NCBI GenBank assembly: GCA_004321925.1
Contig: SCQH01000052.1
Location: 1-38,735 of the forward strand
Origin: Nitrospirota bacterium
GTDB taxonomy: Bacteria; Nitrospirota; Thermodesulfovibrionia; Thermodesulfovibrionales; UBA6898
Direction: 5' to 3'
Length of the DNA: 38,735 bases
Every line of letters starts with the position of its first letter. Positions within the stretch are counted from its first letter, which is position 1. The notes beneath the pieces were generated by a model. The model had not been told where the DNA came from. It was given only the letters and a program-made list of their open reading frames with translations, and did no database searches. Below, piece by piece: positions 1 to 38,735 of this stretch. A program made the translations under genes and the position numbers.

Positions 1-248
1 CTCTTTATGAGGATGTTCCGAAGGTGTCTTATTCTGGTTGTACTCTCGAAAAGTTTGCGGTTTCTTGACAGTATCGGATTGTCGGCGGTACCGTGCAACT
101 CACCAGCGTAAGGACAGTGTCGGTTATCAGGTGACAGACTCACTGTTCGTACGCACTCCTTTGCCTTGTTATTTCGCCTCCATTACGCGTTCCTCTTGAG
201 CTAACAAGATGTTCCATGACTGAGACATCCCTCCCCTGTCTTCTGCAA

Positions 249-257
249 TGCTATAAT
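249..257 (+). promoter_or_regulatory. Extended -10 promoter for HU
   Basis: TG at 249-250, one base, then a perfect TATAAT at 252-257 make an extended -10 element. No convincing -35 lies 16-18 bp upstream. The HU start codon is 30 bp downstream of the -10, behind an AAGGGGGAAG ribosome-binding site at 274-283. Bases 1-248 hold no gene I can recognise. Confidence 0.6.
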
Positions 258-287
258 ATGGTCATCAAATTCCAAGGGGGAAGCAAA

Positions 288-560
288 ATGACAAAGGTTG
301 AACTTATCGAAAAGATGGCAAAGGATGCGGACATCTCAAAGGCAGCAGCGGACAAGGCTCTTAATTCTTTCATGGACGGCATCAAGAAGGCCCTGAAGAA
401 AGGCAACAAAGTTACTCTTGTAGGGTTCGGGACTTTCTCTGTCGGCAAACGGGCTGCCAGGACAGGGCGCAATCCTCAGACTGGGGCAGTTCTTAAGATT
501 AAGGCTTCCAAGGCACCGAAGTTCAAGGCTGGGAAGGGCTTTAAGGACGCTATAAAGTAA
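288..560 (+). CDS. HU family DNA-binding protein
   Basis: Small basic histone-like protein that binds and bends DNA as a dimer in the nucleoid. The 90-residue product begins MTKVELIEKM and has the HU fold signature: an N-terminal helix-turn-helix dimerisation region, the core GFGTFSVGKRAAR, then the arm with GRNPQTG that inserts in the minor groove. A longer frame is open from 216, but the ATG at 288 follows a strong purine-rich ribosome-binding site and gives the normal family length, so I take it as the start. The stop is two bases before the glutaredoxin-like selenoprotein frame at 563, so the two are probably cotranscribed. HU and IHF subunits are close relatives; the length and the lack of IHF-specific features favour HU. 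Confidence 0.95.
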   Translation: MTKVELIEKMAKDADISKAAADKALNSFMDGIKKALKKGNKVTLVGFGTFSVGKRAARTGRNPQTGAVLKIKASKAPKFKAGKGFKDAIK

Positions 561-562
561 AC

Positions 563-772
563 ATGGCTCGCATCATCATTTATGGCAAGGCTGGCTGACC
601 CTATACCGAGAAGGCTATTTCAGCCTACCGGACAGCACAGTATTTTGATGTGAAACACGACCCCACAAAACTTGAAGAAATGCTTCTGCATTCCAAAGAC
701 ATCAGAAAGGTGCCGGTCATTATTGAGGACGGGAAAGTGGCAATAGGCTACGGAGGGTCTTGAGGGGTTTAA
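563..772 (+). CDS. Glutaredoxin-like selenoprotein with two Sec codons (UXX-stop type)
   Basis: Reading from ATG 563 gives 69 residues with in-frame TGA at 596-598 and 761-763 and a TAA stop at 770-772. The first TGA sits where glutaredoxins have the active-site Cys (IIIYGKAG-U-PYTEKA, compare CPYC/CPYT). The rest keeps the fold: a helix, then KVPVIIEDGKVAIGYGG with the cis-Pro VPVI. The second TGA is third from the end, giving C-terminal U-G-V-stop. From memory this matches small glutaredoxin-related selenoproteins called UXX-star; I could not search. AAGGA at 543-547 is a plausible ribosome-binding site, a little distant. Hairpins follow both TGAs; the second is a very good bacterial SECIS candidate. 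A decayed pseudogene is the alternative, but both TGAs fall at functional positions and nothing else is damaged. Likely a thiol/selenol redox protein in the cytoplasm. Confidence 0.82.
606..631 (+). promoter_or_regulatory. Candidate bacterial SECIS for first Sec codon
   Basis: Stem-loop inside the coding sequence, starting 7 bases after the first TGA. AGGCT (612-616) pairs with AGCCT (622-626) around loop ATTTC. CCG (606-608) pairs with CGG (629-631) as an outer stem, with a G610-C628 pair and a small internal mismatch between. The loop begins 18 nt after the TGA, which fits bacterial SECIS spacing, but the usual G in the first two loop bases is absent, so this element is weaker than the second. 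Confidence 0.5.
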
Positions 773-791
773 TCCCGATAGGTTATCGGGA
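773..791 (+). promoter_or_regulatory. Candidate bacterial SECIS for second Sec codon
   Basis: Perfect 8-bp hairpin TCCCGATA (773-780), loop GGT (781-783), TATCGGGA (784-791), starting directly after the TAA stop. The loop begins 17 nt after the second TGA and starts with G. From memory both match the bacterial SECIS rule (G in the first loop bases, loop about 16-37 nt after UGA). No T-run follows, so it is not a typical terminator. Confidence 0.7.
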
Positions 792-835
792 AAGTCTGCG
801 GGGAGGTCTTTCGTGGACACCATATTCATATCGCG

Positions 836-1681
836 CTAGGGCCTGATCTTTTTCTGTACTTGGCTAATGACCCCGTGCAGCATATTGAGCTCCCAATCGG
901 TGAGGCCTGCCCTGCCGATGAAGTGCTTGAGGTTGAGCATGATCTTCTTTTCGAGGTCCCGGTCCCCGCGGGGGATGTATTCGAGCATCCGCAGGAGGTC
1001 GGTCATCCTGTCATAGAGCGCCGTCACCTCCTCATGGGTGACCAGGTTCAGCCGGCCGGCGTTGCCCTTCTTTTTCTTCAGGCCTTCATCATGCACCGCC
1101 CAGAGCGCCTTTGACGTCTCATAGGCCACGATCATGACGGCCTGGGCAAGGTTCAGCGAAGGCTGCGCACTGCTTGAGGGGATGGTCATGAGGAGCCCGC
1201 ACTCCGCGACCTCTGCATTATAGAGCCCCCGGGATTCCCGGCCGAAGAGCAGGGCCACCTTATTCCCTGCGATCTCAGCGCTTACCCGTTTGACCCCCTG
1301 CTCCACAGGCAGAATCAGGCCGCGGCTCTTTCCCTTGCGGGCAGTGGTCCCCACGACGATCGACATGTCCCTGACCGCCTCGCGGACGCTGCCGAAGGTC
1401 TCTGCATGATTGAGGATGTCAAGGGCATTGCAGGCAAGCCAGCGGGCTTCGTCGGTGATGTCGGGCGGGTTGACCAGCCTGAGCCTCTGAAAGCCCATGT
1501 TCTTGATAGCCCGCGCAGAGGCCCCGATATTGCCCGGCTCCTTCGGTTCCACAAGGACAAAATAGATGTTGTCCCGCCAGGCGTTCATGGATGCAGCAGA
1601 CTGATCGGCCGCATGGGGAGGTGCAGGATCTGTTTTCTTAGCGGTTCTCATAGGGTTGCAGGCGTTGCCTAGCCTGTGCAC
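836..1681 (-). CDS. trmJ: TrmJ/SpoU-type tRNA 2'-O-methyltransferase
   Basis: SPOUT-class RNA methyltransferase, most likely modifying the 2'-O of tRNA position 32 with SAM. Three family motifs are visible: motif 1 in PGNIGASARAIKNMGF, motif 2 around VALLFGRESRGL, and motif 3 in PSLNLAQAVMIVAYE, which forms the SAM-binding knot. A C-terminal extension after the knot is typical of TrmJ rather than the shorter TrmL. The longest frame starts at GTG 1681. The internal ATGs at 1651 (residue 11) and 1588 (residue 32, MNAWRDNIYF) are possible true starts, and homology would begin near residue 35; none has a clear ribosome-binding site. It runs towards the selenoprotein gene and ends 63 bases from that gene's stop. 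Confidence 0.85.
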   Translation of the reverse strand: MHRLGNACNPMRTAKKTDPAPPHAADQSAASMNAWRDNIYFVLVEPKEPGNIGASARAIKNMGFQRLRLVNPPDITDEARWLACNALDILNHAETFGSVREAVRDMSIVVGTTARKGKSRGLILPVEQGVKRVSAEIAGNKVALLFGRESRGLYNAEVAECGLLMTIPSSSAQPSLNLAQAVMIVAYETSKALWAVHDEGLKKKKGNAGRLNLVTHEEVTALYDRMTDLLRMLEYIPRGDRDLEKKIMLNLKHFIGRAGLTDWELNMLHGVISQVQKKIRP

Positions 1682-1743
1682 TAGTGTAACAGACCGCCGT
1701 CAGAAGTAAAAGAAGTATCCCGGCGTCTCGGCCGCGGGTGAGC

Positions 1744-1772
1744 TTTACAAACCACCCCTATTCTTTTATGAT
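1744..1772 (+). promoter_or_regulatory. Sigma-70-type promoter for nadE
   Basis: TTTACA at 1744-1749 and TATGAT at 1767-1772 are separated by exactly 17 bp. The expected start of transcription is near 1779, giving a leader of about 20 nt that contains AGAGGA (1784-1789) before the ATG at 1800. Confidence 0.65.
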
Positions 1773-1799
1773 GTAGACTATGCAGAGGACTTATTGACC

Positions 1800-3548
1800 A
1801 TGACCTTTCTGAGACTGGCCCTTGCACAGATGAACCCTGTTGTCGGCGACCTTTCGGGGAACGCCGGGAGGATCATCCGCACGCTCAAAAAAGCGGTGAA
1901 GGAGCAGGCGGATATTGTGGTCTTCCCCGAGCTGGCTCTCACCGGCTATCCTCCCGAGGACCTTATCCTGAAACCTCAGTTCATTGCCGATAATATGGCC
2001 GAGATGAAACGCATCAGCAGCCATGCCCCGGGGATCACGGCGATCATAGGGTTCGTCGATGCCGGGGAAAAGGGCGGGCTCTATAATGCGGCTGCGGTCA
2101 TCTCCGGGGGCAAGCTTATCGATATCTACCATAAGATACTTCTGCCGAACTACGGGGTCTTCGACGAGGTGAGGTACTTCAAACCTGGCAAAAGGGTGCC
2201 GGTCTATTCAATACCTGCTACCCGGCCTGCAGTGCGGTTCGGCATCAATATCTGCGAAGACATCTGGCATGCGGCAGGCCCGGCGCGCCAGCAGTCTCTG
2301 GCAGGGGCGGAGCTCATCATCAACATCAACGCCTCACCGTATGAAACAGGGAAGCCCGAATGCAGGAGGAGGCTCATCCAGCAGAGGGCTGCCGAGAACA
2401 GCGTGGTCATCGCGTATCTCAACACGGTCGGCGGGCAGGACGAGCTGGTCTTCGACGGGCTCAGCATGGTCTATGACCATACCGGGTGCCTGATAGCCCA
2501 GGCAAAGGCCTTTGCCGAAGAACTGATGATCGTCGACCTTGATCTCGGCAAGACGAGGAAATACCGCCGGCTCAGGGGACTTTGCGATAAGCCCCGGGTA
2601 GCGAAGACCGCCCCTGCCCTGCAGGAGATCAGGGTCCCCGCAGCCAGGGTCCCGGCCAGACATACCATGAGGAAGGCCGGCTTCAGCGGCATCCTGATCC
2701 AGGAGGAGGAGATATACCGGGCCCTGATGCTCGGCACCGCCGACTATATCAGAAAGAACGGGTTCAAGGGCGCGGTCATCGGACTGAGCGGCGGCATTGA
2801 TTCCTCCCTGGTAGCGGCCGTTGCAGCAGACGCCATCGGCAGGGAGAATGTCACCGGCGTCTTCATGCCGTCGGAATTCACCTCGCAGGAAAGCAGGGAA
2901 GACGCGTTCCTGCTCGCAGAGAACCTCGGCATCACGATCACCGAGCTGCCGATCGGAAAACTGCTGCAGGAATATAAACGTTCCCTTGTCCATCAATTTG
3001 AAGGCCTTGCCGAAGACATCACCGAGGAGAACCTCCAGGCACGGATACGGGGGAACCTCCTGATGGCCCTTTCGAACAAGTTTGGCTGGATCGTGCTGAC
3101 AACCGGCAACAAGTCCGAGATGAGCGTGGGCTACGCAACCCTTTACGGAGACATGGCAGGCGGCTTTGCGGTCATCAAGGATGTCCCCAAGACGCTCGTC
3201 TACCGGGTCTGCCGGTGGAGGAACCTGCAGCGGGAAGGCGGCGTGATACCGGCGCGGGTGCTGGTCAAGGAGCCGACCGCGGAACTGAGGCCTGACCAGA
3301 AAGACAGCGACTCGCTGCCGCCCTATGAGATCCTCGACCCGATTCTTAAAGCATACATCGAAGAGGAGATCAGCTTTGAGGAGATCGTCAGGCTCGGCTA
3401 TGATGCGGCAACCGTTAAAAGGGTGATCAGCCTGGTGGACCGCAGTGAATATAAACGCAGGCAGTCGCCTCCGGGGATAAAGATCACCGGCCGGGCCTTC
3501 GGCAGGGACAGACGTTTCCCCATAACCAACAGATACAGGAGCTATTGA
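1800..3548 (+). CDS. nadE: Glutamine-dependent NAD+ synthetase
   Basis: Two-domain enzyme that amidates nicotinate adenine dinucleotide to NAD+ with ATP and glutamine-derived ammonia. Residues 1-260 are a nitrilase-type glutaminase with the Glu-Lys-Cys triad visible: E44 in VVFPELALTGYPPEDL, K112 in YHKILLPNYG, C152 in GINICEDIW. The C-terminal half is the N-type ATP-pyrophosphatase synthetase with SGGIDSS at 330-336, then LTTGNKSEMSVGYATLYGDM and KEPTAELRPDQKDSDSLPPY. The ATG at 1800 is chosen because AGAGGA lies 10 bases upstream; a TTG at 1794 is in frame but poorer. It is the first gene of a set with the small exported protein and rsmI, which are joined by overlapping or abutting codons. 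Confidence 0.96.
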   Translation: MTFLRLALAQMNPVVGDLSGNAGRIIRTLKKAVKEQADIVVFPELALTGYPPEDLILKPQFIADNMAEMKRISSHAPGITAIIGFVDAGEKGGLYNAAAVISGGKLIDIYHKILLPNYGVFDEVRYFKPGKRVPVYSIPATRPAVRFGINICEDIWHAAGPARQQSLAGAELIININASPYETGKPECRRRLIQQRAAENSVVIAYLNTVGGQDELVFDGLSMVYDHTGCLIAQAKAFAEELMIVDLDLGKTRKYRRLRGLCDKPRVAKTAPALQEIRVPAARVPARHTMRKAGFSGILIQEEEIYRALMLGTADYIRKNGFKGAVIGLSGGIDSSLVAAVAADAIGRENVTGVFMPSEFTSQESREDAFLLAENLGITITELPIGKLLQEYKRSLVHQFEGLAEDITEENLQARIRGNLLMALSNKFGWIVLTTGNKSEMSVGYATLYGDMAGGFAVIKDVPKTLVYRVCRWRNLQREGGVIPARVLVKEPTAELRPDQKDSDSLPPYEILDPILKAYIEEEISFEEIVRLGYDAATVKRVISLVDRSEYKRRQSPPGIKITGRAFGRDRRFPITNRYRSY

Positions 3549-3814
3549 TGAAAGTCCTCCATGACATCCCCCGGTATTGCTCTGTCGTCATACTCCTTGT
3601 TTCTCTCCTTTCGCCCCCCTGCCAGGCAGCCGGGAAGGAAGGCTTCGCGTTCAATAAACAGGCTGAGCTCCAGCAGATAAAGCCGAAGAAGCCGGTCAAG
3701 ATAAAATTGAAGCGGACGGCCAAGGACGAATACAGCTGGGAGCTTGCCGGAGATGATGTGGACGACATCATCCAGGCCGACAGGCGGCTCCGCAAGATGC
3801 TGAGCGCAAAATAG
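3548..3814 (+). CDS. Small exported protein of unknown function
   Basis: I do not recognise this family. The 88-residue product has a clear Sec signal peptide: basic start, hydrophobic run SVVILLVSLL, then SPPCQAAGK. Cleavage after QAA is likely; the Cys could instead be a lipobox-like residue, but the context is poor. The mature part is about 60 residues, highly charged and Lys-rich (KPKKPVKIKLKRT), ending in an acidic helix. ATG 3548 overlaps the nadE stop as ATGA, and the stop abuts the rsmI ATG, so it is translationally coupled between two enzymes with no obvious link to it. A role in the periplasm is all the sequence supports. Confidence 0.7.
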   Translation: MKVLHDIPRYCSVVILLVSLLSPPCQAAGKEGFAFNKQAELQQIKPKKPVKIKLKRTAKDEYSWELAGDDVDDIIQADRRLRKMLSAK

Positions 3815-4636
3815 ATGGCGTCAGGCAGCCTGTATATCGTCTCCACCCCCATCGGGAACCTCGAGGACATCACCCTGCGGGCCCTGCGCATCCTCAAAGA
3901 GGTCGATGTCATCGCCGCAGAGGACACCCGCCACTCGGCCAAGCTCCTGAACCATTACGGCATCTCGAAGCCCCTCATCAGCTACTGGGGAGAGAAGGAA
4001 AAGATAAAGGCGGAGGAGACGCTCGAGATACTGCATTCAGGGAGGTCCGTGGCCCTTATCTCGGATGCGGGCACCCCCGGCATATCAGACCCCGGGAACC
4101 TCCTTGTCGCCAGGGCGATCAGCGCGGGCATCGATGTTGTGCCGATCCCCGGCCCGACCGCCGTGATAGCGGCGCTCTCCCTGTCCGGGCTGCCGACCTC
4201 GTCCTTTGTCTATACCGGATTCCTCCCGGTCAAGCATTCCGAGCGGGTCAGGACACTGCAGGCGCTGAGCCTCGAGACCAGGACGATCGTCCTTTACGAG
4301 GCGCCCCACCGGATCGTCGAGACGGTCGCTGAAATGGCGGAGATATTCGGCGACAGACGGGCAGTCCTCGTGAAGGAGCTGACCAAGCTCTTCGAAACGA
4401 CCCTCCGCGGGACCCTTGCCGAGATCCTCCCCCGGCTCGAAGATTCAAAGATCGCCGGAGAATATGTGCTCGTGATCGAAGGCAGAAGCAGGGAGGAAGG
4501 CATCAGCATTGAGGACGCACTGGGTGAGGTCAGGGCACTCATGAAAAAAGGGCTGGGAAGAAAAGAGGCCTCAAAAAAGATCGGGGAGGAGTACGGCCTG
4601 AGCAAGAAAGAGCTCTACGACAGGAGCCTGGAGTAA
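3815..4636 (+). CDS. rsmI: 16S rRNA (cytidine1402-2'-O)-methyltransferase
   Basis: RsmI methylates the 2'-O of C1402 in the ribosomal P site of 16S rRNA, using SAM. The 273-residue protein has the tetrapyrrole-methylase fold: N-terminal LYIVSTPIGNLEDITLRAL, then VIAAEDTRHSAKLL, the SAM-binding LISDAGTPGISDPG, and PGPTAVIAALSLSGLPTSSF. The C-terminal part ends with the GLGRKEASKKIGEEYGLSKK segment typical of the family. It begins directly after the stop of the small exported protein, so translation probably depends on coupling. It converges with the FabF-type gene 17 bases downstream. Confidence 0.95.
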   Translation: MASGSLYIVSTPIGNLEDITLRALRILKEVDVIAAEDTRHSAKLLNHYGISKPLISYWGEKEKIKAEETLEILHSGRSVALISDAGTPGISDPGNLLVARAISAGIDVVPIPGPTAVIAALSLSGLPTSSFVYTGFLPVKHSERVRTLQALSLETRTIVLYEAPHRIVETVAEMAEIFGDRRAVLVKELTKLFETTLRGTLAEILPRLEDSKIAGEYVLVIEGRSREEGISIEDALGEVRALMKKGLGRKEASKKIGEEYGLSKKELYDRSLE

Positions 4637-4653
4637 GCAGGCCGCTATTTCTG

Positions 4654-5886
4654 CTATTCTGCAGCCCGTTTCAGCGCCAGCACCGCATTGACCCCGCCGA
4701 AACCGAAGGACGGCGAGACCGCCAGGCTGATATCCGCCTCTGTCCTCTGCCGGACAATAGATAGATCACAGGCCTCGTCCTGCTCATGCAGATTGATCGT
4801 CGGGGGTATGCTGCCCGTCGAGAGGACCATCGCCGTGAATGCGGCCTCAAGCGGGCCTGAGGCCCCGAGCATATGTCCGGTCATCGACTTAAGTGCGCTG
4901 ACAGGGACCTTGCCTGTCCTCTCCCCGAAGACCCTCCGGAGGGCCGCTGCCTCAACCCTGTCCCCGAGCCTGGTCGATGTGCCATGGCTGCTGATATACT
5001 CCACCTCTTCAGCAGAGACAGCCGCATCCTCCAGGGCCAGCCTGATCGCCCTGGCCTCGCCCTCCTCGTCCGGCTGCGTGATATGGAAGGCATCGGCAGT
5101 GCAGGCATAGCCGGCTATCTCCGCATAGACCCGGGCCCCCCGCTTCCGGGCAATATCGAGGTCCTCAAGCAGCATGACAGCGGCGCCCTCAGCAAGGACA
5201 AAGCCGTTCCTTGACCTGTCAAACGGCCTGCTTGCTGAAGCGTCCTGATGGTCAGAGAGCGCACCGGCGGCGCCATAGCCCTGGACGCAGGACCAGCATA
5301 CCGGCGCCTCTGTGCCCCCGGCAAGCATCGGCCCCGGATATCCGGCCTTTATCAGGCGGTATGCCTCCCCGACAGCATTCGTCCCGGAGGCACAGGCATT
5401 GGATATCCCCATGCAGTGCCCCTTCAGACCGAGCTTCTGGGCTGAAAAAGATGAGGCAGCGCTGATGGTCGAAGACGGCATGAGATAGGGCGAAAAACGG
5501 GCCTTACGGCCTGCCCTGCAGGCTTCGGTATTTTTCAGGATGGCCTTTTCCATGCTGCTGATACCGCCCCTGCTGGATCCGATGATGACCCCGCCCGACT
5601 CAACGTAACGGCCCCCGGCAAGCGCCGCGTCCTTAAGGGCCATTGCAGAGGCGGCAAGGCCATAAAGCACAAAGGGGTCGTGGTGCAGCACCTCTTTGCG
5701 GCTCAGGTACTGCCCGGGCCGAAAGCCCCTCACCTCACCGGCCATCTGCCACGCCAGCCCGGAGGCGTCGAACCTGCTGATCCGGCCGATGCCGGGGCAA
5801 CCCTCAAGGGCAGCCTTCCAGGAATCCTCAAAGGTATTGCCAAGCGGGGTGACCGCCCCGATGCCGGTAATAGCGACCCGTTTCAT
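4654..5886 (-). CDS. Beta-ketoacyl-ACP synthase II (FabF type)
   Basis: Condensing enzyme that elongates acyl-ACP with malonyl-ACP in fatty acid synthesis. The Cys-His-His triad is visible: C165 in ISNACASGTNAVG, H301 in SSHGTSTRLGD, H338 in KSMTGHMLGASG, with the supporting Lys five residues before. C-terminal PSFGFGGVNAVLALKR is the usual glycine-rich end. Length (about 410) is normal. The gene stands alone, away from any fabD/fabG/acpP set, and several positions differ from housekeeping FabF (for example HHDPFVLYG), so it may be a second copy with a special substrate. Start: ATG 5886 follows an in-frame GTG at 5889; neither has a strong ribosome-binding site. Confidence 0.88.
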   Translation of the reverse strand: MKRVAITGIGAVTPLGNTFEDSWKAALEGCPGIGRISRFDASGLAWQMAGEVRGFRPGQYLSRKEVLHHDPFVLYGLAASAMALKDAALAGGRYVESGGVIIGSSRGGISSMEKAILKNTEACRAGRKARFSPYLMPSSTISAASSFSAQKLGLKGHCMGISNACASGTNAVGEAYRLIKAGYPGPMLAGGTEAPVCWSCVQGYGAAGALSDHQDASASRPFDRSRNGFVLAEGAAVMLLEDLDIARKRGARVYAEIAGYACTADAFHITQPDEEGEARAIRLALEDAAVSAEEVEYISSHGTSTRLGDRVEAAALRRVFGERTGKVPVSALKSMTGHMLGASGPLEAAFTAMVLSTGSIPPTINLHEQDEACDLSIVRQRTEADISLAVSPSFGFGGVNAVLALKRAAE

Positions 5887-6133
5887 CACTGAAGAGATAC
5901 AGCAGCGGCGGTCCGGGAGTATCGGTCAGCAGGCATACAGCGGAATAAATTCCTGACTTTTTTCAGGGCCATGATCCTCTTCCATATAACAAAAGTATGA
6001 ACAAAAACCGGCGGGCTTGTCAAAAACCTTCAGACGGACAGGGGCTTCCTCAGCCGGTCATAATAATCTTTTTCCTTTAATAATTCTATGCTTCTGTGAT
6101 ATTTTATAAAAAACTGTTTCTCAAGGATGGGTC

Positions 6134-6964
6134 TTGTCAGGGTCGATCTTAAAGAAAAGGCGCGAAGAACTGGGGCTTGATATCACGGAGGTCTCAGTCC
6201 TGCTGAAGATCAGGAAGGAATATCTCTCGGCAATTGAAGAGGACCTCTTCGACAAACTGCCGGCGCCGGTCTATACCATGGGGTATATCAGAAGCTATGC
6301 GCAGCATCTCAACGTTGATCCGACCGAGATCATCAAGGTCTATGCAACACAACTCCCTCCACCAAAAACGGATACAACCATCATGCCGGTCATCCTTGAT
6401 GAGGACCGGAGAAGACCGAAACGGTTCTATATGGCCGCGGCCTTGCTGGTGGTCATTGCCGGCATCATCGTCGGCCTTAAGGTCCTGCACATCCCGGACA
6501 GGCTAAGGCAGGGACATACCCCGAAAGAAACCCCCGCAGTGACCCCGGCTCCCGTGACAGAAAAAGCTCTGTCGCCGGTGAAGGGACCGGTCGTGCAGCA
6601 GCCCGCGATGAAACCGCCGGAACAGCCGCAGGCCCCTCAGGAGAAGCCGGTCATTCCGGCTTCTGGTGAGCAACCGCTGTCAAAAGAGGCAGCGCCGGCA
6701 GCTCAGGCTTCTGCGCAGAGAAAGGACCTGCACCGGCTTACGATAGTGGCAACCGATACAAGCTGGGTATTTGTCAGATTCAAAAACGGCAAATACCAGG
6801 AGCTGACGCTGCAGCCGGGCCAGACAAAGGAATGGTTCTTTCTGGAAGGCGCGACCCTCAGGACCGGAAATGCCGGAGGTATTCAGATCTCGCTTGACGG
6901 GAAAGAGGTCGGGCCGCCGGGTGAAAAGGGCCAGCCGCTGACCCTCGAACTCCAGGTAAACTGA
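6134..6964 (+). CDS. RodZ-like helix-turn-helix membrane protein
   Basis: Membrane-anchored protein with a cytoplasmic helix-turn-helix, similar to RodZ, which links MreB to the rod-shape machinery. Residues 1-75 are the HTH domain (LKKRREELGLDITEVSVLLK, with PVYTMGYIRSYAQHL). A single membrane helix lies at about 99-117, followed by a Pro/Gln/Ala-rich periplasmic linker (about 125-200) and a C-terminal beta domain of the DUF4115 type (SWVFVRFKNGKYQELTLQPGQ). The start is TTG 6134, with AAGGA at 6123-6127 well placed upstream; no in-frame ATG fits. Its stop TGA abuts the TCA complement of the glnS stop, so two convergent genes meet with no spacing. No other cell-shape genes are nearby. Confidence 0.85.
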   Translation: MSGSILKKRREELGLDITEVSVLLKIRKEYLSAIEEDLFDKLPAPVYTMGYIRSYAQHLNVDPTEIIKVYATQLPPPKTDTTIMPVILDEDRRRPKRFYMAAALLVVIAGIIVGLKVLHIPDRLRQGHTPKETPAVTPAPVTEKALSPVKGPVVQQPAMKPPEQPQAPQEKPVIPASGEQPLSKEAAPAAQASAQRKDLHRLTIVATDTSWVFVRFKNGKYQELTLQPGQTKEWFFLEGATLRTGNAGGIQISLDGKEVGPPGEKGQPLTLELQVN

Positions 6965-8680
6965 TCAACCCTTCTTCCTGACCTTTGCATAGGTGTCCTT
7001 CAGCGACACAATGCGGTTGAAGACCGGCCTTTCTGAGCAGGAGTCCACAGGGTCCGCATAAAAATATCCCTGCCTCTCGAACTGGAACCTCCCGTCCTTC
7101 GGCGCAGCAGAAATGCCGGGCTCTATCCGGCAGTCCTTCAGAACGACGAGAGACCCCGGGTTGATGCAGGCGCTGAAATCAGGACACTCTTTTTCATCCC
7201 CGGGGTTCGGCTTGGTAAAGAGATGATCGTACAGTCTTATTTCCGAGCTGACCGCATGGCCGGCCGAAACCCAGTGCAGCGTTGCCTTCACCTTCCTGCC
7301 GTCCGGAGCATCGCCGCCGCGCGTCAGCGGGTCATAGGTGCAGTGGAGCTCTGTCACCTCTCCGGTCCTTTCGTCCTTTACGGCCTTGACACAGGTTATA
7401 TAATAGGCATACCTGAGCCTCACCTCGCGGCCGGGGGCCAGGCGGAAGAACTGCTTGGGAGGGTCCTCCATAAAATCTTCTTTCTCTATATACAGCACCT
7501 TCGAAAAAGGCACCTTCCGGGTACCCATACCGGGGTCTTCGGGGTTATTGACCGCATCGAGCTCCTCCTCCTGGTCCCCGGGGTAGTTCAGCAGGACGAC
7601 CTTCAGCGGCTGCAGCACTGCCATGAACCGCGGGGCGCTCCGGTTGAGCTCCTCACGGATGCTGTGTTCAAGCAGGGCCACATCGACCGTGCTGTTCCTT
7701 TTTGCCACCCCGATGCGTTCGCAGAAATTCCTGATCGACGACGGCGTATACCCGCGCCGCCGGAGACCTGATATGGTCGGCATGCGGGGGTCGTCCCAGC
7801 CGCTCACCCGGCCCTCCTCCACCAGCTTCAGGAGCTTCCGCTTGCTCATCACGGTATAGGTGAGATTCAGGCGGGCAAACTCGATCTGCCGGGGATGACA
7901 GGAGACCTGCAATGCGTCAAGGAACCAGTCGTACAGGGGGCGGTGGTCCTCGAACTCCAGCGTGCAGATCGAATGCGTAATGCCCTCGATCGAATCTGAG
8001 ACGCCGTGGGCGAAATCATACATCGGGTAGATGCACCAGGCATTGCCGGTGCGGTGGTGCTGCGTCTTGAGGATGCGGAACATGGCCGGGTCGCGCATAT
8101 TGAGATTGCCCGAGGACATATCGATCTTCGCCCGCAGCACATGAGCGCCGTCTTCGAACTCCCCGGCCTTCATGCGGCCAAAGAGATCGAGGTTCTCCTC
8201 GATGGAACGATCGCGGTAGGGAGAGTCCTTGCCGGGTTCGGTCAGGGTCCCCCGGTATTCGCGCATCTGCACGGCGGTGAGGCTGCAGACATAGGCCTTG
8301 CCGGCCCTGATCAGGGCAACCGCATAGTCGCAGAGCCGCTCGAAATAATCTGAGGCATAATAGAGGTGCTCCCCCCAGTCGAAGCCGAGCCAGCGGACAT
8401 CCTCTTTTATCGAATCAATATATTCGACCTCTTCCTTGGCAGGGTTAGTGTCGTCGAACCTGAGGTGGCACCTGCCGTGGAACTCCTCCGCAAGCCCGAA
8501 GTTCAGGCAGATGGACTTGGCATGGCCGATATGCAGATAGCCGTTGGGTTCAGGGGGGAACCGCGTGATGACCCTGCCGTCATTCTTCCCGGCCTTCAGG
8601 TCCTCCCTGATGGCCTCGCTGATGAAATGGGACGGGGTCCCCGGTTCCTGCGCCGGATCGTCCTGGGGCTCATGGTTCAC
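6965..8680 (-). CDS. glnS: Glutaminyl-tRNA synthetase
   Basis: Class I aminoacyl-tRNA synthetase charging tRNA-Gln in the cytoplasm. The 571-residue protein shows the nucleotide-binding HIGH motif in [16 protein letters not shown], the KMSKS equivalent in [13 protein letters not shown], the GlnRS-typical [20 protein letters not shown], and a C-terminal beta-barrel anticodon-binding region ending in [16 protein letters not shown]. Most bacteria make Gln-tRNA by amidation instead; GlnRS is known to have spread from eukaryotes to several bacterial groups. A standard discriminating GluRS (gltX) is nearby at 10367. Convergent with the RodZ-like gene, with adjoining stop codons. Confidence 0.97.
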
Positions 8681-8745
8681 CGTATCGTTATCTCCTTGAT
8701 GTTCTCTTACCTGGACTTGAATCCGGGACAGCCTTCAAAACCATA

Positions 8746-8856
8746 GCAGGTCGCCTGCCGCCTCATGAGGCATCCGGTATTCACGCATATGGGGACAGTG
8801 TCCCCATATGCCGAATAGGAAACCCGTGCTTCTTTTTGAGGGCCAGCGCGCCTGGC
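8746..8856. repeat. Cluster of palindromes upstream of glnS and tilS
   Basis: Four dyad elements lie in the divergent glnS-tilS spacer. GCAGG-TCG-CCTGC is at 8746-8758. The 12-base palindrome GCCTCATGAGGC is at 8760-8771. A 27-base palindrome with 13-bp arms and a single central base is at 8785-8811 (core GGGGACAGTGTCCCC). GCCAG-CGCGC-CTGGC is at 8842-8856. None has a T-run, so they are not simple terminators. The large one resembles dispersed REP-type palindromes, which I infer without a genome-wide count. No gene is evident in 8681-8969. Confidence 0.55.
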
Positions 8857-8884
8857 ACCGGCAAATTCCTTTCTCGAATTCACT

Positions 8885-8913
8885 TTGGTTTTCATCGCTG
8901 TGTCTTATATAAT
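8885..8913 (+). promoter_or_regulatory. Probable promoter for tilS operon
   Basis: A perfect TATAAT lies at 8908-8913, with a weak TTTGGT at 8885-8890 at 17-bp spacing. It sits 57 bases upstream of the tilS ATG. Confidence 0.45.
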
Positions 8914-8969
8914 AATACACTTAGCGGTCACTATGAAACTCGTTCGTCGAAAGGTCCTTCAAAAAGGTT

Positions 8970-10352
8970 ATGCAGAGCCTCACCGCACGCTTCATCTCCA
9001 CCATAGATAAACATGCCCTGCTCCATAGCGGAGACGCTGTTGTGGTCGGCCTTTCCGGCGGCCCCGACTCTGTCTGTCTCCTCCATCTGCTCCATGGAGT
9101 GAAGGAGAAGTTCAGCCTGAAACTCCATGCGGTCTATGTGAACCATAACCTGAGGCCGGCTGAAGTGCCCCGGGAGATCGCCTTCTGCCGGGAGCTCTGC
9201 GAGAGGCTGGGGGTCACCTTTGAGGTGAAGCCGATCGATGTCGCCGGCCATCAGAGGGCATCGGGCGGAAACAGGCAGCAGGCAGCCAGAGAGCTCAGGT
9301 ACCATGCCTTTGATGAAGCGGCCTTCGGGTTCCAGGCCTCAAAGATATGCCTTGCCCATAACGCCGACGACCAGGCGGAAACAGTCTTCATGCATCTGGT
9401 GCGGGGCTCGGGACCGCAGGGGCTCTCCGGGATCCCGGTCAGACGCGGCAGGATCATCCGGCCCCTGCTTGAGATCGAACGTTCGGCGATCGAGCACTAT
9501 CTTAATGAGAACGGCATAGGGCATATGGTCGATTCCTCGAACCTGAAGACCGATTACCTGCGCAATAGGATCAGGCTGCTGCTCATCCCTGAACTCAGGA
9601 AGCTCAATCCGAACCTGACCGACACGGTCACCACGACCACCACGATCCTCCAGGAGGAGGAGCGCTATTTTGATATCCTCGTCACCAAGACCCTGATGAA
9701 GCTGATCAGCAGGAAGACCGGGGTCCGGGTCGAGCTTTTTCTTTCACCGCTTGAGATGATGGAAAAGGTCCTCCTCAGGAGGGTCCTCAGAAGGGTCATC
9801 CAGGAGACCAGGGGGATCAGGGAGATAGGCTTCAGACATATCGAAGGCATCATCTCGCTCCTCAGGAGCGGCACCGCCGGCGACAGGCTCTATCTCCCGC
9901 AGGGGATACGGGTCATCAGGGAATATGCCCTCCTGGTCCTCACCGCTGAAGAACCTCACATCCTGGCAGAGTATGAACTGAACCCCGGCGGGGAGGTCAC
10001 GCTTGCAGGCGCAGGCCTTGTCCTGCAGGCCCGCTTTGAGCAGCAGCCCGATGACCCGGGCGACGGGAAGACCTCGGTCCTGCTCGACGCGGACAAGCTC
10101 AGCTTCCCGCTGAAGGTCAGACCGCGAAGGCCGGGGGATTTTTTCTACCCCAGCGGCTTCGGCAGGAAGAAAAAGCTCCAGGATTATTTTGTGGATGAAA
10201 AGGTCCCGCGGGACGAAAGGGACTCGGTCCCCCTGCTGCTCTGCGAAGATGCCATTGTTTTTGTCGGAGGCCTGCGGGCGGATGAACGGTTCAGTCCGGG
10301 GCCGGATACAAAAAATTTCCTGAGACTTGTTATAGTAAAAGGGAAATTTTAG
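8970..10352 (+). CDS. tilS: tRNA(Ile)-lysidine synthase
   Basis: TilS attaches lysine to C34 of the CAU-anticodon tRNA-Ile with ATP, so that it reads AUA. The 460-residue protein has the N-type ATP-pyrophosphatase loop SGGPDS at residues 29-34, the [18 protein letters not shown] segment, and [18 protein letters not shown]. After a middle substrate-binding region it ends with the small TilS C-terminal domain ([40 protein letters not shown]). AAAAAGG at 8960-8966 precedes the ATG. gltX starts 15 bases after the stop, so tilS-gltX and perhaps gpsA-larB form one transcription unit. Confidence 0.96.
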
Positions 10353-10366
10353 ATCAGGAGGCTATT

Positions 10367-11794
10367 GTGACCGATATTGTACGGGTCCGCTTTGCACCCA
10401 GCCCCACAGGGTTTCTCCATATAGGCGGCGCCAGGACAGCGCTTTTCAACATGCTCTTTGCGCGGCAGCATAGCGGCGTGTTCATACTCAGGATAGAGGA
10501 CACCGACACCACCCGTTCGACCGACGAATACATCGAGGCGATCATCGAAGGCATGAAATGGCTCGGCCTGAGCTGGGATGAAGGCCCGTTCAGGCAGACC
10601 GCCCGGTTCGACATCTACCGGGACTATGCAGACCGGCTCGTCAGGGAGGGCAAGGCCTATTACTGCTACTGCTCTGCCGAAGAGCTTGAGGCCCGGCGGC
10701 AGGAGGCGACGGCCCAGGGCAGGCCGATCATGTACGACGGCAGATGCCGTGAGCTCAGGGAACCGGTCCCGGGGATCGCGCCGGCCGTGCGGTTCAGGAT
10801 GCCCCGCGACGGCAGCACCGTGGTCAATGACATGATCAAGGGGGTGGTCGAATTCGATAATGACCAGCTTGATGACCTGATCATCCTGCGTTCCGACGGC
10901 ACGCCCACCTATAATCTGACCGTGGTGGTCGATGACGTCGACATGAAGATAACCCATGTCATCAGGGGCGATGACCATCTCAACAATACACCCAAACAGA
11001 TCCAGCTTTATAAGGCCCTCGGGTACGAGATCCCGGCCTTCGCCCACCTGCCAATGATCCTCGGGGCTGACAAGGCGCGGCTTTCGAAGCGCCACGGAGC
11101 AACGTCGGTCACGGCGTATGCCGATATGGGATATCTGCCTGATGCCCTGATAAACTACCTCGTCAGGCTCGGCTGGTCCTACGGGGACCAGGAGGTCTTC
11201 ACCCGCGAAGAGCTTATCAGGTATTTCTCCTTCGAGCATGTAGGCAAGGCGGCGGCCGTCTTTAACCCCGAAAAACTCCTCTGGCTCAACAGCCAGTATA
11301 TCATCAACTCCCCTGCTGAGGACCTTGCAGCCCTCGTCATACCTTTCCTCGTCAGGGAAAATATCATCGGCAAAGATGAAGCGGTGGACAGGGCATGGCT
11401 GGCGCGGGCGGTCGTCACGCTCCAGGAGCGGGCCAAGACCCTGATAGAGCTTGCAGCCTCCCTGCGGTACTATTTTCACGACCCGGCCTCCTATGACGAA
11501 AAGGCGGCGGCCAAGTTCCTCAATGACAAGAACCTTGCTCTCCTCACGGAGTTGCATGAAAGCCTGAGCGGCCTCGGCGATTATTCGACCGCCGGGATAG
11601 AGGCCGTATTTACGGCGCTCATCGAGAAGCATACCATCAAGCTCGGCGCGATAGCCCAGCCGGTCAGAGTCGCCCTGACCGGGGGGACCGTAAGCCCCGG
11701 CATCTACGAAGTGATCGAGATCATCGGCAGGGAGGCGACCCTCCGGAGGCTTGGCAGGGCGATCGACACGATCAGGGGTACGAACCCTGCCTGA
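10367..11794 (+). CDS. gltX: Glutamyl-tRNA synthetase
   Basis: Class I synthetase that charges tRNA-Glu in the cytoplasm. Start GTG 10367, with AGGAG at 10356-10360. The product (475 residues) opens [24 protein letters not shown] with the HIGH motif at about residue 18, has the RIEDTD segment, and carries the KMSKS equivalent in [13 protein letters not shown]. The C-terminal helical anticodon-binding domain is complete. A very long antisense frame (10349-12106) covers this gene and is a codon-bias shadow. The gene lies 15 bases after tilS. Confidence 0.97.
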
Positions 11795-11818
11795 TACCTG
11801 TATAATATAAACTGAACC

Positions 11819-12808
11819 ATGAGCTATATAGCGGTCATAGGTGCGGGGAGCTGGGGGACGACCCTTGCGTGTCTCCTCACAGACAAGGGATATGATGTCT
11901 CGTTCTGGGCCTTCGAAAAGGAGGTCGCAGAAGAGATCAATACGTCCGGCAGGAACAGTCTGTATCTGCCCGGGGTCGACCTTCCGCCCGCGCTCAAGGC
12001 GACCTGCGACCTGGAAGAAGCGGTCAAAAAAAGCCGGTATATACTGAATGTCATCCCGACCCAGTTCACCCGGTCGGTCTTTAAAGAGGCGGTCAGGTAT
12101 ATCCATGAGGACGCCGTTATCATCAGTGCCTCAAAAGGCATCGAGCAGGGCACACTCCTGACCGTCTCCTCGATACTGCATGAAATAACCGGTTCGCGCG
12201 GGGCAGTGCTGTCAGGCCCGAGCTTTGCGAAAGAGGTCATCGCCAAATACCCGACCGCCGTTACCCTCGCCTCGCAGGACCCTGACGTCAGCCTGCTTCT
12301 GCAGGAGATCTTCACTACAAATTATTTCAGGGTCTACACCCATACCGACATCGTGGGCGTTGAGCTCGGGGGCGCACTCAAGAATGTCATTGCGATCGCC
12401 TCAGGGATCTCTGACGGCCTGAACCTAGGCCACAGCGCGCGCGCCGCGCTGATAACGCGGGGGCTCGTCGAGATCACCCGCCTCGGTGAGATCATGGGAG
12501 CCGACAAAAGGACCTTCTCCGGCTTAAGCGGGCTGGGGGACCTTGTGCTGACCTGCACCGGCCCCCTCTCGCGGAACTATTCGGTCGGGATAAAGCTCGG
12601 GCAGGGCATGAGGCTCCGGGACATTATTTCTTCGACGAGGAGCGTTGCCGAAGGCGTGGCCACGGCACAGTCTGCCTTTGAACTCTCCCTTGAGTACAAT
12701 GTCGAGATGCCTATCGTGGAGCAGGTCTATAAGGTCCTGTACCAGGATGAGGACCCTGCCGCCGCGGTCCATAACCTCATGAACCGTACGCTGCGGCCCG
12801 AGTTCTGA
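11819..12808 (+). CDS. gpsA: NAD(P)-dependent glycerol-3-phosphate dehydrogenase
   Basis: Reduces dihydroxyacetone phosphate to sn-glycerol-3-phosphate for phospholipid synthesis. The 329-residue protein starts with the Rossmann motif IAVIGAGSWGTTLA, followed by NVIPTQF, SASKGIE and LSGPSFAKEV, then ELGGALKNVIAIASG with the catalytic Lys and the GLGDLVLTCTGPLSRNYSVG substrate site. A TATAAT lies at 11801-11806, only 12 bases before the ATG, with no clear -35 and no clear ribosome-binding site, so translation may depend on readthrough from gltX or a short leader. larB follows after six bases. Confidence 0.96.
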   Translation: MSYIAVIGAGSWGTTLACLLTDKGYDVSFWAFEKEVAEEINTSGRNSLYLPGVDLPPALKATCDLEEAVKKSRYILNVIPTQFTRSVFKEAVRYIHEDAVIISASKGIEQGTLLTVSSILHEITGSRGAVLSGPSFAKEVIAKYPTAVTLASQDPDVSLLLQEIFTTNYFRVYTHTDIVGVELGGALKNVIAIASGISDGLNLGHSARAALITRGLVEITRLGEIMGADKRTFSGLSGLGDLVLTCTGPLSRNYSVGIKLGQGMRLRDIISSTRSVAEGVATAQSAFELSLEYNVEMPIVEQVYKVLYQDEDPAAAVHNLMNRTLRPEF

Positions 12809-12814
12809 GCCTTC

Positions 12815-13552
12815 ATGGATTCCGCAAAGATCCAGAAGATACTCAGCGACCTCAGCAGCAGGAAGATCGACGAAGCTGCGGCCCTTCATGCCCTGCGGCA
12901 CCTGCCCTACGAAGACCTCTCGTTCGCAAAGATAGACCACCACCGCCATATCCGGCAGGGCATACCCGAGGTCATCTATGCCGCGGGCAAGACAGAGAAA
13001 CAGGTGGTCGATATCGCAAAGGCCATGCATAAGAACAGCGGCAGTTTCCTGATCACCCGGGCCTCAAAAAAGATCTTCACCTTGCTGAAGATTAAAGGCA
13101 AGGTCTACCACGAGGCCTCGGGGATGATCGGGGTCGGCGGGTCAAAGGAAAAGGCCGGGAATATCCTGGTGCTGACCGCAGGCACATCCGACCTGCCAAT
13201 AGCCGAAGAGGCTGCCGTTACCGCGGCCTTCCTCGGCAGCAGGGTAACAACGGTCCATGATGTCGGCGTGGCGGGCCTGCACCGGCTCTTCGACAACAAA
13301 AAGGCGATGCATGAGGCGAGGGTGATCATCGTTGCTGCAGGCATGGAAGGCGCCCTTCCCTCGGTCGTCGGCGGCATGACCGACAAGCCGATCATCGCAG
13401 TGCCGACCTCCACCGGATACGGGACGAGCTTCAACGGCCTGACCGCCCTGTTTGCGATGCTCAACTCCTGCGTACCCGGGATCGCCGTGATGAACATCGA
13501 CAACGGCTTCGGCGCCGGCTGCCTTGCCCATAAGATCAATACCCTGTCCTGA
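12815..13552 (+). CDS. larB: Nickel-pincer cofactor biosynthesis protein LarB
   Basis: LarB carboxylates and hydrolyses nicotinate adenine dinucleotide to pyridinium-3,5-biscarboxylate mononucleotide, the first step to the nickel-pincer nucleotide of lactate racemase-type enzymes. The 245-residue protein has the N-terminal helical region (LPYEDLSFAKIDHHRHIRQGIPEVIYA) and a PurE-like core: VLTAGTSDLPIAEEA, VTTVHDVGVAGLHRL, VAAGMEGALPSVVGGM, VAVPTSTGYGTSFNGLTAL and the C-terminal NIDNGFGAGCLAH. The partners larC and larE, and any LarA-type racemase, are not in this window. It is probably cotranscribed with gpsA, six bases upstream. Confidence 0.93.
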   Translation: MDSAKIQKILSDLSSRKIDEAAALHALRHLPYEDLSFAKIDHHRHIRQGIPEVIYAAGKTEKQVVDIAKAMHKNSGSFLITRASKKIFTLLKIKGKVYHEASGMIGVGGSKEKAGNILVLTAGTSDLPIAEEAAVTAAFLGSRVTTVHDVGVAGLHRLFDNKKAMHEARVIIVAAGMEGALPSVVGGMTDKPIIAVPTSTGYGTSFNGLTALFAMLNSCVPGIAVMNIDNGFGAGCLAHKINTLS

Positions 13553-13593
13553 CCGGCTGCCTCCGCTTTGCCCCCGGGTCTTCTGAGGATCCG

Positions 13594-14061
13594 TCAGACC
13601 TGTTTACTGCTTTGGTCTAATTTCTTCCGTGCCAGCCGGGCGTGAGACTTTGATCCCTCGTCCATGGTCCGAAGCATGCCGGCATATTGGGGTGAGACCT
13701 TGAAATGGCTGAAAAAATCCTTTTCAACGAGCGTATTTTCAATTTCACAGGTGATCGAAAGGGCCTTCATTGGTGAATAGTTCCCCCTCAGGGCAGCATC
13801 GTTGACACCTTTCAGATAATCGATGATCGACTGAATGGCTTCCGCCTTTATCCCTCCCTCATCAAACACCGACTGCCCTTCATAGGTCAGCTGGTAGAGC
13901 TGCCGTGCAGCGTCGGCATGCTCCTGTTCTTCTTTGATGAGGGTCTCCCACAGATCGTTATGTTCAGGGAATTTCTCAGAAAAGACCTCATAAACCTTAC
14001 CCAGGCTCACTTCAAGTTCATGCATGAGCATCAATGTCTTTATCTGGTGGTCCTTCAGCAT
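13594..14061 (-). CDS. Ferritin-like / rubrerythrin-type protein
   Basis: A 155-residue, mostly helical protein with the pattern of a ferritin-like diiron bundle: the first helix MLMHELEVSLGKVYEVFSEK, then WETLIKEEQEHADAARQLY with an ExxH motif, a third helix with CEIENTLVEKDFF, and a last helix DEGSKSHARLARKK with a His. These look like iron ligands, but the last Glu-His spacing is not standard, so catalytic iron is uncertain. The start is ATG 14061, behind GGAAAGGGGACG. The same frame stays open to 14577, but that extension overlaps the divergent kinase gene and lacks ferritin features. A likely role is peroxide or iron handling. It converges with larB. Confidence 0.65.
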   Translation of the reverse strand: MLKDHQIKTLMLMHELEVSLGKVYEVFSEKFPEHNDLWETLIKEEQEHADAARQLYQLTYEGQSVFDEGGIKAEAIQSIIDYLKGVNDAALRGNYSPMKALSITCEIENTLVEKDFFSHFKVSPQYAGMLRTMDEGSKSHARLARKKLDQSSKQV

Positions 14062-14394
14062 GATTTCACGTCCCCTTTCCGGAGCGACAATTCTTTTTTG
14101 CTTCAGACCGCTCTGGTTAAGCCGATTATATTCCGAATTGACCGCGGTGTCAACATAAGCCTGAGTGAACTTTCCGGAAAATTCAGGCCGCAAATCTTGA
14201 GAATAAACCGGTTCCATCCACAGCGAAACCAACGACGGCGCCAATGGGTTGGTCAGGTGTATTTCCAAAAGGGTACTGACTACTGGTAGGATAAATAATG
14301 AGCAGGTGTCTGAGGTCGAATTAATAATTGACCACAGGCCCGCCAGCCTTTGTTGCACTTCGGCCATGAATGCTGACAAGGGTAACAAGCGGTA
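14062..14394. other. Divergent intergenic region, 333 bp
   Basis: Spacer between the ferritin-like gene (minus) and the hybrid kinase (plus). It is more AT-rich than its neighbours. A minus-strand frame in phase with the ferritin-like gene stays open through it (172 extra codons), but I see no recognisable domain and it would overlap the kinase gene by about 180 bases. TTGACC at 14329-14334 could be a -35 for the kinase, without a good -10. Confidence 0.4.
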
Positions 14395-16335
14395 ATGAAA
14401 GGAACCATGGAACATTTGGCAGACAATACTGAAGCTGTCATGGACTTCATCGCTGACGGCATACTTATCATAGACAGGGATCATTGCATTGTATTTGCCA
14501 ATAAGGCCATGCTCGATATATGCGGAGGCCTGCGAACAGCTGACTTCATCGGCAAAAAATGCCATGAGATTTTTCACCGATGCCCCACGCCGTGTCCCCA
14601 GGCATGTTTAGCCGAGATCGTTTGCCCTTATGATGAGGTATTCAGGGGGGAAAAGACGGCCACCACAATACATCGGCACCGGATGCCCGACAACACGGAA
14701 AGGACATTCAGCATTACCGCATCGCCCATCAGGGACAAGACCGGCAATGTCACCGGGATGGTTGAAGTGCTGAGGGACATTACGGAACAGACAAAGACAG
14801 AGGATGCCTTGCAAAAGAGCGAGACATTCATGAAAAATATCTTTGAAAGCGTTGACGAGGCTTTTATCGTCATCGACCCCGACTTCAGGATCATCGCCGC
14901 AAACAGGGCATACTGCAAACAGGTGAAGTCGCCTTCCTGTGACATCATCGGCAGGTACTGCTATGAGGTTTCGCATCACGAGGACAAACCATGTTTCGAC
15001 AACGGCGAGGAATGCGCCCCCCTGCGCACATTCAGGACCGGGGAACCCTCCTTCGCCATTCATACGCACTATGACAGCGAGGGGAAGCCGGTATACATCG
15101 AGGCGCGGTCACATCCCATCAAAGACGACGCGGGCGCGGTAACTGCTGTTATCGAGACGCTGAACAACATAACGGAAATGAAAAAGATGGAAGAACAACT
15201 CCGCCATGCCCAGAAGATGGAGGCGATTGGCATACTTGCGGGGGGTATCGCGCATGATTTCAACAATATCCTCAATGTCATAATCGGATTCGGGACCTTG
15301 GCGCTGGACAGGCAGGATGACGATACTATCTCAAAAGAGCAGATAAATGAGGTGCTTGCAGCTGCCGACAGGGCGGTGAATCTCACAAAGAGGCTGCTTG
15401 TCTTCAGCCGGAAGCAGGTTGTGGAGGTAACGCCCGTTAATGTCAACGAGATCATCCGCGGCATAGAGAAAATGGTTGGCCGGATCATAGGCGAAGACAT
15501 CGTCTTTACCATGGAACTCGCAGACGTGGAGATGACGGTGATGGCTGATGCCGGGCAGATAGAACAGGTTTTGATGAACCTTGTCGCAAATGCCCACCAT
15601 GCTATGCAGAAGGGCGGAAGACTGACGATCAGCACAGAGATCAAGGAGATGGATGAGACCTCTGTCAGGGCACAGGGCTATGGCAAGACGGGGACATATG
15701 CGCAGATCTCGGTAACGGATACCGGGAGCGGAATGGATTCGGGAACCCAGCAGAAGATCTTCGAGCCTTTCTTTACCACGAAGGGCATTGGAGAGGGCAC
15801 AGGGCTCGGCCTTGCTATCGCCTACGGGATAGTAAAACAGCATGATGGTTACATAAAGGTTTATAGTCAGGAGGGAGAGGGAACTACCTTCAAAATACTC
15901 CTGCCCGTTGTTGGTGATAAGGAGGCAAAAAGAGCGGTGAACGGGGTTGCTGCGCCGATACAAGGGGGGACAGAGACTATACTTATCGCAGAAGACGATG
16001 CCGCGCTCAGGAAACTGACGCAGCTTGTCCTTGAATCCTTCGGCTACACGGTCATAACCGCAGAGGACGGGGCAGAGGCCATAGCCACGTACATGGAAAA
16101 CAAGGATAAGATTCAGCTTCTGGTCTTTGATATGCTCATGCCGAAGAAAAACGGCAGGGAGGCATATGAGGAGATCAGAAAGATCAGCCCTGATATCCGG
16201 GCGCTCTTTATAAGCGGGTATGCGGCGGATATCATCACCAGGAAGGAATTACTTGACGGGAGTATGGATTTCATTCGTAAGCCCGTCTCAACGAAAGACT
16301 TCCTGATGAGGGTGAGAGAGGCCCTGGATAAATAA
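14395..16335 (+). CDS. Hybrid histidine kinase: PAS-PAS-HisKA-HATPase-REC
   Basis: A soluble 646-residue sensor kinase with its own receiver. PAS 1 (about 12-130) and PAS 2 (about 145-260) both carry Cys-rich inserts: CHEIFHRCPTPCPQAC with a later CPYDEV, and CYEVSHHEDKPCFDNGEECAP. The dimerisation H-box is GILAGGIAHDFNNILNVI. The ATPase has the N-box QVLMNLVANAHHAMQKGG, then DTGSGMDSGTQQKIFEPFFTTK and GTGLGLAIAYGIVKQHDG. The C-terminal receiver (about 520-646) has LIAEDDAALR, the phospho-Asp in LLVFDMLMP, and the Lys in IRKPVS. No membrane segment is visible, so it senses something in the cytoplasm; the Cys/His inserts suggest a metal, heme or redox signal (inference). No response regulator is adjacent. 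ATG 14407 is an alternative start. Confidence 0.9.
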   Translation: MKGTMEHLADNTEAVMDFIADGILIIDRDHCIVFANKAMLDICGGLRTADFIGKKCHEIFHRCPTPCPQACLAEIVCPYDEVFRGEKTATTIHRHRMPDNTERTFSITASPIRDKTGNVTGMVEVLRDITEQTKTEDALQKSETFMKNIFESVDEAFIVIDPDFRIIAANRAYCKQVKSPSCDIIGRYCYEVSHHEDKPCFDNGEECAPLRTFRTGEPSFAIHTHYDSEGKPVYIEARSHPIKDDAGAVTAVIETLNNITEMKKMEEQLRHAQKMEAIGILAGGIAHDFNNILNVIIGFGTLALDRQDDDTISKEQINEVLAAADRAVNLTKRLLVFSRKQVVEVTPVNVNEIIRGIEKMVGRIIGEDIVFTMELADVEMTVMADAGQIEQVLMNLVANAHHAMQKGGRLTISTEIKEMDETSVRAQGYGKTGTYAQISVTDTGSGMDSGTQQKIFEPFFTTKGIGEGTGLGLAIAYGIVKQHDGYIKVYSQEGEGTTFKILLPVVGDKEAKRAVNGVAAPIQGGTETILIAEDDAALRKLTQLVLESFGYTVITAEDGAEAIATYMENKDKIQLLVFDMLMPKKNGREAYEEIRKISPDIRALFISGYAADIITRKELLDGSMDFIRKPVSTKDFLMRVREALDK

Positions 16336-16471
16336 AGCAATCGGTCTTCCGTCTTGCAGCAACTTCCACATTTTTCCCTAATTCCGTTGCTGTGCCGGTC
16401 ATCCCGAGCCCGTCGACGCGACACCAATAAAAGTAGTTGACAACTGGAAATCTGTTTTGATTCATTCGGTT

Positions 16472-16504
16472 TTGTATGCCTGTCATTCCGGCTTGTCCGG
16501 AATC
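16472..16504 (+). repeat. Left 33-bp inverted repeat of GIY-YIG cassette
   Basis: Pairs with 16822-16854 with 32 of 33 positions complementary (single mismatch at 16479). Its inner half contains the imperfect palindrome ATTCCGGCTTGTCCGGAAT. Confidence 0.85.
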
Positions 16505-16520
16505 TTTCTTCTGATATAAT
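16493..16520 (+). promoter_or_regulatory. Possible promoter of GIY-YIG gene, partly within the repeat
   Basis: TTGTCC (16493-16498, inside the left inverted repeat) and a perfect TATAAT (16515-16520) are 16 bp apart. The ATG at 16526 is only five bases after the -10, so the transcript would be leaderless or nearly so. Confidence 0.4.
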
Positions 16521-16525
16521 GGGGT

Positions 16526-16843
16526 ATGCTGGGGAAAACATATGCGGTCTATATTATGGCTAACGCCAGACCGACGTTATATGTTGGGGTAACGAATGAC
16601 CTTGTGCGAAGGGTCTACGAGCATAAGACCAATCTTAACCCTCAGTGCTTTACTGCCAGGTATTATCTGCACCGGCTTATTTATTATGAGTTTTGTGAAG
16701 ATAGCCGTAGTGCAATTGTCAGAGAAAAACAGATAAAGAATATGAGCAGACAAGCCAAGCAAGAGCTTATTAGAAAGTGGAATCCAGCCATGAAAGACAT
16801 GTATGAAGACATTACAGGAAGGATTCCGGACAAGCCGGAATGA
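16526..16843 (+). CDS. GIY-YIG nuclease family protein
   Basis: A 105-residue single-domain GIY-YIG protein of the small bacterial UPF0213-like class. The motif is seen as [29 protein letters not shown]: the first Tyr pair in YAVYI and YVG, the catalytic Arg in RRVYEHK, then [21 protein letters not shown], which supplies the metal-binding Glu region, and a C-terminal basic helix with KWNPAMKD. The gene uses more AT-rich codons than its neighbours, which fits recent acquisition. It is enclosed by 33-bp inverted repeats, the right one overlapping its last 22 bases. There is no ribosome-binding site distinct from the -10. The substrate is unknown. Confidence 0.88.
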
Positions 16844-16854
16844 CAGTCATACAA
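16822..16854 (-). repeat. Right 33-bp inverted repeat of GIY-YIG cassette
   Basis: Reverse complement of 16472-16504 with one mismatch. It overlaps the end of the GIY-YIG gene and includes its TGA stop (16841-16843). Confidence 0.85.
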
Positions 16855-16987
16855 CGGATGCACGGTTGCATATATTTTCGTAAATCCGCATTGGCTGCAT
16901 TTTTCTGAAACTAATGGTTTGTCGGTGAAATGCTGAATATTAGGCATCTCTTCTTGGTCACCTTATATGGGAAATCATATGAAAAGG

Positions 16988-16993
16988 TATAAT
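16988..16993 (+). promoter_or_regulatory. -10 element directly before the VF530-type gene
   Basis: TATAAT ends five bases before ATG 16999, a spacing that would place the transcript start at or next to the A of the start codon. No good -35 is seen. An alternative pair is TTGGTC (16954-16959) and TATGAA (16978-16983), 18 bp apart, which would give a short leader. Confidence 0.4.
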
Positions 16994-16998
16994 AGGAC

Positions 16999-17274
16999 AT
17001 GACCGAGCAACAACCACATCAATCAAGCGACCCTCTTCATGGGGTCACTCTGGAGATGATCCTTACCGAGCTGGTCGAAAATTACGGGTGGGAGGAGATG
17101 GGGAGGACCATCCGCATCAGGTGCTTTACCTTTGACCCGAGCATCAAGTCCAGCCTGCAATTCCTCAGAAGGACCCCCTGGGCCAGGAAGAAGGTCGAGA
17201 CTATGTACCTGAGATATAAGCGCTATATGCAGAGACAGGCAAAGCGCGAGGCACGCTCGGAAGAAAGAGAATAA
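16999..17274 (+). CDS. VF530 family DNA-binding protein (DUF2132)
   Basis: A 91-residue protein with the compact VF530 fold. The conserved stretch runs DPLHGVTLEMILTELVENYG, WEEMGRTIRIRCFTFDPSIK, SSLQFLRRTPWARKKVETMY, followed by a basic tail rich in Arg, Lys and Gln. The family is short, widespread and annotated as DNA-binding on structural grounds; its cellular role is not known. It starts at ATG 16999 with a -10 element immediately before and no separate ribosome-binding site. It lies between the GIY-YIG cassette and the thiamine operon and appears monocistronic. Confidence 0.88.
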   Translation: MTEQQPHQSSDPLHGVTLEMILTELVENYGWEEMGRTIRIRCFTFDPSIKSSLQFLRRTPWARKKVETMYLRYKRYMQRQAKREARSEERE

Positions 17275-17364
17275 GTTCTTAGTTTTTAGTTCTTAATTCT
17301 TAGTTACTGTAGATAACGCCTTATTCCATAACTTAAAACTCAAAATTCAAAACTTAGAACTTTC
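17275..17364. repeat. AT-rich imperfect inverted repeat
   Basis: Bases 17273-17309 consist of short direct repeats of TTCTTAGTT-like units, and 17331-17364 is roughly their reverse complement (AAGTTCTTAGTTTT against the complement of AAAACTTAGAACTT). The arms can fold into a long weak hairpin. It lies between the VF530-type gene and the thiamine promoter and has no coding potential. Confidence 0.5.
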
Positions 17365-17388
17365 TTTTGCTCTTTGCTGCTTCTTGGT

Positions 17389-17417
17389 TTGACATAATTG
17401 TCCTGCTCAACTATACT
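17389..17417 (+). promoter_or_regulatory. Sigma-70-type promoter of thiamine operon
   Basis: A perfect TTGACA (17389-17394) and TATACT (17412-17417) are separated by 17 bp. Transcription should begin near 17424, just before the TPP riboswitch. Confidence 0.85.
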
Positions 17418-17425
17418 TAATTTTA

Positions 17426-17518
17426 CCCTTGGGGGAGGCATAAGGCCTGAGAGTTTCTCGTTTTAACGGGAGAGACCCCTTGAACCTGATACGGGCCATT
17501 CCGTCGTAGGGAACAGGG
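17426..17518 (+). ncRNA. TPP riboswitch (THI element)
   Basis: Aptamer that binds thiamine pyrophosphate and controls the downstream thi genes. The conserved parts are all present: GGGGGAGGC and GGCCTGAGAG in the pyrimidine-sensing arm, ACCCCTTGAACCTGAT, then ACGGG, and CGTAGGGAA near the 3' end. The outer stem P1 is CCCTTG (17426-17431) with CAGGG (17514-17518). A terminator follows 15 bases later, so control is by early termination of transcription when TPP is abundant. Confidence 0.96.
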
Positions 17519-17532
17519 ACAATGTAAAAGGC

Positions 17533-17565
17533 AGCCGTATCTCAACCCGGGATATGGCTTTTTTT
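17533..17565 (+). terminator. Riboswitch expression-platform terminator
   Basis: AGCCGTATC (17533-17541) pairs with GATATGGCT (17551-17559), including one G-T pair, around a 9-nt loop; T-run 17559-17565. It ends five bases before the thiS ATG, the expected position for an attenuator worked by the TPP aptamer. Confidence 0.9.
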
Positions 17566-17570
17566 ATTGC

Positions 17571-17774
17571 ATGAAACTGACGGTTAACGGCGAGATCATC
17601 GATGACGTGAAGGCAGGCACCATTTCTGAGCTGCTTGGTGAGCTCAAGGTTGCGCCCGGGCGGGTCGCGGTCGAGGTCAATATGGCCGTTATCAGGAAGG
17701 CTGATCATGACACCTTCCGCCTGCATGACGGGGACGTCATCGAGATCGTCAACTTCGTCGGCGGCGGATCATAA
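17571..17774 (+). CDS. thiS: Thiamine biosynthesis sulfur carrier ThiS
   Basis: Ubiquitin-like carrier whose C-terminal glycine is made into a thiocarboxylate that delivers sulfur to thiazole synthase ThiG. It has 67 residues: MKLTVNGEIIDDV at the start, the beta-grasp core VAVEVNMAVI, and the end GDVIEIVNFVGGGS. The usual family ends in Gly-Gly; here a Ser follows the glycines (GGC GGC GGA TCA TAA). The ATG is five bases after the terminator T-run and has no ribosome-binding site, yet this start gives the normal family N-terminus. First gene of the TPP-controlled operon; thiG follows after 12 bases. The adenylyltransferase ThiF is not in the window. Confidence 0.93.
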   Translation: MKLTVNGEIIDDVKAGTISELLGELKVAPGRVAVEVNMAVIRKADHDTFRLHDGDVIEIVNFVGGGS

Positions 17775-17786
17775 GAGGAGACTACC

Positions 17787-18557
17787 ATGGAAGACAAGTT
17801 CATCATACGGGGAATAGAGTTCCGGTCGCGGCTCTGGGTCGGGACCGGAAAATACAAGGATTTCGACGAGACGCGGCGGGCGATCGAGGCCTCGGGAGCG
17901 GACGTCGTGACCGTGGCGGTCAGGAGGACAAACATCACCGACAGGAAGTCCGAAAATCTCCTGGACTTCATCGACCCGAAAAAATACAAGATCCTCCCGA
18001 ACACCGCAGGCTGTTATACGGTCGAGGATGCCCTCAGGTACTCGCGGCTTGCGCGGGAGGCCGGGGTTTCCGACCTCATCAAGCTGGAGGTGATCGGAGA
18101 CGAAAAGACCCTCTTCCCCGACAACATCGGTCTGCTGGAGGCAACCGAAATCCTTGCAAAGGAAGGGTTCATCGTCCTGCCGTATACGACCGATGACCCG
18201 GTCATGGCAAAACGGCTGGTCGATGCAGGAGCAGCCGCGGTCATGCCGCTTGCGGCGCCGATCGGCTCGGGCCTCGGCATCCGCAACCCTTACAACCTCA
18301 AGATCATCCTTGAGCAGGCAACGACCCCGATCATCGTCGATGCCGGGGTCGGGACAGCCTCGGATGTTGCGATCGCTATGGAACTGGGCTGCGACGCCGT
18401 ACTGCTGAACACCGCCATAGCAGGCGCAAAGGACCCGATCATGATGGCAGAGGCAATGAAGCACGGGGTGATGGCCGGAAGGCTGGCCTATAAGGCAGGC
18501 AGGATCGGCAAGAAGCTCTATGCCACGGCAAGCAGTCCCTTTGAAGGGATGCTTTAG
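17787..18557 (+). CDS. thiG: Thiazole synthase
   Basis: ThiG makes thiazole phosphate from deoxyxylulose 5-phosphate, dehydroglycine and ThiS thiocarboxylate. The 256-residue TIM barrel shows [45 protein letters not shown], the Schiff-base Lys region [29 protein letters not shown] and [28 protein letters not shown] at 17773-17780 is a good ribosome-binding site. The enzyme giving dehydroglycine (ThiH or ThiO) is not in the window. Confidence 0.97.
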
Positions 18558-18581
18558 AAGGCGGCGCGTGGGTGTTGGCGC

Positions 18582-19220
18582 ATGACGTCCGGTGAAGGAC
18601 GGATCGGTTTCAGGGTATATCTCATAACCGACAGGAAGCTGTTCACCAGCGAAGACCTGATGGTTCGCGGCATCGGCGAGGCCTTGCGGGCAGGGGTCAA
18701 AGCGGTGCAGCTCAGAGAAAAGGATATGGCAACGAGAGATCTTCTGGCTCTGGCATACAGACTGCGTGAACTGACCAAAGAGCATGGCGCGGCCCTTTTC
18801 ATCAATGACAGGGTCGACATCGCGATGGCTGCGGAGGCTGACGGCGTGCACCTCGGCGGGACTTCTGTCCCCGTAAGTGCTGCCAGGAAGGCGGCAGGGG
18901 AGAAGCTGCTGATAGGCAGGTCTGCCCACAGCCTTGAAGAGGCGCTGGAGGCCGAAAAGGACGGGGCCGATCTTATGACCTTCGGGCCTGTCTTTGATAC
19001 GCCCTCAAAGAGACGCTACGGAAAGCCTGTCGGCCTTGAACTGCTCGGGCAGGTCGCCAGGCAGGTCTCTGCCCCGGTCTTTGCCATAGGCGGGATAACG
19101 ATGGATTCGATACAGGAGATACAGGCGGCAGGGGCCCACGGGATCGCGCTCATCTCAGGCATCCTTGCTTCGGATACTATTTACGGCAGCGCAATAAACT
19201 TTGTGAGGACAATGACATGA
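18582..19220 (+). CDS. thiE: Thiamine phosphate synthase
   Basis: Joins HMP pyrophosphate and thiazole phosphate to thiamine phosphate. The 212-residue TIM-barrel protein has YLITDRKL, VKAVQLREKDMATRDLL, FINDRVDIAMAAEADGVHLG, IGRSAHSLEEALEAEKDGAD, FGPVFDTPSKRRYGKPVG and FAIGGITMDSIQEIQAAGAHG. All are standard substrate and Mg-binding segments. Its stop overlaps the thiC start as ATGA. Confidence 0.96.
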   Translation: MTSGEGRIGFRVYLITDRKLFTSEDLMVRGIGEALRAGVKAVQLREKDMATRDLLALAYRLRELTKEHGAALFINDRVDIAMAAEADGVHLGGTSVPVSAARKAAGEKLLIGRSAHSLEEALEAEKDGADLMTFGPVFDTPSKRRYGKPVGLELLGQVARQVSAPVFAIGGITMDSIQEIQAAGAHGIALISGILASDTIYGSAINFVRTMT

Positions 19221-20500
19221 CAAGAATAGAACTGGCCAAAAAAGGGATCATTACCGACGAGGTGAAGCAGGTGGCAGCGGCAGAGGGCCTGACCCCTGAA
19301 CAGCTTTCCGAAGATATCGCCGCAGGTTATAGCACCATACCGGTCAACAGCAACCACAAGATCACACCGATCGGGGTCGGCAGGCATATGCGGACGAAGA
19401 TCAACGCCAACATCGGTACGTCGAAGGACAGGATCTCGATAGACGAAGAGATGGAGAAGCTTGCCGTCCTGGTGAAGTACGGGGCTGACGCGGTCATGGA
19501 CCTCTCGACCGGCGGTCCGATAAAGGAACTCAGAAGGATGATGCTCGAAAAGTCACCGGTGGCCGTGGGCACGGTGCCGATCTACCAGGCTGCAGTGCAG
19601 ACGGCTGCCCTGAAAGGCTCGATCTCGAAGATGACAGCAGATGAGCTCTTCTCGGTCATAGAGGAGCATGCTGCTGAGGGGGTCGATTTTGTGACCGTCC
19701 ATTCAGGCCTCACGCTGAGGGCGGTCGAGCGGCTGAAGAAACAGGGGCGCATCCTCGATATCGTCAGCCGGGGGGGCTCGTTCCTCCTGGAATGGATGGT
19801 CTATAACGAGCGGGAGAACCCCCTGTATGAACAGTTCGACCGTCTCCTTGAAATAGCAAAGAAATACGATATGACCCTCAGCCTCGGCGACGGCATGAGG
19901 CCGGGCTGTCTTGCCGACGCTACCGACAGGACCCAGATAGAGGAACTGCTCACCCTGGGCGAGCTCAGGGACACGGCGGTAGAAAATAATGTCCAGGTGA
20001 TCATCGAAGGCCCCGGCCATGTGCCGCTGAACCAGGTCGAGCTGAACGTAAAGCTCCAGAAAGAGATATGCAAGGGCGCACCGTTCTATGTCCTTGGGCC
20101 GCTCGTCACGGACATCGGCATGGGCTATGACCATATCTCTGCAGCCATAGGCGGCGCCGTTGCAGGGGCTGCCGGGGCCGATTTCCTCTGTTATGTGACC
20201 CCTGCCGAGCATATCCGCCTCCCGAGCATCGATGATGTCAGGGAAGGCGTTATCGTCACGAAGCTTGCGGCCCATGCGGCCGACATCGCCAAGGGCATCA
20301 AGGGCGCGATGAAGGCGGACATAGAGATGGCGCGCTGCAGAAAGGCGCTCGACTGGAACGGCCAGATCAGCCATAGCCTGAACCCCGACAAGGTCAGGGC
20401 CTGGAGGGCCGAGGTGCCGCCGACCGAGAACGAGGTCTGCAGCATGTGCGGCGAGTTCTGCGCTATTCGGACGGTCGAAAGGGCGCTGAAGAAAAAGTAG
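19217..20500 (+). CDS. thiC: Phosphomethylpyrimidine synthase ThiC
   Basis: Radical-SAM enzyme converting aminoimidazole ribotide to HMP phosphate. The 427-residue protein has NANIGTSKDR near the start, DLSTGG, the GDGMRPGC and EGPGHVPL segments, PFYVLGPLVTDIGMGYDHIS, and the C-terminal iron-sulfur ligand motif CSMCGEFC (Cx2Cx4C). It overlaps thiE by four bases. The short form without the N-terminal extension is normal for many anaerobes and Desulfobacterota/Nitrospirota-like bacteria. Confidence 0.97.
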   Translation: MTRIELAKKGIITDEVKQVAAAEGLTPEQLSEDIAAGYSTIPVNSNHKITPIGVGRHMRTKINANIGTSKDRISIDEEMEKLAVLVKYGADAVMDLSTGGPIKELRRMMLEKSPVAVGTVPIYQAAVQTAALKGSISKMTADELFSVIEEHAAEGVDFVTVHSGLTLRAVERLKKQGRILDIVSRGGSFLLEWMVYNERENPLYEQFDRLLEIAKKYDMTLSLGDGMRPGCLADATDRTQIEELLTLGELRDTAVENNVQVIIEGPGHVPLNQVELNVKLQKEICKGAPFYVLGPLVTDIGMGYDHISAAIGGAVAGAAGADFLCYVTPAEHIRLPSIDDVREGVIVTKLAAHAADIAKGIKGAMKADIEMARCRKALDWNGQISHSLNPDKVRAWRAEVPPTENEVCSMCGEFCAIRTVERALKKK

Positions 20501-20510
20501 CTCAGCGGTC

Positions 20511-21143
20511 GTGAGCATACGCCATGATGCAGTACTCCTGATCGGCCCGACCGGCTCCGGCAAGTCACCGCTCGGAGATCATCTTGAGGAACACGGGCTT
20601 GCAGGCAGGCGCTGTCATCATTTCGACTTCGGGTCCCGGCTCAGACAGATCGCACTGGAAGAGGTCCCTCCTGAGGAATTTACCCCCCATGAACACCTTT
20701 TTGTCCGTGAGGTGCTCGAAAAGGCTCTGCTTCTCGAAGGTGAACATTTCCCTCTTGCGCAGAAGATCGTTTCGTCCTTTCTCAGGCAGAGGTACTGCCG
20801 GCAGGGGGAGACCCTCATCCTCAACGGCCTGCCGCGCCATGCCGGACAGGCGGCTGCCATGGACGGGCTCGTCTCGATCAGCAGGCTTGTGGTCCTTGAA
20901 TGTTCGACTGAGACCGTCCATGAGCGGATCAGGAAGAATACCGGACAGGACAGGACCGGACGGCCCGATGACGAAAGACACCTTATCGAGAAAAAACTCA
21001 GGCAGTTTCAGGAGCGGACAGCCCCGCTGATCGGGCATTATGAAGACAGGGGCTGTAAGATCATCAGGATCCGGGTGACCGGCGACACCGCCACCGGTGC
21101 GGTCTACGAAGAACTTGTACGCGTCAGGCCTACGGGACGATAG
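20511..21143 (+). CDS. Adenylate-kinase-like P-loop nucleotide kinase in thiamine operon
   Basis: A 210-residue P-loop kinase of the adenylate kinase fold. The Walker A is GPTGSGKSPLGD near residue 12. GSRLRQIALEE matches the NMP-binding region, ILNGLPRHAGQA matches LDGFPRT (Asp replaced by Asn), and TGRPDDERHLIEKKLRQFQERTAPLIGHY matches the C-terminal RxDD...R...Y pattern. The lid is short. The start is GTG 20511, ten bases after thiC and without a good ribosome-binding site. Being last in a TPP-controlled operon that lacks ThiD and ThiL here, it may phosphorylate a thiamine intermediate, but this is inference; it could simply be a divergent NMP kinase. It overlaps the convergent dehydrogenase gene by 14 bases. 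Confidence 0.82.
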   Translation: MSIRHDAVLLIGPTGSGKSPLGDHLEEHGLAGRRCHHFDFGSRLRQIALEEVPPEEFTPHEHLFVREVLEKALLLEGEHFPLAQKIVSSFLRQRYCRQGETLILNGLPRHAGQAAAMDGLVSISRLVVLECSTETVHERIRKNTGQDRTGRPDDERHLIEKKLRQFQERTAPLIGHYEDRGCKIIRIRVTGDTATGAVYEELVRVRPTGR

Positions 21144-22146
21144 CGTATTTTATACCTTCTCCGTTTTTGAGCTTCACAAAGACCTCCTGGATGTCCCTGA
21201 GACGGGAGGTCCCTGAGATCAGCGCATTGACATCGATCTTCCTGCCTTTCAGCAGCGCATGGGAACGTTTTACGTCGTCGGGGGTGAAATGGAACGTGCC
21301 CTTGAGGGTTATCTCATCGTAATGGAGCCTCTCTGCATGGAAGGTGACCGTGGTCCCTGCCCGGCAGCCGCCGAACAGGACGACCGTGCCTCCCCTGCGG
21401 ACATAATCGACAGAGGCCTCCCAGATCGCCGGCTGGCCCGTGCATTCAAAGACATAATCCACGCCGAGGCCCTGGGTACACTCCTTGATCGAACCGACCG
21501 CATCGGAAGGGTCAAAGATGTGATCGGCCCCGAGTTTTTTCGCGGTCTTGAGGCGCGCACGCTCAAGCCCGGTTATCATGACGCGCGCTCCTTTTGCCTT
21601 TGCCAGCATAAGATGGAGGAGCCCGATCGGGCCGGCGCCGATGACGAAGACCGTGTCGCCTTTTTTTATGCCGAGCACCTCCATGCCATGGACCACACAT
21701 GCCAAGGGCTCAAGGAAGGCCGCCTCCTTGAAGTTCAGGCCTTCGGGCTTTCTGAAGACATTCTGCTCGGCCACCTGGCGCGGCAGGAGTATATACTGGG
21801 CAAAGGCGCCGAGCACCTTTTTGGCCATGATCTGCTCGCAGAGGTTGAAGAGCTTTCTCCGGCAATAGGCACAGGTCAGACAGGGGGCGCTGTGGACGGC
21901 CATGACCGGGTCGCCTATCCTGAACCTGCTGACGCCCTTGCCTTTATCAACGATGACCCCTGAAAATTCGTGGCCGAAGGGCCCGGGCATGGGGATGAGG
22001 GTATGGCCCCGTATAAAGGCCTTAAGGTCGGTGCCGCAGGTGAGCGCGGCCTTCACCTCGACCAGCAGTTCCCCTTCAGAGGGCTCGGGAAGCGGGGTGT
22101 CCTGTATCTCGATACTGCCCGGTTTCGTCAGGATCGCCGTGAGCAT
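21130..22146 (-). CDS. Zinc-dependent medium-chain alcohol dehydrogenase
   Basis: A 338-residue MDR-family oxidoreductase of the sorbitol/threonine dehydrogenase type. Catalytic zinc ligands are in ALTCGTDLKAF (Cys) and FGHEFSG (His-Glu). The structural zinc site is the four Cys of CLTCAYCRRKLFNLC. The Rossmann motif is FVIGAGPIGLLHLMLAKA. Substrate is not evident. It is the last gene of a minus-strand set (nitroreductase, GGDEF protein, small membrane protein, dehydrogenase) and starts three bases after the small membrane gene's stop. A second, different dehydrogenase of this class is at 24244. Confidence 0.9.
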   Translation of the reverse strand: MLTAILTKPGSIEIQDTPLPEPSEGELLVEVKAALTCGTDLKAFIRGHTLIPMPGPFGHEFSGVIVDKGKGVSRFRIGDPVMAVHSAPCLTCAYCRRKLFNLCEQIMAKKVLGAFAQYILLPRQVAEQNVFRKPEGLNFKEAAFLEPLACVVHGMEVLGIKKGDTVFVIGAGPIGLLHLMLAKAKGARVMITGLERARLKTAKKLGADHIFDPSDAVGSIKECTQGLGVDYVFECTGQPAIWEASVDYVRRGGTVVLFGGCRAGTTVTFHAERLHYDEITLKGTFHFTPDDVKRSHALLKGRKIDVNALISGTSRLRDIQEVFVKLKNGEGIKYAIVP

Positions 22147-22149
22147 GCC

Positions 22150-22398
22150 TCAGAACTCCATCTTTCCGCCGAGGATCTGGCCGGTCAGGGCTGCCATCAC
22201 GAACAGGGGGATGTACGTATACCCCAGATGGGAGAAGGTCCGTGCGACAAAGATGAGCGGGATCGGCAGGTGGATGCATAGGAACCAGTTCACGGAAAAC
22301 TTCCTGGTCCTGTTCCTCAGATAACCGAACAGGAGGTTGATCATCGTCGTCAGGGAAAACATCCCGATTATAAGGGCCATCTTAGCGCTCAGGTCCAT
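22150..22398 (-). CDS. Small inner-membrane protein of unknown function
   Basis: An 82-residue hydrophobic protein that I do not recognise. Three membrane segments can be seen: MALIIGMFSLTTMINLLFGY, then WFLCIHLPIPLIFVARTF, and YIPLFVMAALTGQILG, with a basic loop RNRTRKF after the first. Its stop is three bases before the dehydrogenase start, so the two are translationally coupled. Length and topology resemble small conserved hypothetical membrane proteins of Nitrospirota-like genomes, but I cannot name a family. Confidence 0.7.
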   Translation of the reverse strand: MDLSAKMALIIGMFSLTTMINLLFGYLRNRTRKFSVNWFLCIHLPIPLIFVARTFSHLGYTYIPLFVMAALTGQILGGKMEF

Positions 22399-22469
22399 GA
22401 GAAAAAATACCTCAAATGGACCATTTTGGTCAAGATGTCCGTCAGGGGCAACGGATAAAGGTCCCCGGA

Positions 22470-23588
22470 TCAGTCCTTTTTGCGGCGTGCGACGAAGATC
22501 CTGTTCTTGCCGAGTTCCTTGGCCCTGTACATGGCGCTGTCAGCCTCCTTGATCAGGGCATCAGCCATCTGCCGGATGTTCTTCCTGAGCTTCACATGCT
22601 CGGAGAGCGAGGCAACGCCGATGCTGCAGGTTATCACCCCTTTGATGTTGAGCGGCATTTCGAGGCCGGGCACCTTCTCCGTCAAAAAGATCTTTTTGCC
22701 GATGCTGGCCCTGAGGTGTTCGGCATATATCGCGGCCTCCTCCTTCTGCATCCCCGGCAGTATCACCGCATATTCGTCGCCTCCATACCGTGCCGTCACC
22801 GCGGCCGTCCCGTGAAAGATCTCCCTGACAATGTCTCCGACCTCCTTCAGGACGGTGCTCCCGGCAAGATGTCCGTGGCGGTCGTTGACCTGCTTGAAAT
22901 GGTCCAGGTCAAAGAATATCATCGAGACATCGCCCCGGGATGCTGCTGCCTTCCCCACCTCCCGCTCGAGGCTCTGGAAAAAAAAGCGGTCGTTATAGAG
23001 CCCGGTCAGGCTGTCCCGCTGAGAAAGCTCCTCAAAGCTCCGTGCGATCAGGGCGTTATGGATAAGGGTCGCGGTATACCCGGCAAAGATCTTCAGCAGG
23101 GCGAGATCTTCGCGGGTGTATTTCGGCGCATCCTTTCGGTTGATGAGCTCGATCACCCCTATGGTCGAGCCTTCGATCAGCAGCGGGGCGCAGATGATCG
23201 ACCGGGTACTGTAGCGTATCCTTTCGGCAACCTTGGGATAGAACGTCGAGTCATTAAGGACATCTTTGCTGATATACGGTTTGCCAAGGCTGTAGGCCTT
23301 CCCGGCAATGCCCCAGGTGGAGGAGAGGAAGGTATTCACCAGTTGGGAAGAGCCCTTCCCGAAACAGGCCGCGAAATAGAGCCGGCCCTCCTTTTTTCTA
23401 TCGTCCCATTTCAGATCGGGGTCGTCCAGCAGGACCGACCCTGATTCTGACGGGACAAGCCTGTTCGCCCAGGTCAGGATCTCGCTGAGCACGGCATTGA
23501 GGTCCACATCACGCACGGAGGTCCGGTGTTTTTTCCTCCGGTTGAGGAGTTTGGAAATGATCGTACTGTTGGCAAAGTAGATCTTCAT
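22470..23588 (-). CDS. GAF-GGDEF diguanylate cyclase
   Basis: A 372-residue soluble protein likely making cyclic di-GMP. A GAF domain lies at about 25-190 (WGIAGKAYSLGKPYISKDVL, SIICAPLLIEGSTIGVIELINR). The GGDEF domain at about 200-370 begins DSLTGLYNDRFFFQSL, with FFDLDHFKQVNDRHGH and the active site RYGGDEYAVILPG. The product-inhibition I-site (RxxD five residues upstream) is absent; the positions read GTAA. It lies 21 bases after the nitroreductase gene. The GAF ligand is unknown. Confidence 0.92.
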   Translation of the reverse strand: MKIYFANSTIISKLLNRRKKHRTSVRDVDLNAVLSEILTWANRLVPSESGSVLLDDPDLKWDDRKKEGRLYFAACFGKGSSQLVNTFLSSTWGIAGKAYSLGKPYISKDVLNDSTFYPKVAERIRYSTRSIICAPLLIEGSTIGVIELINRKDAPKYTREDLALLKIFAGYTATLIHNALIARSFEELSQRDSLTGLYNDRFFFQSLEREVGKAAASRGDVSMIFFDLDHFKQVNDRHGHLAGSTVLKEVGDIVREIFHGTAAVTARYGGDEYAVILPGMQKEEAAIYAEHLRASIGKKIFLTEKVPGLEMPLNIKGVITCSIGVASLSEHVKLRKNIRQMADALIKEADSAMYRAKELGKNRIFVARRKKD

Positions 23589-23609
23589 ATCTGCGCTACC
23601 ACCAGAGTG

Positions 23610-24119
23610 TCACCACCCGTTTGTATGCACCCGGGCCTTATCATATCTCAGTGCAGGCGGTTTTTCCTCGGCAGGCCAGCCGACCGGCACCAGCGCAAAG
23701 GGGATCACCCGGTCCGGCATGTTGAGGAGCTTCCTCATGGCAACGACCCGTTCCTCACGCGGATAAAAGCCTGTCCAGACAGCCCCGAGCCCCGCTGCAT
23801 GCGCCGCAAGCAGGAGGTTCTGTGTTGCTGCCGCACAGTCCTGCGGCCAGTACCCCGGGTGTTTTTCGAGGTCAGGGTCGCCGCAGACCAGGATTGCCAC
23901 CTGCGCCTCCTTCAGCATCGCGGTATGCGGGTGGAACAAAGGGACCTGATCGAGAAGCGCACGATCATCGATAACGACAAAGTGCCAGGGCTGCTGGTTG
24001 CCGGCGGAAGGGGCGCTCATCGCCGCCTCGAGGACCGCGGTGATCAGTTCTTCAGAAACGCGGTCAGCGGTATATCTGCGTATGCTTCGCCGCGTCAGAA
24101 TAGTATCCATAGCATCCAT
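23610..24119 (-). CDS. Nitroreductase family protein
   Basis: FMN-dependent NAD(P)H oxidoreductase of the nitroreductase fold, 169 residues. The N-terminal FMN-binding RRSIRRYTADRVSEELI, then AAMSAPSAGNQQPWHFVVI, the middle DCAAATQNLLLAAHAAGLGAVWTGFYP, and the end FALVPVGWPAEEKP are all typical. The short form suits single-domain homologues often seen in anaerobes. AAGGAGG precedes ATG 24119. First gene of the minus-strand set that ends with the dehydrogenase at 21130. Substrate unknown. Confidence 0.93.
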   Translation of the reverse strand: MDAMDTILTRRSIRRYTADRVSEELITAVLEAAMSAPSAGNQQPWHFVVIDDRALLDQVPLFHPHTAMLKEAQVAILVCGDPDLEKHPGYWPQDCAAATQNLLLAAHAAGLGAVWTGFYPREERVVAMRKLLNMPDRVIPFALVPVGWPAEEKPPALRYDKARVHTNGW

Positions 24120-24165
24120 TGCAGCCTCCTTGAAAGACGGTATCAGGTCCCGAACGCCTCTCTAA

Positions 24166-24194
24166 AGCGTAAACGGAAGCCGGATTAATGTCAA
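24166..24194 (-). promoter_or_regulatory. Promoter for nitroreductase set
   Basis: On the minus strand TTGACA (complement of 24189-24194) and TACGCT (complement of 24166-24171) are 17 bp apart, about 47 bases before ATG 24119. The -35 is perfect, the -10 weak. Confidence 0.5.
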
Positions 24195-24243
24195 TAGGCC
24201 GATTATAATTCAGAATAGCCCCGGCAGCGTGCTAAAATAGCGC

Positions 24244-25272
24244 ATGAAGGTTGCCCGTCTTTACAGCTTCGGCGACATCCGCATCGAAGAGATGCCGGTG
24301 CCCGAGGTCGGACCGGGAGATGCCCTCGTCCGGACGCGGGCCAGCGGGATCTGCTCCGGGGATGTGATGCCGTGGTATATCGAAAAAAAGGCGCCGCTCG
24401 TCCTCGGGCATGAGCCTGCCGGTGATATCGCAGAGGTCGGCAGGGACGTCAGCTCATTCCGGAGAGGCGACCGCGTCTTTGTCCATCATCACGCACCCTG
24501 CCTGAAATGTCCCTTCTGTCTTCGCGGGGACCATGTGCAGTGCAGCACCTGGAAGACCTCCCGCATCGTCCCCGGAGGTGTATCCGAATACATCCTCGTC
24601 CCTGCGGTCAATCTGCAGAACGATACCCTGAAGCTTGATCCCGGCATGAGCTATGAGGACGGCACGCTGATAGAACCTGCTGCCTGTGTCGTCAAGGGGC
24701 TCAGAAGGGCCCGCATGGTCCGCGGAGATACGGTCCTGATCATCGGTATGGGAGTGATGGGTATGCTGAACCTCCTAATCGCAAAGGCATACGGGGCCGG
24801 AAGCGTCATCTGCGCAGACCGGGTGCCGTTCCGTCTGAACAGGGCAGCGGAGCTCGGGGCGGACGCGGTGATCGATGTCTCAAAAGAGCCCCTGAGGGAA
24901 GGTCTCGCCCGGGCCACAGGCGGCAGCATGGCCGGGACCGTCATCGTCGGGCCGAACAGCGCTGAGGCAATGCAACAGGGTATTGACTGTGTCCGGCCGG
25001 GCGGCAGCGTCCTCTTTTTTACCCCGGCAAAGCCCGGGGAAGGTCTGCAGCTCGATCCGAACCATCTCTACTTCAACGACCTCAGCCTGATCAGCAGCTA
25101 TTCATGCGGGCCGACGGATACGGCAGAGGCCTTCAGGCTCATCGCCGGCAGGGTCGTTACTGCGCAGCAGGTGGTCACGCACCGGTTCCCGATCCAGAGG
25201 ACCGCCGAGGCCTTCAGGCTGACGGCAGCAGCCGGTGAGTCATTAAAATCCCTGATCGTATTCGAACCATAG
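24244..25272 (+). CDS. Zinc-dependent medium-chain alcohol dehydrogenase
   Basis: A 342-residue MDR-family enzyme. Zinc ligands: Cys in SGICSGDVMPW, His-Glu in LGHEPAG, and structural Cys in CLKCPFCLRGDHVQC. Rossmann motif: LIIGMGVMGMLNLLIAKAYG, with Met where Gly or Ala is usual. The C-terminal part has SCGPTDTAEAFRLI. It differs clearly from the dehydrogenase at 21130, so the two are not a recent duplication. A divergent spacer separates it from the nitroreductase; a small cupin gene follows after 11 bases, so the pair is likely cotranscribed and may act on the same small molecule. Substrate unknown. Confidence 0.9.
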   Translation: MKVARLYSFGDIRIEEMPVPEVGPGDALVRTRASGICSGDVMPWYIEKKAPLVLGHEPAGDIAEVGRDVSSFRRGDRVFVHHHAPCLKCPFCLRGDHVQCSTWKTSRIVPGGVSEYILVPAVNLQNDTLKLDPGMSYEDGTLIEPAACVVKGLRRARMVRGDTVLIIGMGVMGMLNLLIAKAYGAGSVICADRVPFRLNRAAELGADAVIDVSKEPLREGLARATGGSMAGTVIVGPNSAEAMQQGIDCVRPGGSVLFFTPAKPGEGLQLDPNHLYFNDLSLISSYSCGPTDTAEAFRLIAGRVVTAQQVVTHRFPIQRTAEAFRLTAAAGESLKSLIVFEP

Positions 25273-25283
25273 AAGGAGCCCCA

Positions 25284-25748
25284 ATGAAGAGAAAATATGC
25301 ACCAGCGTCATTGTGCGAGCTGCCCGGCCAGGCCAAAAAAACCGGGCCGAAGACCAACATGACCTCATTGTACCGGCATACTGGCGACTTCCGCTGGAAG
25401 GGGGTCAAAGACCAGCCCTATAAGACAGAAGGCGGGAAATGGCCGGAGGTCGTCAGGAGGGTCCTGGTCGGCGCCCAGGGAGAATCGGCCAGGTTTCATG
25501 TCAGATATTTCGAGATAGCGCCGGGCGGGAAGAGCAGCCTTGAGACGCACCGGCATGAGCATGTCGTCATATGCGTCAGAGGGGAGGGACAGGTCCTGGC
25601 CGGGAGATCAAAAAAGAGGCTCGGCTTCATGGATACGATCTATATCTCACCCGACACGCTCCATCAGCTTTCAAACCCCTTTGAAGAGCCCTTCGGTTTC
25701 CTCTGCATCGTCAATGCCCGAAGGGACAGACCGAGGGTCAAGGCCTGA
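25284..25748 (+). CDS. Cupin-domain protein
   Basis: A 154-residue single-cupin protein. Cupin motif 1 is seen as GGKSSLETHRHEHVVICVRGEGQV, with His ligands in HRHEH; motif 2 as DTIYISPDTLHQLSNPFEEPFGFLCIV. The first 60 residues are polar and unassigned. A tight beta-barrel with a bound metal is expected; isomerase, dioxygenase and sensor roles are all possible. It follows the zinc dehydrogenase after 11 bases with GAAGGAG at 25272-25278. Confidence 0.85.
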   Translation: MKRKYAPASLCELPGQAKKTGPKTNMTSLYRHTGDFRWKGVKDQPYKTEGGKWPEVVRRVLVGAQGESARFHVRYFEIAPGGKSSLETHRHEHVVICVRGEGQVLAGRSKKRLGFMDTIYISPDTLHQLSNPFEEPFGFLCIVNARRDRPRVKA

Positions 25749-25771
25749 GGATTACCCTGCCCCTTCCTTGT

Positions 25772-25809
25772 TTTGTATAAAAAAAATAGGCTATTATAAT
25801 AGGCTATTA
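25772..25809 (+). promoter_or_regulatory. Promoter and operator-like repeats before resB-ccsB
   Basis: TTTGTA (25772-25777) and a perfect TATAAT (25795-25800) are 17 bp apart. The -10 lies in a 12-base perfect palindrome, CTATTATAATAG (25791-25802), flanked and overlapped by an 11-bp direct repeat ATAGGCTATTA (25786-25796 and 25799-25809). Such symmetry at the -10 suggests an operator for an unknown regulator. Confidence 0.55.
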
Positions 25810-25842
25810 CAATTGATCATATCCTGAGGAGAGCCCTTTATT

Positions 25843-27288
25843 ATGGAAAAACAAAATAACAAGAGCATAACAGACAGGGTCTGGGACCTCTTTGCCTCGG
25901 TTAAACTCGCGATCGTCATTTTTACGATCATTGCCTCTACCTCGATGGTGGGAACTATCCTTGAACAGCAGGCCGACCCGGAGAAGAACGTCAAGGTCTT
26001 GTCGAAGATGTTCGGGCTCGGCCATGATAGCGCGCACAGCGCACTGAAAGTGCTGGACAGCCTTGGATTCACCAATATGTATCACTCCTGGTGGTTTGTC
26101 ACGCTGCTGCTCCTCTTCTGCGCCAACCTCATCATCTGCTCCATAGACAGACTGCCGCACATCTGGAAACTGGCCAGGGAACACATACAGCCTCTGCCGC
26201 CTGAGCTTCTGGACAAGGTTGCGATCAAGAGGTCCCTCACGATCAAGGGCAAGGCCTCCGGGGCAAAGGAACTGTCCGTGGCTGCATTGCTGAAGCTCGG
26301 CTTCAAACCTGCTGAAGCGACCTCCGCCAACGGCGTCCAGTTCTATGCCGAAAAAGGCAACTATACACGGCTCGGCGTCTATGTCACCCACTTAAGTCTT
26401 CTGGTGATCCTGGCCGGCGCCATGATCGGTCTTTTTTTCGGGTTTAATGCCTTTCTGAACCTCCCGGAGGGAGAGACGACCTCGGTTGCCTACAAGGACC
26501 GGGGCACGGAAGTGCCTCTCGGGTTTGAGCTGCGCTGCGATAATTTCGAGGTCGACTATTACGGCCAGGGCGACATGCCCAAGTCCTACAAGAGCTGGCT
26601 CACGGTCTTCAAGAACGGCAAGGAGATATTGAAGAAATCGATCGTCGTGAACGACCCCCTGACGTTTGAGGGCATCACGTTCTATCAGTCCAGCTATGGC
26701 AAGGTCCCCAACAGCGAGGGCCGGGGGATCATCATCCTCAGGGCCGTAGCAGCCAACGGCACGGCCCAGAACATCCAGGCAAAGGTCGGCGATTCCTTCA
26801 TGATCCCGGGTTCCTCTGTCCAGGGCCGCATCCTCGATTTCAGTCCCGCGCTTTCCGTGGACCCGACCGGAAGATATTTCTCCTATGATGAAATGCTGAA
26901 GAACCCGGCCATCCAGGTCGCCTTCACCGGCCTGAAGGACGGCAATTATACCGGCTGGATACTCAAGCGGTATCCGAACTCCTGGAACCTTCCGGGCGGC
27001 GAGCGGCTCGAATTCCTCGATTACTGGGGGGTCGAATATACCGGCATGCAGGTCAGGAAGGACCCGGGTGTCTTCATCGTCTACCTCGGATGCATCATCA
27101 TGGCCCTCGGCCTGTATGTCACCTTCTTCATGAGTCACCGGAGGGTCTGGGTGCAGATAGCTGAGGACAAGGGCAGCACCAGGATAACCATCGCTGCCTC
27201 TGCACACCGCAACAAGGCAGCCTTCGAAAACAGGATCGATAAACTGGTCGGTATTCTGAACGCAGGGTCAAAGGGGGAAAGCAAATGA
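25843..27288 (+). CDS. resB: Cytochrome c biogenesis protein ResB
   Basis: ResB (also called Ccs1) is one half of the System II heme-handling complex that attaches heme to apocytochromes c outside the membrane. The 481-residue protein has four membrane helices, at about 22-42, 84-102, 172-195 and 413-435, and a large periplasmic domain between the third and fourth (ETTSVAYKDRG, ITFYQSSYGKVPN). The N-terminal VWDLFASVKLAIVIF and GTILEQ are typical. It overlaps ccsB by four bases. AGGAGAG at 25828-25834 precedes the ATG. Confidence 0.94.
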   Translation: MEKQNNKSITDRVWDLFASVKLAIVIFTIIASTSMVGTILEQQADPEKNVKVLSKMFGLGHDSAHSALKVLDSLGFTNMYHSWWFVTLLLLFCANLIICSIDRLPHIWKLAREHIQPLPPELLDKVAIKRSLTIKGKASGAKELSVAALLKLGFKPAEATSANGVQFYAEKGNYTRLGVYVTHLSLLVILAGAMIGLFFGFNAFLNLPEGETTSVAYKDRGTEVPLGFELRCDNFEVDYYGQGDMPKSYKSWLTVFKNGKEILKKSIVVNDPLTFEGITFYQSSYGKVPNSEGRGIIILRAVAANGTAQNIQAKVGDSFMIPGSSVQGRILDFSPALSVDPTGRYFSYDEMLKNPAIQVAFTGLKDGNYTGWILKRYPNSWNLPGGERLEFLDYWGVEYTGMQVRKDPGVFIVYLGCIIMALGLYVTFFMSHRRVWVQIAEDKGSTRITIAASAHRNKAAFENRIDKLVGILNAGSKGESK

Positions 27289-28370
27289 ACAGTTCGGTCT
27301 TTTTTGGATTATCATCGGTCGCCTACATCCTGGCAATGATACTCTATATAGCTTATCTTGCATTCAGGAACAACACGGTCGGCATCACCGCTACCATCGT
27401 CACGGTCGCCGGCTTTGTTTCACAGACCATGGCGATCCTCATCAGGTGGAAGGAATTCGCAGAGATAGGCAATATGGGACTGCTCAGGGGCGTGCCGCTT
27501 ACCAACCTCTACGAATCGCTCATCTTCTTCGTCTGGTGCCTGATCCTCGCCTATCTCGTCATAGAGTTCAAATATAAGACCCGGTCATTCGGCGCCTTTA
27601 TTACTCCGGTGGCAGGGCTGGCCCTGGCCTTTATCGACATCTCGGGCATGTCCAAGAACATCCAGCCGCTGGTGCCTGCACTGCAGAGCAACTGGCTTCT
27701 CGCCCATGTCATGATGAGCTTCATCGCATACTCCATGTTCGCGGTCTCCTTCAGCACCGGCCTTATGTACCTCATCGTAACGACGGACGACAAAAAAGAA
27801 CCTGCATACATATTCTGGACGGGGATGCTGAGCCTCTTCATCATCGTCCTGGCCGCTATGGGACTGGACTATCTGACCTTCAAGCTCGCGGTAAAAAGCC
27901 AGGAGGAGCTTATCAGGAGCTTTCTCTTCAAGGCATCCTTCCGCAGCGAGTCAGGGGCCGTTACCGCCCTGAGCTTTGCCGTCTCTGCCGGGCTTTTCTT
28001 CCTCATATGGCGGTTCGGGGGGATACTGAAGAAGGTGATAGCCGGGGTCAACATCTCTGCGGATACGCTTGACGACATAACGTACAAAAGCATCGCCATG
28101 GGGTTCCCTATCTTCACCCTCGGCGGTCTCATCTTCGGCGCGATATGGGCTGACCAGGCCTGGGGCAAATACTGGACCTGGGACCCGAAGGAGACCTGGT
28201 CGCTGATCACCTGGTTTTTCTACGCCTTTTATCTCCACAGCAGGCTGATGAGGGGCTGGAAGGGCAAGAAGGTCGCCATCGTCGCCGTGCTTGGCTTCCT
28301 GGCCGTGATCTTCACCTATCTTGGCGTAAACCTGCTGCTGTCCGGCCTGCACAGTTACGGCTCAGAATAA
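27285..28370 (+). CDS. ccsB: Cytochrome c biogenesis protein CcsB (ResC)
   Basis: Partner of ResB in System II; carries heme across the membrane and presents it for attachment. The 361-residue polytopic protein has about eight membrane helices. The heme-binding WWD segment is ADQAWGKYWTWDPKETWSLI, and conserved His candidates lie in WLLAHVMMSFIAYS and YLHSRL. It overlaps the end of resB and is followed by a strong terminator at 28392-28432, so resB-ccsB form a closed two-gene operon. Confidence 0.95.
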   Translation: MNSSVFFGLSSVAYILAMILYIAYLAFRNNTVGITATIVTVAGFVSQTMAILIRWKEFAEIGNMGLLRGVPLTNLYESLIFFVWCLILAYLVIEFKYKTRSFGAFITPVAGLALAFIDISGMSKNIQPLVPALQSNWLLAHVMMSFIAYSMFAVSFSTGLMYLIVTTDDKKEPAYIFWTGMLSLFIIVLAAMGLDYLTFKLAVKSQEELIRSFLFKASFRSESGAVTALSFAVSAGLFFLIWRFGGILKKVIAGVNISADTLDDITYKSIAMGFPIFTLGGLIFGAIWADQAWGKYWTWDPKETWSLITWFFYAFYLHSRLMRGWKGKKVAIVAVLGFLAVIFTYLGVNLLLSGLHSYGSE

Positions 28371-28391
28371 GGCCAGCTCAAGACTTGACAA

Positions 28392-28432
28392 ACAAAAGAC
28401 CTCACTGTGAAGATCCCAGTGAGGTCTTTTGT
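28392..28432. terminator. Strong, probably bidirectional terminator
   Basis: A 16-bp perfect stem, 28392-28407 with 28417-28432 (core AAAAGACCTCACTG), around a 9-nt loop. The stem's own A and T runs would serve as the U-tract on either strand. It separates ccsB from the sensor kinase. Confidence 0.9.
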
Positions 28433-28476
28433 ATTTATGACCGGTATGCTGACAGGATGAATGAACAGGGGTAAGC

Positions 28477-29928
28477 ATGATGGACCTTCATAAGAAGATC
28501 ACGCTGCTGTTTGCAGCCATAGCCGTTGTTGTTGTCGGGTTTTTCTCCTGGGAGGACATCCAGTTCCACAAGCTCAGGATAAACGCCAGCAGGACCGGGA
28601 GGGTCGAACTGCTGACCGAGATAATCGGCAACGGCCTGAGGTCATTGATGATCGAGGGCAGGGGCAGGGACTTCCAGAAGTTCCTTGAGAACCTCATTGC
28701 CGAAGACATATCTGCCATAAGGCTGTTCACCCAGGAGGGCAAGATCCTGAACTCGACGGTCCCGGGTGAGATCGGCCGGAGAGTCCCTGACAAGAGCATC
28801 CCATCCGAGAATCTGTTGCTGAAGGGTTTTTCTTTATTTAACCGCGACGATGCGGACAAACGCGTCTTCTCAAAGGTGGTCCTGATAAAAAATGACCGCA
28901 TATGCCAGCGCTGTCACGGAGGCACCGAGCATATCAGGGGTGTCCTTGACGTGGAATTCGCCACCAGCGACAGTGACGCAAAGATGTCCGACGCAATAGG
29001 TTCCGTGGCGCGCAGCGGCCTTATCATGCTCTTTGTCCTGGTGGGGTCTGTCTGGCTCCTGGCCCGGTATCTCCTAAAGTCGCCGCTCGACCTGCTGGCG
29101 GCATCGACCCGCAGGGACGCCGAGGGGGCCCTGCTTGAGAAGATCATCGCCGGCAGACAGGACGAGATCGGGAGGCTCGCAATACAGTTCCGCGAACTCA
29201 GGGCCGACATTGACCGCAAGATGGAAGAGATCGCCAACTGCCGTGCCGACAGGGACAGCCGCATGGAGAAGATGGCGTCGATCGGCGAACTTGCGGCAGC
29301 CGTCGCCCATGAGATCAAGAACCCCCTTGCAGGGATCAGCGGCGCTCTGCAGGTGCTGGCAGAGGACTTTCCGGATGACAGTCCCCGCAAGGAAATATCA
29401 CAGGAGATATTACAGGAGATCGAACGGCTTGACAAGGCGGTAAAGGACCTGCTTTTCTTTGCCGTCCCTCCGGAACTGCATCAGATCCCGGTTGATATGC
29501 ATGCCGTCATCGACAAGGTCTCGCGGCTGCTCCGGCCCCTCGCGGCAACGCTGGAGGTGACCACGACCGTGACCGCCGACGCTGCGGTGAGCGCGCTGAT
29601 CGACCCTGAGCAAATGGAAATAGCCCTGATGAACATCGCCCATTTCAGCTTCCAGTCCCTCCAAAAAGGCGGACATCTGACCATCGGGGCATACGACAGG
29701 CAGGACACGGGCAGTATCGAGATAATCATGGCCGATACAGGACCGGGCCTGTCCGAAGAAAAGGTCGCGGAGATCTTCCGGCCCTTTTTTTCCACAAAAC
29801 ACTCAGGCAGTGGACTCAGCCTTGCGATAACCAGTAATATAATAAATAGGCATAATGGTACGATCTCCGTAGAGAGCCGGCCGGGCACCGGGACAGCCTT
29901 CCATATCCTGATCCCGAAGACGAGGTGA
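28477..29928 (+). CDS. Membrane sensor histidine kinase with periplasmic CXXCH heme motif
   Basis: A 483-residue membrane kinase. TM1 is at about 8-26 and TM2 at about 179-198, enclosing a periplasmic domain of 150 residues with CQRCH (C143, C146, H147), a c-type heme attachment motif near its end. A HAMP-like linker follows, then the H-box MASIGELAAAVAHEIKNPL (His 278) and the G-boxes DTGPGLSEEKVAEIFRPFF and SGSGLSLAI. The N-box is altered: D376-PEQMEIALMNIAHFSFQS aligns without gaps to the usual DPEQLRQVLLNLLLNAIQA, keeping N386 but putting Phe 390 at the essential Mg-binding Asn. It overlaps the sigma-54 regulator gene by four bases and sits just after resB-ccsB. Likely senses redox state, a gas or cytochrome c maturation. 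Confidence 0.88.
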   Translation: MMDLHKKITLLFAAIAVVVVGFFSWEDIQFHKLRINASRTGRVELLTEIIGNGLRSLMIEGRGRDFQKFLENLIAEDISAIRLFTQEGKILNSTVPGEIGRRVPDKSIPSENLLLKGFSLFNRDDADKRVFSKVVLIKNDRICQRCHGGTEHIRGVLDVEFATSDSDAKMSDAIGSVARSGLIMLFVLVGSVWLLARYLLKSPLDLLAASTRRDAEGALLEKIIAGRQDEIGRLAIQFRELRADIDRKMEEIANCRADRDSRMEKMASIGELAAAVAHEIKNPLAGISGALQVLAEDFPDDSPRKEISQEILQEIERLDKAVKDLLFFAVPPELHQIPVDMHAVIDKVSRLLRPLAATLEVTTTVTADAAVSALIDPEQMEIALMNIAHFSFQSLQKGGHLTIGAYDRQDTGSIEIIMADTGPGLSEEKVAEIFRPFFSTKHSGSGLSLAITSNIINRHNGTISVESRPGTGTAFHILIPKTR

Positions 29929-31313
29929 CCGTGGAAAAAGGTAAAATACTGGTAGTTGATGATGAAAAGCTCCTGCGCTGGTCATTGCAGCAGAACCTCT
30001 CGAAGGAGGGCTTTACGGTCATCACGGCCGAAAACGGCGCCGAAGGGCTTGAGCTTTTCCTCGAGGACCAGCCTGATATCGTCCTGCTTGACGTCCACCT
30101 GCCCGACACCTCCGGGATCCATATACTGGAAAGCATCAAGAAAGAGAACAGGGACGCGATCGTCATCATGGTCACGGCCTTCGGCGATGTCCAGACCGCG
30201 GTCAAGACGATCAAGATGGGGGCCTATGACTTTGTCGAAAAACCGTTCAATATGGAGAAGCTGAAGATCCTCATCAGCAAGGCACTTGAAACCGTCTCCC
30301 TCAGGAAAGAGGTCTTTCAGTTCAGGTCCCAGATAGCGAAAAAATACGGCTTTTCGAAGATCATCGGCAGGTCTCCGGAGATGACCAGGATACTGGACCT
30401 CATCAGAAAGGTCGCCTCGAGTGACGCCACAACGATCATGCTCCAGGGAGAAAGCGGCACCGGCAAGGACCTGGTTGCCAAGGTCATCCATTATGAGAGC
30501 AGCAGGGTCGACAAACCGTTCATGGACATCAACTGCACCGCACTGCCTGAAACCCTGATCGAGAGCGAACTGTTCGGTTTTGAAAAAGGCGCGTTCACCG
30601 ATGCCAAGCAATTGAAGAAAGGACTGTTCGAACTGACTGACGGAGGCACGGTCTTCCTGGATGAAATAGCCGACATGAAGCTGAGCACCCAGGCGAAGCT
30701 TTTGAAGGTCATCGAGAACAAGACCTTCAAAAGGATCGGAGGGACAAAGGACATCAGCGTGGACCTGAGGGTCATCGCTGCAACGAACAAGGTGCTCACC
30801 GAAGAGGTCAGGAAGGGGAACTTCAGGGAAGATCTTTACTACCGGCTCAAGGTCATCCCTATCGAGCTGCCGCCACTCGTCGGTCGGCGGGAGGACATCC
30901 TCCTGCTTGCCTCTCATTTTGTCGGGGAATTCAACCGCGAGTTCAAAAAAGATGTCAGGGGGCTCGCGAAAGAGACCGAAAAGGCCTTTCTCGAATACCC
31001 CTGGCCGGGCAATATCAGGGAATTGAAGAATGTCATCGAAAGGGCCATGATCCTTGAAAATGCCGATTACATACTCCCGGAGCATCTGCCGATCGAGCTG
31101 CACTCTGTCGGCCTGAAGGGCCGGTCCATGCCGGGGGCTCAGATCAGCATCCCCCCCGGCGGGATCAACATAGAGGATGTCGAGAGGGAACTGATCAAGC
31201 AGGCGCTTGAAAATACCAAAGGGAACCAGACAAAGGCTGCGAAACTGCTCACCCTTACCCGGGACGCCTTACGCTACCGCATGCAAAAGTTCGGCCTGCT
31301 CGAAAAGGCTTGA
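29925..31313 (+). CDS. NtrC-family sigma-54 response regulator
   Basis: A 462-residue regulator with a receiver (1-125; phospho-Asp D56 in IVLLDVHLP, Lys 106 in VEKPF), AAA+ domain (about 143-380) and Fis-type helix-turn-helix (about 415-462). Walker A is GESGTGKD (175-182). The sigma-54 contact loop reads GAFTDA (222-227), a common GAFTGA variant. Walker B is GGTVFLDEIADM, with the arginine-finger region FREDLYYRLKVIPIELPPL. The DNA-binding end is NTKGNQTKAAKLLTLTRDALRYRM. Start GTG 29925 overlaps the kinase stop. It pairs with the heme-motif kinase; targets should carry -24/-12 promoters, none of which I found convincingly in this window. Confidence 0.94.
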   Translation: MTVEKGKILVVDDEKLLRWSLQQNLSKEGFTVITAENGAEGLELFLEDQPDIVLLDVHLPDTSGIHILESIKKENRDAIVIMVTAFGDVQTAVKTIKMGAYDFVEKPFNMEKLKILISKALETVSLRKEVFQFRSQIAKKYGFSKIIGRSPEMTRILDLIRKVASSDATTIMLQGESGTGKDLVAKVIHYESSRVDKPFMDINCTALPETLIESELFGFEKGAFTDAKQLKKGLFELTDGGTVFLDEIADMKLSTQAKLLKVIENKTFKRIGGTKDISVDLRVIAATNKVLTEEVRKGNFREDLYYRLKVIPIELPPLVGRREDILLLASHFVGEFNREFKKDVRGLAKETEKAFLEYPWPGNIRELKNVIERAMILENADYILPEHLPIELHSVGLKGRSMPGAQISIPPGGINIEDVERELIKQALENTKGNQTKAAKLLTLTRDALRYRMQKFGLLEKA

Positions 31314-31338
31314 ACTGCCCGCTGATTTCTCATATAAT
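31310..31338 (+). promoter_or_regulatory. Promoter for single-receiver gene
   Basis: TTGAAC (31310-31315), overlapping the stop codon of the sigma-54 regulator, and TATAAT (31333-31338) are 17 bp apart. GGGGGA follows as a ribosome-binding site before ATG 31359. Confidence 0.65.
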
Positions 31339-31358
31339 TTAGCCGGGGGAATTATCCT

Positions 31359-31712
31359 ATGAAGATATTGATCGTTGATGATGAACAGCTTGTCCGCTGG
31401 TTTCTTGACAGGGCCCTGAAAAAGGGAGGTCATGAGGTCAGTTCCGTCTCCAACATCAATGACGGGGCTGCACGACTGAGTGCGGAGCACTTTGACCTGC
31501 TTTTTGTGGACCTGCGGATGCCGGAGGGAAGCGGAACAGAGCTGATAAAGAAACTGGAGGGTCTGCCGTACCGGCCGAAGGTCATTGTCTGCTCGGCTTA
31601 CATCACGTCTGAACTTGAAGAGGAATTCAGGACGAACGACATCTGCATACTGAAAAAACCCTTCAAATTGGATGAGCTCAACTCGGTATTAGGCGCCTGT
31701 ATCTCAGCGTAG
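31359..31712 (+). CDS. Single-domain response regulator
   Basis: A 117-residue stand-alone receiver: acidic pair in LIVDDEQLVRW, phospho-Asp D51 in LLFVDLRMP, Ser 79 in VIVCSAY, Lys 100 in LKKPFK. There is no output domain. Its N-terminus is similar to that of the sigma-54 regulator just upstream (KILxVDDExLxRWxL), suggesting they share ancestry or a kinase. It has its own promoter. It may act as a phosphate sink or as an output that binds another protein. Confidence 0.92.
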   Translation: MKILIVDDEQLVRWFLDRALKKGGHEVSSVSNINDGAARLSAEHFDLLFVDLRMPEGSGTELIKKLEGLPYRPKVIVCSAYITSELEEEFRTNDICILKKPFKLDELNSVLGACISA

Positions 31713-31767
31713 GCCCTCCTGGTACTCCCTCCGCTGATTTCTGACGTCCGGATGATCTCAGCCTGCA

Positions 31768-31797
31768 TTGACACCAATCCGGTCTTTAGTGGACAAT
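31768..31797 (+). promoter_or_regulatory. Possible promoter of SDR-SPT-GNAT operon
   Basis: A perfect TTGACA (31768-31773) and GACAAT (31792-31797), 18 bp apart. The -10 is seven bases before ATG 31805 and no ribosome-binding site is seen, so the transcript may be leaderless. Confidence 0.45.
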
Positions 31798-31804
31798 ATT
31801 CACT

Positions 31805-32767
31805 ATGAAGGCCCTGGTAACAGGAGCTACAGGCTTTATCGGAAGCCATCTTACCGAGGCACTTGCAGCCAGAGGGTATGACGTGACGGTCCTTACACGG
31901 AAGACCTCGCGGACCGGATGGCTTGAAGGCCTGAAGCTGGACTACATTGCAACTGACCTCTCCGATATTGAAGCCTCTGCCAGAGCGCTCAGGGGTTTCG
32001 ACTATGTCTTTCACGTGGCCGGGCTCACCAAGACCGTTCGTGAGAGCGACTTCTTCAGGGTCAATACCGAGTATACGTCGCGTCTTCTGAAGGTGCTTGC
32101 TGAACAGAACCCGGGGATGAAGCGTTTTATTTACCTCAGCAGCCTAGCTGCTGCAGGTCCCAGCCTTGACGGAAGGCCGGTGGGGGAGGACTCCCCGGCC
32201 CTGCCTGTTTCAACCTACGGGAGAAGCAAGCTCCTGGCAGAAGAGGCGGTCAGGTCATACCAGGACCGGATACCCGCCACCATTATCAGGCCCCCGGCAG
32301 TGTTCGGACCGCGGGATACGGATTTTCTGGTAATGTTCAGAATGATCAAAAAGCGCCTTTTCCCGTTCTGGGGTGAATGCTCCTACTCGATGGTGTATGT
32401 TTCGGACCTCGTGCAGGGGATCATCCTGGCGGCCGAACATGACCGGGCCCTGGGGAAGACATATAATTTAGCCCATCAGATGATTTATACTAGTACGGAC
32501 ATTGCCGGTGAGATCTCGGCGGCCCTGGGCGTGACGCCTCTCAAAATACGTCTGCCGCGCTCCCTCCTGCCGGTCCTTGGTTTTATAGGCCAAAAAATTG
32601 ACAAAAAAGGTATAATTAACCGTGACAGGGTCATAGACTTTGGGTTTACGAACTGGACATGCGATACGATGATGGCCGAGCATGATATTGGTTTCAGAGC
32701 AAAAACGACACTGAGAGAAGGAATACAATGGACAGCAGACTGGTACAGGACACACCAATGGATATAG
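31805..32767 (+). CDS. NAD-dependent epimerase-type SDR, candidate ceramide reductase
   Basis: A 320-residue extended short-chain dehydrogenase. Cofactor motif GATGFIGS near residues 7-14, [10 protein letters not shown], and the catalytic Y138-G-R-S-K142. The C-terminal substrate domain includes [16 protein letters not shown]. On its own this would be called a sugar-nucleotide epimerase. Here it is first of three coupled genes, with an SPT-like enzyme and a large GNAT. In Caulobacter a similar epimerase-like gene (cerR) is needed to reduce the sphingoid keto group, so I infer that role. It overlaps the SPT-like gene by 40 bases. It has a Rossmann start and ordinary length, nothing truncated. 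Confidence 0.8.
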
Positions 32768-33957
32768 AAAAAACGGCAGATCTTTTTGACAAATGCAGCC
32801 GGTTCACCAAGGCACAGGAGTTGATCCATGCCGGCATGTACCCTTATTTCAGGGTGATCCAGAGCGCCCAGGACCCTGAGGTCGTTATCGACGGCAAAAA
32901 AATGATCATGGTCGGATCGAATAACTATCTTGGCCTGACGAATCATCCCCAGGTCAAAGAGGCGGCAATAAATGCCATAAACAAATACGGGTCGGGCTGC
33001 GCCGGTTCGCGTTTCCTCAACGGCACCCTGGACCTGCATGTCGACCTTGAGGAAAAACTGGCCGGTTTCATCCGCAAAGAGGCTGCACTGGTCTTTTCGA
33101 CCGGGTTTCAGGTCAACCTCGGGGTGATATCGTCCCTTGCAGGAAAAGACGATGTCATCATCATCGACAAGATGGACCATGCGAGCATCATTGACGGCTG
33201 CAGGCTCTCCTACGCCGATGTCGTCAAGTTCAGGCATAACGACATGGCCGACCTGGAGCGGATCCTCAGGGAGAACAAGCAGCGCAAGAAACTGATCGTG
33301 GTCGACGGGGTCTTCAGCATGGAAGGGGACATCGTGAACCTGCCTGAGGTCGTTGCCCTCGCAAAAAAATACCATGCACGGATCATGGTTGACGATGCCC
33401 ACGGCATCGGGGTCCTCGGCAAGACAGGCCGCGGGACGGCCGAGCACTTCGGGGTCGAGAATGAGATCGATCTCATCATGGGCACCTACAGCAAATCACT
33501 GGCCTCCATCGGCGGTTTCATAGCCGGCACGTCGCAGGTTATCCACTTCATAAAACATTTCGCTCGGGCGCTCATATTCAGTGCCAGTCCCCCTCCTGCG
33601 TCGGTCGCAGCGGTCAGCACGGCCCTCGACATCATCGACCGGGAGCCTGAGCGCATACAGAAGCTCTGGGCCAACACCTGGAAGGTCCATAACGGGTTCA
33701 AGGCCCTCGGCTACGAGATCGGGCCGACCGAGACCCCGATCATCCCGATCCTTGTCGGTGATGACATGAAGGCCTTTACCATGGCCATGATGCTGCAGCA
33801 GGAAGGCGTCTTCGCCAATGTCGCGGTAAGCCCGGCTGTGGCGGCCGGCAAGGCCCTAATCAGGACAAGCTATATGGCCACACATACCGACGAACACCTT
33901 GACAGGGTTTTGACAGCCTTTGCAAAGGTAGGCAGGTCTCTGGGCATTATTGCATGA
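32728..33957 (+). CDS. Serine palmitoyltransferase-like alpha-oxoamine synthase
   Basis: A 409-residue PLP enzyme of the alpha-oxoamine synthase family, which condenses an amino acid with an acyl thioester. The Schiff-base Lys is K256 in [13 protein letters not shown]; the SxASxGGF context is that of serine palmitoyltransferase rather than KBL or BioF. Also SPT-like are [33 protein letters not shown] and [23 protein letters not shown] is the PLP Asp region. The ATG at 32728 is preceded by GAGAAGGAA and is preferred over ATG 32758, giving a 40-base overlap with the SDR gene. The GNAT gene overlaps its stop. Likely makes 3-ketosphinganine from serine; cytoplasmic. Confidence 0.85.
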
Positions 33958-35054
33958 TCACCGTCATTGAGGCAGCAAAATCCCTCAATGACTTCATAAA
34001 GCTCCCCCTCACCCTGCACAGCCGGGACCCTTTTTTCGTGCCGCAGCTCAACCATGAGATGAAGGTCCATTTTTCGCCGAAAAACCCGTTCTTCGACCAT
34101 GCCACTGTCCGGTATTTCATCGCGATGAAAGACGGCAGGCCTGTTGGGAGGATCGCCTCACTGGTAAACCGGGTGCATAATGACCTGCATGGCGAAAAGA
34201 CCGGCTTCTTCGGCTTCTTTGACTGCATCAACGATACCGCCGTCTCGGAGAGGCTTTATGAAAAAGCTGCGGAGCACCTGACCTCGGAGGGCATGTCCTG
34301 CATGAGAGGACCGATGAGCTTTTCGACCAACGAGGAGTGCGGCATGCTGATCGAAGGTTTCCAGGAGCGGCCGATGATCATGATGCCCTATAACCCTCCG
34401 TATTATAATGAGCTCGCCGCAGAGGCCGGGCTCAGGAAGGTCAGGGACCTTTATGCCTACATCTATGATGTACGGGAAAAGCTGCCGGAGAAGGTCCTGC
34501 GGGTGGCCGCTCTTGTCGAAAAACGCGGGATCACGGTGCGGCCGATCATCATGAAACAGTATCTCTCCGACATGATGATCTTCAAGGATGTCTACCACTC
34601 GGCATGGGAGAAGAACTGGGGGTTCGTCCCCATGTCCGATAAGGAGCTGGAATATGGTGCAGGCCGGCTCAAGCAGATCATCATCCCGGAAATGACCCTC
34701 ATCGCCGAAGAGGCCGGGAAGCCGGTAGGGTTCATGGGCATGGTGCCTGATTTTAATTTTGTCCTGAAGCAGATGAAGGGGAGTCTGAACCCTGTCAGCC
34801 TTGCAAAGGCCTTCTATTATTCGAGAAAGATAAAAGACCTCCGGGTGATGCTGCTTGGGGTGAAGAAAGAATACCGCAACAAGGGGATCGAGGCCCTCCT
34901 CTTCAGGGAAGGCTTCAAGCCCATCCTGAAAGGGGGATACCAGAGGGTCGAATTCTCCTGGATACTTGAGGACAACCTCCCGGTGCAACGGACCATAGAG
35001 ACCATGGAAGGCCGGCTCTACAAGAAATACAGGATCTATGAAAAACCGCTGTAA
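33954..35054 (+). CDS. Large GNAT acyltransferase, candidate bacterial ceramide synthase
   Basis: A 366-residue protein with GNAT features: the N-terminal half has [20 protein letters not shown] and [15 protein letters not shown], and the C-terminal half carries an acetyl-CoA-binding-like region [22 protein letters not shown] and a final [19 protein letters not shown]. Its length is about twice that of usual GNATs. ATG 33954 overlaps the SPT-like stop (ATGA), so it is coupled. The bacterial ceramide synthase bCerS is a GNAT-type protein unrelated to eukaryotic ceramide synthases; the gene order here makes that the best guess (inference from context and general family resemblance, no alignment made). 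Confidence 0.75.
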
Positions 35055-35087
35055 CTTCTGAGATCTTCCGGGGCCTGCCGGGCCGGA

Positions 35088-35903
35088 TCAGGAATCAAGG
35101 CCCAGGTCGCCGGCGACTGTTTTGATAACAGACTCGTCAATGACCGGTTTTTTGTAGAGGAACCCCTCCAGGAGGGCATTATCGCACATCGTATTGATCA
35201 GTCTCGGGGTCCCGTTTGAATACTGGTAGATCAGTTTTATCGCTCCGAGAGAAAAGATCTCGCTGCTGCAGCCTGCCACACCGAGCCGGTGTTTTATGTA
35301 TTCGGCAGTGTCCTGTTCCGAGTACGCGGTCAGTCTGATCTTGACCGCAACGCGCTGCTTAAGCGGCTCGTCAAGCGCCATGACCTGATCAAGCTCCGGC
35401 AGGCCGAAAAAGATGAAATTGACCATCTTCCCCTCCTGGCTTTCCATGTTCAGCAGCCCCCTGAACTCTTCCATGATCTCTTTCGATTTGAGCATCTGGA
35501 CCTCATCCATCAGGACAACCGCCTTTTTGCCTTCGTCATTGATCTCATAGAGCCGCTTATAGATATCGCCGAGCAGTTCAAGCTTGTTCTCGCTCACCTG
35601 CTTTACCCCAAGCTGGATGGCAAACTTCCTGAACAGCCACTCGGAGCTGACCGAGGAATGAATGATGACCAGGAGGGCTGCCTCGTAATTTTCTTCGTCG
35701 AGCTCCTCCAGGAGCTTACGGGCCAGGGTAGTCTTGCCGGCCCCGATATTGCCGATGACGACGGCAAGGCCTTTCTTCGTGTCGACCGCATACTTCAGTT
35801 TCATCACCGCCGACGACTGCTGGGGACTATTATAATAGAACCTGCTGTCCACAACGTTCGAAAACGGGTGCTCGGTCAGCTTATAGTATTCGAGATAGTC
35901 CAT
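35088..35903 (-). CDS. ExeA/GspA-like AAA+ ATPase
   Basis: A 271-residue ATPase of the ExeA/MshM-like group often tied to secretion or type IV pilus assembly. It begins MDYLEYYKLTEHPFSNVVD, the usual start of this group. Walker A is GNIGAGKTTLAR near residue 52; Walker B is VVLMDEVQML; LNMESQEGKMVNFIFFGLPELD and LKQRVAVKIRLTAYSEQDTAEYIKHRL are the sensor regions. It lacks the C-terminal membrane and peptidoglycan-binding parts of full ExeA. It lies 66 bases after the big TPR gene on the same strand, with a TATAAT in the spacer, so it may have its own promoter as well as readthrough. Confidence 0.88.
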   Translation of the reverse strand: MDYLEYYKLTEHPFSNVVDSRFYYNSPQQSSAVMKLKYAVDTKKGLAVVIGNIGAGKTTLARKLLEELDEENYEAALLVIIHSSVSSEWLFRKFAIQLGVKQVSENKLELLGDIYKRLYEINDEGKKAVVLMDEVQMLKSKEIMEEFRGLLNMESQEGKMVNFIFFGLPELDQVMALDEPLKQRVAVKIRLTAYSEQDTAEYIKHRLGVAGCSSEIFSLGAIKLIYQYSNGTPRLINTMCDNALLEGFLYKKPVIDESVIKTVAGDLGLDS

Positions 35904-35969
35904 ATATTGTATTCAGTGTATTATATACAAAAACATAAAAGCAGGGAAGCAGGGGCTGACCCGCTCTTC

Positions 35970-38672
35970 TCACAGGTAGGAAACCCTGTCCTTCTTCTTC
36001 TCCGGCCTGTCCGGTTTCCCCGGCTTGACCGGCGGCTCTGCGGCCCCGCCTGCACCGATCCGGGCCTTCAACTGACTCAACTTTTCAGAGACATTCCTAA
36101 ACCCCGCATTCCACCCGTATACGGAGGTGTAAAGATCAAGGGCCTCCTTGAGATTATTGCTCTTTTCAAGGGCGTCAGCCAGGTCATACCGTATGGGCCA
36201 GTATGACTCATCCTGGACGCTCCCCTCACTTGCCACCTTGCGCAGCACCTCGACCGCAAGGGAATAGAGCCCCTGTTCCATGTAGCAGACCCCCAGCATG
36301 GTAGAGGACTGGAGCACCCTTTTAGGATCGTTCCGTGACATCTGGAACTCCTTGATCGCATCATCCACGAGCCCCATCTCCTTGTAGGCGATCCCCAGGT
36401 TGTAATGCGTCTCGGAATCCTCTTCCCCAAGCTCCTGCGCCAGGCCCTTTTTAAACTCCTGAAAGATCTCAAGCACGTCATTATCCAGAGCAAGTTCAGG
36501 CATCTCTTCAGCCTCGACCAGGTCCTGATCGGTCAGCGTAAAATCCTCATATTCCTCCTGGGCAGGCGGCACCGGTTCAGCGGGCTTCGCCCGGACAGGT
36601 TCAGGGATCTCAGGTTCAGGGATCTCAGGTTCAGGGATCTCAGGTTCAGGGATCTCAGGTTCAGGGATCTCAGGTTCAGGCGTCTCGGATTCAGGGATCT
36701 CAAGTTCGGAGGCAGGGAATTCAAAACCCGGAGTCTCAGCCTCATAGGTTTCAGGAGAGGAGACTGCCGCCTTCTCCGCCAGGTCCTCAAGGCTGAATTC
36801 ACCCGGCGCGGACTCCTCAGATATCTCAATTTCGGAAACTGCATCTTCCGGCTCCTCAGGCAGGCCCCCCGATATATCGCCGGGCTGCAACGAGACAGAA
36901 GGCTCGAACGACTCGGTAATGACCCCCAGGGCCTCGAGTCTCTCAATAATGTCCTTATTCTCCGGGAAGAGGCTATGCATCCTCTCAAGGATCTTTGATG
37001 CCTCCTGCGTCAGCCCCTGCCGTATATAAAAATCTGCTTCAGCAAGGGAGTCTTCGTAATCCTCTATCCCCGTTTCTTCTGTGGTCTCCTCCTCGCTGCT
37101 TTCGAGTGTACCACCATACATGGTCGGTTCCAGGAAAGACGGCGCGACCCTGCCCTCAAGCCTCGGGTCATCAGGAGAGATCGAAAAAGCCTGTTGCAGT
37201 ATCTTCTCCGCATTTTCAGGGTCACTGCTGCGCTTGTACAATTCACTCAGGATCAGGCACTCGGTGACCACCGACTCCTTGTCGGCCGTTTCCTCATACG
37301 CCGCCTTCAGTCTCAGATGCACGTCAAGGTTCTGAGGCTCCCGCATCTTGAGGCCCTCGAGGATCTTTATCGCCTCGTTCATCAGGCCATACCGTGAGAA
37401 TATATCGGCTTCAACAAAGATCTCTTCGGCCGTTTTCTCGACGCTCGAAACGATCTTTATCTCCTCGGTGGCATGTATCTCCTCAGCAGGCTCCGCGGCC
37501 GGTTCCTCCACGGGCGGCTCAGGGGTAAAGGCGCGAAGTTTCCGCTGTATCTCCTCGTCATACGGTTTGACCTCGGCCGCACTCCTCAAACACTCGGCTG
37601 CCTCATCATTAAGCCCGCGTTCACGGTAGACATCACCGAGGAGGAGGAGCTCAGCTGCCAGACGGTCGTCGTCGCGGAGATGCTTTGCAAGCTCTACAAG
37701 CCTTTTACCGGTCTCGACCGGTTCGACCTCGCGGAACAGCTCGAGGTAGTGCTGGGCATTATCATATTTTTCGTCAGAGACCATCTGCTCGATAAGCGGC
37801 ATGTATTCCTCCCATGCCTTGTCCATCTGCCCGGCGGAGAGGTAGTTGTCGGCAAGGAGCTGACGCACTTTCATGTTGCCGGGATCTGATTCCCTGATCT
37901 TCAGGATGCAGGCCATTGCATCGGCGTGGCGGCCTGCGCGTGTCAGGAGCTCGGCATACGTGAACTTTATGGCAGTGTCGTCATCATTGGCTTCGACAGC
38001 TTTCTTTACCTGCAGGAGCGCGTTCTTGGCGTCACCGGACCTTTCAAGGACATGGGCCAGGCCCATGAGGGAATCTTTGTCTGCGGGCCGTAACCCGAGG
38101 ACCTTCTGGAAATATTCCTTTGACTTGTCGATCTCACCTTTCTCATCATATACCTTGGCGATGAACGCATATTCTTTGCACGCCTCGTTTATCAGGCCTT
38201 CCTTGAGCACTGTTTCGGCAACTTTTATCCTTAAGGGTATATTCTCAGGGGAAAGGGCAAGGATCTTCTGATACATCCTGATCATTTTCCCTTTTTCGCC
38301 ATCCTTTGAAAGACTGTCGGCCGCAGCAAGGTAATATTTTATGGCATCTGTCACGAGGCTCTTCTCCTCGCTCAGCTCACCGAGGGCAAACAGGGCATCG
38401 GCATCAGCCGTGTTCGTATTGAGGACCTTTTTATACAGGGCAAGGGCCTTTAACGAGAAGCCTTCCTCTCTGAAATAGGCCGCAGCCTTCCGATGGAACT
38501 CGGCCGAGCTCTTCTTGTCGCCTTTTTTCAGATAGAGGTCCCCTATGGCATTGAACGTGTTACCGTCAGGGCCCTCCCTGAGAAGCTTTTCGAGTTCGGC
38601 GATCGCCTTGTCGGTCTGGCCTTTCATGATGTACTTCTGGACTTCCTGCATTATGGCTGTTTTGTCTGTCAT
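35970..38672 (-). CDS. Large TPR protein with Pro-Glu repeat linker
   Basis: A 900-residue, very acidic protein without a signal peptide, built of many tetratricopeptide repeats. The N-terminal TPR array spans about 1-375 (AIAELEKLLREGPDGNTFNAIGDLYLKKGD onwards), a second lies at about 410-600, then comes a disordered acidic and Pro-rich region (about 610-720) with tandem EIPEP repeats, and a last TPR set at about 735-870 (ETHYNLGIAYKEMGLVDDAIKEF). The tail is basic. TPR arrays bind partner proteins, so it is probably a scaffold. The following ATPase gene may be its partner in a secretion, pilus or motility apparatus, but nothing in the sequence fixes that. Confidence 0.9.
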   Translation of the reverse strand: MTDKTAIMQEVQKYIMKGQTDKAIAELEKLLREGPDGNTFNAIGDLYLKKGDKKSSAEFHRKAAAYFREEGFSLKALALYKKVLNTNTADADALFALGELSEEKSLVTDAIKYYLAAADSLSKDGEKGKMIRMYQKILALSPENIPLRIKVAETVLKEGLINEACKEYAFIAKVYDEKGEIDKSKEYFQKVLGLRPADKDSLMGLAHVLERSGDAKNALLQVKKAVEANDDDTAIKFTYAELLTRAGRHADAMACILKIRESDPGNMKVRQLLADNYLSAGQMDKAWEEYMPLIEQMVSDEKYDNAQHYLELFREVEPVETGKRLVELAKHLRDDDRLAAELLLLGDVYRERGLNDEAAECLRSAAEVKPYDEEIQRKLRAFTPEPPVEEPAAEPAEEIHATEEIKIVSSVEKTAEEIFVEADIFSRYGLMNEAIKILEGLKMREPQNLDVHLRLKAAYEETADKESVVTECLILSELYKRSSDPENAEKILQQAFSISPDDPRLEGRVAPSFLEPTMYGGTLESSEEETTEETGIEDYEDSLAEADFYIRQGLTQEASKILERMHSLFPENKDIIERLEALGVITESFEPSVSLQPGDISGGLPEEPEDAVSEIEISEESAPGEFSLEDLAEKAAVSSPETYEAETPGFEFPASELEIPESETPEPEIPEPEIPEPEIPEPEIPEPEIPEPVRAKPAEPVPPAQEEYEDFTLTDQDLVEAEEMPELALDNDVLEIFQEFKKGLAQELGEEDSETHYNLGIAYKEMGLVDDAIKEFQMSRNDPKRVLQSSTMLGVCYMEQGLYSLAVEVLRKVASEGSVQDESYWPIRYDLADALEKSNNLKEALDLYTSVYGWNAGFRNVSEKLSQLKARIGAGGAAEPPVKPGKPDRPEKKKDRVSYL
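36601..36705. repeat. 15-bp tandem repeat within TPR gene
   Basis: Five identical 15-bp copies of TCAGGGATCTCAGGT run from 36601 to 36675, followed by two degenerate copies to 36705. The unit is a multiple of three and encodes Pro-Glu-Ile-Pro-Glu type repeats, so copy-number change would keep the frame. Confidence 0.95.
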
Positions 38673-38685
38673 AGGTGTATCTTAA

Positions 38686-38714
38686 ATATTATCTTATATG
38701 GTCAAAAGAGTCAA
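38686..38714 (-). promoter_or_regulatory. Promoter of TPR gene
   Basis: On the minus strand TTGACT (complement of 38709-38714) and TAATAT (complement of 38686-38691) are 17 bp apart, with the -10 ending 14 bases before ATG 38672, so the leader is short. Confidence 0.6.
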
Positions 38715-38735
38715 TAATATCGACCGGTTATATGT

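Follow-up and report, generated by a model that had tools for sequence, protein, structure and literature searches.

The window, that is, the whole stretch of 38,735 nt that was analysed, contains a frame of 69 codons on the forward strand that begins directly behind the gene for an HU-family DNA-binding protein (Table 1). If TGA is read as selenocysteine (Sec), the frame at 563-772 (+) is translated as MARIIIYGKAGUPYTEKAISAYRTAQYFDVKHDPTKLEEMLLHSKDIRKVPVIIEDGKVAIGYGGSUGV, followed by TAA. An earlier note on this DNA had proposed a short protein with two in-frame TGAs, and translation indeed yielded U12 and U67, together with all of the sequence elements that had been named, i.e., U-PYT, VPVI, GYGG and the C-terminal U-G-V-stop. 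The protein does not contain a single Cys, so that Sec12 and Sec67 must both take part in any thiol-type cycle within one chain. Under translation table 11 the frame is stopped, and it is absent from the list of open reading frames, which is also what one would expect if the two TGAs were ordinary stop codons in a decayed glutaredoxin (Grx) gene. Elsewhere in the window, a TPP riboswitch was detected at 17421-17530 (+) with a score above the Rfam gathering score.

Table 1. Features at the selenoprotein locus (positions in the window)
Feature	Position	Strand	Remarks
HU-family DNA-binding protein (90 aa), directly 5' of the selenoprotein CDS	288..560	+	Pfam; adjacency not conserved
CDS, UXX-star family 1 glutaredoxin-like selenoprotein, 69 aa (predicted)	563..772	+	TAA stop 770-772
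TGA, predicted Sec12, glutaredoxin active-site position (U-P-Y-T)	596..598	+	U in 75/79, C in 3/79, TAA in 1/79; Cys in other phyla
SECIS1 hairpin after first TGA (candidate)	612..626; stem 612-616/622-626, loop 617-621 AUUUC	+	stem conserved, compensatory changes
TGA, predicted Sec67, C-terminal UXX-stop motif (U-G-V-stop)	761..763	+	U in 79/79; Cys in L114
SECIS2 hairpin directly after stop codon (candidate)	773..791	+	8-bp stem, loop GGU, 17 nt after TGA 761-763

The protein matched the NCBIfam model NF041114, "UXX-star selenoprotein family 1", with 104.2 bits (cut-off 72; E 3e-30) over positions 1-70 of the 70 profile positions, and its membership in this family is practically certain. It also scored just above the cut-off of the broader model NF041212 ("Uxx-star family glutaredoxin-like (seleno)protein") and above that of Pfam Glutaredoxin PF00462 (24.7 vs. 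a gathering score of 22.9). The two-Sec pattern of NF041114, with one Sec at UxxT and the other in U-X-X-stop, is found in the window protein and in 75 of the 79 members that were compared. In Table 1 of a 2026 review, NF041114 appears as "Distant Grx-like protein 1" with the motif UxxT and "No. of Sec" 2, and the two-Sec design is thus already documented at the family level (PMC13188914). Therefore, the protein is not of a new kind, the view of the earlier note that it had been overlooked is not supported, and the expectation that a gene finder would report nothing here no longer holds, because NCBI now has a dedicated model for the family. What is known is the family and its two-Sec design; what is unusual is confined to some local details of the window copy. 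The case illustrates that genuine genes with two Sec, which table-11 gene callers miss, can be found by reading raw sequence.

Matches to NF041114 above the cut-off were present in 78 of 298 related genomes, which places the family widely in Nitrospirota. The family is enriched in genomes with selA, which was present in 70 of the 78 carriers vs. 151 of the 220 non-carriers (Fisher p 1.5e-4). From the matching loci, 79 full sequences were delimited, including that of the window, with a script that required a U-X-X-stop end. Four loci failed: one is longer by one residue at the end (L080, UGVR-stop), two have broken frames (L097 and L100), and one is degenerate (L098). Position 67 is U in all 79 sequences, the U-X-X-stop end being the delimiting criterion, and position 12 is U in 75, Cys in three and TAA in one. 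All other codons of the 79 homologues are free of TGA. The single TAA (L027:1525-1527), in a copy that has kept the C-terminal TGA, probably reflects a dead copy or an assembly error. Altogether, 69 of the 79 members are free of Cys, so that the two Sec are the sole chalcogen pair there.

Homologues with Cys or Sec at both positions, for which the earlier note had suggested a search, were found, and exchange occurs at position 12 as well as at position 67. In a search of named genomes, which used back-translated Cys codons and was thus biased toward Cys forms, members with Cys12 and Sec67 were retrieved in Pelotomaculum, Desulfovibrionales, Brocadiia, Acidobacteria and Syntrophus records, and one homologue, in a deltaproteobacterial MAG (L114:2502-2735), has Cys at both Sec positions. 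The NG86 dN/dS ratios between the window gene and its relatives are 0.06-0.12, rough values given that dS exceeds 1 and is near saturation, and they indicate that the protein is constrained across both TGAs. Taken together, the profile match, the conservation of both TGA positions, the lack of any other TGA codon and the dN/dS ratios are far beyond chance and, as far as sequences can tell, confirm 563-772 as a true two-Sec glutaredoxin-like gene.

The genome of 3.2 Mb, with a computed completeness estimate of 100%, encodes the machinery for Sec insertion, for which the earlier note had advised to look: selA and selB lie together on one contig, a tRNA-Sec with the anticodon UCA is present, and selD carries an in-frame TGA of its own, with a hairpin that folds with a G-containing loop.

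Both TGAs of the window gene are followed by hairpins. According to the published model, a bacterial SECIS element has a loop of 3-9 nt, a stem of 4-16 bp, a spacing of 16-37 nt and an MFE <= -7.5, and one of the two leading nucleotides of the loop must be a G (PMC13188914). The hairpin behind the second TGA (SECIS2) complies with all of these rules in the window, with its loop GGU, a stem of 8 bp, a spacing of 17 and -12.1 kcal/mol. Across the family, a stem of 6 to 8 bp immediately past the stop codon is found in most members, and the loop contains a G in 79 of 79. Double changes occur at all six tested pairs (48 cells vs. 14 in shuffles), and 0/500 shuffles attained the score of the real alignment. 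The hairpin behind the first TGA (SECIS1) has a 5-bp stem and a 5-nt loop throughout the family, the loop being mostly AGGUC. Its pairs are kept in 92% of the cells, with 19 double changes vs. 4.9 in shuffles (0/500); for both hairpins, the shuffle control ignores relatedness. Structures slid along the sequence score far lower than either hairpin. The G rule is strictly followed in SECIS1 by 66 of the 75 members with Sec12. In the window, the stem of 5 bp, the spacing of 18 and the MFE of -10.6 agree with the model, while the loop AUUUC, which lacks a G, violates it.

These results bear on the decayed Grx gene mentioned above. The presence of the sel genes, the covariation of both hairpins, and the fixed positions of both TGAs in 75 of 79 homologues across the phylum, with none elsewhere, render this explanation highly improbable for the window gene. 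At the family level, stops that arose by chance or in pseudogenes are refuted by the conservation, the dN/dS ratios and the sel genes.

In 25 of the 79 members (L026, L029, L036 and 22 more loci), the true stop codon is itself a TGA, nine bases after the Sec TGA. Hairpin spacing would explain why, in such U-X-X-TGA members, the second-last TGA is read as Sec and the last one as stop, because the hairpin is nearer to the latter than the published minimum of 16 nt. These loci thus represent a natural test of SECIS spacing.

The window copy differs from the rest of the family in several respects. Codon 19 is ATT (Ile), whereas 70 of the 79 members have Arg (R19I), and it is this codon that turns the SECIS1 loop AGGUC into AUUUC. 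The window copy is the sole Sec12 member among 75 without any G in this loop, which makes it a natural test of the importance of the apical G. Furthermore, its residue 46 is Asp instead of the Gly shared by all 78 remaining sequences (G46D), and it lacks a Shine-Dalgarno motif at normal spacing, unlike 71 of the 79 members. Among four congeners, only one carries a copy (G001, locus L097), in which a small deletion and frameshift lie just ahead of the C-terminal Sec, and no match was found in the other three (G002-G004). In view of this frameshifted copy and the three genomes without a match, constraint may be slackening in the genus, or assembly errors may contribute.

These peculiarities raise the question of whether the family is functional but the window copy is being lost, so that Sec insertion at codon 12 is weak or failing and yields truncated or scarce protein. 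The G-less SECIS1 loop, G46D, the missing Shine-Dalgarno motif and the state of the gene in the congeners all point in this direction. However, all SECIS1 stem pairs are kept, SECIS2 is canonical, the frame is intact, and dN/dS between the window and its congener is 0.12, a rough value like the others. In addition, some accepted bacterial SECIS elements violate the model (PMC13188914), the deletion in the congener could be an assembly error, and the gap of two bases to the HU gene permits translational coupling. We therefore consider an ongoing loss of the window copy rather unlikely.

The start codon ATG of the selenoprotein gene indeed lies two bases after the HU stop codon (558-560), as the earlier note had pointed out, and Pfam confirmed the identity of HU. 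Translational coupling to HU may replace the missing Shine-Dalgarno motif. A meaning of this placement is not supported: HU adjoins the gene at no other locus examined, and an operon of HU and the selenoprotein as a functional unit is rejected. In the congener with a copy, the nearest HU gene is about 1.5 kb away, with a 421-aa ORF on the reverse strand in between. Judged by ORF layout alone, no conserved gene neighbourhood was seen. The genus has several HU paralogues. In the window's genome, a second HU copy (G000:C75:5624-5893) shares 96% protein identity with that at 288-560, at only 86% DNA identity, and the similarity between the two already sets in about 24 bases upstream of the start codon.

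An AlphaFold2 model based on 15 sequences has a pLDDT of 93.5 and a pTM of 0.80 and exhibits a Grx core. The best matches among solved structures are glutaredoxins, i.e., cGrx2 (4tr0), Synechocystis GrxA and NrdH (Z about 9, rmsd 1.7-1.9), and the weaker matches include ArsD structures. The structural alignment ends at residue 65, and Sec67 is placed just beyond the matching part. The last block of the model, which closes the Grx core, has a mean pLDDT of 92, and the second Sec thus does not clearly sit on a free tail, as opposed to the flexible end assumed in the earlier note. Sec67 may face Sec12.

Based on these observations, we propose the following mechanism for this single-domain protein with a Grx fold. 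SelB and tRNA-Sec would decode both TGAs with one hairpin behind each, the second of which lies past the stop codon. Sec12 would attack an oxidised substrate, and the resulting intermediate would be resolved by Sec67, which is placed where the Grx core ends and glutaredoxins have the GG motif, through formation of a Sec12-Sec67 diselenide. In the relatives with Cys12, a selenenylsulfide would be formed instead of the diselenide. The oxidised protein would be recycled by a thioredoxin-type reductase and not by glutathione (GSH). Decoding in the organism, the proximity of Sec12 and Sec67, and the reaction are all steps that we infer. Neither gshB (TIGR01380) nor Glu_cys_ligase (PF04262, gshA type 1) was found in the genome, which argues against a GSH-driven cycle, although other types of gshA or GSH uptake could still sustain one. 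For the whole statement, namely, a member of NF041114 with both TGAs decoded that acts as a Sec12-Sec67 diselenide reductase recycled without glutathione, we estimate a probability of about 0.55. The narrower combination of a Cys-free Grx fold with a GSH-independent intramolecular diselenide and a G-less SECIS1 (AUUUC) that still directs Sec at the first TGA is tentative and, on balance, doubtful.

The main competing explanation accepts the family membership but regards the two Sec as a pair of ligands for soft metals or metalloids (Hg, As, Cu), serving in trafficking or detoxification without a catalytic diselenide. Metal binding or unknown substrates have been suggested for UXX-star proteins (PMC13188914), ArsD structures are among the weaker fold matches, and the family has U-P-x-T and no dithiol C-P-x-C. 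The cis-Pro VPV and a start (K-x-G-U-P) that resembles that of Grx fit better with a redox function, as do the nearest structural matches, Grx and NrdH, and the ORF layout around the gene revealed no conserved neighbour. Hence, a metal-ligand role appears unlikely, if somewhat less so than loss of the window copy. Should the proposed diselenide between Sec12 and Sec67 exist, the protein would represent a diselenide redox protein of very small size.

Several known systems can be compared with the window protein. In searches of the main text of GOS 2008, UXX-star family 1 was not found under that name, and no phage match was found. Classical glutaredoxins (E. coli Grx3; cGrx2, 4tr0) resemble the window protein in the fold (Z about 9, rmsd 1.7-1.8), the start of the active site and the cis-Pro VPV. 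In contrast to them, it has Thr instead of the second active-site Cys, its chain ends just past the GG region, where the second Sec is located, and gshA (type 1) and gshB were not found in its genome. A Sec-containing glutaredoxin with UxxC and one Sec has been described (Kim 2011, as cited in PMC13188914); it shares the active-site Sec with the window protein, which, however, has UxxT and two Sec. Thioredoxin reductase, to which the earlier note likened a possible Sec relay, offers an analogy only, as neither a flavin nor an NADPH domain is present in the window protein. UXX-star families 2 and 3 and the HUGP/GUXX-star fusion (NF041211, NF047338 and NF045501) have the C-terminal UXX-star and the Grx-like core in common with the window protein, but its scores of 31-36 bits are far below their cut-offs of 97-325. 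By comparison, members of NF041114 have the same length, the same U-P-Y-T and C-terminal U-G-V-stop, and the same two Sec, and the window copy departs from them in the SECIS1 loop AUUUC without G, in R19I and G46D, and in the HU gene directly upstream.
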